From Roseibium salinum (GTDB lineage: Bacteria > Pseudomonadota > Alphaproteobacteria > Rhizobiales > Stappiaceae): 64,000 nt of DNA. Below, piece by piece: positions 1 to 64,000 of this stretch. Under the pieces are notes generated by a model. That model was not told the origin of the DNA, did no database searches, and worked only from the letters and a program-made list of their open reading frames with translations. Each line of letters opens with the position of its first letter. Positions within the stretch are counted from its first letter, which is position 1. The stretch lies in assembly GCF_026240905.1 (NCBI RefSeq), contig NZ_JAPEVI010000003.1, positions 3,534,001 through 3,598,000 of the forward strand, read 5' to 3'. Made by a program: the position numbers and the translations under genes.

Positions 1-262
1 CGGTACCGTGCAGCTGGAAGATGTCGGGCTTCACAAGCTCGTTGATCCGCGACAGGCCGTCCGGATCCATATTGACCGTCAGCGCCACGATCTCCGCCTT
101 GCCACGGGCCATGTCCGCCAGCCTGCAGGCCTGGCTCAGCGTAACATGGCGCGGGCTCTTTGGAAAAAACATCAGACCCACCATGTCCGCCCCGGCGTCC
201 AGGGCAGCTTCCATGGTGTCCTCGGTGGAGAGACCGCAGATTTTGACTTTCATATCCGACAT
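1..262 (-). CDS. trpF: Phosphoribosylanthranilate isomerase, N-terminal part (runs off window)
   Basis: TrpF isomerises N-(5-phosphoribosyl)anthranilate in tryptophan synthesis in the cytoplasm. Reading the minus strand from ATG at 262 gives MSDMKVKICGLSTEDTMEAA, with the family's KICGL start carrying the catalytic Cys. MFFPKSPRHV follows near residues 32-41, and DIFQLHG lies at the window edge. About 87 residues are visible; the remaining two thirds of the barrel lie to the left. A second ATG three codons in is also possible. Neighbouring trp genes cannot be seen. Confidence 0.93.
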   Translation of the reverse strand, partial: MSDMKVKICGLSTEDTMEAALDAGADMVGLMFFPKSPRHVTLSQACRLADMARGKAEIVALTVNMDPDGLSRINELVKPDIFQLHGT

Positions 263-333
263 AATCTGGAGATATCGCCCTTGCGGCCGGGTTTGTCAAA
301 AGAGAATGGATCCGGCCGGGCAATTGCCGGTGT

Positions 334-412
334 GGAGAGCCCGAACTTCCGCTGATAAGGAGAGAAATGCACCTCTGCGTACCCGCTCGTGCCGCGCTTG
401 GCCGGGAAGACG
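334..412. repeat. Degenerate fragments of the palindromic repeat found at 743-859
   Basis: Positions 334-354 match 852-872 at all but one base, and 386-412 match 759-785 at all but two. These are the outer edge and the left arm of the complete inverted repeat on the other side of the GIY-YIG gene. The small nuclease gene is therefore bracketed by related sequences. Whether the left copy is decayed or rearranged cannot be decided here. Confidence 0.6.
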
Positions 413-421
413 CGGTGGCGT

Positions 422-709
422 CTAGCAATTCAGGGCGAGATAGAGGTCGTCCCATCGCGGATTCATTGCCTCGATCAGCTCAAATTTCCATTTGCGTCGC
501 CAACGTATTATTTGTTTTTCGCGCTTTATCGCCGTGGCAATCTCGGGATAGTTTTCATACCAGACCAGTGATTTTACGCCGTAGCGTTCCGAAAACCCCT
601 CGATCAGCCCTTCGCGGTGTTCGTAAATCCTGCGGGCCAGATCGGTGGTCACGCCCGTATAGAGCGTTTCGTAGGGACGTGATGCGAGGATGTAGACCCA
701 GGCTGACAA
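422..709 (-). CDS. Small GIY-YIG family nuclease (YhbQ/UPF0213-like)
   Basis: This 95-residue protein is a single GIY-YIG domain. WVYILAS (residues 4-10) and YTGVT (17-21) supply the paired Tyr elements, and DLARRIYEHR (23-32) supplies the catalytic Arg helix. The C-terminus is basic (KREKQIIRWRRKWK), which suits DNA binding. Solo proteins of this family are predicted structure-specific DNA endonucleases, mostly without a known biological role. The gene stands alone, with palindromic-repeat sequence on both sides. The family call is solid, but the function is not established. Confidence 0.9.
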   Translation of the reverse strand: MSAWVYILASRPYETLYTGVTTDLARRIYEHREGLIEGFSERYGVKSLVWYENYPEIATAIKREKQIIRWRRKWKFELIEAMNPRWDDLYLALNC

Positions 710-742
710 GGATTCAGACCTATTTCACCAATCGAATACTGT

Positions 743-859
743 GGCTCTCCGATCCCGGCTCGCGCCGCGCTTGGCCGGGATGACGAACGAGCGAGGGACG
801 CACTGTCTTCTCCTCATCATCCCGGACGCAGCGTAGCGGAGATCCGGGATCGGAGAGCC
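743..859. repeat. Intergenic inverted repeat, about 42-bp arms (REP/MITE-like)
   Basis: The arms at 743-783 and 817-859 are imperfect reverse complements. Both contain GGCTCTCCGATCCCGG at the outer edge and CCGGGATGA at the inner edge, separated by about 33 bases. The element lies between the ends of the GIY-YIG and maeB genes, where it could also act as a transcription stop for maeB. The arm design (CCCGGA...GATCCGGGAT) resembles the larger inverted repeat at 41271-41439, so both probably belong to one dispersed family. Confidence 0.75.
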
Positions 860-894
860 CGAACCTCCGCTGTTTTTCGCTGTCGGGAAGGCGA

Positions 895-3177
895 TCACGT
901 CACATTGAACGCCGCGATTGCCGCCATGTTGACGATGTCGCTGTCCTTGGCGCCGAGGGGCACGATCTGGATGGGCTTGTCGAAGCCGACCAGGAGCGGG
1001 CCAATGACGGTGGCGCCGCCCAGTTCCTGCAGCATCTTGGTGGAGATGGACGCAGAGTGGAAGGCGGGCATCACGAGGACGTTGGCGGGGCCGGTAAGGC
1101 GGCAGAACGGATAGACGGCCATCCGGTCCAGGTTGAGGGCGACATCGGCGGCCATTTCGCCGTCATACTCGAAATCGACCCGGCGCCGGTCGAGGATCTT
1201 CACGGCTTCCTGGACCTTTTCCGAGCGCTCGCCCTTCGGGTGGCCGAATGTCGAATAGGCCAGCATCGCGACCCGCGGCTCGTAACCGAGCTTGCGGGCG
1301 ACATGGGCCGCCTCCTCCGCGATATCGGCCAGTTCCTCCGAAGTCGGCATGTCGATGACGGCGGTATCGGCGATCAGCACCGTGCGGCCGCGCGCAAGGG
1401 CCAGGGAAACGCCGATGACCCGGTGGCCCGGCTTCGGGTCGATGGTGGCGGCGACCGTTTCCAGGGCAACCGAATAGTTGCGGGTGAGACCGGTGACCAT
1501 GGCGTCCGCGTCGCCCCGCGCGACCATGATGGCGCCCCAGTAGTTGCGGTCGTTGTTGACGATGCGCTGGCAATCGCGCAGCAGGTAGCCTTGGCGCTGC
1601 AGGCGGCCGTAGAGATACTGCGCATAGTCGGCGTTGCGGTTCGACAGACGCGCGTTCTCGATGGAGATTCCCGGCCGCTCGATATCGATTCCCGCATGCT
1701 CGGCCATGGCCTGGATCTCGTCCTCGCGGCCGATCAGGATCGCCTCGCCGAGACCCTGCGATACGAAGCTGACCGCCGCGCGCATGACCGGTTCCTCCTC
1801 GCCTTCGGCAAAGACAACCCGTTTCGGCTGCTGGCGGACCTTGGAGAAGATCCGCTGCAAGGTGCCGGCCACCGGATCGCGCCGCGCGGACAGCTGGTGC
1901 TTGTAGGCCTCCATGTCGACGATCGGCCGGCGGGCAACGCCCGACTCCATGGCGGCCTTGGCGACCGCGAGCGGAATCGTGTGGATCAGGCGCGGGTCGA
2001 ACGGAACGGGAATGATGTATTCGGGACCGAATTTCGGCCGCGTGCCGCGGTAGGCGGCCGCCACTTCGTCGGGAACCTCTTCGCGGGCAAGCTCCGCCAG
2101 GGCCTCGGCGCAGGCCACTTTCATCTGGTCGTTGATGGTGGTTGCCTGAACGTCCAGCGCGCCGCGGAAGATATACGGGAAGCCGAGGACATTGTTGACC
2201 TGGTTGGGGTAATCGGAGCGGCCGGTCGCGACGATCGCGTCATCGCGGATGCTCGCGGCTTCCTCCGGGGTGATTTCCGGATCCGGGTTGGCCATGGCGA
2301 AGATGATCGGATTGGGCGCCATCACGCGCAGCATGTCGGCCGTGAGCGCTCCCTTGACCGATACGCCGAAGAAGACGTCCGCACCCTTCAGCGCGTCATA
2401 GAGCGAGCGGGCCTTGGTTTCGATGGCATGGGCGGATTTCCACTGGTTCATGCCCTCCTCGCGGCCCTGGTAGATCACGCCCTTGGTGTCGCAGAGCGTG
2501 ACGTTCTGATGGGGAATGCCCATGGCCTTGATGAGTTCGATACAGGCGATCCCGGCGGCGCCGGCACCGTTGCAGACGATTTTCGTGTCCTTCATGTCCC
2601 GGCCCGTCAGGTGCAGGGCGTTGATGAGACCGGCCGCGGCGATGATGGCCGTGCCGTGCTGGTCGTCGTGAAAGACTGGAATGTCCATCACCTCGCGCAG
2701 GCGCTGCTCGATGATGAAACAGTCCGGCGCCTTGATGTCTTCCAGGTTGATGCCGCCGAAGGATGGGCCGAGATAACGCACGGAATTGATGAATTCATCG
2801 ACGTCCTGGGTATCGATCTCCAGGTCGATGGAATCGACATCGGCAAAGCGCTTGAAGAGCACCGCCTTGCCCTCCATCACCGGCTTGGACGCCAGTGCGC
2901 CCAGATTGCCCAGCCCCAGGATGGCGGTTCCGTTGGAAATCACCGCCACTAGGTTGCCCTTGGTGGTGTAGTCATAGGCGCGGCTCGGATCCTCCGCGAT
3001 CGCCAGCACTGGAACCGCCACGCCGGGGGAATAGGCCAGCGACAGGTCGCGCTGCGTGGCCATCGGTTTGGTCGGCGTGATCTCCAGTTTTCCCGGCCGC
3101 CCTTCCTGGTGGAATTGGAGCGCTTCCTGATCGGTAAAGCTGACAGCTGTCTTGGTCGGTTTCTTGTCGGCGGCCAT
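895..3177 (-). CDS. maeB: NADP-dependent malic enzyme with C-terminal phosphotransacetylase-like domain
   Basis: The enzyme oxidatively decarboxylates malate to pyruvate with reduction of NADP, linking the TCA cycle to gluconeogenesis and NADPH supply. The 760-residue length is that of the fused MaeB class. The malic domain (about 20-165) has the LSLAYSPGVA motif, a Rossmann domain (about 170-415) has NGAGAAG, and a phosphate acetyl/butyryltransferase-like domain (about 440-760) begins near FAEGEEEPVMRAA. In this class the last domain is usually regulatory, sensing acetyl-CoA. ATG at 3177 is divergent from mutS across a 133-bp promoter region. Confidence 0.95.
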   Translation of the reverse strand: MAADKKPTKTAVSFTDQEALQFHQEGRPGKLEITPTKPMATQRDLSLAYSPGVAVPVLAIAEDPSRAYDYTTKGNLVAVISNGTAILGLGNLGALASKPVMEGKAVLFKRFADVDSIDLEIDTQDVDEFINSVRYLGPSFGGINLEDIKAPDCFIIEQRLREVMDIPVFHDDQHGTAIIAAAGLINALHLTGRDMKDTKIVCNGAGAAGIACIELIKAMGIPHQNVTLCDTKGVIYQGREEGMNQWKSAHAIETKARSLYDALKGADVFFGVSVKGALTADMLRVMAPNPIIFAMANPDPEITPEEAASIRDDAIVATGRSDYPNQVNNVLGFPYIFRGALDVQATTINDQMKVACAEALAELAREEVPDEVAAAYRGTRPKFGPEYIIPVPFDPRLIHTIPLAVAKAAMESGVARRPIVDMEAYKHQLSARRDPVAGTLQRIFSKVRQQPKRVVFAEGEEEPVMRAAVSFVSQGLGEAILIGREDEIQAMAEHAGIDIERPGISIENARLSNRNADYAQYLYGRLQRQGYLLRDCQRIVNNDRNYWGAIMVARGDADAMVTGLTRNYSVALETVAATIDPKPGHRVIGVSLALARGRTVLIADTAVIDMPTSEELADIAEEAAHVARKLGYEPRVAMLAYSTFGHPKGERSEKVQEAVKILDRRRVDFEYDGEMAADVALNLDRMAVYPFCRLTGPANVLVMPAFHSASISTKMLQELGGATVIGPLLVGFDKPIQIVPLGAKDSDIVNMAAIAAFNVT

Positions 3178-3310
3178 GGCGCGGGCGTTCCCTCTTTATC
3201 GTGTTCGTTGTATCGCGGCGCTTGACCTTATCCCCTGGAAAATGAAGCCTCAAGCCGAGATGCCCTAACGCTTTTGTGGAATGAGCGTCCAAGTTTGTTA
3301 GGTATCAGGC

Positions 3311-6037
3311 ATGAGTGGACAGAGCGCGCAAGAATTGGCCCCGGCGGACGCCAAAGTCACGCCGATGATGGCTCAGTATATCGAGATCAAGACCGCCAAT
3401 CCGGACAGCCTGCTGTTTTACCGGATGGGCGATTTCTACGAGCTGTTTTTCGAAGATGCCGAAGTGGCCTCGAAGGCCCTGGGCATCACGCTCACCAAAC
3501 GCGGCAAGCATCAGGGCGAGGACATCCCGATGTGCGGCGTTCCGGTTCACGCGGCCGACGACTACCTGCAGAAGCTGATCGCGAAAGGCCACCGGGTCTC
3601 CGTCTGCGAGCAGACCGAGGACCCCGCGGAAGCCCGCAAGCGCGGCTCGAAATCCGTCGTCCGGCGCGATGTCGTCCGGCTCGTCACGCCGGGCACCCTG
3701 ACGGAAGAACGTCTGCTCGATGCGGGCGCCAACAACTACCTGATGGCGCTCACGCGCCTCAAGGGCGGTTCCCTGGAGGGCGACGCGGTCTACGGCCTCG
3801 CCTGGATCGACATGTCCACGGGCTCTTTCCAGGTCTCGGAAACCGACCATCAGCGGCTCGCGGCCGATCTTGCCCAGGTGTCGCCGCGCGAATTGATCCT
3901 GGCGGACAACCTGCTCCAGGAACGCGAACTCCGCCTGATGGCCGAGCAGGCGGGCGGGGCTCTGTCGCCCGTTCCCCGCGCGTTTTTCGACAGTTCCACG
4001 GCCGCCGACCGGCTGGCGCATTATTTCGGCGTGAAGACGCTCGACGGTTTCGGAACCTTCAGCCGGGCGGAACTTTCAGCCGCTGCCGGGATCCTCGCCT
4101 ATGTCGAGAAGACCCAGCTGGGCGAACGTCCGCCGCTGGACCCGCCGGTGCGCGAGGCCGGCGCCGGACGAATGCTGATCGACCCGGCAACCCGCGCCAA
4201 TCTCGAGCTGTCCCGCACGCTTTCCGGCGAACGGCAGGGCTCGCTGCTCGCCACGATCGACCGGACGGTTACCGGCGGCGGCTCCCGGCTTCTGGCAAGC
4301 CGGCTTGCCGGGCCGCTGGTGAATGTCGACGGCATCCATCGCCGGCACGACGCCGTCGCCTTCTTCCTCGAAAACGAAATCATGCGCGAAGGCCTGCGCC
4401 AGATGCTGAAGGGCGCGCCGGACATGGCGCGGGCGCTGTCGCGCATTGCGCTGAACCGGGGCGGGCCGCGCGACATTCTCGCCGTCGCCCAGGGGCTGGC
4501 GGCGGCCCGGGCCGTTCTCGACCAGACCAGTGCAACGGCGGGCGTCATTCCGGAGGAAATCGCCGCGGCAAGGGCAAGCCTGGAACAGGCTCCCCACGAA
4601 CTCGGCGCGGAGCTCACCTCGGCCATCCGCGAAGAGCCGCCGCTTCTGAAGCGCGACGGCGGCTTCGTCGCCACCGGCTACAGCGCCGACCTCGATGAAT
4701 TGCGCTCGCTGCGCGATGAGAGCCGCAAGATTATCGCCAGGCTGCAGGCGGAATATGCCGAGGAACTGGGCCTGCGCTCGCTGAAGATCAAGCACAACAA
4801 CGTGCTGGGCTGGTTCATCGAGGCGCCGAGCGCACAGACCGAGAAGCTGACATCGGATCCCGGCCGGTTCATCCACCGCCAGACGATGGCGGGCGCCATG
4901 CGCTTCACCACGCGCGAACTGGCGGATCTTGAATCCAAGATCGCCAGCGCGGGGGAACGGTCGCTTGCCATCGAACTGGAAATCTTCGACCGCCTGGCCA
5001 GGGCGGTCATCGACGCGGGCGACGCCATCAAGGCGGCCGCCCACGGCCTGAGCATCCTCGACGTGTCGGCGGCGCTGGCAAAACTGGCCCAGGAGGATAA
5101 CTACGTCCGTCCGCTGGTCGACGACAGCCGCGCCTTCGACATCAAGGGCGGCCGCCATCCCGTCGTCGAGCAGGCGCTGAGAAAATCCGGCGGCGACGGT
5201 TTCGTTGCAAACGACGCGGATCTCGGTCCGCGCGGCGAAGAAGAGATCGGCCATATCTGGCTGATCACCGGTCCGAACATGGCCGGTAAATCAACTTTCC
5301 TGCGCCAGAACGCGCTGATTGCCGTCCTTGCCCAGACGGGGGCTTTCGTGCCGGCTTCGAGCGCCCATATCGGCGTGATCGACCGGCTGTTCTCCCGCGT
5401 CGGGGCGGCGGACGATCTTGCCCGCGGCCGCTCCACCTTCATGGTGGAAATGGTCGAGACGGCGGCGATTCTCAACCAGGCGAGCGACCGGTCGCTGGTC
5501 ATTCTAGACGAAATCGGCCGGGGCACGGCGACCTTCGACGGTCTGTCGATCGCCTGGGCAACGATCGAGCACCTGCATGAGGTCAACAGGTCCCGGGCGC
5601 TGTTCGCGACCCATTATCATGAACTGACCGCGCTTTCCGCCAAGCTCGACCGGCTGTCCAACGCCACCGTGTCGGTGAAGGAATGGAAGGGCGACGTGAT
5701 CTTCCTGCACGAGATCGTGCCGGGCGCAGCCGACCGGTCTTACGGCATACAGGTGGCCAAGCTCGCCGGATTGCCGGCAACGGTGGTCGAGCGGTCCAGG
5801 CAGGTGCTGAGCCAGCTCGAAGAGCAGGACCGCCGGGCGCCGCCCGAAACCCTGATCGACGAATTGCCGCTGTTCGCAAGCCTCGCCGCACGACAGCCCA
5901 GCGTAACCGGTGGCTCAGCGGAGCCGGATCCGATGACCGAAGCGTTGAAAGAGATCAATCCGGACGACATGACGCCCCGCGAGGCGCTCGAAGCGCTTTA
6001 CCGCCTGAAGACCCTTCAGGCGGGCAGGGACGATTGA
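3311..6037 (+). CDS. mutS: DNA mismatch repair protein MutS
   Basis: MutS recognises mismatches and small loops and recruits MutL. At 908 residues it is full length. The mismatch-wedge F-Y-E motif is at residues 42-44 ([11 protein letters not shown]). The ABC-type ATPase carries Walker [10 protein letters not shown] near 653-661 and Walker [11 protein letters not shown] near 729. The C-terminus ends in the helix-turn-helix region ([13 protein letters not shown]) used for dimerisation. The ATG at 3311 aligns with the family N-terminus. It is divergent from maeB, and an MFS transporter gene follows. Confidence 0.97.
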
Positions 6038-6140
6038 CTGCCGAGCGTGGCGGCCTGAGCGGATATCCCTAGTGACATCTCGAAACCGGAGGTTTAGGCT
6101 TGGTGTCCTGCCTCTTTCCCGCCTACCCGGTTTCCATCTC

Positions 6141-7337
6141 ATGAGATTTCTGCCGCAGCTGCCCCGCCAGGGGGTGCTGATCTTTCTGTTTCTGTTCGTC
6201 GGCACGGTTTGCGCGTCGTCGCTGATTCCGATGATCGGCTTCTTCATCGTGACCGGGCTCGGCGAACCGCCCTGGAAGATCGGCCTCTATACAGGCTTCA
6301 CCGCGCCGCTGACGCTGTTGTGCAACCGGCGCGTTGGGGAATGGCTGGATAGCGGCATGCGGGTCAAGCCGTTGTTGCTGGTGGCGATCCTGGCGTTTCT
6401 CATGTTCTGCCTGCTCATGCTGCAAGGGCCGAATCTGCTGGCGCTGGTGCTGTTGGGCGGCCTTTTCATGAGCGTCGCCAACACCGCGCTGAGCACGAGC
6501 TTCACCTATGGCCGTCTCTATGCGGAACGAAACGGGCTGGACGTCACCAAGACCAACGCGACCTTGCGGATGGCGACGTCGCTGGCCTGGATGACCGGGC
6601 CGGCGCTGTCCTATTCCCTTATCGGGCTATTCGGATTCGACGCCGTGTTCCGGCTTGCAGGGCTTATGGGCCTGGGCTGGCTCGCCTTCTGGTTCTTCAG
6701 CATTCCCGGAGATTTCAGGGCGCCTCCGAGAGAAAAGCATCCGTCCGGCAACGGCGCCGTCAATTGGGGCATGCTGTTTGCCGCTTTGTGCTGCCTCAGC
6801 TTCGTGGTCACCAATTCGCTCTTCGTCAGCAGCATGCCGCTTTATCTGGTGACGGAAATCAATCTACCCGAATATACGCCCGGTCTTTCCCTCAGCGTGA
6901 AATGCTTCTTCGAAGTCGTGACGATTTACTCCGCCGCGCGCATTGCGCTTCGCACCGGTGTGCGCACGGTCCTGATCGCCGCGGCCTGCACCGCCTTCAC
7001 GACCATGATGCTCTTCACGCAAGTGACCAGCATCGCCGGCGTCGTTGCCGTCGCAATGCTCGAGGGCACCTATTACGGCCTGTTTGCGGGGGTTGCCATC
7101 ACCTATGTGCAGAGTTTCGCACCGGACAAGCCGGGCCGGGCAACCGCCGTCTTCATGAACAGCCTGTTCCTGGGAGGCATGCTCGGCAGCATTTCCATGG
7201 GGCTGATTGCGGACAGCTTCGATTACCGGACCGTGGTCTTTGTCGCCAGCCTGATTTCCGTTTGCGCCGGCCTGCTTCTGGCAATCGAGCCGATGGTGAT
7301 CCGCAAGACCAGGGCCCTCGCGGAACAGCGAAGCTGA
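6141..7337 (+). CDS. MFS transporter, resembling the sugar-efflux (SET) family
   Basis: The protein is about 398 residues, almost entirely hydrophobic, and consistent with 12 membrane segments. IPMIGFFIVTGLGEPPWKIG after the first segment recalls sugar-efflux transporters (Set family), whose members export sugars or analogues; the substrate here is unknown. ATG 6141 is preferred because the first membrane segment follows directly. A GTG at 6072 would add 23 basic residues and has no clear ribosome site. The gene ends two bases before the converging DUF2244 gene. Confidence 0.8.
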   Translation: MRFLPQLPRQGVLIFLFLFVGTVCASSLIPMIGFFIVTGLGEPPWKIGLYTGFTAPLTLLCNRRVGEWLDSGMRVKPLLLVAILAFLMFCLLMLQGPNLLALVLLGGLFMSVANTALSTSFTYGRLYAERNGLDVTKTNATLRMATSLAWMTGPALSYSLIGLFGFDAVFRLAGLMGLGWLAFWFFSIPGDFRAPPREKHPSGNGAVNWGMLFAALCCLSFVVTNSLFVSSMPLYLVTEINLPEYTPGLSLSVKCFFEVVTIYSAARIALRTGVRTVLIAAACTAFTTMMLFTQVTSIAGVVAVAMLEGTYYGLFAGVAITYVQSFAPDKPGRATAVFMNSLFLGGMLGSISMGLIADSFDYRTVVFVASLISVCAGLLLAIEPMVIRKTRALAEQRS

Positions 7338-7339
7338 GG

Positions 7340-7861
7340 TCAGACGCCGCCGGCCTTTGCGGTTGCCAGGGCATTCGCGATGGCTCCGGCGAAACTTGTC
7401 CGGTCGTCGGGATTCAGGAAATTGCCGATATCGACGGTTTCGCCGCGGCTGGTCAGAGAAATCCTGACAACGCCCTCATCCTCGAGCCGGTCGATCGTCA
7501 GCCGCACCCAGACGGGATTGAACCGGAATTCCTGACACCGGTTGCCCGGGCCGACCTTGCGGATCGTGATTTCGTGCCGGGAAATCACGACTTCCTCAAA
7601 GGCGCGCGCCGAGCTGTAGTTCATCCGGAACGCCATCCACATCAGCGCAACGTCCAGACCGAAGAACCCGAACACGGGCCAGGCGCCGATGCGCCAGAAC
7701 AGAATGCCGGCAACGAAACTGACGGCACCGAAGAATGCCATCAGGGTCAGGAATCCACGAGGCCCCAGAGAGCGGTAGGGCGTCAGGACGGCGGAAAAAA
7801 ACGGCCGGTTCAAATCGGCCGATTCATCACCTGGATCAGGTTTCGGATTGTTCTCGCTCAT
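7340..7861 (-). CDS. DUF2244 domain integral membrane protein
   Basis: This 173-residue protein has two close hydrophobic segments (about residues 36-78, starting GFLTLMAFFGAVSF), followed by a soluble C-terminal half with EEVVISRHEITI and FNPVWVRLTI. This is the layout of the DUF2244 family, common in alphaproteobacteria and of unknown function. It is convergent with the MFS gene and divergent from nth, whose start lies 23 bases away. A nth start upstream of 7884 would overlap this gene. Confidence 0.82.
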   Translation of the reverse strand: MSENNPKPDPGDESADLNRPFFSAVLTPYRSLGPRGFLTLMAFFGAVSFVAGILFWRIGAWPVFGFFGLDVALMWMAFRMNYSSARAFEEVVISRHEITIRKVGPGNRCQEFRFNPVWVRLTIDRLEDEGVVRISLTSRGETVDIGNFLNPDDRTSFAGAIANALATAKAGGV

Positions 7862-7883
7862 GGGCTCAGATTATAGAAGGAAC

Positions 7884-8699
7884 ATGACGCAAGCAAAGAG
7901 CTCTCCCTCCAGCGCCGCAACCGGGCGTTCCGCAAAATCAGCCCCGAACCGGAAAAAGACGCCCTCGGTCGATAACCCCGGCAGGGTGCTGAAGCGCTCG
8001 CGCTACAGCAAGGCCGAAATATACGAGATCTTCCAGAGGTTTCACGCGGACAATCCGGAACCGAAGGGCGAACTGAACTATGTCAACGCCTTCACGCTGC
8101 TGGTGGCCGTGGTCCTGTCCGCCCAGGCGACCGATGTCGGCGTGAACAGGGCGACCAGACACCTGTTCGAGATCGCCGATACGCCCGAGAAGATGGTGGC
8201 GCTCGGCGAAGACCGGCTGCGGGAGGAAATCAGGACGATCGGCCTTTACAAGAACAAGGCAAAGAACGTCATCCTGCTGTCCCAACAACTCATCCGCGAC
8301 CATGGCGGCGACGTTCCGGAAAACCGCGAAGCGCTGGAAAATCTGGCCGGCGTCGGCCGCAAGACCGCGAATGTGGTGCTGAACATCTATTTCGGCCATC
8401 CGACGATCGCCGTCGACACGCATCTTTTCCGGCTGGGCAACCGTCTCGGCCTCGCCCCGGGGAAGACGCCGCTGGACGTGGAAAAGGCGATGGAGAAAAC
8501 CGTTCCCAAGGAATTTGCCCTGCACGCGCACCACTGGCTGATCCTGCATGGCCGCTACATCTGCAAGGCGCGCAAGCCGGAATGCCGGCGCTGCCTGATC
8601 TATGATCTTTGCAAGAGCCCGGAGAAGGAAAAGTTCGACGCCGTTCCGGAGATCGCGCTGCGGACCAGGGCGCTGGTCGACAAGGAGAGCGCGGCGTGA
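7884..8699 (+). CDS. nth: Endonuclease III (DNA glycosylase/AP lyase)
   Basis: Nth removes oxidised pyrimidines in base excision repair. The 271-residue protein has the helix-hairpin-helix LAGVGRKTANVVLN (near 154-167) with the catalytic Lys, and VDTHLFRLGNRLG (near 176) with the catalytic Asp. The 4Fe-4S loop C-x6-C-x2-C-x5-C lies at about 230-245 (CKARKPECRRCLIYDLC). The start at ATG 7884 is set by GAAGG three to four bases upstream. The N-terminus carries a basic, disordered tail of about 35 residues. Its stop overlaps the GNAT start by four bases (GTGA). Confidence 0.96.
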   Translation: MTQAKSSPSSAATGRSAKSAPNRKKTPSVDNPGRVLKRSRYSKAEIYEIFQRFHADNPEPKGELNYVNAFTLLVAVVLSAQATDVGVNRATRHLFEIADTPEKMVALGEDRLREEIRTIGLYKNKAKNVILLSQQLIRDHGGDVPENREALENLAGVGRKTANVVLNIYFGHPTIAVDTHLFRLGNRLGLAPGKTPLDVEKAMEKTVPKEFALHAHHWLILHGRYICKARKPECRRCLIYDLCKSPEKEKFDAVPEIALRTRALVDKESAA

Positions 8700-9256
8700 G
8701 CTTTCCGTCCGGATCCTTTCCGGCCGGCGAGCGGCTGCGCTTCCGCCTGCCGTCCCCTGATGACGCGGCCTTTTATCATCGGCTGATGAATGAGCCGGAT
8801 TACATCCGCTTCATCGCCGACCACGGCGTGAAAACGATCGACGACGCAAGCCGGTATATCGAAGCCAAGTCCCTTGCCCGGTTCGCCACCTTTGGCGTCG
8901 GATTGTGGGTGGTGGAACTGAAGGAGACCGCAGAACCGATCGGCATTTGCGGACTGGTTGTGCGCAAGGAGCTCACCTATCCGGATCTGGGTTTTGCGTT
9001 TCTGGCGGCGTTTCGCGGACGGGGCCTTGGCCGGGAGGCCGGCCAGGCAGTGCTGACCCTTGCCTCAGACGGCCTGAAGCTGCGCACACTCTGCGCGATC
9101 ACGCATCCGGACAACGTGCGCTCGGCCAATCTGCTCAAGAAAATCGGCTTCGAGGCCCACGGCCAGCGGCATCTCACCGAGATCGGCGAGACATCCGACT
9201 ACTATTTATGGCAGCAGAGCGACGTCGAGAGCGGACTTGCGCAGGCGGCCCCGTGA
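8696..9256 (+). CDS. GNAT family N-acetyltransferase (RimJ/RimL type)
   Basis: This 186-residue acetyltransferase starts with GTG overlapping the nth stop, so the two are probably co-translated. RLRFRLPSPDDAAFYHRLMNEPDYIRFI is the typical RimJ/RimL-like N-terminus. GFAFLAAFRGRGLGREAG holds the acetyl-CoA pyrophosphate-binding loop (R-G-x-G-x-G/A type), followed by HPDNVRSANLLKKIGF. The acceptor may be a ribosomal protein, another protein N-terminus or a small molecule; it cannot be told from sequence. Confidence 0.88.
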   Translation: MSFPSGSFPAGERLRFRLPSPDDAAFYHRLMNEPDYIRFIADHGVKTIDDASRYIEAKSLARFATFGVGLWVVELKETAEPIGICGLVVRKELTYPDLGFAFLAAFRGRGLGREAGQAVLTLASDGLKLRTLCAITHPDNVRSANLLKKIGFEAHGQRHLTEIGETSDYYLWQQSDVESGLAQAAP

Positions 9257-9269
9257 GGATCGGTTGCGA

Positions 9270-9701
9270 TCAGCGTCTTTCGCGCAGGCGGACGACGACG
9301 TCGACCCGCACCACTTCCATCCCGGCCGGCGCTTCCGGCAGCCTGCCGATGCCGACCCCTTCGCCCGGTATGTCGATGACCCGGTTCTCGCCCTCGATGA
9401 AGAAGTGGTGGTGGTCGGAGACGTTGGTGTCGAAATAGGTCTTGTTGCCGTCGATCGCGACTTCACGCAGAAGGCCGGCTTCGGTGAACTGGTGCAGGGT
9501 GTTGTAGACCGTGGCCAGCGACACCGGGACATCCGCCGCAACGGCTTCCTCGTGCAGGAGTTCGGCCGAGATGTGCCGGTCGCCCCTGGAATAAAGCAGC
9601 TCGGCCAGTGACACCCGCTGGCGCGTCGGCCGAAGACCTGCGGCCCGCAGCATGTCGGTCACATTCCTGCCGGCAGTTTCAGTCGCCATATGTGTCGTCA
9701 T
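9270..9701 (-). CDS. irr: Iron response regulator Irr (Fur family)
   Basis: Irr is the Fur-superfamily repressor/activator by which Hyphomicrobiales sense haem status and control haem synthesis and iron storage. The 143-residue protein has the winged-helix region (TRQRVSLAELL, VSLATVYNTLHQF). The three consecutive His of Irr sit at residues 97-99 (DHHHFF). It lacks the C-terminal Cys pairs of many Zn-bound Fur proteins. Lying immediately divergent from fabA-fabB-fabI matches the order in many rhizobia and supports the name. It converges on the GNAT gene with a 13-bp gap. Confidence 0.92.
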   Translation of the reverse strand: MTTHMATETAGRNVTDMLRAAGLRPTRQRVSLAELLYSRGDRHISAELLHEEAVAADVPVSLATVYNTLHQFTEAGLLREVAIDGNKTYFDTNVSDHHHFFIEGENRVIDIPGEGVGIGRLPEAPAGMEVVRVDVVVRLRERR

Positions 9702-10040
9702 TCCAGTCTGGTCCAGATCTCAAGTCGCGTTCCAAACGGCATCATATAATGCGCACACGCGGTGCGCGACGCCGTCTCTTGAAGCTATTGGCCTATATCT
9801 GCCATTTCTTGTACCCAAGATGCAAGTTTTTAACGCTCCGCCGGATTCCGGCCGAATGTCGCAGCATTGGCCGCAATGACGCTCAAATCTGTCAAATTGA
9901 GCCGAAAAACCGAGTAACATCACGTAACAGGTATCTTTCGAAAGGGGTTCCCCTGTGTTACGAAGACGCCACAAACGAATGAAAACAAACCCGTTCCGCC
10001 TCCGGATGCCCCGGGCAGGATACAAGAAAACGGATCTTGA
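9702..10040 (+). promoter_or_regulatory. irr/fabA divergent intergenic region with TATAAT and a leader hairpin
   Basis: This 339-bp gene-free stretch holds a perfect TATAAT at 9745-9750 (plus strand) with only a weak -35. It also has an imperfect inverted repeat, CGTAACA at 9923-9929 pairing with TGTTACG at 9956-9962, enclosing AGGGG/CCCCT. The latter could fold in the fabA 5' leader. CCAGTCTGGTCCAG near 9703-9716 is a partly symmetric sequence next to the irr start. No clear iron-control element (ICE box) was recognised. Confidence 0.4.
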
Positions 10041-10547
10041 ATGACCGAGCGCCGCTCCAGCTACGACTATGAAGCACTCCTCGCCTGCGGCCGCGGCGAG
10101 TTGTTTGGCCAAGGCAACGCGCAATTGCCCCTTCCGCCGATGCTGATGTTCGACCGGATCACGGATATTTCCGAAACCGGCGGCGAATTCGACAAGGGCT
10201 ATGTCCGCGCCGAGTTCGACATCAAACCGGACCTGTGGTTCTTCCCGTGCCACTTTCAGGGCAATCCGGTGATGCCCGGATGCCTCGGCCTCGACGCGCT
10301 TTGGCAGCTGACCGGTTTCCATCTCGGCTGGCAGGGCCTGCCCGGCAAGGGCATGGCACTTTCCACGGGCGAAGTGAAGTTCAAGGGCATGGTGACGCCG
10401 GAAGTCAAGCTGGTCGAATACGGCGTGGACTTCAAACGGATCATGAAGGGTCGCCTGGTGCTCGGCATCGCCGATGGCTGGCTGAAGGCCGACGGCGAAC
10501 AGATCTACAAGGCGACCGACCTGCGCGTGGGCCTGGCGCAGGCCTGA
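10041..10547 (+). CDS. fabA: 3-hydroxydecanoyl-ACP dehydratase/isomerase
   Basis: FabA dehydrates 3-hydroxyacyl-ACP and isomerises trans-2- to cis-3-decenoyl-ACP, committing carbon to unsaturated fatty acids. The 168-residue length is typical. The catalytic pair is His71 ([14 protein letters not shown]) and Asp85 ([10 protein letters not shown]). The N-terminus [20 protein letters not shown] fits the family. It is first in fabA-fabB-fabI, with the 138-bp gap to fabB being the largest in the operon. Confidence 0.97.
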
Positions 10548-10684
10548 CCCCAGGCCATAGAGTTCGATATCAGGCCGGCGCTTCTTCTTTCCCGGGAGCG
10601 CCGGTTTGCACATTGTGTACAGGCATGCGTGCTCTAAATCCTTTCGGAGCTATGCTGCACTTGAGAGAAAAGTAGGAGGCCGCA

Positions 10685-11908
10685 ATGAGACGCGTTGTCG
10701 TCACCGGCATTGGAATCGTGTCGTCCATCGGATCGAACGCACAGGAAGTGCTGACGAGCCTGCGGGAGGGCAAGTCCGGTATCACTTTCGCCCCGGATTA
10801 TGCGGAACACGGCTTCAGAAGCCAGGTCCACGGTAAACCCGACATCGATATCGCGTCTCTGGTCGACAAGCGCCAGCTTCGCTTCATGGGCGAGGGCGCG
10901 GCCTACAACTACATCGCCATGCAGCAGGCAATCGCCGACAGCGGCATGGAAGAAACCGATGTTTCCAACACCCGCACCGGCCTGATCATGGGATCCGGCG
11001 GACCGTCCACCAAGAACCTGTTCCAGGCTCACCAGACGGTTCTGGAAAAAGGCTCGCCGAAGCGCATGGGTCCGTTCATGGTGACCCGCTGCATGAGTTC
11101 GACCAACTCCGCCTGCCTTGCGACTCCGTTCAAGATCAAGGGCATCAACTATTCCATCACCTCCGCCTGCTCCACCTCCGCGCATTGCATCGGCGCGGCC
11201 ACCGAGCAGATCCAGTTCGGCAAGCAGGACGTGATGTTTGCCGGCGGCGGCGAGGAGCTCGACTGGACCCTGTCGTGCCTGTTCGATGCCATGGGAGCCA
11301 TGTCCTCCAAGTACAATGACACGCCGGCGAGCGCCTCCCGCGCCTATGACGCAACCCGCGACGGCTTCGTGATTGCCGGCGGCGGCGGTGTCGTGGTTCT
11401 GGAAGAGCTGGAACATGCCAAGGCCCGCGGCGCCAAGATCTACGCCGAAGTGACCGGTTATGCCGCCAATTCCGACGGCTACGACATGGTTGCCCCGTCC
11501 GGCGAGGGCGGTGAGCGCTGCATGCGTCTTGCCATCGAATCCCTGGGCGAGCGCAAGGTCAACTACATCAACACCCACGGAACCTCGACACCTGTCGGCG
11601 ATCTCGGCGAGATCGAAGCCATCCGCCGCGTCTTCGGAGAAGACCAGCCGCCGGCGTCTTCCACCAAGTCCCTGACCGGCCACAGCCTTGGGGCCACCGG
11701 GGTTCAGGAAGCGATTTACTGTCTCTTGATGCTGCAAAATGATTTCATCGCCGCCTCGGCCAACATCACCGAGCTCGATCCGGCCCTCAAGCCTGGCGAG
11801 ATCGCGATGGAGCGTGTTGACGACGCCGGACTGGATACCGTGCTCTCCAACAGCTTCGGCTTCGGCGGCACAAACGCGTCGCTCGCGCTGTCGCGTTACC
11901 ACGGCTGA
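10685..11908 (+). CDS. fabB: 3-oxoacyl-ACP synthase I
   Basis: FabB elongates the cis-3-decenoyl-ACP made by FabA and is needed for unsaturated fatty-acid synthesis. The 407-residue protein carries the Cys-His-His triad at Cys162 ([10 protein letters not shown]), His298 ([11 protein letters not shown]) and His333 ([11 protein letters not shown]), at the same spacing as in E. coli FabB. AGGAGG just upstream of ATG 10685 is a strong ribosome site. The pairing with fabA marks the anaerobic-type unsaturation pathway. Confidence 0.97.
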
Positions 11909-11918
11909 GGAGTTTTGA

Positions 11919-12734
11919 ATGTCTGATTTGATGAAGGGCAAACGCGGCCTGATTATGGGCGTTGCCAACGATCATTCCATTGCCTGGGGGATCGCCAAGG
12001 CCCTTGCCGATCAAGGGGCGGAACTCGCATTCACGTATCAGGGCGAGGCATTCGGGCGGCGGACGAAGCCGCTGGCCGACTCCGTGGGCTCCAACATCCT
12101 GCTTCCGTGCGACGTTGAAGACATCGCCTCTGTCGACAGTGTCTTCGATGCGCTGAAGGAAGAATGGGGCAGCATCGATTTCCTGGTGCACGCCATCGCG
12201 TTCTCCGACAAGTCGGAACTGCGCGGCAAATATGCCGACACCACGCGGGAAAACTTTGCCCGCACGATGCTGATTTCCTGCTTCTCCTTCACGGAAATTG
12301 CCAAGCGGGCCGCGGCGCTGATGCCGAATGGCGGCTCCATGGTGACGCTGACCTATGGCGGGTCCACCAGGGTGATGCCGAACTACAACGTCATGGGCGT
12401 TGCAAAGGCGGCGCTGGAGTCCTCCGTGCGCTACCTGGCGGTCGACTATGGCGAGCAGAATATCCGCGTCAACGCGCTCTCCGCCGGGCCGGTGCGTACG
12501 CTCGCCGGTTCGGGCGTTTCGGACGCCCGGCTGATGTTCAACTACCAGAAGCGGAATTCGCCGCTCTGCCGGACGGTCTCGCTGGATGAGATCGGCGGCA
12601 CGGGGCTCTATCTGCTCTCCGACCTGTCGGGCGGCGTAACCGGCGAAATTCATTTCGTCGACAGCGGCTACAACATCATGTCCATGCCGCGCCTGGGCGA
12701 ATTGAAGGTTCAGGAAGAAGTGAAGGCGGAATAA
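11919..12734 (+). CDS. fabI: Enoyl-ACP reductase (NADH)
   Basis: FabI performs the last reduction in each elongation cycle. The 271-residue short-chain dehydrogenase fold starts MSDLMKGKRGLIMGVANDHSIAWGIA, the atypical FabI nucleotide loop. It has the Tyr-x6-Lys catalytic pair in NYNVMGVAKAALE near residues 156-163, and SAGPVRTLA before the substrate loop. It lies 10 bp after fabB, so it is in the same operon. It ends in EEVKAE just before a strong hairpin terminator. Confidence 0.97.
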   Translation: MSDLMKGKRGLIMGVANDHSIAWGIAKALADQGAELAFTYQGEAFGRRTKPLADSVGSNILLPCDVEDIASVDSVFDALKEEWGSIDFLVHAIAFSDKSELRGKYADTTRENFARTMLISCFSFTEIAKRAAALMPNGGSMVTLTYGGSTRVMPNYNVMGVAKAALESSVRYLAVDYGEQNIRVNALSAGPVRTLAGSGVSDARLMFNYQKRNSPLCRTVSLDEIGGTGLYLLSDLSGGVTGEIHFVDSGYNIMSMPRLGELKVQEEVKAE

Positions 12735-12763
12735 AATCCGCCACCGGCAGGTTTCAAATAACA

Positions 12764-12789
12764 AAAAGGCGGCCAGGCGGCCGCCTTTG
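12764..12789. terminator. Hairpin terminator shared by fabI and the converging SH3 gene
   Basis: AAAGGCGGCC is followed by a 4-base loop and GGCCGCCTTT, giving a GC-rich stem with A runs on one side and T runs on the other. It could therefore stop both fabI (plus) and, from 24 bases beyond its stop, the minus-strand SH3 gene. Confidence 0.8.
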
Positions 12790-12812
12790 GCTTATTCAGT
12801 CCGCCTTGACGA

Positions 12813-13376
12813 TCAGTCGTCGATCACTTCGTCCGGATAGACGCCGAACAGCCGGGTCTGGTCGAGCCAGCCGTCATACTTCTCTCCATTCACCCGGCAC
12901 CAGCCTCCCGCGCATTCGCTGACGGAAGTCAGCACGAAGGGCTGAAGCTCCGCGACGATATCCGCATCCGATCGGGCGCGGGCGCGTAGCGGGGTACGGT
13001 CGTTCTTTTCCCAGGGTGTGACGAGGGCCGTGCGCCGGCCCGACAGCAGCGAGTGAAACACCCAACCCTGCTTGCCTTCCCAATCGCGAATCCGGCGCCA
13101 GTTGTCGAACTCCTGGATGATCTCGACCGGCAGTCCGGAATGGACGAACGTCCAGGCAATATCGTGGTCGCGGGAGGGCCCGACACGGACATTCACGCGG
13201 TCCGACTTCAGACTGACGAACCGGGGAACCGGCAAGCCGCTCGCGCCGGTGGTCGTGCCTTGCGCCGAAGCATCGAGAGCAGTGCCACCCGTTGCGGCAA
13301 TGACTGTCATTGCGCAGGCGAGCAGTCTGGCGATCAGACTGGAGAGACGGCGGGTGCATTCCACTGAGCGGGCCAT
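12813..13376 (-). CDS. Exported SH3-domain protein
   Basis: The 187-residue protein starts at ATG 13376 with an export signal (LIARLLACAMTVIAATGGTALDASAQG). It then has two bacterial SH3-like modules: DRVNVRVGPSRDHDIAWTF to WVFHSLLSG, and LRARARSDADIVAELQPF to GWLDQTRLFGVY. Such proteins are periplasmic and often bind peptidoglycan or partner proteins; no enzyme domain is present. The frame stays open to 13553, but those extra residues are basic and precede the signal, so they are unlikely to be coding. Confidence 0.85.
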   Translation of the reverse strand: MARSVECTRRLSSLIARLLACAMTVIAATGGTALDASAQGTTTGASGLPVPRFVSLKSDRVNVRVGPSRDHDIAWTFVHSGLPVEIIQEFDNWRRIRDWEGKQGWVFHSLLSGRRTALVTPWEKNDRTPLRARARSDADIVAELQPFVLTSVSECAGGWCRVNGEKYDGWLDQTRLFGVYPDEVIDD

Positions 13377-13619
13377 ATTGTCCGGATGTCCAACTGTTAT
13401 TGTTCGTTGCGTCGAGGCAAACCTGTACCGAAAAAGCTGCGCAAAAACCAGCGGGCCGATTCTGGCCGGACCGAAAGCGAGGCGATTGAAACCGATCCCT
13501 TGTTTCTGGCGGACCATCTGGTAAGGAAAGGGATGTCTCTTCCGCTCGCGCAACGCGCAGCGTCAAGGTGGAACCGTTGAGGTTAACAATTCCTCAACGA
13601 AGCGCGAAAGGCAGTTGGT

Positions 13620-14606
13620 ATGGCGAAGAAGAAGCCTGTCGTCGTTGTGACCCGGAAGCTCCCGGACGTCGTCGAAACCAGAATGCGTGAGCTTTTCGAA
13701 ACGCGTCTCAATGAAAATGACAGGCCCTACAGCCAGGCGGAACTGGTGGAAGCCGTCCGGACTGCCGATGTCCTCGTCCCCACGGTGACCGACCGGATCG
13801 ATTCCTCGGTCCTGTCCCAGGCCGGCGAAAACCTCAAACTGATTTCGAACTTCGGCAACGGCGTCGACAATATCGATGTGGTGACCGCCAACAACCGGGG
13901 AATCAACGTCACCAATACCCCGGGCGTGTTGACCGAAGACACCGCCGACATGACCATGGCGATAATGCTCGCCGTGCCGCGGCGACTTGCCGCAGGCATC
14001 AAGGCGCTCGAAGACGGCGACTGGGCCGGCTGGTCGCCCACCTGGATGCTCGGCCACCGGATCTGGGGAAAACGGCTCGGGATCATCGGCATGGGACGCA
14101 TCGGCCAGGCCGTTGCCCGCCGGGCGAAGGCCTTCGGCATGTCGATCCACTATCACAATCGCCGCCGCGTGATGGAGAGCGTCGAGGAAGAACTCGAAGC
14201 GACCTATTGGGACAGCCTCGACCAGATGCTGGCACGCATGGACGTGGTTTCGATCCACTGCCCGCATACGCCGGCAACGTTCCATCTGCTGTCCGCCCGG
14301 CGCCTGAAACTGCTGAAAAAAGACGCCTACGTGGTCAACACGGCCCGCGGTGAAGTCATCGACGAAAATGCCCTGATCCGGATGCTGGAAGCCGGCGAAC
14401 TGGCGGGTGCGGGTCTCGACGTCTTCGAACACGAGCCGGCGGTCAATCCGAAGCTGGCGAGGATGGAAAACGTCCTCCTGCTGCCGCATATGGGCTCGGC
14501 GACGATCGAGGGCCGCATCGAGATGGGCGAAAAGGTCATCATCAACATCAAGACCTTCATGGACGGCCACCGTCCGCCGGACCGCGTTCTGCCGTCCATG
14601 CTGTAG
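13620..14606 (+). CDS. D-isomer 2-hydroxyacid dehydrogenase (glyoxylate/hydroxypyruvate reductase type)
   Basis: The 328-residue enzyme belongs to the NAD(P)-dependent D-2-hydroxyacid dehydrogenases. The Rossmann motif IIGMGRIGQAVARRA is near residues 155-169. The catalytic Arg is in NTARGEVID (near 240), followed by the Glu and then the His in LLPHMGSATIEGR (near 287). SNFGNGVDNIDV and the overall sequence point to glyoxylate or hydroxypyruvate reductase, but substrate choice cannot be fixed. An APH-like kinase gene follows by 33 bp. Confidence 0.9.
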   Translation: MAKKKPVVVVTRKLPDVVETRMRELFETRLNENDRPYSQAELVEAVRTADVLVPTVTDRIDSSVLSQAGENLKLISNFGNGVDNIDVVTANNRGINVTNTPGVLTEDTADMTMAIMLAVPRRLAAGIKALEDGDWAGWSPTWMLGHRIWGKRLGIIGMGRIGQAVARRAKAFGMSIHYHNRRRVMESVEEELEATYWDSLDQMLARMDVVSIHCPHTPATFHLLSARRLKLLKKDAYVVNTARGEVIDENALIRMLEAGELAGAGLDVFEHEPAVNPKLARMENVLLLPHMGSATIEGRIEMGEKVIINIKTFMDGHRPPDRVLPSML

Positions 14607-14639
14607 AGCGGCAGGAAGGTAACCATCCGGAACAGGTTC

Positions 14640-15527
14640 TTGTCAGGCGTTCCATCCCCATCCGGCCTTCCCATTCCGGAAAGCCTTTGCTGGCTGGAGA
14701 AGACCGAGGCCGGAGCAGCCTGGCTGGCGTCTCTTCCGGATTTGCTGGCCGCGGCCTGCAATCGCTTCAACGTGGACGTGGCCGGACCCCCCTTTGCAGG
14801 CGGCTGTGTCTCCTTCGTTCTTCCTGTCACCCGCCCTGGCGCCGACGCCGTCCTCAAGCTGCAATTCCTCGACCGGGAAACACGCCACGAAGCAGATGCG
14901 CTCAAGGCCTGGAACGGCAATGGCGCCATCCGGCTGCTTGACCACGCGCCGGAGATCGGAGCCCTGCTGCTGGAGCGCTGCCGCCCGGGCCGTTTTCTGG
15001 CGGAAGGTCCGCGGGCCGACAAGCTTGACATCCTTGCGGACTTGCTTCGCCGGCTGCTGATACCGGCGGATGCGCCTTTTGCCCGCCTGCAGGAGGAAGC
15101 GGGCCGGTGGGCTCAATCGATGGAGAACAACTGGAGAGCTGCGGGCAAGCCTTGCGAGAAGTATCTGGTGGAGGCTGCCGTTTCCGCATTGGGGGCACTA
15201 TCGTGCGATGATCCAGGCGGGACCCTCCTGCACCAGGATCTTCACGGGCACAATATTCTGTCGGCGGAACGTGAACCATGGCTGGCGATCGATCCGAAGC
15301 CGCTTGTCGGCGACCCCGCATTTTGCCTGAGCCCCATCGTGCGAAGTTTCGAAATCGGCCACAGCAAGTCCGCCGCGCTTCTCCGTCTGGACCGGTTGTC
15401 CGAGGACCTGGAGCTTGATCGCGAGCGGGCTCGCTTCTGGACCATCGGCCAAACAATGGCCTGGAGCTTCAGCAGCCCTTGTCCCGAGCGGCATTTCGAC
15501 ACCGCGCGCTGGCTTCTGGTGCGCTGA
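14640..15527 (+). CDS. Aminoglycoside/hydroxyurea-type kinase, APH(6)-like
   Basis: The 295-residue protein resembles the streptomycin-6-kinase/hydroxyurea-resistance family. It has a lysine in AVLKLQFLDRETRHEADALK and LLLERCRPGRFL. The kinase catalytic loop is HQDLHGHNIL, and the metal-binding region is WLAIDPKPLVGDPAFCLSPIV. No ATG lies near the N-terminus. TTG 14640 is the only reasonable start, with a weak GGAACAGG upstream. Chromosomal members are often of unknown substrate, so resistance should not be assumed. It converges on dnaQ. Confidence 0.82.
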   Translation: MSGVPSPSGLPIPESLCWLEKTEAGAAWLASLPDLLAAACNRFNVDVAGPPFAGGCVSFVLPVTRPGADAVLKLQFLDRETRHEADALKAWNGNGAIRLLDHAPEIGALLLERCRPGRFLAEGPRADKLDILADLLRRLLIPADAPFARLQEEAGRWAQSMENNWRAAGKPCEKYLVEAAVSALGALSCDDPGGTLLHQDLHGHNILSAEREPWLAIDPKPLVGDPAFCLSPIVRSFEIGHSKSAALLRLDRLSEDLELDRERARFWTIGQTMAWSFSSPCPERHFDTARWLLVR

Positions 15528-15616
15528 CCGTCAGGACATACAAGGCCGCAGCCTGAGTGTCCCACAACACCAATTTTCCCGCACGCCTGCGAGTGGCTTG
15601 GCGGCAGGACCCCGAA

Positions 15617-16327
15617 TCAGCGGTACTTTTCCCAGATGGCGTCCTCGCCCATGCCCTCCACGAACACCTTGTGCGCTTGATATTCCTGTTCCAGGAGGAG
15701 GGGCGGAAGCGGCGCCGGCCTTGATCTGGCGTTGAACGGGCCGAGCTGGCCCGGCTCGGAAACGATGCCGCTGACGGTAATCTCTTCTTCCACCAGAACG
15801 AGGCCGAGCGCGGTCTGCCGTCCGCCGATCAGTTCCAGATAGACCTCGGCAAGGATCTCGGCGTCGAGTAGCGCTCCGTGCTTGATGCGCCTGGAATTGT
15901 CGATGCCGTAGCGGGAACACAGCGCGTCGAGGGAGTTCGGGCCGGTGGGGTGTTTGCGCCGGGCAATTTCCAGCGTGTCGATCACCTGGCTGTTGGGAAT
16001 CTTCCGCCGTCCGACTTTTTCCAGCTCGAAATTGATGAAGCCCATGTCGAAGGCCGCATTGTGGATGACCAGCGTTGCATCGCCGACAAACTCGAGGAAC
16101 TCGTCGGCAATATGGGCGAACAGAGGTTTGTCGGACAGGAACTCTGCCGAGAGGCCGTGCACCCGGAACGCTTCCTCCGGCATATCCCGCTCGGGGTTGA
16201 TGTAGACGTGGTAGACGTTGCCGGTTGGGACGTGGTTGATCAGTTCCACGCCGCCGATTTCGACCAGACGGTCGCCGGTGCGGGGATTGAGGCCCGTGGT
16301 TTCCGTATCGAAGGATATTTCGCGCAT
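15617..16327 (-). CDS. dnaQ: DNA polymerase III epsilon subunit (3'-5' proofreading exonuclease)
   Basis: DnaQ proofreads for the replicative polymerase. The 236-residue protein begins MREISFDTETTGLNPRTGD, with the ExoI metal-binding Asp7 and Glu9, and has HNAAFDMGFINFE (ExoII) and the final H-x-A-LLDAEILAEVY (ExoIII) motifs. The frame stays open upstream to 16504, but ATG 16327 puts ExoI at the expected N-terminus. It lies downstream of coaE in the leftward origin-flanking cluster. Confidence 0.95.
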   Translation of the reverse strand: MREISFDTETTGLNPRTGDRLVEIGGVELINHVPTGNVYHVYINPERDMPEEAFRVHGLSAEFLSDKPLFAHIADEFLEFVGDATLVIHNAAFDMGFINFELEKVGRRKIPNSQVIDTLEIARRKHPTGPNSLDALCSRYGIDNSRRIKHGALLDAEILAEVYLELIGGRQTALGLVLVEEEITVSGIVSEPGQLGPFNARSRPAPLPPLLLEQEYQAHKVFVEGMGEDAIWEKYR

Positions 16328-16521
16328 GTTTTCGCCCCGTTGCCCCGGCACGTCGAAAGCGCCGGCTTTCCGCACAAGGGTGAACCAGCCTGGCTGCAGG
16401 CCGGTCCGGATCAGCGAACGCTCAATCGGCTGATCGTTTTCAAAGTCCTGAAGCCACTGTGCAGGCCTTGCGGAAATCTTCAAGACGACGCGTGGGTTTT
16501 CCACGCAAGATCAGGCGTAAA

Positions 16522-17108
16522 TCAGGCCGCGGAGGCGAGCGCTTTCAGGATCGCGCGCACGCTGCGCTGCGCGGATTCCATTCCAAGGCCGGTATCGACC
16601 AGAAAGTGGGCGCGCCGCCGCTTTTCGGCGTCCGGCATCTGCTTTGCCAAAATCGCCTGAAACCGTTCCGCGGTCATTTCCGGGCGGGCCAGCACCCGCT
16701 GGCGTTGAATGTCGGCATCGGCCGTCACCACGACCGAGACATCCATCCGCCGGTCGCCGCCCGTTTCGAACAGAAGCGGGATATCCATCATGACCATGCG
16801 CCTCCCGGCGGCTCTCGCCCGCTCAAGGAAGGCTTCCTCTTCCTCGCGCACCAGCGGATGCACGATCTGCTCCAGCCGCCTCATGGCTTCCGGCTTGTTC
16901 AGCACATGGAGGGAAAGCCGCGCCCGGTCGACCTTGCCGCCGACAACGGTTCCGGGAAAGGCGGCCTCTATCAGGGGGCGGCCCGTCCGCCATAAAGCGC
17001 GTGAACGGCCGCGTCCGCGTCGTGAACAGGAACGCCCTCGGCCGCGAACATTCTTGCGGTGGTTGATTTGCCCATGCCGATCGAACCGGTCAGGCCGATA
17101 CGGATCAC
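16522..17108 (-). pseudogene. coaE: Dephospho-CoA kinase, interrupted by an apparent one-base frameshift
   Basis: CoaE phosphorylates dephospho-CoA in the last step of CoA synthesis and is normally essential. GTG at 17108 overlaps the aroE stop and reads [20 protein letters not shown] (P-loop) through ALYGGRAAP, then hits TGA at 16973-16971. In the next frame the protein continues [20 protein letters not shown] to KALASAA with normal family sequence. One extra base in the five-G run (plus strand 16974-16978) would restore a 195-residue protein of usual length. Sequencing error is likelier than true loss. Confidence 0.88.
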
Positions 17109-17950
17109 GATCCGCCTCCGAGATCCTTGACGATGAGACCGCGAAGCTCATCGTCCACTTGCGGGCGCACGGAAAACCAGCGCTCGAAAGCTGGAACGGC
17201 CTGGTGGAGCAGCATGCCGAGACCGTCGACCGTCGGGTTGCCTCGTGCCGCGGCTTGCTTGAGCAGATCGGTTTCCAAAGGCGCATAGACCGCGTCGGTG
17301 ACGAGCGCGGTTCCGGGCAGGGGCGACAGGTCGATTTCGAGTGGCTGTTTTCCGGTCATGCCGAGCGACGTGGTGTTCACCAGAAGATCCGCCTTTCCAA
17401 GCAGTTCCCCCAGCTTATCCCAGCCGTGAGCAATCGTTTTGGAGCCAAACTCGCCGGCAATTTTCTGCGCCTTTTCGATCGTCCTATTGACGATATGCAC
17501 AGCCTTGAAGTTTCGTGACAGAAGCGCAAAGACGACAGCGCGGGCCGCACCGCCGGCGCCCAGCACCACAGCGGTGCCCGGCTCCACGTCCCAACCGGGC
17601 GCCAGCTGGTCGAGATTGCCCAGGAACCCGAGCCAGTCCGTGTTCGCGCCGCAAAGTCTGCCGTCCTCGTCGAGCCATATCGTGTTGGCTGCGCCCATGG
17701 TCTTGGCCGCATCGTCGAGCCAGTCGCAGGCAGCAGCAGCCGTCTCCTTGTGCGGCACGGTGATATTCGCGCCGATCAGGCCGGATGCGGAGAAGTTGCG
17801 GTAGAACGTTTCGGCCTCACCTGGCGGAACATCGAGACGGCCGTATTCGCCGTCGATCCCGTGCTTCTTCAGCCAGTAACCATGGACGAGCGGAGACCTG
17901 GAATGGATGACCGGATGTCCGGTGATCGCCGCTTTCCGGTTTTCACTCAT
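17105..17950 (-). CDS. aroE: Shikimate dehydrogenase
   Basis: AroE reduces 3-dehydroshikimate with NADPH in aromatic amino-acid synthesis. The 281-residue protein has the substrate-binding start [20 protein letters not shown] and the catalytic Lys in [10 protein letters not shown] (near 66). It also has the Asp in [11 protein letters not shown], the Rossmann motif [15 protein letters not shown], and an NRTIEKA cofactor loop. Four-base overlaps with maf upstream and coaE downstream indicate tight translational coupling. Confidence 0.96.
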
Positions 17951-18540
17951 GTTTCAATCACTCCAAGGGTGCGCAATTGGTTCAGGAGAGGCAGCATCGG
18001 CAGACCGAGAATGGTGAAATAGTCGCCTTCGATGCGCTCGAAGAGCTGTATGCCGAGGCCTTCCAGCTGATAGGCACCGACGCTTGAAAGCACCGGGTTG
18101 CCGGCCGACGCCAGGTAATGCCCGATGAATTCCGGCGTGAGACGGCGCATCGTCAGGCTGGCGGTGGAAACGTGCCGCCATATGGCCTCGCCGTCCTGGG
18201 AAATCACCACGGCGGAATGAAGCTCGTGGGTCTTGCCGGAGAACGCGAGCAGCTGCCGGCGGGCGGCCTCCATATCCTCGGGTTTTGTCTTCCGCTCGCC
18301 GTCCAGAGCCAGGATCTGGTCCGCGCCGATCACCAGGTCGCCGGGACGGCGGCTGCTGACGTCGTTTGCCTTGGCTTCGGCGAGAATGCCGGCCAGATCG
18401 TCCGGCGGCATGTCGGCGGCAAGAAGCGGAGCCTCGACCGCGCGCTCGTCGATATCCGACGGATCGACCTCGATGCCAAGTCCGGCGTTCTTCAGGAGTT
18501 CAGCGCGGATCCTGCTGCCGCTTGCCAGTACCAGTGCCAT
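17947..18540 (-). CDS. maf: Maf-like nucleotide pyrophosphatase
   Basis: Maf proteins hydrolyse non-canonical or modified nucleoside triphosphates (house-cleaning pyrophosphatases). The 197-residue protein begins [20 protein letters not shown], with the family S-x-S-x-R motif, and has [10 protein letters not shown] and [20 protein letters not shown]. The exact subfamily (dTTP/UTP versus m7GTP) is uncertain. It sits between ppsR and aroE in the conserved alphaproteobacterial order, overlapping aroE by four bases. Confidence 0.93.
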
Positions 18541-18563
18541 GAAAACCTCCAGTTTGCGCGGAA

Positions 18564-19412
18564 TCAGCTTCCGGAGCTGCGTTCCTGCAGGGATTTGTGT
18601 TCCTTGAACAGCGTCATGATTTCAGCGGCCGTTTCCTCCACCGATCTGCGGGTGACGTCAATCAGCGGCCAGTCATGTTCCGTACAAAGACGCCTGGTCA
18701 TGTTGATCTCCTGAGAGATTTCCTTACGGTCAATGTAGGTGTCGGCATAGCCGTCCCGGTTCAGCGACAAGACGCGGTTGCGGCGGATCTGCTGGATGCG
18801 CTCGACGGAGGCGATCAGTCCGACGATCATCGGCTTTTTCAGCCTGGCCACGTGAGGGGGCAGCGAAATGCCCGGCACCAGTGGCACGTTGGCCGCCTTG
18901 ATGCCCCGGTTGGCGAGATAGATGCATGTCGGCGTCTTGGAGGTTCTGGATATGCCGATCAGCACGATATCGGCCGATTCCAGATCGTCCCATTCCTGGC
19001 CGTCATCGTGCAGCATCGTGAAGTTCAGCGCCTCCATCCGGCGGAAATACTCGGCATCCAGCTCGTGCTGTCCGCCGATCCGGTGGGTTTGGGTTACGTT
19101 CAGATAGGACTGAAAGACGGCAAACACCGGATCCAGGATGTTCACGAAAGGCACGCCGAGTTCCCGGCACTTCTGCTCGAGCCGCCTGGCGATATCATCG
19201 TCGACAAGGGTGTAAAGCACGATCCCGGGGGCTTTTTCGATTTCGGTGATCACCCGGTCGAGCTGCTTGTGGGAGCGCACGAGCGGATAGACGTGCTCGA
19301 TTTCCTGGACATTCTCGTATTGAACCGTTGCCGCGCGCGCCACGGTCATCAGCGTTTCACCGGTGGAGTCGGACACAAGGTGCAGATGGAAATAGTGTCT
19401 CGACTTATTCAC
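18564..19412 (-). CDS. ppsR: Pyruvate, phosphate dikinase regulatory protein (DUF299 kinase/pyrophosphorylase)
   Basis: Members of this family reversibly phosphorylate a Thr of pyruvate, phosphate dikinase or PEP synthase using ADP and Pi. The 282-residue protein starts with [14 protein letters not shown] and contains the nucleotide-binding [18 protein letters not shown] near residues 152-170. It ends in [13 protein letters not shown]. It is the first gene leftward from the candidate origin, divergent from hemE across about 430 bp. Confidence 0.92.
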
Positions 19413-19840
19413 GCTGTCATCCCCAGGGCTGTTGATGAATTGGGAGTCTTTCCGCCTGGCCCCTGCCTAGCATGAAGTTTGTCCCCGCTCCGCATCATTT
19501 GTTAACAAAACCTAAACGCGCGCAAACCGATCCCGAAATGGTTGTGCATTGGTGTGAATTCACAGGAGCGCTGTGACATATCGACAGATTGTCCACCAAC
19601 GCCAAATTTCTTAACGAAAGGTAAACAAGCGAACAAGTGATTGTAAAATCGTATCTATTCCTGTTATCGACTCCCTAGGGAAAGATTCTGCCACGCAACC
19701 GGCGGAGTTTTTCCCAGCGAGAAATTAGAGCGGACGGATTGTGGATAGAAAATGATCCCGGTAATCCACGCTCTAATAAAAAAAACAGATTCAAAATAAG
19801 AATCTTTTTTAGATTGGGAAGATGGGAAAGGCGCTACCTC
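19413..19840. other. Candidate chromosomal replication origin (oriC)
   Basis: This is a gene-free, AT-rich stretch between divergent ppsR and hemE; in several alphaproteobacteria oriC lies beside hemE. It holds two CtrA-like sites, TTAACAAAACCTAAAC (19502-19517) and TTAACGAAAGGTAAAC (19611-19626), each one base off TTAA-N7-TTAAC. It also has DnaA-box-like TGTGGATAG (19740-19748, 8 of 9) and TTGTCCACC (19589-19597, 7 of 9), a palindrome TGTGAATTCACA (19553-19564), and an A/T-rich tract near 19770-19815. parA/parB and parS sites follow within 10 kb. The origin call is an inference. Confidence 0.65.
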
Positions 19841-20869
19841 ATGAAGTCTCAAGACAGGGCCGTGATGCGGGTTCTCTCAGGAGAAAAGCTCTGGCCGCCT
19901 CCCGTCTGGATGATGCGCCAGGCCGGACGTTACCTGCCTGAATACCGGGAAGTCAGAGCCAAGGCGTCGAGTTTCCTCGAATTCTGCTATTCCCCCGATC
20001 TTGCAACCGAGGCCACACTCCAGCCGATCCGCCGGTACGGTTTTGATGCAAGCATCCTTTTCTCCGACATCTTCGTGGTTCCCGACGCCATCGGCTATCC
20101 GGTTCGTTTTGAAGAAGGGCGTGGTCCGGTCCTCGAACCGCTTTCCTCCAGCATTCTCGATCGGCTGGAACAGAACAGGGCCGAGGATCATCTCAAACCG
20201 GTCATAGAGACGGTTTCGCGGTTGCGGGCGGAGCTGCCCAGGGAAACGACGCTGCTGGGCTTCTGCGGCGCGCCCTGGACCGTTGCGTGCTACTCCGTGG
20301 CCGGACACACGACGCAGGACCAGGTGGCCGCCCGCGTTGGGGCCTATCGTGATCCGGATCTCATGCAGCGGTTCATCGATCAGCTCGTCACGGCTTCGAT
20401 CCGCTATCTGATCCGCCAGCTGGATGCAGGCGCGGACGCTGTCCAGATTTTCGACACCTGGGCCGGTGTCCTGGACGATGCAGGTTTCCAGCGCTGGAGC
20501 ATCGAGCCGACCCGGAAGATCGTGGCAGGCGTCAAGGCGGAACGGCCGGATGCCAAGATCATCGGTTTCCCGAAAGCATCTTCGGCCAGGATGAGCGCCT
20601 ATATCGAGGGCACGGGTATCGATGCGGCCGGGCTCGACTGGACGGCACCGGATCATCTTGCTCTCGAAATCCAGAAAAAGGTTCCGATCCAGGGCAATCT
20701 CGACCCGATGCGGCTGGTTGCCGGCGGCAAGGCGCTGGAGGAGGGTGTCGAGCATATCCTTCGCACATTCGACAAGGGACCCCTGATCTTCAATCTCGGC
20801 CACGGCGTTACTCCGGATGCGGATCCGGACAACGTGGCGCGCATGGTTGAACAGGTAAGGCGGGGCTAA
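19841..20869 (+). CDS. hemE: Uroporphyrinogen decarboxylase
   Basis: HemE decarboxylates uroporphyrinogen III to coproporphyrinogen III in haem synthesis. The 342-residue protein has the signature WMMRQAGRYLPEYR near residues 24-37, an Asp in SDIFVVPDA, GFCGAPWTVACYSV, and the C-terminal FNLGHGVTPDADPDNV. ATG 19841 is preferred because upstream codons are AT-rich origin sequence. hemJ follows four bases after its stop, a haem pair next to the origin. Confidence 0.97.
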   Translation: MKSQDRAVMRVLSGEKLWPPPVWMMRQAGRYLPEYREVRAKASSFLEFCYSPDLATEATLQPIRRYGFDASILFSDIFVVPDAIGYPVRFEEGRGPVLEPLSSSILDRLEQNRAEDHLKPVIETVSRLRAELPRETTLLGFCGAPWTVACYSVAGHTTQDQVAARVGAYRDPDLMQRFIDQLVTASIRYLIRQLDAGADAVQIFDTWAGVLDDAGFQRWSIEPTRKIVAGVKAERPDAKIIGFPKASSARMSAYIEGTGIDAAGLDWTAPDHLALEIQKKVPIQGNLDPMRLVAGGKALEEGVEHILRTFDKGPLIFNLGHGVTPDADPDNVARMVEQVRRG

Positions 20870-20873
20870 GCGA

Positions 20874-21302
20874 ATGGATCTGTTTCTCTGGATCAAGTCC
20901 TTCCACGTGATTTCGATCATCGCCTGGATGGCCGGCATGCTCTATCTGCCGCGGCTTTTCGTCTATCACGCGGAGGCGGAAGCGGGGTCCGTCCAGTCGG
21001 AAACCTTCAAGGTGATGGAACGAAGGCTGCTCAAGGCCATTATCAATCCAGCGATGATCGCCGCCTGGATCTTCGGCTTGTGGATGGCCTACGAACTGGA
21101 GGCCTGGCGGGACGGATGGTTCCACGCCAAGTTCACGCTGGTGTTCATCCTGTCGGGCGTTCATGGCTACTTTTCGCGGTGCGTGAAGACATTCGCCAAG
21201 GACGAGAACACCAGGCCGGCCCGGTTCTACCGGATCCTCAACGAGGTTCCGACGGTTCTGATGATCGTGATCGTGATTCTGGTGATCGGCAAGCCGTTCT
21301 AG
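20874..21302 (+). CDS. hemJ: Protoporphyrinogen oxidase HemJ (CopD-like membrane protein)
   Basis: HemJ oxidises protoporphyrinogen IX to protoporphyrin IX in bacteria lacking HemG/HemY. The 142-residue protein has about four membrane segments. It carries the conserved His in WIKSFHVISIIAWMAGMLYLPRLFVYH and the Lys/Arg-bearing HAKFTLVFILSGVHGYFSR. Being coupled to hemE supports the haem role over a copper function. Proof would need biochemistry, but the family match is clear. Confidence 0.93.
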   Translation: MDLFLWIKSFHVISIIAWMAGMLYLPRLFVYHAEAEAGSVQSETFKVMERRLLKAIINPAMIAAWIFGLWMAYELEAWRDGWFHAKFTLVFILSGVHGYFSRCVKTFAKDENTRPARFYRILNEVPTVLMIVIVILVIGKPF

Positions 21303-21606
21303 GTCGGTCCGCTTCCGTGCCGGCCTCGGTGGCCGCGGCGATGCGGCTGCCGGTTTTTCGGGTGTCGAACGGCCCGAAAACCCGCGATAAATCCGCAGAA
21401 ATCCGGGGCTTGCGCTTTACCGGAAAACAACGTATCTTCCGGCCACTTCCAAAACGGCGCTGTGGTTGTATCAAGTCACTCAGCAAACGCCGAACAATCT
21501 GGACACGTCCAAAAGTCTCTCAGATAGCTTCTGGCCTCCCATTGCGAGACGGCCCAGAGCGACCTTCCAAACCAATATCCATAACAAGATCAAAGACCCC
21601 AACTCG
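21303..21606 (+). promoter_or_regulatory. rho upstream region: candidate promoter and long leader
   Basis: This is a 304-bp stretch before rho. A sigma-70-like promoter may lie at 21410-21438 (TTGCGC, 17 bases, TATCTT), giving a leader of about 160 nt. The rho frame stays open through the leader from 21466 but codes for unusual sequence, so it is taken as untranslated. Rho often controls its own mRNA through its leader; that is known for E. coli and only inferred here. Confidence 0.4.
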
Positions 21607-22872
21607 ATGCGGGAAATGAAACTCAAAGACCTGAAACTAAGAACGCCGACCGAGCTGCTGCAGACCGCAGAGGAACTCGAAGTCGAAAACGCGAGCACCA
21701 TGCGCAAACAGGAGCTGATGTTCGCCATCCTGAAAAATCTTGCTGCTCAGGATGTGGACATTATCGGCGAAGGTGTCGTCGAAGTTCTGCAGGACGGCTT
21801 CGGCTTCCTGCGATCTCCGGATGCCAACTACCTGCCGGGCCCGGACGATATTTACGTCTCGCCCTCGCAGATCCGCCGCTTTTCATTGCGGACAGGGGAC
21901 ACGGTAGAAGGCCAGATACGCAGCCCGAAAGAAGGTGAGCGGTATTTCGCGCTTCTCAAGGTCAACACCATCAATTTCGAAGATCCGGACAAGGCGCGGC
22001 ACAAGGTTCACTTCGACAACCTCACGCCGCTTTATCCGGATGAACGTTTCCGGATGGAAATCGAAGATCCGACCATCAAGGATCTGTCCGCCCGGGTCAT
22101 CGACCTGGTGGCGCCACTCGGCAAAGGCCAGCGCGCACTGATCACCGCGCCGCCGCGGACCGGTAAGACGGTCTTCCTGCAGAACATCGCAAGATCCATC
22201 ACCGCCAATCATCCCGAGTGCTACCTGATCGTTCTTCTGATCGACGAGCGTCCGGAAGAAGTGACCGACATGCAGCGGACCGTGGACGGCGAAGTGGTGT
22301 CTTCCACATTCGACGAACCAGCGGCCCGCCACGTCCAGGTGGCCGAAATGGTGATCGAGAAAGCCAAGCGCCTGACCGAGCACGGCCGCGATGTCGTCAT
22401 CCTGCTGGACTCCATCACGCGCCTCGGCCGTGCGTACAACACCGTCGTGCCATCCTCGGGCAAGGTCCTGACCGGTGGTGTCGACGCCAACGCGCTGCAG
22501 CGTCCCAAGCGCTTCTTCGGTGCGGCCCGTAACATCGAAGAAGGGGGCTCGCTGACCATCATCGCAACGGCGCTGATCGATACCGGCAGCCGCATGGACG
22601 AAGTCATCTTCGAAGAGTTCAAGGGAACGGGTAACTCCGAAATCATCCTCGACCGGAAGATCTCCGACAAGCGCGTCTATCCGGCGATCGACATTCAGAG
22701 GTCCGGTACCCGCAAGGAAGAGCTGCTGGTGTCGCCCGAGCGTCTCAAGAAGACATTCGTGCTGCGCCGTATCCTCAACCCGATGGGGACCGTTGATGCG
22801 ATCGAGTTCCTGCTCGACAAGCTGAAGCAGACCAAGTCCAACGACGAATTCTTCGACAGCATGAACACTTGA
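21607..22872 (+). CDS. rho: Transcription termination factor Rho
   Basis: Rho is the hexameric RNA helicase that ends transcription. The 421-residue protein starts [20 protein letters not shown]. The N-terminal RNA-binding domain has [22 protein letters not shown]. Walker A is [15 protein letters not shown] near residues 177-191 and Walker B is [16 protein letters not shown]. The Q-loop region ([16 protein letters not shown]) and R-loop follow. ATG 21607 is the usual alphaproteobacterial start although no strong ribosome site precedes it. A hairpin terminator follows. Confidence 0.97.
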
Positions 22873-22898
22873 TCCCAGCGGGATCGGGACGTTATCAG

Positions 22899-22936
22899 AA
22901 GGCGCGGCCCGAAAGGGTTCGCGCCTTTAACGTTTT
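22899..22936 (+). terminator. rho transcription terminator
   Basis: AAGGCGCG (22899-22906) pairs with CGCGCCTT (22920-22927) around a short loop and is followed by TAACGTTTTG. It lies 27 bases after the rho stop, preceded by a second small hairpin, GATCCCAGCGGGATC. Confidence 0.7.
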
Positions 22937-22986
22937 GTTAAACCTTGTTTCAGGTGAATCCCTTCCTTTGATTCGGATCCGATTTC

Positions 22987-23559
22987 ATGAGCATGGACAT
23001 TCTTCTGGAAACCGAACGGCTGCTACTGAGGCCGTGGCGGAACGAGGATCTCGACCCCCTTGCCGAAATGTGTGCCGATCCGGAGGTCATGCGTTATTTT
23101 CCCGAGACTCTGTCCCGGGACCGATCAGCCTTTCTGATTTCCAGGTGCCGGGAAAAGGCCGACGCGGACGGTTTTTGTTTCAGTCCGGTTGAAGTGAAAG
23201 ACACCGGCGAATTTCTCGGTTTTGTCGGCTTGAGTGTTCCCACCTATGGCGGGCCTTTGCCCTTCGATCCTTGCGTCGAGATCGGTTGGCGGCTCAAACG
23301 ATCTGCCTGGGGCAAAAGCTATGCGAGCGAGGCTTCCCGGGCGTGGCTTCGATTCGGATATGAAACCTTGGATCTCGACGAAATCGTCGCCTTCACGCTC
23401 CCCGACAACACGCCCTCCCAAGCGGTGATGAAGCGTCTCTGCATGAGCAGGGATCTTAAGGGCGACTTTCTTCACCCGGCCCTTCCGGCAGACCACGCGA
23501 TGGCGCTTCATGTGCTCTATCGCCTGACGAAGGACGACTGGCGGTTGTCGGATCGGTGA
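22987..23559 (+). CDS. GNAT family N-acetyltransferase
   Basis: This 190-residue acetyltransferase of the RimJ/RimL-like group reads ILLETERLLLRPWRNEDLDPLAEMCADPEVMRYFP, with EIGWRLKRSAWGKSYASEASRAWL as the acetyl-CoA-binding segment and LPDNTPSQAVMKRLCM near the end. The substrate is unknown. It sits between rho and mnmE, where many relatives have no gene, so it may be an insertion into the conserved cluster. ATG 22993 is an equally possible start. Confidence 0.87.
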   Translation: MSMDILLETERLLLRPWRNEDLDPLAEMCADPEVMRYFPETLSRDRSAFLISRCREKADADGFCFSPVEVKDTGEFLGFVGLSVPTYGGPLPFDPCVEIGWRLKRSAWGKSYASEASRAWLRFGYETLDLDEIVAFTLPDNTPSQAVMKRLCMSRDLKGDFLHPALPADHAMALHVLYRLTKDDWRLSDR

Positions 23560-23587
23560 AGCGGGACGCCTCGGTTCGGATCGACTG

Positions 23588-23603
23588 CGATTCACGTGAA
23601 ACA
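23588..23603. other. parS-like site 1
   Basis: CGATTCACGTGAAACA matches the bacterial parS consensus TGTTTCACGTGAAACA at 14 of 16 positions, with the CACGTG core and right half intact. It is one of five such sites within 4.1 kb beside parAB. Confidence 0.8.
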
Positions 23604-23840
23604 CTGAGGTCGACCGGCGGAGCGGTCTCGGGCCAGGGGAACCGTCCGTTTGAATCGGATCCGTTCCGAAGCGCCGGAATTGTCACGCCGGGACAGAGCC
23701 TTGCGGTGCGGAAGTAAAGTCATTTCTCAACATCGGGGGAAGCGGTCTGGACCGGTTGCCGTCTGGCCTCTTCCGGTGCCAAAAGTACGCCGTCAGTCCG
23801 ACCCGCTCGAGCGTCCGACCGACAGCGCTTTCCAGGAAAA

Positions 23841-23856
23841 TGATTCACGTGAAACA
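23841..23856. other. parS-like site 2
   Basis: TGATTCACGTGAAACA matches the parS consensus at 15 of 16 positions. It lies 253 bp from site 1 in the same intergenic stretch. Confidence 0.88.
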
Positions 23857-24003
23857 GATCCGGCCGGCTTGAGCGTCTATCGATCTGCCCACGGAATATC
23901 ACCTCGCGTCTGACCCGTCTTCCCGTCCTCAATGGTTATTGATAAAGAGGCGAACCAGATCTGGCTCATGGGGGCGCTGCGCCGGCCCTTCGGAAGGAAA
24001 CAA

Positions 24004-25353
24004 ATGGCTGACACGATCTATGCACTTTCAAGCGGGGCCGTGCCTTCGGGTGTTGCGGTGATCCGGCTGTCGGGCAGCAGGACGAGAGAGATCGTGGAGG
24101 GTTTGTGCGGGCGGGTGCCGGAGCCGCGCAAGGCGCTGCTTGCCAGGCTGCGTCATCCCGAGACCAGGGATATCCTGGACGAAGCGCTGGTGCTCTTCTT
24201 CGAAGGACCGGCAAGCTTTACCGGAGAGGATGTGGCCGAATTCCAGTGTCATGGCGGACGGGCCGTGGTGAGCAGCCTGCTCGGGGTACTCGGATCCGTC
24301 GCGGGCTGCCGACCGGCGGATGCCGGCGAATTCACCCGCAGGGCCTTCGATCATGGGCGCATGGACCTGACGGAGGTCGAGGGCCTCGCCGACCTCATCG
24401 CCGCGGAAACCGAGAGCCAGCGCCGCCAGGCGATGCGCCAGATGGACGGTGCGCTCGGGCAGCTTTACGAGGACTGGCGCAAGCGGCTCATCCATATGCG
24501 GGCGATGATCGAAGCCGATTTCGATTTCGCTGATGAAGAGGACGTGCCCGGCAGCGTGGCGGATGAGGTCTGGGCGCAGGCGGCCAGGGTCTACGCGGAG
24601 ATCGCCGATCATCTGGAAAAGTCCAGAAGCGGCGAACGCCTGCGCAGCGGACTGCAGGTGGTGCTGATGGGGGCGCCCAACGCCGGCAAGTCGAGCCTCC
24701 TCAACGCGATCGCCGGGCGGGACGTTGCCATCGTCACCGAAGAAGCCGGAACGACGCGGGATGTGATCGAGGTTCATCTCGATCTCGGTGGCTATCCCGT
24801 CACGCTGGTCGATACGGCAGGGCTGCGACAGACGGACGGTATCGTCGAGCGGGAAGGGATCCGGCGGGCGGAGGCCATGGGCCGGCAGGCGGATCTGATC
24901 CTGTGGGCGGTCGAGCCGGGCGGCGTGGGCAAGGACGATCCATCTTCCGGTTTACCGGAGGACCTGCGCGACAACGTTCCGGTCTGGACGGTCCGCACAA
25001 AGGCAGATCTTGAGACTCTTCCGGAACAAGACTCTTCCGGAATGATCCAGCAAATCCCTTGTTCGATCAAAAGTCCGGAAGGAATGGCGGACCTCTTTTC
25101 CCGTTTAACCCGTTTTGCAGAGGAAACGATTTCGCTCAGCGAAGCCCCGCTGGCAACACGGGAGCGGCACCGGCATTATCTGAATGCGTGTCTCGCCGGA
25201 TTGAAGTCGGCGGTCGAAGCTGCCGATCTTCCCGCGGAGTTGCGGGCGGAAGATCTGAGACGGGCCGCCGATGCGCTTGGCCGGATTACCGGGCGGATTG
25301 ATGTGGAGGATCTTTTGGATGTCATCTTCCGGGATTTCTGTATCGGCAAGTGA
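24004..25353 (+). CDS. mnmE: tRNA modification GTPase MnmE
   Basis: MnmE works with MnmG to add the (carboxymethyl)aminomethyl group at U34 of certain tRNAs. The 449-residue protein starts MADTIYALSSGAVPSGVAVIRLSG (folate-binding domain), and ATG 24004 has GGAAGG upstream. The G domain has G1 MGAPNAGKSSLLN near residue 222, G2 TTRD, G3 DTAGLR, and TKAD. The C-terminus ends in the essential FCIGK motif. mnmG follows after 399 bp. Confidence 0.96.
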   Translation: MADTIYALSSGAVPSGVAVIRLSGSRTREIVEGLCGRVPEPRKALLARLRHPETRDILDEALVLFFEGPASFTGEDVAEFQCHGGRAVVSSLLGVLGSVAGCRPADAGEFTRRAFDHGRMDLTEVEGLADLIAAETESQRRQAMRQMDGALGQLYEDWRKRLIHMRAMIEADFDFADEEDVPGSVADEVWAQAARVYAEIADHLEKSRSGERLRSGLQVVLMGAPNAGKSSLLNAIAGRDVAIVTEEAGTTRDVIEVHLDLGGYPVTLVDTAGLRQTDGIVEREGIRRAEAMGRQADLILWAVEPGGVGKDDPSSGLPEDLRDNVPVWTVRTKADLETLPEQDSSGMIQQIPCSIKSPEGMADLFSRLTRFAEETISLSEAPLATRERHRHYLNACLAGLKSAVEAADLPAELRAEDLRRAADALGRITGRIDVEDLLDVIFRDFCIGK

Positions 25354-25355
25354 CC

Positions 25356-25371
25356 TGTTTCACGTGAATCA
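25356..25371. other. parS-like site 3
   Basis: TGTTTCACGTGAATCA matches the parS consensus at 15 of 16 positions. It begins three bases after the mnmE stop codon. Confidence 0.88.
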
Positions 25372-25407
25372 TTGAGCAGTTCAAAGGATCGATTCATAAC
25401 CGGAACA

Positions 25408-25423
25408 TGTTTCACGTGAATCC
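25408..25423. other. parS-like site 4
   Basis: TGTTTCACGTGAATCC matches the parS consensus at 14 of 16 positions, with an intact left half. It is 52 bp from site 3, so together they could form one ParB nucleation point. Confidence 0.8.
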
Positions 25424-25752
25424 GTTTTGAAGAAGCACCGGCGCCGAAACCATCCTTCTCCGTGGCGGATCAACGTCGGCTCGGACAGTCATGTTTGTCC
25501 CTGTTATTCGTTGGACATGACGTTCTTTTGGTGCGAACGCATCGATCCCGGCGAGCTCATGCGGGCGAGCGCTGCGCAAGGAATTCCGCTTTGACCTCAC
25601 GCGCGCCACCCCTTATAAGTTGCGCCAACCAAGTGCCGTGATATCGGCCTTGTGATAATCTGGCGCCAGGGCGCCGGAGGCCGATCCCGAAAATCGATCC
25701 GGATGGTGCCGGGTGCATGAGGCTTCGCCCTGTACCTGTGAGCGGTGAGAAT

Positions 25753-27636
25753 ATGAGCGAACACGAACTGACATTTGACGTTGTGGTGATTGGCGGTGGC
25801 CATGCCGGCTGTGAGGCGGCCGCGGCCTCCGCGCGTGCCGGCGGACGCACCGCGCTGGTGACGCACCGCTTCGATACGATCGGGGTGATGTCGTGCAATC
25901 CGGCCATCGGCGGACTGGGCAAGGGTCATCTGGTTCGCGAGATCGATGCCCTGGATGGTCTGATGGGCCGTGTCGCCGACCAGGCCGGTATCCAGTTCCG
26001 GATGCTCAACCGGCGCAAGGGACCGGCGGTTCGTGGCCCGCGCGCCCAGACCGACCGAAAGCTCTACCGGGAAGCGATGCAGAGGGAGATCGCGGCCGCG
26101 GAAAACCTGACCGTGGTGGAAGGCGAGGCGCACCGCATCCGGTTTGCCGAAGGCAGCGACCGGATGATTTCCGGTCTGGACCTGGCGGACGGCCGAACCA
26201 TTTCGTGCAAGGCCATCGTTCTGACCAGCGGCACGTTTCTGCGCGGTCTTATCCATATCGGCGACAGGCAGATCCCGGCGGGCCGGTCTGGCGAGGCGCC
26301 GGCAATGGGGCTGTCGGAGTCCCTGGAGGAAATCGGCTTTCAGCTTGGACGCCTGAAAACCGGGACGCCGGCGCGCCTCGACGGCCGGACGATCCACTGG
26401 GACCGGCTGGAAGTGCAGCCCGGTGACGAGGATCCGATCCCGTTCTCGACGCTCACGGACAGGATCGCCACGCCGCAGGTGCCGTGCCATATCACCCGCA
26501 CCACGCCGGAAACGCACAGGATCATCCGGGACAATCTCTCCCGGTCGGCCATGTATTCCGGCGAGATCAAGGGGCGCGGCCCGCGCTATTGTCCGTCCAT
26601 CGAGGACAAGATCGTCCGCTTTGGCGACCGGGACGGGCATCAGATTTTTCTGGAGCCGGAAGGCCTGGACGATCACACGGTCTATCCGAACGGCATCTCG
26701 ACCTCCTTGCCCGAGGACGCCCAAGTGGCTTTCCTGAGGACCATTCCGGGTCTGGAGGATGTTAAGGTCCTGCAGCCGGGCTATGCGATCGAATACGATC
26801 ATGTGGACCCGCGGGAGCTGCGGCCGACGCTGGAAGCCAAACGCTGCCCGGGTCTTTATCTGGCGGGCCAGATCAACGGCACGACCGGCTATGAAGAAGC
26901 TGGTGCGCAGGGGCTGGTTGCCGGTCTCAACGCTGCGCTGCGCGCCGCGGACAAGGCACCTTTCGTGGTGGACCGCTCGCAGGGCTATATCGGCGTGATG
27001 ATCGATGATCTGATCACGCGGGGCATCAGCGAGCCCTACCGGATGTTCACCTCGCGCGCCGAGTACCGTCTGTCGCTGCGGGCGGACAACGCGGATCAGC
27101 GTCTCACGCCGCTGGGGATCCTGGCCGGCTGCGTGTCGGAAACCCGGCACAAGGCGTTCGAAGCCAAGTTGCGGAAGATCTCCGAGGCGAGGGATCTGCT
27201 GACACGGCTGACGGTGACGCCGTCCGAGGCCCAGAAGAAGGGTCTGCCGGTCAACCAGGACGGCATCCGCAGGTCGGCCTTTGATCTGCTTTCCTATCCG
27301 AACGTCACCTATGAAGGCCTGACGGCGATCTGGCCGGAGCTTGGCGGCATCGATGCAGCGATTGCCGAGCAGGTGGCGACCGACGCGCTCTATGCGGTCT
27401 ATCTCGATCGGCAGATGGCGGATATCGAAGCGCTGAAGCGCGACGAAGCCCTGGCCATTCCGGACAGCTTCAGTTACGAGGCGATCATCGGGCTTTCCAA
27501 CGAAATCCGCCAGAAACTCACGGATATCCGGCCGGCGACGCTCGGCCAGGCCTCCCGTATGGATGGCATGACGCCAGCTGCTCTGACGCTGATCCTGTCC
27601 CATCTCAAGCGCAACAGCCAGCGTGGGGCGGCCTGA
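25753..27636 (+). CDS. mnmG: tRNA U34 carboxymethylaminomethyl-modifying enzyme MnmG
   Basis: MnmG (GidA) is the FAD- and folate-dependent partner of MnmE. The 627-residue protein has the FAD dinucleotide motif [17 protein letters not shown] near residues 11-27 and [23 protein letters not shown]. It also has [15 protein letters not shown] and the C-terminal helical region [30 protein letters not shown] 25753 is used; an in-frame ATG at 25717 would add 12 atypical residues. Its stop overlaps the rsmG start (TGATG). Confidence 0.97.
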
Positions 27637-28292
27637 TGAGCGCCCCTGTTGTGTTGAACAGTTCTGGACAGGTTGTGCATAAGTATGGGGATGTTTCACG
27701 TGAAACTCTGGAGCGTCTGCAGGTCTTCGTAGACCTCGTCCTCAAGTGGCAGCCGGCACAAAACCTCATCTCTCCCTCGACGATACCGGATATCTGGACA
27801 CGTCACGTGGCCGACAGCCTTCAGACCCAGTGGAGTTATCCGGAGGCGAGGACGTGGGTCGATATCGGCAGCGGCGGGGGATTTCCCGGCGTGGTGACCG
27901 CCATTCTGTTGGCGGACGATCCCGACGGGCATGTCCATATGATTGAAAGCAACCAGCGCAAGGCGGCTTTCCTGCGCACCGCTCTCAGGGAAACCGGATC
28001 TCGGGGTACCGTCCATGCGGGCCGAATCGAATCGGTTGCGAAAGACTGGCCCCACGGCCCGGTCGATGCAGTATCCGCGCGCGCTCTGGCATCCCTGGAT
28101 CTTCTTTTCCGCCTTGCGGAGCCGTTTACCGCGCAAGGGGCAAAGGCTGTTTTCCACAAAGGACAGGATTTTCAGCGGGAAGTCGATGAAGTATCTGCCC
28201 GTTGGCACTTCGATCTGGTAGAAAAGATAAGTCTCGTCGATCCCGTGAGCCGGATGCTAATATTTTCAAACATTTCAGCCCGGCCCCATTAG
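27636..28292 (+). CDS. rsmG: 16S rRNA (guanine-527-N7)-methyltransferase RsmG
   Basis: RsmG (GidB) methylates G527 of 16S rRNA; in other species its loss gives low-level streptomycin resistance. The 218-residue protein has the SAM-binding WVDIGSGGGFPGVV near residues 70-83 and an N-terminus containing DVSRETLERLQVFVDLVLKWQ. The parS-like site at 27692-27707 encodes part of the DVSRETL segment, so one sequence serves both roles. It is coupled to mnmG. Confidence 0.95.
   Translation: MSAPVVLNSSGQVVHKYGDVSRETLERLQVFVDLVLKWQPAQNLISPSTIPDIWTRHVADSLQTQWSYPEARTWVDIGSGGGFPGVVTAILLADDPDGHVHMIESNQRKAAFLRTALRETGSRGTVHAGRIESVAKDWPHGPVDAVSARALASLDLLFRLAEPFTAQGAKAVFHKGQDFQREVDEVSARWHFDLVEKISLVDPVSRMLIFSNISARPH
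27692..27707. other. parS-like site 5, inside rsmG
   Basis: TGTTTCACGTGAAACT matches the parS consensus at 15 of 16 positions and lies in the coding sequence at about codons 19-24. A parS inside gidB is also known in Bacillus-type chromosomes. TGTGCATAA, one base from a DnaA box, lies 10 bp upstream (27674-27682). Confidence 0.88.
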
Positions 28293-28312
28293 CTCAGGAA
28301 GGTGTGGTGGCA

Positions 28313-29137
28313 ATGAGCATGCTTCCCGAATCACCGCGCGTTCTCGCGCTTGCTAACCAAAAGGGTGGGGTGGGCAAGACCACCACGGCTATCAACCTCG
28401 GAACGGCCCTGGCGGCGATCGGGGAAAAGGTTCTGGTGATCGATCTCGATCCGCAGGGCAACGCATCGACCGGCCTCGGAATCGAGCACCGGGATCGCGG
28501 CGTGTCGACCTACGAGGTCCTCAGCGGCGACTGCTCACTGGCCGAAGCCGTGCGGGAAACCGCCGTGCAGCGCCTGTGGGTGGCGCCGTCGACCATGGAC
28601 CTGCTGGGTCTCGAGCTGGAGATCGCCTCGACCAGCGACCGGGCGTTCCGGCTGCGAAATGCTGTCGAGGGCCTCACCAGGTCGCGCCTGTTTCAGGAAA
28701 TCGGATTTACCTACGTTCTTGTCGACTGCCCGCCGTCCCTTAACCTGCTGACAATCAACGCCCTTTCGGCATCCCATTCCATTCTGGTGCCGTTGCAGTG
28801 TGAATTTTTCGCGCTCGAAGGTCTGAGCCAGCTGCTGAGCACGGTGGAGCAAGTGAAAAACGCGCTGAACTCGGAGCTCACCATCCACGGCATTGTTCTG
28901 ACCATGTATGACAGCCGCAACAATCTCTCGAGCCAGGTGGTCGCCGATGTGCGCGAGACCATGGGCGATGCGGTCTACGAGACGGTGATACCCAGAAACG
29001 TGCGCATTTCCGAAGCGCCGTCCTATGGCAAGCCGGCGCTGCTCTACGATCTGAAATGCGCCGGCAGTCAGGCCTATCTCCGCCTCGCCTCTGAAATCAT
29101 CCAGAGGGAACGCGAGTTGCGCCGCGTGGCCGCCTGA
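28313..29137 (+). CDS. parA: Chromosome partitioning ATPase ParA
   Basis: ParA forms ATP-dependent gradients that pull ParB-bound origins apart before division. The 274-residue protein has the deviant Walker A ANQKGGVGKTTTAINLG near residues 14-30, VLVIDLDPQGNASTGLG, and VDCPPSLNLLTINAL (Walker B). ATG 28313 is preceded by AGGAAGG. It lies 20 bp after rsmG and 99 bp before parB, the standard chromosomal order. Confidence 0.97.
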   Translation: MSMLPESPRVLALANQKGGVGKTTTAINLGTALAAIGEKVLVIDLDPQGNASTGLGIEHRDRGVSTYEVLSGDCSLAEAVRETAVQRLWVAPSTMDLLGLELEIASTSDRAFRLRNAVEGLTRSRLFQEIGFTYVLVDCPPSLNLLTINALSASHSILVPLQCEFFALEGLSQLLSTVEQVKNALNSELTIHGIVLTMYDSRNNLSSQVVADVRETMGDAVYETVIPRNVRISEAPSYGKPALLYDLKCAGSQAYLRLASEIIQRERELRRVAA

Positions 29138-29236
29138 GAGGTTCGGTTCCGAACCGAAAACCTTTCGTCAGGCGGCGCTCAGACGACGGGTTCTATGGGT
29201 TAATCCATTGAAATATAAGAAGAAATAGGTGCGGTA

Positions 29237-30142
29237 ATGGCGGAAAGAGACGTCAAGAACAAACGATTGGGCAGAGGTCTGGCCGCTTTGATCGGGGATT
29301 CCGCCCAGGAGACTGCGCCGCCGCCGGAAAAGTTCATTCGCGACTCGCGCAGGGTTCCGATCGAGCATCTTGAGCCGAACCCGCGTAACCCGCGAAAGAC
29401 CTTCACGGAAAAGGATCTGATGGACCTGGCCGAGTCGCTCAAGTCCAAGGGCATCGTCCAGCCGATCCTGGTGCGTCCGGCAGCGGGCAAGGAGAACCGC
29501 TTCGAGATCATCGCAGGCGAACGGCGCTGGCGCGCGGCGCAGAAGGCCGGCCTGCACGAAGCGCCGATCATCATCCGCGAGGTCACCGATCAGGAAGCGC
29601 TCGAACTTGCCATCATCGAAAACGTTCAGCGTGCCGACCTCAATCCGATCGAAGAGGCCATGGGCTATGAGCAGCTGACGGCGGAGTTCAGCTACAGCCA
29701 GGGCGAGCTGGCGAAGGTCATCGGCAAGAGCCGCAGCCACGTCGCCAATACCATGCGGCTCCTCAAGCTGCCCAATTCGGTGAAGGATTATCTGGCGGAA
29801 GGCCTGTTGACGGCCGGTCATGCGCGGGCGCTGATCACTGTCGACGATCCTGCGGCGCTTGCCGAGCTGATCGTCGAAAGAGGACTGACGGTTCGTGATG
29901 CTGAAAAGATTTCCCAGGATCCGGAAGCCCTGGCACGGCTGAAGGGCGCGAAGACGCAGAGTGAGAAGCCGCAAAAGGATGCCGATACGAAGGCGCTGGA
30001 AAAGCGTCTGTCCGACTCGTTGGGGCTCAAGGTCATCGTCGGTCATAAGCCGGGCAAGGAATCCGGCGATCTGAAGATCAAATACACGTCGCTGGAGCAG
30101 CTCGACGAAATCTGCCGGAAGCTGGGCGTCGAGACACGCTGA
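29237..30142 (+). CDS. parB: Chromosome partitioning protein ParB
   Basis: ParB is a CTP-dependent clamp that loads at parS sites and spreads. The 301-residue protein begins with the ParA-stimulating basic tail (KNKRLGRGLAALIGD). It has the CTPase motif GERRWRAAQKAGL near residues 95-107 and ENVQRADLNPIEEA. The helix-turn-helix region is SQGELAKVIGKSRSHVANTMRLLKLP. A C-terminal dimer domain follows a charged linker. The five parS-like sites upstream are its expected targets. Confidence 0.97.
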   Translation: MAERDVKNKRLGRGLAALIGDSAQETAPPPEKFIRDSRRVPIEHLEPNPRNPRKTFTEKDLMDLAESLKSKGIVQPILVRPAAGKENRFEIIAGERRWRAAQKAGLHEAPIIIREVTDQEALELAIIENVQRADLNPIEEAMGYEQLTAEFSYSQGELAKVIGKSRSHVANTMRLLKLPNSVKDYLAEGLLTAGHARALITVDDPAALAELIVERGLTVRDAEKISQDPEALARLKGAKTQSEKPQKDADTKALEKRLSDSLGLKVIVGHKPGKESGDLKIKYTSLEQLDEICRKLGVETR

Positions 30143-30164
30143 TAGATCATCCGGAAGTGTTTGC

Positions 30165-30205
30165 AGGGCCGGGACCGGGGACAGGTCTCGGCCCTTGCCG
30201 TTTTT
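30165..30205 (+). terminator. parB terminator
   Basis: AGGGCCGGGACC (30165-30176) pairs with GGTCTCGGCCCT (30184-30195), with one G-T pair and a seven-base loop, followed by TGCCGTTTTT. It ends the parAB transcript and faces the converging holA gene. Confidence 0.75.
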
Positions 30206-30261
30206 CATCCTTGCCGTGATCGACAATAACGGCAGCGGAACGGCCTGCTTGGTAACGTCCG

Positions 30262-31302
30262 CTATCGCCGCTGGTTGCGCGCCCGGGCGGCGCGGCCGAG
30301 TTTCAGCAGGGCTTCGGAGAGCACCGGGACGCCGAGCGCGTCATTCAGGCGCGATATCTTCGTGGCTTCGCTCAGAATGCCCATGGCCCGCTCCAGATCA
30401 TTCAGGGACCAGATGCGTAGCTGCTGCGCGAATTTCGGCTTCCGGCTGAAGAAGATCGGCGGGCGCTGGTTATCGACCACCTGCTGGGCGTTCCTGCCCT
30501 TGTCGATATCGATTCGCATCCGATGCAAATGCTGGAAATGCTTGAGGGCCTGGTTGGCGATCACGGAGGCTTTCGATCCGGCTTCCGACAACCGTTCCAG
30601 CCCGTGATCCAGCGTGGCGAGATCGCCGGATGCGGCGGCATCTATCAGCTGGGAGGTTTCGAAAGCGGAGGCATCGCCGATAATCGCCTCGACATCCTCG
30701 CTGTCGATGCGGCCCTTGCCGAGTGCATAGAGGCAGAGCTTCTTGAGCTCTCCGCGGCTCGCCATGCGGTCGCCGCCAAGCAGGCTGTGAAGGGCAGCCC
30801 TGGCCTCGCGGCTGATCGAAAGGCCGGCTTCTCGCGTTTCCTCGTCGATCAGCTGGTCAATGCCGCGGTCGCTGTCGGCGTAACATGGCAGGGCGACGGC
30901 GCGTTTGTGAGCTTCGATCAGTTTTCTGAGGCCGACACCCTTCTTGATGTCACCGGCTTCCAGCACCACCAGCGTTTGCCAGTCGTCCAGCTTGAGCACC
31001 GGCTCGACAGCCGGATTGAGGTTCTTGGCCGACGCGTCTTTCACCCAGACGACCCGCCGCCCGCCGAAAAGCGGCACGGTCAGCACTTCGTCGATCAATC
31101 GATTCGGATCCGAGCTGATGTCGGAAGCGTCGATCTTGATGAGATTGAAAGGATCGTCCTGGCCTTCGGAGGCTTTTGCCACCAGCCTTGCGGCCCGCTC
31201 CGAAACCAGGCCCGTATCGGGGCCGAAAATCAGGACAACGCCGCCTTCCGCCGGAGGGTTGGCGACGTAGCGGTCAATGTCGCCTGCTTTCAGGACGGTC
31301 AC
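30262..31302 (-). CDS. holA: DNA polymerase III delta subunit
   Basis: HolA opens the sliding clamp within the clamp-loader complex. The 346-residue protein starts MTVLKAGDIDRYVANPPAEGGVVLIFGPDTGLVSERA. It continues with DEVLTVPLFGGRRVVWVKDA and the helical C-terminal collar (HFQHLHRMRIDIDKGRNAQQ). It lies downstream of leuS and lptE, the usual alphaproteobacterial order, and converges on parB. Confidence 0.93.
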   Translation of the reverse strand: MTVLKAGDIDRYVANPPAEGGVVLIFGPDTGLVSERAARLVAKASEGQDDPFNLIKIDASDISSDPNRLIDEVLTVPLFGGRRVVWVKDASAKNLNPAVEPVLKLDDWQTLVVLEAGDIKKGVGLRKLIEAHKRAVALPCYADSDRGIDQLIDEETREAGLSISREARAALHSLLGGDRMASRGELKKLCLYALGKGRIDSEDVEAIIGDASAFETSQLIDAAASGDLATLDHGLERLSEAGSKASVIANQALKHFQHLHRMRIDIDKGRNAQQVVDNQRPPIFFSRKPKFAQQLRIWSLNDLERAMGILSEATKISRLNDALGVPVLSEALLKLGRAARARNQRR

Positions 31303-31322
31303 GGCAGAGGGGCTCCCGACCC

Positions 31323-31898
31323 TTAGGACTTGCTGGCGAAATAGCCGGCGACACGCGAGGCGATGTCATCGGCGACGGCCTTGGCCACCCGTTCCTGCGC
31401 GTCCCGGTAGGCGCGCTGATTGGCAAAACGCTGGTTCGAGAAGTCATAGGAGGCGGACTTGAATGTCCGGCCGGTCATCAGCGTTTCTTCGGTCTCCATG
31501 TCGCTCAGGATGAAGGTGGAGTTCATCGTGGTCGTGTAGGCGGAGGGAACGTCTGCAAACCGCTCGACACCGACTTCCGCGTTATTGACATCCATCAGCA
31601 CCTTGAGACTGTATTTCTTGGGCGGTACCGCGGCGCCGCGTTCGAAGTGATAGATGAGTTCGTTGTAGAGAACCCGGGCGCCTTCGTCGTTTGCAAACCT
31701 GGCCGAAATCTCGTCCACATCGATTGCGGCAAGTTCGCCGGCGACCGACGACGGCGTCGAGCCGAGTTCGCCGGTGCTTGTGCCGTAGAGCGGGCGCACC
31801 TGGCAGCCGCTCAAGGTCAGGCCCACCGCAATGGCTGCGCAAAAGGCGGCCCGCCGCAGCGCGCCCTTGTTTTCGAGGAGGTTGTCAAGCAACGACAT
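31323..31898 (-). CDS. lptE: LPS-assembly lipoprotein LptE
   Basis: LptE plugs the outer-membrane LptD barrel for LPS export. The 191-residue protein has a signal peptide ending in the lipobox LTLSGC (Cys near residue 32), then QVRPLYGTS, which is characteristic of the family. A mixed alpha/beta body ends [18 protein letters not shown]. The start overlaps the leuS stop by 14 bases. It is in a leuS-lptE-holA operon, 20 bp before holA. Confidence 0.92.
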
Positions 31899-34506
31899 TC
31901 ACGATCCTTTGCGGCACCACGATGAGCTTTTTCGGCGGGTTCCCGGCCAGCGCTTTTTGAACGACATCCAGCGCCAAGGTAGCTGCTTCGACCTCCTCTT
32001 TGGAAGCCTCTTTTGCAATCGTCAGTTCGCCGCGCTTCTTGCCGTTGATCTGAACGGGATAGGTAACCGTGTCCTCGCTCAGCAAAGCTTCGTCGGCTTC
32101 GGGCCACTTGGCATCGGAAATCAGGTTGTCGTGGCCGAGAACCGACCAGCATTCCTCGGCAAGATGCGGCATCATCGGCGCCATCATCTGGACCAGATAG
32201 TCCGCCGCTTCCCGGACCGCGTATTCGGTGCCGGCATCTTCCACGCCCTCATTGCAGACCTTGCTGAGCATGTTGACCAGCTCGTAGAGGCGCGCGACCG
32301 CCCGGTTGAAGCCGAGACTGTCGAGATCGGCCGAAGCGGCGGCCAGCGTCTTGTGGCTTGCGCGCCGCAGATCGAGGGCCTTCCCTTCGACATTCGGTGC
32401 GGAGCGGCTGCGCGGTTCGGTCTTTTCGGCAATGTCGCTGATCAGGCGCCAGACGCGCTGAACGAAGCGCCAGGCGCCCTGGACGCCGTCTTCGGTCCAG
32501 ATGACGTCGCGCTCGGGCGGGCTGTCGGACAGCATGAACCAGCGTGCCGTGTCGGCGCCGTAGGTGTCGATGATGTCGGTCGGGTCGACGGTGTTCTTTT
32601 TCGACTTCGACATTTTTTCAATCGAGCCGATCGCGACCTCCTCGCCGGTGTCGATGAGGGTGGCGCGGCGTTTGCCGTCGACGTCCTCGATGCGGATATC
32701 GGCCGGGGCGATCCAGCGGCCGTTGCCGCCTTCACCCAGACGATAGGTCTCGTGGGTCACCATGCCCTGGGTGAAGAGGCCCTTGAAGGGTTCCTTCAGA
32801 TCCAGCGCCCCGACCTTCTGCATCGCCCGTGTGAAGAAGCGCGAATAGAGCAGGTGCAGGATCGCGTGCTCGATGCCGCCGATATACTGGTCGACCGGCA
32901 ACCAGCCGTTCGCCGCCTCCGGGTCGGTCGGCTGGTCGCAGTCAGGCGCGGTGAAGCGGGCGAAATACCATGAGGAATCCACGAACGTGTCCATGGTATC
33001 CGTTTCGCGCCTTGCCGCCTTGCCGCAATTCGGGCAGGAGGTGTCGCGCCAGGTCGGGTGACGGTCGAGCGGGTTGCCCGGCTTGTCGAAATTGATGTCG
33101 TCCGGCAGCTGGACCGGCAGGTTTTCGTCCCTTTCCGGAACGACGCCGCAGTCGTCGCAATGAACGACCGGGATCGGACAACCCCAATAGCGCTGACGGG
33201 AAATGCCCCAGTCGCGCAGGCGGTAGTTTACCTGGCGCTCGGCCTGGGGTGCACCGTCCACCTTTACGCCTTCCAGCTTCCGGGCGACGGCTTCCTTGGC
33301 GTCGGCAATGGAAAGTCCGTCTAGGAAATCGGAATTGAAGATGACGCCGTCATCGGTAAAGGCTTCATCATCCACGTCGAAGCTCGCCGGATCGGCGTCC
33401 TTCGGCAGCACGACGGGTTTGACCGGCAGTCCGTACTTGCGGGCGAAATCCAGGTCGCGCTGGTCGTGCGCCGGGCAGGCGAAGATCGCACCGGTGCCGT
33501 AATCCATCAGGATGAAGTTGGCGACATAAACCGGCAGTTCGATCGAATCGTCGAGCGGATGCTTGACGCGCAGGCCGGTGTCCAAGCCCTTTTTCTCAGC
33601 TTTTTCAATAGCTTCTTCGGAAGTTCCGATCCGCCGGCATTCTTCGATGAAGGCTTTGATTTCCGGATTGGTCTCGGCGACCCGGGCTGAAATCGGATGG
33701 TCCGGGGACAGGCCCATGAAGGACGCGCCGTACAGGGTGTCCGGACGGGTGGTGAAGATCTCGAGCGTCTTGTCGCCGTTGGGAGCCGGCTGGGTGAATT
33801 CAAAGCGGACGCGCAAGCCTTCGGACCGGCCGATCCAGTTCTTCTGCATAAGCCGCACCTTGTCCGGCCAACGGTCCAGCGTATCGATCGCCTCCAGGAG
33901 ATCTTCCGAATAATCGGAGATCCTGAAGAACCACTGGGTCAGTTCGCGCTGTTCCACCAAGGCGCCGGAGCGCCAGCCGCGGCCGTCGATCACCTGTTCA
34001 TTGGCCAGAACGGTCATGTCGACCGGATCCCAGTTCACCTTGGCGTTCTTGCGATAGACGAGGCCGGCGTCGAGGAATTTCAGAAACAGGCGCTGCTGCT
34101 GGGTGTAGTAGCTGACGTCGCAGGTCGCGAATTCGCGGCTCCAGTCCAGGGAAAGTCCCATGATCTTGAGCTGGTCGCGCATGGTGGCGATGTTTTCATA
34201 GGTCCAGTCCTTGGGATGGACCTTGTTCTGCATGGCGGCATTCTCCGCCGGCATGCCGAATGCGTCCCAGCCCATGGGGTGCAGGACATTGAAGCCCCTG
34301 GCGCGCTTGTAGCGGGCGACGACGTCACCCATCGCATAGTTGCGCACATGGCCCATGTGAATGCGGCCGGACGGATAGGGGAACATCTCGAGGACATAAT
34401 ATTTGTCGCGAGGGTCGTCGTTATGGGTGACGAAGACGTCCTTGTCGTTCCAGATCTTCTGCCAGCGCGCTTCCACTTCGCGCGCATTGTACCGTTCCGT
34501 TGCCAT
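31885..34506 (-). CDS. leuS: Leucyl-tRNA synthetase
   Basis: LeuRS charges tRNA-Leu and edits mischarged products. The 873-residue class I enzyme has the HIGH-type motif [13 protein letters not shown] near residues 45-57 and the KMSKS motif [14 protein letters not shown] near 620. The CP1 editing domain lies between them ([13 protein letters not shown]). A Cys pair set (CDDCG, CPNCG) suggests the zinc-binding insertion. ATG 34506 is preferred over an adjacent TTG. Confidence 0.97.
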
Positions 34507-34818
34507 CAAATGTGCCGTCTGTTGCTACCGCCGGGACCGGCGGAATTCCTGTATGATTGACTGGCGGACTGTCACCAGAAATCAGCTCCGCGGTCAACAT
34601 GCGAAAAGTTGTTGGTCTTGCAGATGTCTGTTTATTTCGCATTGCCGCATTCGTAAAGCTCTTGGGTCGCGGGCGGCCGGCAAACCGGGCCCGCTTCCCC
34701 ACCCTCGCTCCGGGGACAATCGGATTGAGGAGAACGGGTTTGAAGTGCTTTTCGGTAATCTGCTAAGAGTTCGACAACCGTCACGGAAGATCTTTTCCGA
34801 ACAAAACTGGAGCAACTC
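34507..34818. promoter_or_regulatory. leuS / yggS divergent intergenic region
   Basis: These 312 bp hold no convincing gene on either strand. The region must contain the divergent promoters of leuS and the YggS gene. No clear -10/-35 pair, riboswitch or T-box-like leader was recognised. GGAG nine bases before ATG 34819 is the YggS ribosome site. Confidence 0.3.
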
Positions 34819-35487
34819 ATGTCCGCTGCCGACCGTCTGTCCGAGGTTAAGGCCGATATCCGCAGTGCCGAGGCCGAATATGGTCGGGCGGACGGTTCCG
34901 TTTCGCTGATCGCCGTGTCGAAAACATTCGAGGCCGCGGATATCCGCCCGGTCCTGAACGCGGGTCACCGGATCTTCGGGGAAAACAAGGTCCAGGAGGC
35001 CATGGGCAAATGGCCGGGGCTCAGGGAGGACTATGACGGCATCGAGTTGCACCTGATCGGGCCGCTGCAGTCAAACAAGGCAAAGGAAGCGGTGGCGACC
35101 TTCGACGTCATTCACACGGTCGACAGGCCGAAGATCGCCCGGGCGCTCAAGGCGGAGATGGACAAACAGGGCAGGGATCTTGCCTGCTTCATCCAGGTGA
35201 ATACCGGGGAGGAGCCGCAAAAGGCCGGCATCGCCCCGGGGGACGTCGACGCCTTCGTCGAAGACTGCCGCGGCGAGGTCGGGCTCAACATCGTCGGCCT
35301 GATGTGCATTCCGCCGATCGACGAAGCGCCGGGCGCGCATTTCGCGCTTCTTGAAAAAATCGCCAGGCGCAATGGCCTGAGCGGTCTTTCCATGGGCATG
35401 TCGTCCGACTACGGGATCGCCATCGGCTTCGGGGCGACCCATGTGCGTGTCGGATCGGCGATCTTTGGCGCACGCGACTACGCGTGA
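34819..35487 (+). CDS. YggS family pyridoxal-phosphate homeostasis protein
   Basis: This 222-residue PLP-binding barrel protein has Lys35 in LIAVSKTFEAADI (Schiff base), HRIFGENKVQEAMGKW, LHLIGPLQSNKAKEAV, and the phosphate-binding GLSMGMSSDYGIAIGFGATHVRVGSAIFG. Family members buffer PLP rather than catalyse a known reaction. It stands alone, divergent from leuS. Confidence 0.94.
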   Translation: MSAADRLSEVKADIRSAEAEYGRADGSVSLIAVSKTFEAADIRPVLNAGHRIFGENKVQEAMGKWPGLREDYDGIELHLIGPLQSNKAKEAVATFDVIHTVDRPKIARALKAEMDKQGRDLACFIQVNTGEEPQKAGIAPGDVDAFVEDCRGEVGLNIVGLMCIPPIDEAPGAHFALLEKIARRNGLSGLSMGMSSDYGIAIGFGATHVRVGSAIFGARDYA

Positions 35488-35790
35488 CCTGCCGGATACG
35501 CTGCAAAGTGACGTAAATCTGACCCGCTTGTGGCTGCGCCCGGCCGCCGGTCACAACATTGCCGCGATCTTTCCCAAGAGAAGCCTTTCAGCAGCCGGGA
35601 TTGGGCAGCAGAGTTTTTCGTGAGCCGCGCCGCAAGGATTCAACCAGCGCAGCCTGTTGGATCCGGAGAGTCTTCAACCGTTCATCCATAGGCCGGCTTC
35701 AGGCAATCATACCCCCCGTAGTCCGTGAAAGCGGCGCGATTGCCTGATTTGGAGCCACCGCCGGACGGCCACGCCGGCGGTGGTTTCCGT
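35488..35790. other. Intergenic stretch between the YggS and trkH genes
   Basis: These 303 bp separate two converging genes. No gene was recognised. A strong hairpin occupies the right end (35755-35783); the rest shows no structure that I can name. Confidence 0.4.
35755..35790. terminator. Hairpin terminator between converging genes
   Basis: CCACCGCCGG (35755-35764) pairs with CCGGCGGTGG (35774-35783) around nine bases, followed on the plus strand by TTTCCGTTT. It sits 7 bases beyond the trkH stop on the minus strand and so can shield both transcripts. Confidence 0.7.
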
Positions 35791-37230
35791 TTATTCCAGC
35801 CAGAAATCCGGGCTCAGCAGCAGGATTCCGGCGAGGATCTCGAGCCGGCCGAGGATCATCTCGCTGGCCAGAAACCATTTCGCGGTGTCGGAAAGCGACT
35901 GGAATGTTCCCGAGGGGCCGATCGTCTCGCCGATGCCGGGGCCGACATTTGCCAGGGCGGTGATCGAGGCGCTCAAGGCGGTTTCCAGATCCATGCCCAG
36001 CATCATATAGACTACGGAAAAGGCCGCGAACGCGCCGGTGTAGAGCACCGCGAACACGAGAATGCCTTCCAGAACGGTGTTGCTGACGGCATGTCCCTGG
36101 TACCGGGCGTCGATGACGCGGTGCGGACGGACAATTCTGCGGAGGAGGGCCCTGATGTAGCTGGTCAAGATCGCGACCCGGAACATCTTGAAACCGCCCG
36201 AGGTCGATCCGCTGCAGCCGCCGAAGAATGTCAGCACGAAAAAGATCGCGATGACGGCGGTGCCGAATTGAAGGTAGTCGTTGGCCGCATAGCCGGTTGT
36301 CGTAATGACCGAGACGACATTGAAGGCCGCGAAGGTGAAGGTCTGGAACGGCGCGTCTTCCACCATGAACCGTTGGAGCAGAAAGACAGTAAAGGCAGCG
36401 GCGGCCACGATGCCCAGCAGCAGGATAATCTGGATGTCCTCGCCGAAGCGCCTGTGCTCGATGCTCCTGATCAGATAGAGAAACGGCACGGCCGAGGCCA
36501 GCATGAAGAAAATGGCCACCCAATAGGCGGCAAGACCCGGAAACTGCCCGAATGACTGGTCGGATGTCGAAAACCCGCCGGTCGAGACCGTGGTCATGGC
36601 ATGGTTCACGGCGTTGAAGAAGCTCATGCCGCACATCAGGTAGAGCAGGACGCAGGACACCGTCAGCCCGCCGTAAATCGCCAGCAGCCGGTAAACGAAC
36701 GGACCAACATGACCGTAAGGCTTGTTGGTTTTCTCAGACGACTCCAGCGCGAAGAGCTGGCTTCCGCCGACACGCAGGCCCGGCAACAGCCAGATGCCGA
36801 TGGCGATAACCCCGATCCCGCCGATCCACTGCAGGAGGCTGCGCCACAGGAGGATGCCGGGCGGCAGGACATCGAGGCCGGTGAGAATGGTGGACCCGGT
36901 CGTGGTCACGCCTGAAGCGGTTTCAAAAAACGCGTCGGTGAAACTGATGCCGAGGCCGCTGAAATAGAAGGGGATCGCGCCGGCGAAGGAAAAGGCGAAC
37001 CAGGCGGCATTCACGAAGATGAGCGCCTCGCGGAAATTGCCGGGCGGGCGTTCGCCCCGGAACGCCAGGGTCATCAGGACGCCCGTGGTGCCGAGAACCA
37101 GCGCGGATGTGAGGAAGACCTGCCAGTCCGGATTTGACGCGAAAACATCCGCCATCGCCGGGATGATCATCAGGAGCGAAATCAGCAGCAGCAACCGACC
37201 GATCGGCAACGCTATGGCGCGAAAATTCAT
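35791..37230 (-). CDS. trkH: TrkH-family potassium uptake protein
   Basis: TrkH/KtrB-type channels take up K+ with a TrkA-like regulatory subunit. The 479-residue membrane protein has repeated M1-P-M2 units with filter-like segments, including FFETASGVTTTGSTIL (near residues 107-122), NHAMTTVSTGGFSTSD and AAFNVVSVITTTGYAAND. FGGCSGSTSGGFKMFR is also typical. No trkA is adjacent. It is divergent from the TRAP operon. Confidence 0.93.
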   Translation of the reverse strand: MNFRAIALPIGRLLLLISLLMIIPAMADVFASNPDWQVFLTSALVLGTTGVLMTLAFRGERPPGNFREALIFVNAAWFAFSFAGAIPFYFSGLGISFTDAFFETASGVTTTGSTILTGLDVLPPGILLWRSLLQWIGGIGVIAIGIWLLPGLRVGGSQLFALESSEKTNKPYGHVGPFVYRLLAIYGGLTVSCVLLYLMCGMSFFNAVNHAMTTVSTGGFSTSDQSFGQFPGLAAYWVAIFFMLASAVPFLYLIRSIEHRRFGEDIQIILLLGIVAAAAFTVFLLQRFMVEDAPFQTFTFAAFNVVSVITTTGYAANDYLQFGTAVIAIFFVLTFFGGCSGSTSGGFKMFRVAILTSYIRALLRRIVRPHRVIDARYQGHAVSNTVLEGILVFAVLYTGAFAAFSVVYMMLGMDLETALSASITALANVGPGIGETIGPSGTFQSLSDTAKWFLASEMILGRLEILAGILLLSPDFWLE

Positions 37231-37455
37231 GTACCGTACAATCCCGGGACCATCGGCTGTCAGGGCGGCAGTCGAAGTTGCAGGTTGGCCTCCTTATCTG
37301 CGCGTGCACTGCAAAAAGCAAGGTCCGGCTATCGCGACGCGTTAAACGTCTCAATTGATTGTTGAATTTTTATACCTCCCGGGCAGCCGCGACCTGTATT
37401 GACCAGTGATTGCCCGTTTGCCAGACTGCCCCCATAGATTGGGAGGACATGAATT

Positions 37456-38448
37456 ATGAAAGCATTTTCCTGGGCACTTGGTGCCGCGCTCGCGCTTGGC
37501 GTGTCGGTCGGCTCCGCCGGCGCCGCAGACACGACACTGCGCATTTCCCTTCAACTGCCGCTGACGAGCCATCTGGGTCAGAACGTTCTTCTGTTCAAAG
37601 AGGAAGTGGAGAAGAATGCAAACGGCGAGATTGCGGTTGAAATCTATGATTCCGCTCAGCTCTACAAGGACAAGGAAGTTCCCGCGGCCGTCGGGTCCGG
37701 ATCCATCGAGATGGGCGTCGCCTCGCTGACCCGTTATGTCGGCGACATTCCGGCCGTCGACATATTCTACCAGCCGTTCCTGTTCGATACGGAAGAAAAG
37801 GTCCGGGCCGCGGTCGCTCCCGGGTCGCCCGTGCGGGGTCCCCTGGACGAAGCCATCAAGGAGACCGGATCGACGGTCCTGTGGTGGCAGGCCTATGGCG
37901 GCGCGATCATGCTGTCCAAGGGGGCGCCGGTGAAGACGCCGGACGACCTGAAGGGCAAGAAGGTCCGCGTTTTCGGCAAGACGCTCGGCGATTTCGTGAC
38001 GGCGGCCGGCGGGGCGCCGACACTCATTTCGGGATCCGAGCAGTATCTCGCCTACCAGCGCGGCACGGTCGATGTCGGCATGACCGGCGTTTCCGGGGTC
38101 AAGTCCAGGAAGCTCTGGGAAGTGATGGACACGATAACCGTCACCAACAATGCGGATATCGAATTCATCGTGGTCGTGAACACGGATTTCTGGAACGGTC
38201 TGCCCGAGGAACACAAGGCGATCATCCAGGCCGCCGCCCTGAAGGCCGAATCCGATGTGCGGGACCGCATGTCCGAGATCGAAGCGCAGGCCTATGAAGC
38301 TGCGAAGGAAAACGGCATGACGGTCTATACCCCGACCGAGGAGGAAATGACCGCCTGGAAGGCCGTCAGTCAGCCGGTCTACGACACGTTTGTCGAAAAG
38401 GCCGGGCCTCTCGGCCAAAAGGTCATGGAGGCGGCCAGCGCACTCTGA
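37456..38448 (+). CDS. TRAP transporter substrate-binding protein (DctP family)
   Basis: The 330-residue periplasmic protein binds substrate, typically an organic acid, for the DctQM permease. A signal peptide ends at SVGSAGAA. The mature part starts DTTLRISLQLPLTSHLGQN and has KVRVFGKTLGDFVTAAGGAP and the DctP region YLAYQRGTVDVGMTGVSGVKSRKLWEV. GGGAGG upstream supports ATG 37456. An intercistronic hairpin separates it from the permease genes. The substrate is unknown. Confidence 0.93.
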   Translation: MKAFSWALGAALALGVSVGSAGAADTTLRISLQLPLTSHLGQNVLLFKEEVEKNANGEIAVEIYDSAQLYKDKEVPAAVGSGSIEMGVASLTRYVGDIPAVDIFYQPFLFDTEEKVRAAVAPGSPVRGPLDEAIKETGSTVLWWQAYGGAIMLSKGAPVKTPDDLKGKKVRVFGKTLGDFVTAAGGAPTLISGSEQYLAYQRGTVDVGMTGVSGVKSRKLWEVMDTITVTNNADIEFIVVVNTDFWNGLPEEHKAIIQAAALKAESDVRDRMSEIEAQAYEAAKENGMTVYTPTEEEMTAWKAVSQPVYDTFVEKAGPLGQKVMEAASAL

Positions 38449-38469
38449 TCCACCCTGACGACAGTCACA

Positions 38470-38503
38470 TCGCGGGGCGGACGCTCAGCCGTCCGCCCCG
38501 CGA
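38470..38503 (+). promoter_or_regulatory. Intercistronic hairpin after the TRAP binding-protein gene
   Basis: TCGCGGGGCGGACG (38470-38483) pairs perfectly with CGTCCGCCCCGCGA (38490-38503), a 14-bp stem with a six-base loop and no T-run. Such structures commonly protect the 3' end of the abundant binding-protein mRNA and lower permease expression; that role is inferred here. Confidence 0.7.
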
Positions 38504-38601
38504 CAAATGATCCGGAGCCGTCCGGATCGCCTCAAACATCCCTGCTCGCCTTACGCCTTCATCCAGCGGCAATCGATCTTGCCCCACCGTCCGATGGTCT
38601 C

Positions 38602-39096
38602 ATGAGAGCCTTTTTCCTGTTTCTTCAGGCGCTCGCCTGGACTGCTGCGCTGTTGTTCATTCTCGCCGGCTGCATGCTCACCTACGAGGTTCTGGCACGG
38701 TACCTGTTCATCGCGCCGACCATCTGGGCCGCCGAGCTTGCCCAGCTGTGCCTGATCTGGGGCACGATGATCGGAATGCCCTGGCTCCTGAAGACGGGGC
38801 GGCATATCTCCGTCGATGCCATGACGGACCGCCTCGGTCCGGCGGGCAGGCGCTTGTGCCATGTGCTCGCCATGCTCGTCATTGCCGCTTTCAGCGCGGT
38901 GGTCGCCTGGAAGGGCGGCGCCATCTTCCACGAGTCGTTCGCGCGCGGCCGGACAACCGGATCCATGCTCGACCTGCCGACCTGGGTCGCCGAGCTGGCC
39001 ATTCCGGTCGGGTTTGCGCTCCTGTTCGTCCAGGCTTTGATTGAAGTGGCAAGCGAGCCAAAGGGCTCGAATGCCGAAGAGGCGGTGCCGGAATGA
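38602..39096 (+). CDS. TRAP transporter small permease (DctQ family)
   Basis: This 164-residue protein has four predicted membrane segments: FLQALAWTAALLFILAGC, IWAAELAQLCLIWGTMIGM, CHVLAMLVIAAFSAVVAW, and ELAIPVGFALLFVQALI. This is the DctQ layout, with the WAAEL...GRHISVDAM signature. It links binding protein and large permease at the inner membrane. It overlaps the DctM start by four bases. Confidence 0.92.
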   Translation: MRAFFLFLQALAWTAALLFILAGCMLTYEVLARYLFIAPTIWAAELAQLCLIWGTMIGMPWLLKTGRHISVDAMTDRLGPAGRRLCHVLAMLVIAAFSAVVAWKGGAIFHESFARGRTTGSMLDLPTWVAELAIPVGFALLFVQALIEVASEPKGSNAEEAVPE

Positions 39097-40367
39097 CGAC
39101 GCTCCTCATTCTCGCGGCGCTTTTCGCCCTGCTGCTCATCCGCGTGCCGGTGGCTTTTTCGCTTGGCGGACTCGGTCTTGCCCTGCTGATCTTCGGCGGA
39201 TTTTCGCCGCTCATGGCACCGCAGGCGATCCTTTCCACGCTGGACGGCTTTATCCTGCTGGCGGTTCCGCTGTTCCTGCTGATGTCCAACATCCTGCTCA
39301 AGGGCGGCGTCGGCAGGGACCTCTTTGCCGCCGTCCATGCCTGGGTCGGCCACTGGCCCGGCGGTCTTGCGGTGGCAACCATCGTCTCCTGCGCCATCTT
39401 CGCCGCCATTTCCGGCTCCTCGGTCGCCACCGCCGCAACCATCGGCACGGTCGCCATTCCCGAAATGATCCAGCGCGGGTATGAGCGGAAGTTCGTCTAC
39501 GGGCTGCTGGCGGCGGGCGGCACGCTCGGCATCCTCATTCCGCCCTCCATTCCGATGATCGTCTACGGCTTTGTCACGGAACAGTCGGTGATCGCACTGT
39601 TCCTGGCCGGCATCGGACCCGGGCTCCTGCTTGTCGTGGTGTTCATCGGCTTTTCCATGATCTATGCGCGCTGGTTCGGCGGCTATACGCCGGAACCGGC
39701 CTCAAGTACCCGCGAACGCATCGACAGCACGGTGCGCGCCTTGCCGTCGATTGCCCTTGCGCTGATCGTTATCGGCGTCATCTATACCGGCGTTGCGACG
39801 CCGACCGAAGCGGCGGCCATCGGCTTCGCGGTGGCGCTGCTCATCACCGGACTCTTTCTGCGCACCCTGACCTTGAAGACATTCACCGAGGCGGCGCTGG
39901 AGTCCATGGTGACGACGGTCGCCATCCTGCTGATCGTCGCCGGGGCAAAGGTCTTCGGCAAGGCGATCACGCTCTACCGGATCCCGCAGGATATTTCCGT
40001 ATTCATCGGCCAGAACATCGATACGCCGCTTGCCTTTATCCTCGTCGTTTCCGTGGTGCTGCTGATCATGGGGCTGGTGTTCGAGGCGCTGTCCATGGTG
40101 CTGATCATGACGCCGGTCCTGCTGCCGGCTGCCCTGACGCTCGGCTTCGATCCCATCTGGTTCGGCGTCTATATGGTGGTGATGGTGGAATGTGCGCTGA
40201 TCACCCCGCCGGTCGGGCTCAATCTCTATGTGATCCAGTCGGTTGCCCGCGCCAGACTGTCGGAAGTCTCCCGAGGCGTGCTGCCGTTTCTGCTGCTGAT
40301 GCTGATAACGGTTGCGATCCTCTACGTCTGGACCGATCTTGCCCTTTACATCCCGTTCAAGCTCTGA
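39093..40367 (+). CDS. TRAP transporter large permease (DctM family)
   Basis: The 424-residue sodium-coupled transport subunit has about 12 membrane segments. DctM features include IFAAISGSSVATAATIGTVAIPEM, LAAGGTLGILIPPSIPMIVYGF and TPTEAAAIGF, plus VVMVECALITPPVGLNLYVIQS near the end. It is translationally coupled to DctQ, and an ICL/PEP-mutase family gene follows after 11 bp in the same operon. Confidence 0.95.
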   Translation: MTTLLILAALFALLLIRVPVAFSLGGLGLALLIFGGFSPLMAPQAILSTLDGFILLAVPLFLLMSNILLKGGVGRDLFAAVHAWVGHWPGGLAVATIVSCAIFAAISGSSVATAATIGTVAIPEMIQRGYERKFVYGLLAAGGTLGILIPPSIPMIVYGFVTEQSVIALFLAGIGPGLLLVVVFIGFSMIYARWFGGYTPEPASSTRERIDSTVRALPSIALALIVIGVIYTGVATPTEAAAIGFAVALLITGLFLRTLTLKTFTEAALESMVTTVAILLIVAGAKVFGKAITLYRIPQDISVFIGQNIDTPLAFILVVSVVLLIMGLVFEALSMVLIMTPVLLPAALTLGFDPIWFGVYMVVMVECALITPPVGLNLYVIQSVARARLSEVSRGVLPFLLLMLITVAILYVWTDLALYIPFKL

Positions 40368-40378
40368 GGTTCCAAGCC

Positions 40379-41251
40379 ATGCCGTCTCCGGCCGACAAGC
40401 TCCGCGCCCTGCTTGCGCAGGACAAGCTGCACGTCATGCCCTGCTGTTTCGATGCGCTGTCCGCCAGGCTGATCGAGCAGGCGGGTTTCGGACTGACCTT
40501 CATGTCCGGCTTTGCCGCATCCGCCTCGCGGATCGGCCAGCCTGATCTCGGCCTGATGTCCTATGGCGAAGTGCTGGACCAGACCCGCAATATAGCCGAT
40601 GCGGTCCGGATCCCGCTGCTGGCCGACGGCGATACCGGCTATGGCAACGCGATGAATGTGCGCCGGACGGTGGCCGGTTTTGCCAAGGCCGGCGCCGCAG
40701 CGGTGATGATCGAGGATCAGGTGGCACCAAAACGTTGCGGCCACACGCCGGGCAAGGCCGTCGTCGCGCGCGAGGAGGCCTTTGACCGGATTCGGGCCGC
40801 CAATGACGCCAAAGCGGCGGGCGCTGATATCCTGATCCTCGCCCGCACCGACGCCCGCCACGAACACGGGCTCGGAGAAGCGATCGGGCGGGCGGCGAAG
40901 TTCAGCGAACTGGGCGCGGATATCCTCTTTGTGGAAGCGCCGAGGACCGTCCAGGAAATGGAGACCATCTGCCGCGAGCTGCCGGGGCCGAAAATGGCGA
41001 ATATCGTCGAGGGCGGCGAGACGCCAGACCTGCCGCACAAGGAACTGGAAGACCTCGGTTTCGCGATCGCCGCCTATCCGCTGACGCTGATGGCAAGCGC
41101 GATGAAGGCCATGGTCCACACGCTGGAGCGGTTGAAATCCGGTCAGGACCGGACTGCGGATCTGATGGATTTCGGCGAATTGCGCGAACGGATCGGGTTC
41201 AACGACTATTACGAGGTGTCTTCGCGGTACGAAACGTCCAGGCGTGATTGA
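40379..41251 (+). CDS. Isocitrate lyase/PEP mutase family protein
   Basis: This 290-residue barrel enzyme has PCCFDALSARLIEQAGFG, metal-binding LLADGDTGYGNAMNVRRTV, and EDQVAPKRCGHTPGKAVV. The last is a KKCGH-type loop, here K-R-C-G-H near residue 119, whose Cys marks C-C lyases rather than mutases. Oxaloacetate decarboxylase, methylisocitrate lyase or a dimethylmalate-type lyase are all possible. Its place at the end of a TRAP operon suggests it acts on an imported carboxylate or its product. Confidence 0.85.
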   Translation: MPSPADKLRALLAQDKLHVMPCCFDALSARLIEQAGFGLTFMSGFAASASRIGQPDLGLMSYGEVLDQTRNIADAVRIPLLADGDTGYGNAMNVRRTVAGFAKAGAAAVMIEDQVAPKRCGHTPGKAVVAREEAFDRIRAANDAKAAGADILILARTDARHEHGLGEAIGRAAKFSELGADILFVEAPRTVQEMETICRELPGPKMANIVEGGETPDLPHKELEDLGFAIAAYPLTLMASAMKAMVHTLERLKSGQDRTADLMDFGELRERIGFNDYYEVSSRYETSRRD

Positions 41252-41756
41252 GGGGCAGCATTGTCTGCAACCGTCATTCTGGACAAGGGAGGCGGAGCCG
41301 AACGCAGATCCGGAATCCAGGTATATGTCGCGCCGCAGGCGCGTCTGAATTTTGCATGAATAATGAGTTCGCTTCGCTCACGCCCATTTCTGGATTCCGG
41401 ATCTGCGCGCAGCGTTGCTGCACTTGTTCGGAATGACGGACATCCCTGATCTCCGCCAGCGACGTGGCTCCTGCGACAGGCCCCTGATCACCGGCTCTCA
41501 CGAAATCCGGCGCATTCCTTGACTCTTCCGGTTCTTTCAGGCATAGACCCGCCAACTCCATACGAGTGACCGACAATCTGATCCGCCGACCGGGACCCGC
41601 AAAGGTCTAAAGAGAGCCCGGAGGTCAACACCCGACAGCGCGTTGCGCCCTCGGGTGGCAAACCGCTTTGCGCAAGCGCCGCGGCTTGGATTTGAAGCAC
41701 GGTTGCCCATATGGTTCGGGAGATCTCCCGAAACCGATGACTGTAAGGACCAGTTG
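41252..41756. other. Gene-free stretch upstream of ffh, with an inverted repeat
   Basis: These 505 bp contain the inverted repeat at 41271-41439 and then about 310 bp upstream of ffh. A smaller hairpin (CACCCGA ... TCGGGTG) lies near 41629-41659. No SRP RNA gene signature was found and no convincing gene is present. AAGGAC before ATG 41757 is the ffh ribosome site. Confidence 0.5.
41271..41439. repeat. 169-bp nested inverted repeat (REP/MITE-like)
   Basis: The arms at 41271-41320 and 41390-41439 are imperfect reverse complements about 50 bp long. Both hold GCAGATCCGGAATCCAG at the inner side and CCGTCATTC at the outer side. The 69-bp middle contains further small palindromes (CGCGCC..., TTCGCTTCGC). 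No transposase frame is present. Arm sequence resembles the 743-859 repeat. It closes the TRAP operon and may stop its transcription. Confidence 0.85.
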
Positions 41757-43313
41757 ATGTTTGAAAGCCTGTCCGATCGACTAAGCGGAATTTTCGACAA
41801 GCTAACCGGCCGCGGTGCGCTGTCGGAAAATGACGTCAATGAAGCGCTGCGCGAAATCCGCCGCGCGCTGATCGAGGCTGACGTCGCCCTGCCGGTCGTT
41901 CGCTCCTTCACCGACAAGGTCCGCAACCGGGCGGTTGGCGCGGAAGTGGTCAAATCGGTGACCCCCGGCCAGATGGTCGTCAAGATTGTGCATGACCAGC
42001 TCGTCGAGATGCTGGGAACGGAAGCCGAGCCGCTCGACCTGAACGCCCCGGCACCCGTGCCGATCATGATGGTGGGTCTGCAGGGCTCGGGTAAAACCAC
42101 GACGACGGCCAAGATTGCGCGGCGCCTGACCCGGCGCGACAAGCGCAAGGTGCTGATGGCCTCGCTCGACACCCGCCGTCCGGCGGCCCAGGAACAGCTG
42201 AAGATCCTGGGCGAGCAGAACGACATCGACACGCTGCCGATCATCCAGGGCCAGGGACCGGTCGAGATCGCCAAGCGGGCGATTTCCGCCGCCAAGCTGG
42301 GCGGCTATGACGTGGTCCTGCTCGATACGGCGGGCCGGATCCATATCGACGAGCCGCTGATGGTGGAGATGGCGGACGTCAAGGCCGCCACCCGGCCCCA
42401 TGAAATCCTGCTCGTCGCCGACTCCCTCACCGGTCAGGACGCGGTCAATCTGGCCCAGAGTTTCGACGAACGCGTGGGCATCACCGGCATTGCGCTCACC
42501 CGTATGGACGGTGACGGGCGCGGCGGTGCTGCACTTTCCATGCGCGCCGTCACGGGCAAACCGGTCAAGCTGGTCGGTACCGGCGAAAAAGCCGATGCGC
42601 TGGAAGACTTCCATCCGAAGCGGATCGCCGACCGCATTCTGGGCATGGGCGATATCGTCTCGCTCGTCGAAAAGGCGGCGGAAGCCATCGATGCGGAAAA
42701 AGCCGCCAAGATGGCCAGGAAGATGCAGAAGGGTCATTTTGACCTGGAGGATCTCGCCGAGCAGCTCCAGCAGATGGAAAAGCTGGGCGGCATGTCGGGC
42801 ATGATGGGCATGCTTCCGGGCGTCGGCAAGATGAAGAAGCAGATCGAGGCGGCCAATATCGACGACAAGGTCTTCAAGCGCCAGATCGCCATCATCCAGT
42901 CCATGACCCCGACCGAGCGCCACAAGCCGGACCTTCTGAAGGCAAGCCGCAAGAAGCGCATTGCCGCCGGTTCCGGCGTCGAGGTGGCCGAGGTCAACAA
43001 GCTGCTGAAGATGCACCGCCAGATGGGCGACATGATGAAGTCCATGGGCAAGAAAAAAGGCATGCTGGGCAAGCTGATGGGCGGCTTGGGCGGCGGCATG
43101 CCGAATGTCGATCCCAAGCAGCTTGATGAAATGGCGAAATCTGGCCAGCTTCCGGGCGGCGTGGACCTGCCGAAGGGCCTTCCGGGCGGAATGTCCGGTC
43201 TCCCCGGCGGCATGGGCGGCCCCGGGCTGCCTCCTGGAATGTCCGGCCTGCCGGGCCTCGGAGGGCCGAAACTTCCCGGCCTGCCGGGCACGGGCAAAGG
43301 CAAGAAACGATGA
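41757..43313 (+). CDS. ffh: Signal recognition particle protein Ffh
   Basis: Ffh binds 4.5S RNA and delivers membrane proteins to FtsY/SecYEG. The 518-residue protein has the N domain (MFESLSDRLSGIFDKL), GTPase P-loop GLQGSGKTTTTAKIA near residue 106, DTAGRIHID, and TRMDGDGRGG. The Met-rich M domain is at about 330-440. The C-terminal tail of about 75 residues is Gly/Pro/Leu/Met-rich, with repeated GLPGGM-like units, before KGKKR. It overlaps the chorismate mutase start by four bases. Confidence 0.96.
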   Translation: MFESLSDRLSGIFDKLTGRGALSENDVNEALREIRRALIEADVALPVVRSFTDKVRNRAVGAEVVKSVTPGQMVVKIVHDQLVEMLGTEAEPLDLNAPAPVPIMMVGLQGSGKTTTTAKIARRLTRRDKRKVLMASLDTRRPAAQEQLKILGEQNDIDTLPIIQGQGPVEIAKRAISAAKLGGYDVVLLDTAGRIHIDEPLMVEMADVKAATRPHEILLVADSLTGQDAVNLAQSFDERVGITGIALTRMDGDGRGGAALSMRAVTGKPVKLVGTGEKADALEDFHPKRIADRILGMGDIVSLVEKAAEAIDAEKAAKMARKMQKGHFDLEDLAEQLQQMEKLGGMSGMMGMLPGVGKMKKQIEAANIDDKVFKRQIAIIQSMTPTERHKPDLLKASRKKRIAAGSGVEVAEVNKLLKMHRQMGDMMKSMGKKKGMLGKLMGGLGGGMPNVDPKQLDEMAKSGQLPGGVDLPKGLPGGMSGLPGGMGGPGLPPGMSGLPGLGGPKLPGLPGTGKGKKR

Positions 43314-43639
43314 GCGTCAGCGAAGCCGAAACCCGGCTGGGCCAGAGCGAGGCCCTCGAGGAGCTGAAGGCGCTCCGGGCTTCCATCGACAATATCGACG
43401 CGGCGCTCGTTCACATGCTCGCCGAACGGTTCAAATGCACCCAGAAGGTGGGTGTTCTGAAAGCGACCAACAATCTGCCGCCGGCCGATCCGGCGCGGGA
43501 AAAGATTCAGATCGAGCGGCTGCGGCAGCTTGCTGGCGACGCCAATCTCGATCCTGACTTTGCCGAGAAGTTCCTGAACTTCATCGTTCACGAAGTGATC
43601 CGGCACCATGAAGCCATTGCCGCTGAAGCCGGCAACTGA
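43310..43639 (+). CDS. Chorismate mutase (AroQ type)
   Basis: This 109-residue all-helical enzyme converts chorismate to prephenate for Phe/Tyr synthesis. It has LKALRASIDNIDAALVHMLAERFKCTQKVGVLKA, with the catalytic Arg/Lys pattern, and PAREKIQIERLRQLAGDANLDPDFAEKFLNFIVHEVIRHHE. It is coupled to ffh and precedes rpsP by 18 bp, an order seen in many alphaproteobacteria. Confidence 0.93.
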   Translation: MSVSEAETRLGQSEALEELKALRASIDNIDAALVHMLAERFKCTQKVGVLKATNNLPPADPAREKIQIERLRQLAGDANLDPDFAEKFLNFIVHEVIRHHEAIAAEAGN

Positions 43640-43657
43640 AAAAACTGGAGATACAAA

Positions 43658-44050
43658 ATGGCTACGAAAATTCGCCTGGCACGCGGCGGTTCCAAGAAAC
43701 GCCCGTTCTACCGCATCGTTGTTGCTGACATCCGCTCTCCGCGCGATGGCCGCTTCATCGAAAAGGTCGGTTCCTACGACCCGATGCTGCCGAAGGAATC
43801 CGAAGAGCGAGTAAAGCTGGATGTGGAACGCATCCAGTATTGGCTCGACAACGGTGCAAAGCCGACCGACCGCGTTCTGCGCTTTCTGGACGCTGCCGGC
43901 CTCGTGAAGCGTGAGCCGCGCAACAACCCGAAAAAAGCCGCGCCGGGCGCAAAGGCGAAGGAACGCCTGGAAGCCAAGCGTCTGGCCGATGAAGAAGCCG
44001 CCGCCGCTCCGGCCGAGGAAGCCGCTTCCGAAGAAGCTGCCGCCGAATAA
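43658..44050 (+). CDS. rpsP: 30S ribosomal protein S16, with a long C-terminal tail
   Basis: S16 is an assembly protein of the small subunit. [42 protein letters not shown] is a clear match. At 130 residues it is longer than the usual 80-90 because of a Lys/Ala/Glu-rich tail from about residue 95, ending in repeated EEAA units. Such tails are common in alphaproteobacteria. It heads the rpsP-rimM-trmD-rplS cluster. Confidence 0.97.
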
Positions 44051-44097
44051 CCAGATGACCTGTGCCGCACCGGCTTTCCAGTCAGAGGCCCGATGAC

Positions 44098-44643
44098 ATG
44101 ACTTCGTCAGAGGATCAAAAGGTCCTGATGGCCAAAATCGGCGCGGCGCACGGCATTCGCGGGGAGGTGCGGGTCAAGCCGTTCGGCGATGACCCGCTGT
44201 CCTTCACCGACTACGGCGTTTTGACCACGAAGGACGGCAGATCCTTCGAAGTCGAAAAGGCGCGGGTGCAGAAGACGGTCGTGGTCACCAAGTTCAAGGG
44301 GATCACGGACCGCAATCAGGCGGAGGAACTGAACGGGCTGGATCTTTATGTCAGCCGCGACCAGTTGCCCGAACCTGAAGAAGACGAATTCTACTATTCC
44401 GATCTGAACGGCCTGACCGTTCTTGACCGGAGCGGCGAGACGCGCGGCAAGATCGTCGCCGTCCAGAATTTCGGCGCAGGCGATCTCCTGGAGATCCGCC
44501 CCGCGCGCGGCAAGAGCTTCTATATTCCCTTCACGAAGGACTTCGTTCCGGAAATCGACCTGGACGAGAAGCTGGTGAAGATCGACCTGCCGGAGGACTA
44601 TTTGTCCGAGGGCGAGCCTTCGGAAGAAGCGCCGGACAGGTAA
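44098..44643 (+). CDS. rimM: Ribosome maturation factor RimM
   Basis: RimM assists assembly of the 30S head around S19. The 181-residue protein has LMAKIGAAHGIRGEVRVKPFGDDP (N-terminal domain) and the PRC-barrel half with YYSDLNGLTVLD and GAGDLLEIRPARGKSFYIPF. ATG 44098 is preferred over an in-frame start 36 bases upstream. Its end overlaps the converging VanZ-like gene by 46 bases. Confidence 0.94.
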   Translation: MTSSEDQKVLMAKIGAAHGIRGEVRVKPFGDDPLSFTDYGVLTTKDGRSFEVEKARVQKTVVVTKFKGITDRNQAEELNGLDLYVSRDQLPEPEEDEFYYSDLNGLTVLDRSGETRGKIVAVQNFGAGDLLEIRPARGKSFYIPFTKDFVPEIDLDEKLVKIDLPEDYLSEGEPSEEAPDR

Positions 44644-45110
44644 CGGGTCGGCACCGCCTGCAGTCCCATTTTCCCGAGATCGAGGTCTTGCGTGTCGTCG
44701 AGCAGGGCCTGTCGCGATTCCGAGCGGACCAATGCGATAAGCGCCACCACCAGCGCGACGCCGATGCCGTTTGCCACCGTATCGGACAGCGACATTTCGT
44801 GATGTGGCAGGAAGCCCTGCATCACTTCGCCCCCCAGGCCCAATGTGAAGGCGACAACGGCGGAAATGCGCAAGCGGCAGCAGAACAGGGCGTGGATGGA
44901 AAGGGTCAGCAGGGCGTAAAAGCCGATATGAATGACCTTGTCATAAGGGTGCCCGACGCCGGTATTGAACACCAGGCCCATCAGGATGCCGAAGCTCATC
45001 AGAGCCGTCAGCGGCAGCACCCGGCTCAGGGAAAAATCGATATAATGCCGAGCGATGCGTCCTTGCATAAAGGCGGGAAGCTTGAAACGAATGACAGGGA
45101 ACTTGAGCAC
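44598..45110 (-). CDS. VanZ-like membrane protein
   Basis: This 170-residue protein has four predicted membrane segments and the VanZ-like motifs VGHPYDKVIHIGFYALLTL and GLGGEVMQGFLPHHEMSLSDTVANGIGVALV. The function of non-vancomycin VanZ proteins is mostly unknown; resistance should not be inferred. It is on the opposite strand inside the rimM-trmD interval, with its last 46 bases overlapping rimM, which splits an otherwise conserved operon. Confidence 0.85.
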   Translation of the reverse strand: MLKFPVIRFKLPAFMQGRIARHYIDFSLSRVLPLTALMSFGILMGLVFNTGVGHPYDKVIHIGFYALLTLSIHALFCCRLRISAVVAFTLGLGGEVMQGFLPHHEMSLSDTVANGIGVALVVALIALVRSESRQALLDDTQDLDLGKMGLQAVPTRYLSGASSEGSPSDK

Positions 45111-45282
45111 GGCCGGATACCCGATTGAAACGCGCTTGTCAGTTTAGACAGGGAGCCTTAATCAGAGCTTTCCAGCCGGCAAATGACCCCGCTGAAAAAG
45201 GCGTGTTTCGCGGGTTTGGTTAACAAAGTCTTGCTGCGGTTCGGCTGCAGCATCTGGTGGTTGAACGAGAACGGACCGGCTC

Positions 45283-45993
45283 ATGGCCTTCAAAGCAACG
45301 ATCCTGTCGCTCTATCCGGACATGTTTCCCGGGCCTCTGGGCCACAGCCTTTCCGGCCGGGCGCTGGAAAAGGGCCTGTGGGAGCTGGAAACCCGCCAGA
45401 TCCGTGACTTTGCCACCGACAAGCACCGGTCCGTCGACGATACGCCGGCCGGCGGCGGCGCCGGCATGGTGCTGCGGGCCGATGTCCTTGCCAGGGCGAT
45501 CGATGCGGCCGCGCCGGCAGATGATCCGCGCCCGAAGCTTCTGATGAGCCCGCGCGGCCATCCGTTCAACCAGGCAAGGGCGCGCGAGCTTGCCGAAGGG
45601 CAGGGCGCCGTCATTGTCTGCGGCCGTTTCGAGGGGGTGGACCAGCGGGTGATCGATTCCCGTGGGCTGGAGGAAATCTGCATCGGCGACTACATCCTTT
45701 CTGGCGGTGAAATCGGCGCGATGACCATGCTGGACGCCGTGGTCCGCCTCATTCCCGGCGTGATGGGCAACAAGGAAAGCGGCGATACGGAAAGTTTCGA
45801 GACGGGGCTGCTGGAACATCCCCACTATACGCGCCCGGCCGATTTCGAAGGCATGCCGATCCCCGAGGTTCTGACCTCCGGCAACCACCGGAAAATCCAT
45901 GAGTGGCGCATGGCCGAGGCCGAACGCCTGACCCGCCAGCGCCGGCCCGATCTCTGGGAGGCCTATATGGCGGACGAGGACGACGTGGATTAG
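45283..45993 (+). CDS. trmD: tRNA (guanine-37-N1)-methyltransferase TrmD
   Basis: TrmD methylates G37 next to the anticodon and prevents frameshifting. The 236-residue SPOUT enzyme has [53 protein letters not shown], and the knot segment [31 protein letters not shown]. Its terminus is [26 protein letters not shown]. rplS follows after 327 bp. Confidence 0.96.
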
Positions 45994-46320
45994 GCTCCGG
46001 TCAGCTCCGGTGGATACGAACTGTGGGCCTTTTCTGCCGGCTTGCTCTCCGGCCAAGGTCGGAATGCGGTTTGCCTGGCAGACGCGGCTGTGCCCGAAAA
46101 AGCGCATGACATGGCCGGGAAAATCCTGTATACGCCCGCCAAGCAGGATGAAGGCAGGGGCCTGTCTCAGGCTCCCCCGAATGTGAGCGAGGGTACCTGA
46201 ACACCCGAAAAGCCCATGAAATCCGGCGGATATGCGACATGGCCCAAAGTCGGTGAATTCGTTCCTGGCCCCGAGCGGGGAACGCTCTGACCGCTTTGTA
46301 ATTGAAAAGGGAAAAATGCC
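45994..46320 (+). promoter_or_regulatory. trmD-rplS intergenic region, possible leader
   Basis: These 327 bp hold no recognised gene or tRNA. GGGGCCTGTCTCAGGCTCCCC near 46156 and CCCCGAGCGGGG near 46271 could form hairpins just ahead of rplS. A ribosomal-protein leader is possible but not matched to a known family. A decoy ATG-CCA-TGA directly precedes the rplS ATG. Confidence 0.3.
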
Positions 46321-46791
46321 ATGAATATCATCGAGCAGCTCAATGCTGAGGAAATGGCGAGAATCGAGGATCAGCGCAAGCTTCCCGAATTTTCTCCGGG
46401 TGACACCGTCCGCGTCAACGTGAGGGTCACCGAAGGTACCCGGACCCGTACCCAGGCTTACGAAGGCGTCTGCATCGCCCGTTCCGGCGGCGGCATCAAC
46501 GAAAGCTTCACGGTCCGCAAGATTTCTTACGGCGAAGGCGTCGAGCGTGTCTTCCCGATCTTCTCGCCGATGCTGGAAGGCGTAGAGGTTGTCCGCCGCG
46601 GTAAAGTCCGCCGTGCGAAGCTCTACTACCTGCGCGACCGCCGCGGCAAGTCCGCCCGTATCGTCGAAAACACCAATGTTCGCGCCAAGCGTCTCAACGA
46701 AGAGACCCGCGCCGAAGCCACCGCTGCCAAGGTTGCAAAGGCCGAAGCGAAGCAGGCCGAGAAGGACGCTGCAGAGAACGCAGCCGAATAA
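46321..46791 (+). CDS. rplS: 50S ribosomal protein L19, with a C-terminal tail
   Basis: L19 lies at the 30S-50S interface. [36 protein letters not shown] and [24 protein letters not shown] are diagnostic. At 156 residues it exceeds the usual 115-120 because of an Ala/Glu/Lys-rich tail from about residue 125, parallel to the S16 tail in this cluster. ATG 46321 is the start. A T-rich hairpin terminator follows. Confidence 0.97.
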
Positions 46792-47094
46792 GCCGGCACG
46801 GCAGGCAAGTTCACGAAAGGGCGGTCCTCGGGCCGCCTTTTTTTGTTAAAGGCGCACTCCCGGTCAATCTCAGTTGAATTCAGCTCAACTCGCAACGCTT
46901 GACCTTGAAGCGGAGCTGCGTCATTCACTAGGTCGACCTGCTTTCATGCGCATCCTGCGTGAAGGCGGAAAGTTGATCGCTCTTGAAATGTCAGAGCATC
47001 TTGTCTGCGGCTTTACATGGACGCGGCAAGAAGCGCCGGAGGCAAGCGCAGCGGACAAGCGCGCGGCCGATCCGGCCGGAATGAGGAGAGACCC
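46792..47094 (+). promoter_or_regulatory. rplS-leuC intergenic region
   Basis: These 303 bp contain the rplS terminator at the left and the leuC upstream region. No leucine-rich leader peptide or attenuator was recognised. AGGAGAG at 47084-47090 is the leuC ribosome site. The small open frames here have no recognisable product. Confidence 0.35.
46817..46845 (+). terminator. rplS terminator
   Basis: GGCGG pairs with CCGCC around a short loop within AAAGGGCGG ... CCGCCTTTTTTT, ending in seven T. It lies 25 bases past the rplS stop. Confidence 0.85.
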
Positions 47095-48507
47095 ATGGCC
47101 AAGGCACGGACGCTTTACGACAAAATCTGGGACGACCACGTGGTCGACATGCAGCCGGACGGCACCGGCCTGCTTTATATCGACCGTCATCTGGTGCACG
47201 AGGTCACCAGTCCGCAGGCCTTCGAGGGCCTGCGCATGACGGGACGCCAGGTGCGCCAGCCGCAGAAGACGCTGGCCGTGGTCGATCATAACGTTCCGAC
47301 CACCGACCGCAGCCACGGCATCGACGATCCGGAATCCGCGCTGCAGGTCAACACGCTGGCCAAGAACGCGGCCGAATTCGATATCGAATATTATTCCGAG
47401 CTCGATCTGCGTCAGGGCGTTGTCCATATCGTCGGTCCCGAACAGGGCTTTACCCTGCCCGGCATGACCATCGTCTGCGGTGACAGCCACACGTCCACCC
47501 ATGGTGCGTTCGGTTCGCTGGCGCACGGCATCGGTACCTCCGAGGTCGAGCACGTGCTCGCCACGCAGACCCTGATCCAGCAGAAAGCCAAGAACATGCT
47601 GGTGAAGGTCAACGGCCAGGTTCCGGCCGGCGTCACCGCCAAGGACATCGTACTGGCGATCATCGGCAAGATCGGCACTGCCGGCGGGACCGGCTATGTG
47701 ATCGAATATGCCGGCGAGGCAATCCGCGCGCTCTCCATGGAGGGCCGGATGACGGTGTGCAACATGTCCATCGAGGCGGGCGCCCGCGCCGGCCTGATCG
47801 CGCCGGACGAAACCACATTCGCCTATATCAAGGGCCGCCCGAAGGCACCGAAGGGCGAAGCCTGGGACATGGCGATGGCCTACTGGCAGACCCTGCATTC
47901 CGATCCGGAGGCCCATTTCGATAAGGTGATCGAGCTTGACGGGGCAAACCTTCCGCCGATCGTGTCCTGGGGCTCGTCCCCGGAAGACGTCGTCGCGGTT
48001 GAGGGCGTCGTGCCGGACCCGGACGAAATCGAGGATGAAAACCGCCGCCAGTCCAAGAAGCGTGCGCTGGAATACATGGGTCTCAAGCCGGGCACCAAAA
48101 TCACCGATATCAGGATCGACCGGGCCTTTATCGGGTCGTGCACCAACGGGCGCATCGAAGACCTGCGTGCCGCGGCGGCCGTGATCGGCAACGGCAGGGT
48201 CGCCCCCGGCGTCAGCGCCATGGTGGTTCCGGGCTCCGGCCTGGTGAAAGAACAGGCGGAAGAAGAAGGCCTGGACGTCATCTTCAAGGAGGCCGGTTTC
48301 GAATGGCGCGAGCCGGGCTGCTCCATGTGCCTTGCCATGAATGCCGACAAGCTGAAGCCGGGCGAGCGCTGCGCTTCGACCTCCAACCGGAACTTCGAGG
48401 GCCGGCAGGGTCACAAGGGCCGTACGCACCTGGTTTCGCCGGCCATGGCCGCGGCAGCGGCAATAGCCGGTCATTTCGTCGACATCCGCGAGTGGACGGT
48501 GAAATGA
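47095..48507 (+). CDS. leuC: 3-isopropylmalate dehydratase large subunit
   Basis: LeuC, with LeuD, isomerises isopropylmalate in leucine synthesis. The 470-residue aconitase-type protein has DHNVPTTDR and the 4Fe-4S ligands in [13 protein letters not shown] (near residue 347) and [15 protein letters not shown] (near 407-410). It ends [24 protein letters not shown]. No leuD is adjacent; a terminator follows directly, so the small subunit must be encoded elsewhere. Confidence 0.97.
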
Positions 48508-48899
48508 TTCGTTGCGGAACGCAGAATTGACAAGGGCGCCCCAGGGCGCCCTTTCTCGTTTCCAAGGCAAAACGCGGGGCATTCCGCAGGTGACCCGGAT
48601 TTTGCGCAAACGATTCATAGATTTAGGGAAAACCCCTTCCCGGAAAAACCATATTAACAACTGGCGCCAGAAAAGAACGCGCCGGGCTTCACAAGACTGT
48701 CACCTCGGCACTACAATACTCCCATCACAAATGGACATGTTCCGCCGTCCGAATGACCGGGTAGCGGGCGATCCGACCGGATCAGCGTGTTTCATGTAAG
48801 AACGCATGAAGGCAGAGACGCGGATCGGCTTTAAGATGTTGGAGCATCTTGATTGCGATCATCTGAACGCGGAGATGCACTGGGTGTGAGGAGCGGAAG
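48508..48899. promoter_or_regulatory. leuC-HNH gene intergenic region
   Basis: These 392 bp hold the leuC terminator at 48532-48556 and the upstream region of the HNH gene. GAGGAG at 48888-48893 precedes its GTG start. No promoter could be fixed and no other gene was recognised. Confidence 0.35.
48532..48556 (+). terminator. leuC terminator
   Basis: AAGGGCGCC (48532-48540) pairs perfectly with GGCGCCCTT (48545-48553) around CCAG, followed by TCTCGTTT. Confidence 0.8.
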
Positions 48900-49457
48900 G
48901 TGACGATAGCGGTATCGCCGGGGGGCCATCCGGCGTTGGTGCTCAATGCGGATTACCGGCCTTTGAGTTACTATCCCTTGTCTTTGTGGTCCTGGCAGGA
49001 CACCGTCAAGGCGGTCTTTCTGGATCGGGTGAACATTGTCGCCGAATATGACGCGGCGGTTCGAAGTCCGAGCTTCGAATTCCGATTGCCCAGTGTTGTC
49101 TCCCTCAAGACCTTCGTCAAACCCAGCCGTTATCCCGCCTTCACACGCTTTAACGTTTTTCTTCGCGACAAATTCCAGTGCCAGTATTGCGGCTCCAAGG
49201 ACGAGCTGACCTTCGATCACCTGGTTCCACGCTCCAAGGGCGGCCTGACCACCTGGGAAAACGTGATCACCGCCTGCTCCCCTTGCAACTTGCGTAAATC
49301 CAACAAGTCCTGCGCGCAGCTGAACATGTGGCCGATGCACATGCCCTTCCAGCCGACCATTCAGGATCTCCACAACAACGGCCGCGGGTTCCCGCCGAAC
49401 TACCTGCACGACAGCTGGCTCGATTTCCTCTATTGGGACACCGAACTGGAGCCATGA
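48900..49457 (+). CDS. HNH endonuclease family protein
   Basis: The 185-residue protein has VLNADYRPLSYYPLSLWSWQDTVKAV at the N-terminus. The HNH core spans about residues 95-140: CQYCG, then DELTFDHLVPRSKGGLTTWENVITACSPCNLRKSNKS (zinc Cys pairs plus the catalytic His). This solo family is widespread in alphaproteobacteria and lacks a defined role; it is not tied to a phage here. GTG 48900 is chosen because of GAGGAG upstream. Confidence 0.9.
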   Translation: MTIAVSPGGHPALVLNADYRPLSYYPLSLWSWQDTVKAVFLDRVNIVAEYDAAVRSPSFEFRLPSVVSLKTFVKPSRYPAFTRFNVFLRDKFQCQYCGSKDELTFDHLVPRSKGGLTTWENVITACSPCNLRKSNKSCAQLNMWPMHMPFQPTIQDLHNNGRGFPPNYLHDSWLDFLYWDTELEP

Positions 49458-49539
49458 GGCCCGGCTTTCAAAAGCCCCGGCCCATGCTGCCGCACGTATC
49501 GGGGACGGTCTTGCCCATGGGTTTCGGGACCGGAATATG

Positions 49540-49577
49540 TTAACGGGATTTTAACCGGATACTTAAGGTCGATTTAA
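49540..49577. promoter_or_regulatory. Two tandem perfect CtrA boxes upstream of the first Tad-vWA gene
   Basis: TTAACGGGATTTTAA (49540-49554) and TTAAGGTCGATTTAA (49563-49577) both fit TTAA-N7-TTAA exactly. They lie 89 and 66 bases before the ATG at 49629. CtrA is the cell-cycle response regulator of alphaproteobacteria and commonly controls pili and motility. Confidence 0.8.
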
Positions 49578-49628
49578 GGGTTTAGGCACTTTTCTCAGGT
49601 AGTACTCACGCAGCGTTAAGAGGCTGCC

Positions 49629-51020
49629 ATGAGCAAGTTCCGTACTCCCGTCTTCCAATCCCTCGCCAGCAAGTTCAGGACCGACCGCACTGCATCGGTC
49701 CTTCCGCTGTTCGGGATCCTGGTCATCCTGCTCATCGTGGCTGCCGGTGCGGCAGTGGACGTAACGCGCACCGTCAGCGCGCGCGAAAAACTCGCCTATG
49801 CGCTGGATGCCGCGGCACTTACCGTCGCGGCTGATCTCTCCACTTCCTTCATGTCGGACGCGCAGATCAAGCAGGCGCTTTCGGATTCCTTCAAGGCCAA
49901 TCTTACCGGCGAAGAATTCCTGGATGACGCAATCGCCAATCTCAGCTTCGACGTCGACAGCGACAACGGTACCGTCACAGTCACTTCCTCTGCCGCGCTC
50001 GACAATTATTTCATCGACCTGGGCGGATACATGAAGGACAGCCTTGGTCCGGAGACGTTCACATTCGGAACCAGCTCACAGGTGTCCTTCTCGAGATTCA
50101 ACGTCGAGATGGCCATGGTTCTCGATGTCACCGGCTCGATGCAATATGACATGGATACATTGAGATCCGCGGCCAAGTCCGTCGTGAATATCCTTATTCC
50201 GGAAGGAGCCTCCGAAGCGGACAGCAAGGTCAGGATTTCGCTGGTTCCCTATTCCCAGGGCGTGAACCTGGGAAGTTACGCCGACGACGTGACGGACGGC
50301 GAAGCAACATCGGCAAATTGCGTGAACGAACGCGAGGGAGCAGAGAAATTCACCGATGCGGTCTATAATTATCTTGGCGAGGAATCCGATTTCTTCCACG
50401 GACGGCCGGAGTACCACATCCGTATCGATGGCGGCCGCGAGTATGTCTACAGCGGCACCGACAAGTGCCCGGACAGCGAAATCGTCCCGCTGACGTCAAA
50501 TAGAGAAACCCTGGTCGACGAGATTTCGGATCTCACCGATGGCGGCGGTACAGGCGGCCAGACAGGGATTGCCTGGGGCTGGTACACGCTGTCGCCGAAC
50601 TGGGCTCCCTTGTGGCCGGTGGAAAGCGATCCCGAACCATACGCGAACGATGATGCTCTCAAGTTCGCGCTGGTTATGACCGACGGCGATTTCAACGCCG
50701 AATACAGCCGATCAAAAGTATGCGATCGGAAGGGCAAGTGCTCGACAAGCGAACATTGGGTCGAACGGTATCACAACAACTCCGACTACGACGATCCCCC
50801 GGCAGTACGTGCCCGGGCACTGTGTGACGCCATGAAGGAGAGCGGCATCAAGGTCTATGCCGTATATTTCGATACCGGCGGATCCGCATTCGGCGCCGAC
50901 CTGATGAGCAACTGTTCCAGCGGCAGCGGCTACTACTACGAAGCCGATTCACCTGAGGAACTGATCACTGCTTTTGGCAACATCGCCAAGAAGATCCAGT
51001 CGATCTATCTTTCCAAATAG
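49629..51020 (+). CDS. Tad-type (TadG-like) protein with von Willebrand A domain, copy 1
   Basis: The 463-residue protein has a basic N-terminus and one pilin-like membrane segment near residues 26-46 (LPLFGILVILLIVAAGAAVD), then AREKLAYALDAAALTVA as in TadE/TadG proteins. The vWA domain has the metal site DVTGSM (near 166-171), TGGQTGIAWGWYTLSP and LVMTDGDFN. It ends IAKKIQSIYLSK. The protein is probably anchored in the inner membrane and exposed outside. No tad locus is adjacent. The next gene is a clear paralogue. Confidence 0.88.
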   Translation: MSKFRTPVFQSLASKFRTDRTASVLPLFGILVILLIVAAGAAVDVTRTVSAREKLAYALDAAALTVAADLSTSFMSDAQIKQALSDSFKANLTGEEFLDDAIANLSFDVDSDNGTVTVTSSAALDNYFIDLGGYMKDSLGPETFTFGTSSQVSFSRFNVEMAMVLDVTGSMQYDMDTLRSAAKSVVNILIPEGASEADSKVRISLVPYSQGVNLGSYADDVTDGEATSANCVNEREGAEKFTDAVYNYLGEESDFFHGRPEYHIRIDGGREYVYSGTDKCPDSEIVPLTSNRETLVDEISDLTDGGGTGGQTGIAWGWYTLSPNWAPLWPVESDPEPYANDDALKFALVMTDGDFNAEYSRSKVCDRKGKCSTSEHWVERYHNNSDYDDPPAVRARALCDAMKESGIKVYAVYFDTGGSAFGADLMSNCSSGSGYYYEADSPEELITAFGNIAKKIQSIYLSK

Positions 51021-51129
51021 CAGGCAATCCGACGCTTTCCAGAACGCGTTGCTGCACGTAAAAGTAGAAGATAAAAACTTGTCGCGCTGTATTAGGTCTT
51101 CCGGTAGAAGGCTCAATTTCTTGGTAGTA

Positions 51130-51165
51130 TTAACTGGTTTTTAACTTCCTACCGAAGGTCGATTT
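51130..51165. promoter_or_regulatory. CtrA box plus half site upstream of the second Tad-vWA gene
   Basis: TTAACTGGTTTTTAA (51130-51144) fits TTAA-N7-TTAA exactly and lies 88 bases before ATG 51218. The second box of copy 1 is present as CGAAGGTCGATTTAA, so only its right half matches. The sequence down to the start codon is closely related to that of copy 1. Confidence 0.75.
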
Positions 51166-51217
51166 AAGGATTTGACCACCTTTCTAAGGTAGTACTCTTG
51201 AGCATCAAGAGGGCACC

Positions 51218-52582
51218 ATGAACAAGAGTCAGTTTAACCGGTTGCGATCTCTTTTCCGAGATCTCGTTCAGGACAAAAGCGCATCGATCCTACCGCTGTT
51301 CGGGCTGACGGTGGTGCTGCTCGTCGTGATGGGCGGTCTGGCGGTCGACATTTCGCGCGCAGTGAGCGCGCGGGAAAAGCTCTCCTACGCGCTCGATGCC
51401 GCGGCTCTTTCACTGGCCGCGGAACTGTCGTCTTCTCTGATGACGGATAAAGAGATAAAAGAGGCTCTCTCGGATTCCATGAAGGCCAATCTGGGGAATG
51501 CCGAGTTCCTGGACGAGGCCCTGAAGAATCTCACGCACACCGTCGATCCCGAAAACGGCCAGGTCTCCGTGTCCTCGTCAGCGTCACTGGAGAACTACTT
51601 CCTCGATATTGGCGGCTTCGGGAAGGAAGCCATGGGTCCAGAGGCCTTTACCTTCGGCACAAGTGCTCAGGCCACTTTTTCACGCTACGATGTCGAACTT
51701 GCGATGGTTCTGGACGTCACGGGATCGATGGCGTCCCACGTGGAGTCGCTGAAAAAGGCAGCATGGTCGGCGCTCAACATTCTCATCCCGAAGGATACCA
51801 GCGAAGCGGAGAGTAAGGTGCGGATCTCGATGATCCCCTATAGCGAGGGGGTCAATCTGGGGGAATTTGCCAACAAGGTCGCGCAGGGCGCGCAAGGTAC
51901 GCAGAACTGCGTTACCGAGAGATTGGGTGCTGCCCAGTTCACCGACGATCCTTATGACTACGACAGCGAGAACGAAAACTCCTATTTTGGTGGCGGTTCG
52001 AAGGGCTGCGCTCCCTCACCGCAGCTGGAACCCTTGACGGCCAAGCGGAACAAGATCGATGCCGCTATCGGCAAGCTGACGACGAGCGGAGGCACCGCGG
52101 GGCAGACCGGCATCGCCTGGGGATGGTACACCCTATCTCCGAAATGGGCCGATCTCTGGCCGAAGGCCAGCGTGCCGGCTTCCTACGACGATGAAAAGAT
52201 CCTGAAGTTCGCCATCATCATGACCGACGGGGACTTCAACCGGTACTACTACAAGGAGAGCCTGACAAAAAAACAGTGTCAGGACAGGTGGTACATCACG
52301 GAGACCTGCAAGAACGGCACGAACGAGTATTGGCGCCCTGATAGCAGCTGGGGCTATTGGGGAGAGTCGTCCCAGCGTGCAATGGAACTCTGCAGCGGAA
52401 TGAAAGCCGAGGGTATCAAGGTCTATTCGATCTTCTTCGGGCCTTACAAGTACAATCCCGTCAAGGTGATGGAAAACTGCGCCAGCGAAAACGGCTACTA
52501 CTACGCCAATTCAGAAGAGGAACTTATTCAGGCTTTCGGCAACATCGCCAAGAAGATCCAGGCGATCCACCTGTCGAAATGA
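51218..52582 (+). CDS. Tad-type (TadG-like) protein with von Willebrand A domain, copy 2
   Basis: This 454-residue paralogue of the preceding gene has the same layout: a membrane segment near 27-46 (LPLFGLTVVLLVVMGGLAVD), AREKLSYALDAAALSLA, DVTGSM metal site, TAGQTGIAWGWYTLSP, IIMTDGDFN, and the identical-style end NIAKKIQAIHLSK. The middle segment with Cys residues differs most between copies, suggesting separate ligands. It has its own CtrA-box promoter, so copies 1 and 2 can be expressed independently. Confidence 0.88.
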   Translation: MNKSQFNRLRSLFRDLVQDKSASILPLFGLTVVLLVVMGGLAVDISRAVSAREKLSYALDAAALSLAAELSSSLMTDKEIKEALSDSMKANLGNAEFLDEALKNLTHTVDPENGQVSVSSSASLENYFLDIGGFGKEAMGPEAFTFGTSAQATFSRYDVELAMVLDVTGSMASHVESLKKAAWSALNILIPKDTSEAESKVRISMIPYSEGVNLGEFANKVAQGAQGTQNCVTERLGAAQFTDDPYDYDSENENSYFGGGSKGCAPSPQLEPLTAKRNKIDAAIGKLTTSGGTAGQTGIAWGWYTLSPKWADLWPKASVPASYDDEKILKFAIIMTDGDFNRYYYKESLTKKQCQDRWYITETCKNGTNEYWRPDSSWGYWGESSQRAMELCSGMKAEGIKVYSIFFGPYKYNPVKVMENCASENGYYYANSEEELIQAFGNIAKKIQAIHLSK

Positions 52583-52597
52583 GCTGCGAACCGTAAT

Positions 52598-52630
52598 GGA
52601 AAAGGCCCGCCGGATCGGCGGGCCTTTTCC
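52598..52630. terminator. Bidirectional terminator between Tad-vWA copy 2 and acs
   Basis: GGAAAAGGCCCGCCG pairs perfectly with CGGCGGGCCTTTTCC around a three-base loop, giving a 15-bp stem flanked by A and T runs. It serves both converging genes. Confidence 0.88.
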
Positions 52631-52654
52631 TGTTTCTGCATGCCCTGCCGAACC

Positions 52655-54601
<1,947 letters not shown>

Positions 54602-54886
54602 GTGAGAACCTCCCAGAAACCACATTCGGCTCAGCGGCAGGCTTTTTCCGTCCTCACCGCCGGCCCTTAATTTGTCGGGGCCATTATGCTCATGGCCCCT
54701 GTCAGCGTCCAGAACCAACATTTGGTACTTTAGTCGCCCAGCCCTTGGTCTAATGCGTTCAAAAAACGCAAGGATTTACGTCCGCAGCAGTTGATGCGGG
54801 CCGGTCGAAGCATCCCCTATCAGTAATATGTCGAGCCGGTATTTGCCACCCTTCGAAACAAAGTTACGGGCCCGGGACGATCGGGT

Positions 54887-55498
54887 TCAGAGCCCGCCCT
54901 TTTCGATGATGAACTTCACCACGGTTTCGACACCCTCGCCCGCCCGCATGTTGGCAAAGACGAAGGGCCGGTCCTTGCGCATCTTCCGGGAATCCCGGTC
55001 CATCACCTGCAGATCGGCGCCGACATGAGGGGCGAGATCGGTCTTGTTGATGATCAGAAGATCCGACCGGGTGATGCCGGGCCCGCCCTTGCGGGGGATC
55101 TCCTCGCCCGCGGCAACGTCGATGACGTAGAGCGTCAGATCGGCCAGTTCGGGCGAAAATGTCGCAGCCAGATTGTCCCCGCCGGATTCGATCAGGATCA
55201 GGTCGAGACCGGGGATGGAGGTGGTCAGGTCGTGGACGGCGGCCAGGTTGATGGAGGCGTCTTCGCGAATGGCGGTGTGCGGGCAGCCGCCGGTTTCCAC
55301 GCCGCGGATCCGCTCGCTCGGCAGCGCCTGGGAGCGCATCAGCGCTTCGGCATCCTCGCTGGTATAGATGTCGTTGGTGATGACGGCGAGCGAATAGCTG
55401 TCGCGCATGGCCTTGCACAGCCGGTCGGTCAAGGTGGTCTTGCCGGAGCCGACCGGACCGCCGATGCCGACGCGCAAGGGGCCGTTTTTTGAAGTCAT
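54887..55498 (-). CDS. ureG: Urease accessory GTPase UreG
   Basis: UreG couples GTP hydrolysis to nickel insertion. The 203-residue protein has the P-loop [21 protein letters not shown] near residues 11-31, [21 protein letters not shown] with the Cys-Pro-His metal site, and [23 protein letters not shown] 55498 overlaps the ureF stop by four bases. It is the last gene of the ureDABCEFG operon. Confidence 0.97.
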
Positions 55499-56208
55499 GA
55501 CCGGAAAAGCCTCGAATACTGGGTTTCGTGTGCCATGGAGGCGATATCTGCGAGAAAGGTGGAGGTGCCGAGATCGTCGAGGCCGGAGGCGACTGCCTCG
55601 TCGGCCACGTCGAAGACGACCGGCTCGAGACCGGCGAGCACGCCCTGGCCGTCGCTCTGGCCAAGGGGAACGGCCCGGACGGCAACCGAGATGATGTTGG
55701 CCGTAAAGGCGTGCAGGAAAGCGGTCACGGCAGCCTTCTCGGGAATGGCGTGTGCGGCGGCAACCAGCCCCAGGGCAACGGGATAGGGCCACGGCTCCCG
55801 GTCGCCTTCCGCGAAGGAGCGGAACAAGGCTCCTGCCGCGGTCTCGCCCGGCGGCGTCCAGCTCTTTGCGACGGCGTTGAAAAATGCGGTGCCCTGGGCG
55901 CTCGATTCCAGGTGCCGTTCTTTCGACGGCTGCAGGGCAAGGCCGAGGTCGCGCAGTTCTTCCACCGTCTCCCGGCTACCGGCAAGAGCGGCGCGCCAGG
56001 TCTCCTTGAGCAGGATCGCATCGCCGCGCCCAGCACCGAAGCGCAGGATGTCTTCCAGCCAAGCGGACAGGTCGGCGGCACACGCCACGCCGCCCTCGTC
56101 GATCACCTGCTCCAGACCATGGCTATAGGTGAAGGCGCCGATGGGAAAGGCCGGCGAGACAAAGGTCAGAAGCCGGTAGAGAGCAGGCAGGCAAACGGCG
56201 TCAGTCAT
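55495..56208 (-). CDS. ureF: Urease accessory protein UreF
   Basis: UreF acts with UreD and UreG in apo-urease activation. The 237-residue all-helical protein has the N-terminal [30 protein letters not shown] and ends [17 protein letters not shown], both typical. ATG 56208 overlaps the ureE end by eight bases. The upstream in-frame extension is antisense-like His-codon sequence from ureE and is not used. Confidence 0.95.
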
Positions 56209-56724
56209 GGCTGTGCCCGTGAGAATGGCTGTGCCCGTGCTCATGATGGTGTCCATGGGCGTGATCATGACCATGGGTCTGCCCGTGACCATAAGCGCCG
56301 CCCTCCGGATCAAAGGGCGCGGAGACCGGCGTCAGCCGTCCGCCGAGCCGGGCGACCATGTCCTCGATCACATGGTCTCGGCGGATCCTCAACGTCGCGC
56401 CCATCAACTGCGTCGGCAGGTGCCGGTTGCCGAGATGCCAGGCGATCCGGACCAGATGGCCCGCATCATCCGCTTCGATCTCGACCAGGTCCTCCGGCTC
56501 CGCCAGCACTTCGACGAACCGGCCGTCCTCCAGCTCCAGCCCGTCGCCATGGCGGAGATGCACGGCGCTCGGTTCATCGAGCAGGAAGGTCAGCCCCCTG
56601 CGCCGGTCATCACCGCCCGGCGGCGGTACCGGTCTTCCCGGTCCAGCGTGATCCGGTCGGCCGGTTCGCCCCGGGCGTTCCCGGACCAGCTTCCGGCGGG
56701 ATGGATTTTCTGAACGCGGATCAT
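56201..56724 (-). pseudogene. ureE: Urease nickel chaperone UreE, interrupted by an apparent one-base frameshift
   Basis: UreE delivers nickel to the urease complex. From ATG 56724 the frame reads [15 protein letters not shown] to [14 protein letters not shown] and then TGA. The next frame carries on as [24 protein letters not shown] to the end. One extra base in the five-C run at 56594-56598 (plus strand) would restore 174 residues. The His-rich nickel-binding tail (about 30 residues, roughly half His) is intact. Error is likelier than loss, as in coaE. Confidence 0.88.
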
Positions 56725-56777
56725 GCAGCCTCAGCAGGTGTTGCCGTGTGGTTCTCAGGTCCTCTTCCGCCGGCAGG

Positions 56778-58490
<1,713 letters not shown>

Positions 58491-58524
58491 TTTATCTCCA
58501 GTCCGCGATCAGAAAATCGTGCGT

Positions 58525-58950
58525 TCAGTTGCCATAGTCGTCGACAGTGGCCTTAAGGTCTTCGGCGCGCTTGATGGTGAGAACGATCAGGCAGTTCCGG
58601 TAGAGTTCCTCGCCGCGCGTGCCGCCGCGGAACGGAAAGCTGTAGGCAGCGCAGTCCTTGTCGCTGAAGGCCTTCCAGGCTTCCTGTGCTTCTTCCAGGG
58701 CGTTGGGGCTGCCTTTCAGGTGTTCGGGCAGTTCGTCATCCATTTCCACCAGCTTTTCATAAAGGCGCTCGTATGCCGCCTTCATGTCCGCCTCGGCTTC
58801 GCCCAGGGCCTTTTCGGCACAATAGGTGCGCTCGCTGTTGTTGAGCGGATAGCCGCAGTCGATGTTTTCCTGCGCGCGCGCCGGCGCGTTCAACGGCACG
58901 AGTGCCACGAGGCCTGCCGCAATCGCGGTGACGTGGACCGGTTTCAGCAT
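58525..58950 (-). CDS. Secreted DUF1311 (LprI-like) protein, urease-operon copy 2
   Basis: This 141-residue protein has a signal peptide (to NAPARAQ) and a DUF1311 domain. IDCGYPLNNSERTYCAEKALGEAEADMKAAY holds two Cys, EAQEAWKAFSDKDCAAYSFPFRGGTRGEELYRNCL two more, and a leucine-rich helix ends it. LprI of Mycobacterium inhibits lysozyme; whether this protein does is unknown. Its start touches the previous DUF1311 stop, and ureC lies 34 bp downstream. Confidence 0.85.
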   Translation of the reverse strand: MLKPVHVTAIAAGLVALVPLNAPARAQENIDCGYPLNNSERTYCAEKALGEAEADMKAAYERLYEKLVEMDDELPEHLKGSPNALEEAQEAWKAFSDKDCAAYSFPFRGGTRGEELYRNCLIVLTIKRAEDLKATVDDYGN

Positions 58951-59450
58951 CAGTTTCCCAGCCCCCCGGTGAGATCATTCAGCTCCCCGGTGCGTTGCCG
59001 GGTCAGGTCGGCAAGGCAGCCATAGACAAGCTGCGATTCCAGGCTGCCGCCCCGGGCCAGGAACCCGTAGGCCTCGCAGGTCTTGTCCCGGTAAGGGATC
59101 CAGGCGCGCTGGGCCTCCCGCAGGGTCTCCGCAGCGCCTATCAGGTTGTCGTCGAGATAGCCGTCGATTTCCTGCATTTTGGCCATTGCGGCCTTATAGG
59201 CGATGTTCAGCTCCGCATCGGCATTCTGCCAGTCCTGTTCGGCGCAACCGGTCATTTCCACCTGCGTGACGGCGTCACTGCAGTCGGCAGTTTCCTGCGC
59301 GCGTGCGCCTCCTGCTGCCAGCGCAAGCGCAATCAGGAAAAGCCCGGCCGGAAGAAGCGCAGCCGTAGTGAGCGGCAACGGAATTTTGCCCAAAGTGCCG
59401 GGTGCCCGGCCTGCCCGTCTCGGCGTTTGAACCTTCGTTGCCGTCTGCAT
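58950..59450 (-). CDS. Secreted DUF1311 (LprI-like) protein, urease-operon copy 1
   Basis: This 166-residue paralogue of the next gene has an N-terminal hydrophobic export segment (LPAGLFLIALALAAGGARAQ). The DUF1311 body has ADCSDAVTQVEMTGCAEQDWQNADAELNIAYKAAM and EAQRAWIPYRDKTCEAYGFLARGGSLESQLVYGCL, giving four Cys. ATG 59450 follows GGCGGAGAG; an upstream TTG overlapping ureB is less likely. It lies between ureB and ureC, so it is probably transcribed with urease although it is exported. Confidence 0.85.
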   Translation of the reverse strand: MQTATKVQTPRRAGRAPGTLGKIPLPLTTAALLPAGLFLIALALAAGGARAQETADCSDAVTQVEMTGCAEQDWQNADAELNIAYKAAMAKMQEIDGYLDDNLIGAAETLREAQRAWIPYRDKTCEAYGFLARGGSLESQLVYGCLADLTRQRTGELNDLTGGLGN

Positions 59451-59470
59451 CTCTCCGCCCTCTCTTCGGC

Positions 59471-59776
59471 TCAAAGCGTCCCCATGACTTTCTGATTGAA
59501 CCCGTAAACCGTCCGGCCGCCGCCGTAGGCCACCAGCGTTACGGACCGGGTCTGCCCCGGTTCGAAGCGCACCGCCGTGCCGGCCGGAATGTCGAGCCGC
59601 ATGCCTCTTGCCTTGTCCCGGTCGAAGGCAAGGCCGCCGTTGGTCTCGGCAAAATGGTAGTGGCTGCCGACCTGGATCGGCCGGTCTCCAGTATTGGAAA
59701 CGTCCAGCGTTACCGTCTCGAGCCCCGCATTCAGCTCGATCTCGCCTTCTGCCGGGAAAACTTCTCCGGGAATCAT
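59471..59776 (-). CDS. ureB: Urease beta subunit
   Basis: UreB is the small structural subunit. The 101-residue protein begins [46 protein letters not shown] and ends [32 protein letters not shown], both diagnostic. It follows ureA by 29 bp. Confidence 0.97.
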
Positions 59777-59805
59777 GTCAATCTCCTCAAGAAACGGGCC
59801 GCCGA

Positions 59806-60108
59806 TCAGCGGATCGGGTCGTGGACGGTGACGAGCTTGGTGCCATCCGGAAAGGTCGCTTCCACCTGAACGTCGTGGATCATCTCGGCCACTCCTTCCA
59901 TCACCTGGTCGCGGGTGAGCACCTTGGCGCCCGTCTCCATCAGATCCGCAACCGTCCGACCGTCGCGGGCCCCTTCGACGACATAATCGGTCACCAGCGC
60001 GATCGCTTCGGGATAGTTCAGCTTCACGCCCCGTTCCAGCCGCCGCCGGGCGACCATCGCGGCCATGGAAATGAGCAGTTTGTCTTTTTCACGCGGGGTG
60101 AGGTTCAT
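59806..60108 (-). CDS. ureA: Urease gamma subunit
   Basis: UreA is the 100-residue structural subunit [50 protein letters not shown], ending [18 protein letters not shown]. It follows ureD by 19 bp and precedes ureB. Confidence 0.98.
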
Positions 60109-60127
60109 CGGGGCAGTCCTTTATATT

Positions 60128-60982
60128 CTAACAGTGCCAGACACGCGGCAGGTCCGCCGAGCGGTATCGGGTCAAGAAGCTTATCAGGGCGTTGCGCAGG
60201 TCGCGGCTGTCGCTGGAGACGAAACGTGCAACCAGCACGCCGTTCCAGCTGCTCGCCGCGCCGCGGGTCGTCTCCGCCGGCAGGTTTTCGAGCAAGGAAC
60301 GCGCGCGTGCCAGACGGTCTTGCGCATCCGGGGCGCAGTCCGCCAGCGTCGCGACGGCCAGGGCCTGCCCGCCGGTCGCCCTGCCGTTCAGGAAGTCAGC
60401 GGGATCGCCGTCGAAGCGGATGTCGTCGGCAAAGACGAGCTTGCCGCCGCGGCGGACGCGCCAGCTGTCGCGGAAGAAAACGGTGCCGATCCTTTCGCCC
60501 ATCGCCTTGCGGCCGAGCACGATGCTTTCCAGCATCAGCAGCCGGGCATTGGCGCCGAGTTCGGCATCTATCCGCCGGGCAAGGCTGGATGCATCGAAGA
60601 GAATCGTTTCCTGGGGCAGCCACTCCAGGGTCGCATCCGCGCCGACGGTGAAATGCCCTGTCACTTTTGCCGAGCCACCGGAGCTGCGATAGGCGCGCTC
60701 GGCGGTCTGGCTGGTCACAATTGCGTGTGCGCCATCATCGACGGCGACATCGAGCGCCAGCCGGTCGCCGCCGGTCAGTCCGCCGGCGGTGTTGATCAGC
60801 ACGGCGGTTCGGGGCGTATCATAGACCTTGGGCAGCCGGATTTTCGCGGATCCGCTCTGGTAAAGGTCGGCAAGGCGTGTTTCTCCCCGGGACAGGGCAA
60901 AGCGCACACGTGCAACGCCGTTGACGCGTTGCATTGCCGCGGCCTGCAGGTCGGATTGTGATGCTGTTCCAGCATCATACAT
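60128..60982 (-). CDS. ureD: Urease accessory protein UreD
   Basis: UreD (UreH) is the scaffold on which the nickel-loading complex assembles. The 284-residue protein has RLPKVYDTPRTAVLINTAGGLTGGDRLALDVAVDDGA, TSQTAERAYRS, LEWLPQETILFDAS and the C-terminal RYRSADLPRVWHC. It is the first gene of the minus-strand operon; the promoter should lie in 60983-61400. Confidence 0.96.
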   Translation of the reverse strand: MYDAGTASQSDLQAAAMQRVNGVARVRFALSRGETRLADLYQSGSAKIRLPKVYDTPRTAVLINTAGGLTGGDRLALDVAVDDGAHAIVTSQTAERAYRSSGGSAKVTGHFTVGADATLEWLPQETILFDASSLARRIDAELGANARLLMLESIVLGRKAMGERIGTVFFRDSWRVRRGGKLVFADDIRFDGDPADFLNGRATGGQALAVATLADCAPDAQDRLARARSLLENLPAETTRGAASSWNGVLVARFVSSDSRDLRNALISFLTRYRSADLPRVWHC

Positions 60983-61400
60983 GATTGTTCCGCCCCCCGA
61001 ATTCCGGAGTTTTTGTCGTTATCGTTCGCTCGCATTCCAGCTTGTTCCAAGCTCGGCCGGTGAGCAAGGTGGAATATGATCCGGCAATTGTAGCAAGAGC
61101 CGCGCCAAGGCGGTCTTGCGTGTCTCGTCTGTGGAATTTGAGCAAAAAGGCGCTGATTGTGCGAGCCTCCGGGAGACGGATTGTGATAGTTTGCCTACAA
61201 AATCCGCAGTTGCGCAAAAGATAGGCACCGGGACATTCGCGTTCCGGTGGATCAGTCAAACTGCAGGTTGAGCCGGACTGCCGTGCAGAGGGGGCTTGCT
61301 CTCGGCGCCATGATCCGTTTTTTTAAGAGACGACAGCCTAACATTGCCTCCATCGCACGCGTGAAGCGGTCGTGTGCGGGATGACAAGCGAGGGATTTCC
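60983..61400. promoter_or_regulatory. ureD / D-Ala-D-Ala carboxypeptidase divergent intergenic region
   Basis: These 418 bp have no convincing gene. The region is moderately AT-rich around 61180-61220. It must hold the divergent promoters, including that of urease, but no sigma-54 or NtrC-type site was recognised. Confidence 0.3.
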
Positions 61401-62795
61401 GTGTTCGCAAGCCCATTTGGCCGCCTGACATCCATCTGCCTGGCCACCATCGTTCTCCTGTCGTGCCTGGCGTCGAGCCCGGCGCGGGCGGATATCGGCG
61501 CCTATATTCTTGTCGATGCAGGGACCGGCGCGGTGCTCGAGCAGGAAAACGCCACCCGCAAATGGTATCCGGCTTCGCTGACCAAGATGATGACCGCCTA
61601 TGTAACCTTCAAGGCGATCCGGGAAGGCCGGGCATCGTTCAAGTCCGCGGTGGTTCAATCGCAGAACTCCATCTCCGAACCGCCGAGCAAGATGGGGTTC
61701 AAGGTCGGAACGCGCTTTACCGTCGATGCGGCCCTGAAGATCATCCTGGTCAAGTCGGCCAATGACGTCGCCGTGGCGCTTGGCGAGGCGATTGCCGGTT
61801 CGGAAGCCGGTTTCATCGCCATGATGAATGCCGAAGCCCGGCGGCTCGGCATGACCAATACATCCTTCACCAATCCGCACGGCCTGCCGGACAACGGTCA
61901 GGTGACCACGGCCCGCGACATGGCCATCCTGGCAATGGCACTGCGGCAGGACTTCCCCGAATCGGAAGCCTATTACAATCATCCCGGCATTCGCTTGGGC
62001 AAGAAGACCCTGCGGTCGGCGAATCGGGAATTCCTGCTTCGGGTCCCCGGCGCGAATGGCATGAAGACCGGCTATATCTGCAATTCCGGTTACAACGTCG
62101 CTGCCTCCGTGACCCGGCGCGGCCGGACGCTGATTGCCGTTGTTCTGGGCGCCGGCTCGGGTCTGGAACGTACTGCCTTCGCGCGGGAGCTGTTCGATGA
62201 AGGCTTCCGGAAAGGCGGCGGCGGACGGAAAATCACCAGCCTTTCCGGCTCATCCGGCAATCCGCCCGCCAACGGGTATTGCAGGCGCAACAACAGTCCG
62301 GGCGCGAAGGGCTACATGGCCCGGTTCGATATGGAAAACAAAAGCCGCGGCGGTTTTCTTTTCTTCGCCGGCGGAGGCGACAAGAACGATGACGACATCG
62401 ATGAGAGCGGTTTCACACTCTCAAACGGCAAACCGGACTGGGCCAAGATCCTCGACCGGACCCTCGGCCCGCGCCGCGTTGCCTACCGGCCGCTGGAAGT
62501 GAGCCTCGGCAACCCGACTGCCTCGCCGGCCGCAAATGGATCCGCGCCCGCGCTCGAGGTGGCCATTCCGGCGGGAGCCGTGCCCACGCCGGTCGCCAAT
62601 CCCCTGCGCCTCGCGGAGATTGAAATTCGCGCGAAACTGCAGGAAAGCGCTGCCACGGACGCAGTCGGCGCCGGTTCGCAGGGAACAGCGGTGCCCGCTG
62701 CGGCGGCCGATCTGTCCACGATGTCGCCGGGGTCGATCTTCCGACAGGGGATGGATTTCTCCGTGCCGGTTCCGCCTCCAAGCCCGCGCAAGTAA
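61401..62795 (+). CDS. D-alanyl-D-alanine carboxypeptidase (S11 family)
   Basis: This penicillin-binding protein trims the terminal D-Ala of peptidoglycan stem peptides in the periplasm. It is about 464 residues. The signal peptide is ICLATIVLLSCLASSPARA, then the S-x-x-K motif WYPASLTKMM, SAND (S-x-N), and the K-T-G motif GANGMKTGYICNSGYN. The C-terminal 150 residues are Pro/Ala-rich. GTG 61401 has GAGGGA five bases upstream; an in-frame GTG at 61374 is less well supported. Confidence 0.9.
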   Translation: MFASPFGRLTSICLATIVLLSCLASSPARADIGAYILVDAGTGAVLEQENATRKWYPASLTKMMTAYVTFKAIREGRASFKSAVVQSQNSISEPPSKMGFKVGTRFTVDAALKIILVKSANDVAVALGEAIAGSEAGFIAMMNAEARRLGMTNTSFTNPHGLPDNGQVTTARDMAILAMALRQDFPESEAYYNHPGIRLGKKTLRSANREFLLRVPGANGMKTGYICNSGYNVAASVTRRGRTLIAVVLGAGSGLERTAFARELFDEGFRKGGGGRKITSLSGSSGNPPANGYCRRNNSPGAKGYMARFDMENKSRGGFLFFAGGGDKNDDDIDESGFTLSNGKPDWAKILDRTLGPRRVAYRPLEVSLGNPTASPAANGSAPALEVAIPAGAVPTPVANPLRLAEIEIRAKLQESAATDAVGAGSQGTAVPAAAADLSTMSPGSIFRQGMDFSVPVPPPSPRK

Positions 62796-62894
62796 ACCTG
62801 CTTGAATATTGTGCATTACCGATGCAGAGACGCATCCTGCTCTCATGACAAACCCATGAAAGCAGGTCGATCCGGCAGCAATGCATAAATCGGG

Positions 62895-62910
62895 TTAACC
62901 CTTTATTTAC
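62895..62910 (+). promoter_or_regulatory. CtrA-like site upstream of the small acidic protein gene
   Basis: TTAACCCTTTATTTAC is one base from TTAA-N7-TTAAC and lies about 142 bp before ATG 63037. A single such match in AT-rich DNA can be chance; it is listed because perfect sites occur elsewhere in this window. Confidence 0.35.
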
Positions 62911-63036
62911 GCTGTTCCTTAAGACTGCAGTAAGCATTCTGCTGTCTATGGCCGTGCATTCGCGCAAGACGCGATGAGGTCAACAAGATCATCTCCGGCG
63001 CAAGACCGCCGGCACACCGGATCGAGAGATCGCATC

Positions 63037-63345
63037 ATGATGGAACCGAGATCAACCGCCACCATCCGGGCTCTTGCCAGCCTTGCGGAGCTTTCCGCCA
63101 ATCAGCTGGAAGACGGAGCTTCGGTGGACGACGTCATCGCCATGCTGCGAAAGGCGGCGGAAGCGGTGCGAACCGTCGTCGAGGCGGATAACGACGACCT
63201 GGATAGCGATCCGGACCTCGAAGACGCCGAAATCGCGCAGGATCTGATCCCGATGGTGCTCTCCGCCGAGGATAGCGACGGCGAGGCATCCGGTGCCGAG
63301 GACGAAAAGGCCGCCGCAGAAATTACGGTGCTGAACGCGGGATAG
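63037..63345 (+). CDS. Small acidic protein of unknown function
   Basis: The 102-residue protein begins MMEPRSTATIRALASLAELSANQLEDGASVDDVIAML, a helical region, and ends in a strongly acidic low-complexity half (DNDDLDSDPDLEDAEIAQD and similar). I do not recognise the family. ATG 63037 follows GAGAGA. It has no signal peptide or membrane segment. It lies alone between the carboxypeptidase and the CobW-like gene. Confidence 0.6.
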   Translation: MMEPRSTATIRALASLAELSANQLEDGASVDDVIAMLRKAAEAVRTVVEADNDDLDSDPDLEDAEIAQDLIPMVLSAEDSDGEASGAEDEKAAAEITVLNAG

Positions 63346-63486
63346 AGCGTTCCCACAATCCTTTTGACCGGACCTTGAAAACAATGCTAGCGGTGCCCTC
63401 CGATTGCACCGCCGTGCCGCGCTGCCTATCTGTCTTTACGGAAGTGTTCCGCCGTGCGGCCGCGGCACCAGCTGGAGACAAGCGTC

Positions 63487-64000
63487 ATGGCATCCGAAAC
63501 ACCGGCACCTGCAACGGGCCGCCGGAAGGGACCCAAACCCCCTATTCCCCTGTCTGTCCTGACCGGATTTCTCGGATCGGGAAAAACGACGCTGCTCAAC
63601 CGGCTCTTGAAGGATCCGGCCATGGCGAACACCGCCGTCATCATCAACGAATTCGGCGAGATCGGGCTGGATCACCTGTTCGTGGAACAGGCCGGCGACG
63701 GTATCGTCGAGCTGTCGTCCGGCTGCCTGTGCTGCACCATCCGGGGCGACCTGGTCACGACGCTGGAAAACCTGTTGCGCCGCCTGGACAATGGCCGCAT
63801 GGAGCGGCTGGACCGGGTGGTGATCGAGACGACCGGTCTTGCGGATCCCGCACCCATCCTGCACACGGTGATGCTGCATCCCTATCTGGTCATGCGCTAC
63901 CGGCTGGAAAGCGTCATCACTCTCGTCGATGCGGTGAACGGTCTCTCGACACTGGAAGAGCACGAAGAAGCGCGCAAGCAGTCCGCTGTTGCGGACCGGC
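63487..64000 (+). CDS. CobW/COG0523 G3E GTPase, N-terminal part (runs off window)
   Basis: COG0523 proteins are GTP-dependent metal chaperones, variously for zinc, cobalt or nickel. The visible 171 residues have the P-loop PLSVLTGFLGSGKTTLLNRLL near residues 21-41, FGEIGLDH, the CxCC metal-binding motif SSGCLCCTIRGDL near 79-90, and VVIETTGLADPAPI. The basic N-terminal tail is about 20 residues. Which metal it serves is unknown; the C-terminal domain lies outside the window. Confidence 0.92.
   Translation, partial: MASETPAPATGRRKGPKPPIPLSVLTGFLGSGKTTLLNRLLKDPAMANTAVIINEFGEIGLDHLFVEQAGDGIVELSSGCLCCTIRGDLVTTLENLLRRLDNGRMERLDRVVIETTGLADPAPILHTVMLHPYLVMRYRLESVITLVDAVNGLSTLEEHEEARKQSAVADR

Follow-up and report, generated by a model that had tools for sequence, protein, structure and literature searches.

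Two tandem genes in the window—the whole 64,000-nucleotide stretch of DNA analyzed here—encode vWA-domain proteins with a pilin-like N terminus and an intact metal site. They belong to the CpaL/TadG type of orphan vWA minor pilin, without being CpaL itself. On balance, we favor a reading in which the two are alternative tip subunits of a Tad pilus, each behind its own module of CtrA-type boxes, a promoter core, and a hairpin over the Shine–Dalgarno site that would act as a throttle. The pair would thereby tie CpaL-type tip proteins, current candidates for surface sensing, to two layers of control in a group of marine, often host-associated bacteria.

A Tandem Pair of CpaL/TadG-Type Proteins

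The genes and the neighbors that border them are as follows.

48900..49457, + strand: HNH endonuclease-like gene bordering the slot on the left (PF01844, synteny)
49629..51020, + strand: gene 1, Tad/pilin-like N terminus plus vWA domain, CpaL/TadG type, 463 aa (ORF listing, Pfam)
51218..52582, + strand: gene 2, Tad/pilin-like N terminus plus vWA domain, CpaL/TadG type, 454 aa (ORF listing, Pfam, structure model)
52655..54721, − strand: acsA-like gene bordering the slot on the right (acetyl-CoA synthetase by eye; ORF listing, synteny)

The sequence-only reading had described two adjacent Tad/vWA paralogues of about 460 residues, and the comparison bears this out: Proteins 1 and 2 are 52% identical, and PF13400 (Tad) scores above cut-off in both (residues 23–69 and 23–65, respectively). 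In each, DVTGSM begins at residue 166. The predicted model opens with a long helix (24–72), with low pLDDT over the first 40 residues, and behind the pilin-like part lies a vWA domain, recognized from structural matches while the Pfam VWA models stay below cut-off; the adhesion-type fold proposed earlier is supported. The five MIDAS residues of protein 2 (D166, T168, S170, T293, and D337) are invariant across 19 aligned homologues, 17 of which came from the best 120 of 635 matches listed, and both paralogues retain the metal site and the vWA fold. NCBIfam places no family above cut-off on either protein. A defense system was considered as an identity and set aside, PADLOC giving no match.

The closest described counterpart is CpaL of Caulobacter crescentus, for which a place at the tip of the Tad pilus has been proposed (PMC12607857). 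Like the pair, cpaL is an orphan gene whose product combines a Tad/pilin-like N terminus with a vWA domain and a five-residue MIDAS (D160, T162, S164, T470, and D515); the top structural matches are the same, and in both cases the main cluster holds TadE-/TadF-like partners, CpaJ and CpaK in Caulobacter (PMC12607857, PMC13170226). The earlier description of the system as apparently undescribed therefore does not hold, the type being already on record in Caulobacter (PMC12607857). CpaL differs in carrying a β-rich insertion of about 180 residues in its vWA domain; this is much shorter in the pair, where the MIDAS D-to-D spacing is 171 and 186, against 355 in CpaL. Because that insertion is a trait of CpaL and is not common to all TadG-type proteins, we file the pair under the CpaL/TadG type rather than under CpaL. 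In a proposed tip complex of TadE, TadF, and TadG, the backbone is the large minor pilin TadG (PMC12075869); the pair shares its minor-pilin type and, unlike the TadG of tad clusters, is not linked to such a cluster.

PF13400 marks five proteins in the genome, and the three besides the pair all lie outside the window, as do the genome's two Flp pilins, in agreement with the earlier remark that no tad locus is nearby. The stretch covered of the main tad cluster (L104, C3:2789000-2800000) encodes a secretin, a prepilin peptidase, a ParA-like ATPase, and Flp, together with a TadE and a TadF-like protein below Pfam cut-offs. It contains none of the five PF13400 proteins and no TadG, in a search that could pass over a TadG with no recognizable Tad domain or one beyond that interval. 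Protein 2 shows no detectable likeness to the protein in TadG position in the genome's other tad-like cluster.

A Fixed Genomic Slot with Variable Copy Number

Among 39 loci in Stappiaceae and closely related groups (L044–L082), the family gene lies between HNH and acsA in 36; one locus keeps the left neighbors only (L076), and two family genes lie elsewhere (L067 and L072). The 37 slots hold one copy in 29 cases, two in six, and three in two, the window having two. These loci come from 54 found; the other 15 (L083–L097) are distant and were left out of the set, and nine of them were inspected for boxes. All 62 family genomes sampled have a homologue with an E value of 1e-20 or lower. A few of these are partial or weak, with internal stops in G017 and an E value of 1.3e-21 in G042.

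In the protein tree, protein 1 groups with L065, the third copy of L054, and P0081, whereas protein 2 groups with the second copy of L044. These are separate, supported clades, and the pair therefore predates the lineage of this genome. Of the earlier proposal that a promoter-plus-gene unit had been duplicated and kept, the likeness of the promoters stands (78% identity), whereas a recent joint duplication is ruled out for the proteins by their older, separate clades. Positions among the distant relatives were also compared for a possible equivalence with Caulobacter cpaL: One in a Caulobacter bin (L091) lies beside rplS and leuC and has a MIDAS spacing of 272; two others, L087 (spacing 355) and L092 (354), have different neighbors.

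Related Promoters with More TTAA Boxes than Chance

The upstream region of each gene contains the following elements.

49540..49554, + strand: perfect TTAA-N7-TTAA box, −89 from the gene 1 ATG (motif scan)
49563..49577, + strand: second perfect TTAA-N7-TTAA box, −66 from the gene 1 ATG (motif scan)
49581..49595, + strand: conserved core of the gene 1 promoter, TTTAGGCACTTTTCT (differing from the family block at one position)
51130..51144, + strand: perfect TTAA-N7-TTAA box, −88 from the gene 2 ATG (motif scan)
51155..51169, + strand: 15-mer AAGGTCGATTTAAGG, also at 49565–49579 (exact match)
51171..51185, + strand: core of the gene 2 promoter, TTTGACCACCTTTCT (differing from the family block at five positions)

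That the two upstream regions are related and share a block, as first read, is confirmed: AAGGTCGATTTAAGG has no exact copy in the genome outside these two places, the next best match having 2 mismatches. From −70 to −26, identity between the pair's promoters is 78%, and with any other family promoter compared it does not exceed 69%, which suggests later homogenization or a shared constraint. The arrangement recurs across 27 aligned family upstreams, which show a near-invariant TTAA (mostly TTTAAG), the core TTTAGGTACTTTTCT, and then a hairpin ending just 5′ of the ATG.

Perfect boxes stand 89 and 88 bases before the two ATGs, at 49540 and 51130, as had been reported; gene 2 has this one box and is without a second. 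The box at −66 of gene 1 had been overlooked, as had the conserved core, the covarying Shine–Dalgarno hairpin, and the fixed slot. Dinucleotide shuffles of both intergenic regions (171 and 197 bases) contained a mean of 0.026 boxes; three boxes were reached in 0/20,000 shuffles, and one box in each region in 0.01%. The boxes at these two promoters thus exceed chance in the comparison with shuffled DNA proposed at the outset.

A Predicted Hairpin over the Shine–Dalgarno Site Whose Pairing Is Retained

Both genes are preceded by a predicted 5′UTR hairpin.

49598..49628, + strand: predicted hairpin of gene 1, Shine–Dalgarno GAGG at 49620–49623 within the stem (folding, −10.6 kcal/mol)
51188..51217, + strand: predicted hairpin of gene 2, Shine–Dalgarno GAGG at 51209–51212 with 3/4 bases paired (folding, −12.7 kcal/mol)

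Taken alone, the gene 1 hairpin folds no better than its shuffles (z −0.9); that of gene 2 reaches z −2.5, the only value below −2 among 49 mechanical ORFs of the window. Across the 27 aligned upstreams, the GAGG sits in the 3′ arm. Elsewhere in the family the hairpin is built from other sequence: GAACTCCA-loop-TGGAGTTC in Pannonibacter (L069 and L071) and ACTCTCCG-loop-CGGAGAGT in R. aquae (L070). In Pannonibacter the hairpin is present and the promoter core is not, so the hairpin is the wider feature.

Exchanging hairpin arms between genes weakened the mean folding energy from −9.83 to −5.74 kcal/mol (z −10.8, 0/10,000) in a set of 51 upstreams, 40 of them nonredundant, with none dropped among L044–L082. 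Leaving out four loci with unclear starts (L056, L063, L065, and L067) gave z −9.9 (0/20,000; 46 upstreams, 36 nonredundant), and a second set, which partly shares sequences with the first, gave z −6.8 (0/5,000; 33 upstreams, 30 nonredundant). For neighboring genes, the same exchange yielded z 2.0 (leuC), −1.6 (HNH), 0.8 (rplS), and 0.0 (acsA). Column counts over the 27 rows gave mixed support: 81.4% of cells were paired against 77.4 in shuffles (3/500 as high), with 12/500 for the covariation score and 213/500 for pairs altered on both sides, because the inner stem scarcely varies in that close set. Across the family, the pairing of the hairpin survives sequence change.

A search of 48800–53000 against Rfam, allowing E values up to 1, left the hairpins unmatched, and a known RNA family was rejected as an identity, its weak subthreshold matches lying only at 52570–52711, away from the hairpins. 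We also built a covariance model, R1, of promoter plus hairpin from the 27 family upstreams. With E values as high as 10 allowed, R1 found no place in its own genome beyond these two, both of which are in the model and match by construction. A search of 61 family genomes with E limited to 0.1 gave 16 matches in 11 genomes, 11/19 of the same genus and 0/42 others, some of the matched sequences being already in the model. All 16 lie at the start of the family gene (by eye) and 15 reach the ATG; the match in G060 stops about 40 bases before the assigned start. At this sensitivity, no regulon of other genes with the promoter-hairpin unit was found, R1 matching only family gene starts; since R1 includes the promoter, it could miss a lone hairpin elsewhere. 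The covarying Shine–Dalgarno hairpin has so far been found only at this gene family.

In Caulobacter, the 5′ base of one full CtrA box that acts in activation lies at −39 (PMC4287350). Applying that spacing to the −66 box would put the start of the gene 1 mRNA near −27. A start there would fall inside or at the foot of the gene 1 hairpin, whose predicted stem runs from −31, and would put that hairpin at risk.

Weighing Other Explanations

Both proteins might act in adhesion or signaling apart from any pilus, as membrane-anchored periplasmic vWA proteins whose Tad-like N terminus is a mere anchor, which we consider unlikely. The distance of the pair from the tad clusters and the low confidence of the N-terminal part of the model would fit such a role, as would an inexact prepilin-peptidase motif: The region, read by eye, is A22-SILP-L27-F28, its F one residue past the G/A-X4-F/E consensus (PMC12607857). 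Yet CpaL is likewise an orphan outside its own pilus cluster and nonetheless affects piliation (PMC12607857), the structural match to the PilB minor pilin spans residues 39–454, though at rmsd 10.8, and the main tad cluster is without a Tad-domain TadG. More open to dispute is the assignment to CtrA, since the TTAA boxes could be bound by another factor or be AT-rich promoter sequence, leaving the genes outside CtrA control; we regard this as a genuine possibility, if on the improbable side. The perfect box is not overrepresented across the genome (32 places in 5.78 Mb, against 38 for a reversed control pattern) and occurs in just 5/41 nonredundant family promoters, two being the window's own; the full box is not conserved in orthologues, the near-invariant part being one half-site only. 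Seven distant relatives (L083, L085, L087, L088, L091, L092, and L093) have no box at ≤1 mismatch within 300 bases; those from Caulobacteraceae (L087, L091, L092, and L093) would speak against CtrA. Two further distant relatives, L084 and L086, have one 1-mismatch box each. Against these points stand the three boxes where 0.026 are expected, a box position of −88 to −90 common to seven promoters, five from other genomes, and a TTAA half-site kept beside the core in nearly all of the 27 rows. The company of the other perfect boxes is also suggestive of CtrA: Eight adjacent proteins, picked from a mechanical listing of box neighbors genome-wide, were by Pfam a flagellin, a GGDEF protein, a zinc-ribbon protein, a transglutaminase-like protease, a sigma-70 factor, a penicillin-binding protein, an outer-membrane barrel, and one without a match, and boxes before the flagellin, GGDEF, and zinc-ribbon genes suggest a fit to CtrA, which in S. 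meliloti binds the pilA1 and flaA promoters among others (PMC4433202). The earlier suggestion to look for boxes before tad or motility genes yields the flagellin among those eight; the two Flp upstream stretches inspected have no perfect box and, in one case, a 1-mismatch box, a result on the side of genes outside CtrA control. We put CtrA forward as the candidate controlling factor of these boxes.

The hairpin admits readings other than a throttle as well. Stems that hide a ribosome-binding site are known from RNA thermometers and similar hairpins; the family hairpin could be such a thermometer, or the stem could stabilize the 5′ end of the mRNA or be read as DNA by a protein. Any of the three would maintain the stem, and the Shine–Dalgarno site need not be the target; together they make a tenable but less probable account. 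A protein-read stem sits poorly with stem and loop sequences that vary freely between species while the pairing stays, and such variation also makes a sequence-specific partner less likely. A role in translation is favored by the pairing of the Shine–Dalgarno site itself, at least 75% paired in 35/42 upstreams (those of the 51 with a recognizable site), against 25.3 with shuffled 5′ parts (sd 3.0, maximum 32). From RNA thermometers the family hairpins differ in having no Rfam match, in their freely varying stem and loop sequences, and in being tied to one gene family.

A Model for Tip-Subunit Supply and Its Known Relatives

Under the tip-subunit reading that we favor, genes 1 and 2 would supply alternative CpaL/TadG-type subunits to the tip of a Tad pilus, where they may serve in adhesion or surface sensing, and the main tad cluster elsewhere would provide the TadE- and TadF-like minor pilins, having no TadG within C3:2789000-2800000. 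Each gene would have its own module of one or two CtrA-type boxes, the core, and a short hairpin. The boxes would time transcription together with other surface and motility genes, and the −89 box could delay it, as extra CtrA sites lower and delay expression of pilA in C. crescentus (PMC11264516). Hiding the ribosome site would keep translation low, so that the throttle holds tip subunits at low numbers compared with the shaft pilin. A throttle acting by structure only is the simplest reading because a tip protein needs few copies. Minor pilins initiate pilus assembly, and pilus dynamics in V. cholerae are set by the ratio of minor to major pilin (PMC13249403). Should the hairpin govern tip dose, this would explain how few tip initiators and many shaft subunits arise from distant genes. 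A broader version, which we offer as speculation and hold to be doubtful, is that Roseibium and its relatives keep a fixed slot with one to three interchangeable tip mechanosensors or adhesins under cell-cycle promoters and structure-only RNA throttles, selected since the tip/shaft ratio sets how often pili fire; if true, the hairpin would be a dedicated RNA device for pilin stoichiometry.

In the literature searched (titles and the starts of abstracts), there was no account of these Roseibium genes or of such a hairpin before cpaL or tadG. Within that literature, the fixed slot with varying copy number, the box-plus-core promoter, and the covarying Shine–Dalgarno hairpin are newly seen. Relative to CpaL, the present family is set apart by its one to three tandem copies and by the covarying hairpin, no cpaL counterpart of which was seen in the available text of the CpaL papers (PMC12607857, PMC13170226). 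The pilA promoter of C. crescentus resembles the box arrangement, with one CtrA site at −35 and others upstream of it; those sites were footprinted and mutated, whereas the boxes here are matched by resemblance (PMC11264516). In the Kil system of Myxococcus xanthus, likewise, one Tad-type pilus can take any of several minor-pilin tips, each encoded by a multigene cluster, whereas here tandem single genes would be the interchangeable parts (PMC12075869). The tandem copies raise the question of Tad pilus tip swapping outside Myxococcus.

Perfect CtrA-type boxes and Tad-domain proteins elsewhere in the genome

A second tad-like cluster lies at C3:4480000-4490000 of the R. salinum genome (locus L101, 6833-9563). 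It encodes its own Tad-domain protein together with two TadE-like proteins, and two perfect TTAA-N7-TTAA boxes stand about 3 kb ahead of these genes. A further Tad-domain protein, of 477 aa, is encoded on a 441-kb contig (C2:250000-264000; locus L102, 3143-4573). Its N-terminus is 40% identical to protein 2 over 53 residues, and no match between the two proteins was found beyond this stretch. Judged by eye, some genes nearby look like plasmid repA/repB.

Perfect boxes also occur at other genes. Within the window, one at 22927-22941 precedes by 45 bases the start of a 191-aa ORF, which on inspection resembles a GNAT acetyltransferase. At C3:4202238-4202295 (L100, 1739-1796), a pair of boxes 28 bases apart lies ahead of an outer-membrane beta-barrel gene. 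In L112, a box at 1635 precedes the gene (557-1495) for a zinc-ribbon/DUF3426 protein, which may resemble Caulobacter ZitP.

Variant and apparently interrupted family members

Three upstream regions (L056 and L065, upstream of 7998; L142, upstream of 1501) lack the usual hairpin and carry the promoter core about 40 bases farther from the assigned ATG. These may be natural variants in which the putative translational throttle has perhaps been lost, or their starts may be wrongly assigned. Among the sampled genomes, the family gene appears split into two half-length, overlapping frames in G011 and G058 and with internal stops in G017; decay and sequencing errors are both possible explanations for these interruptions.
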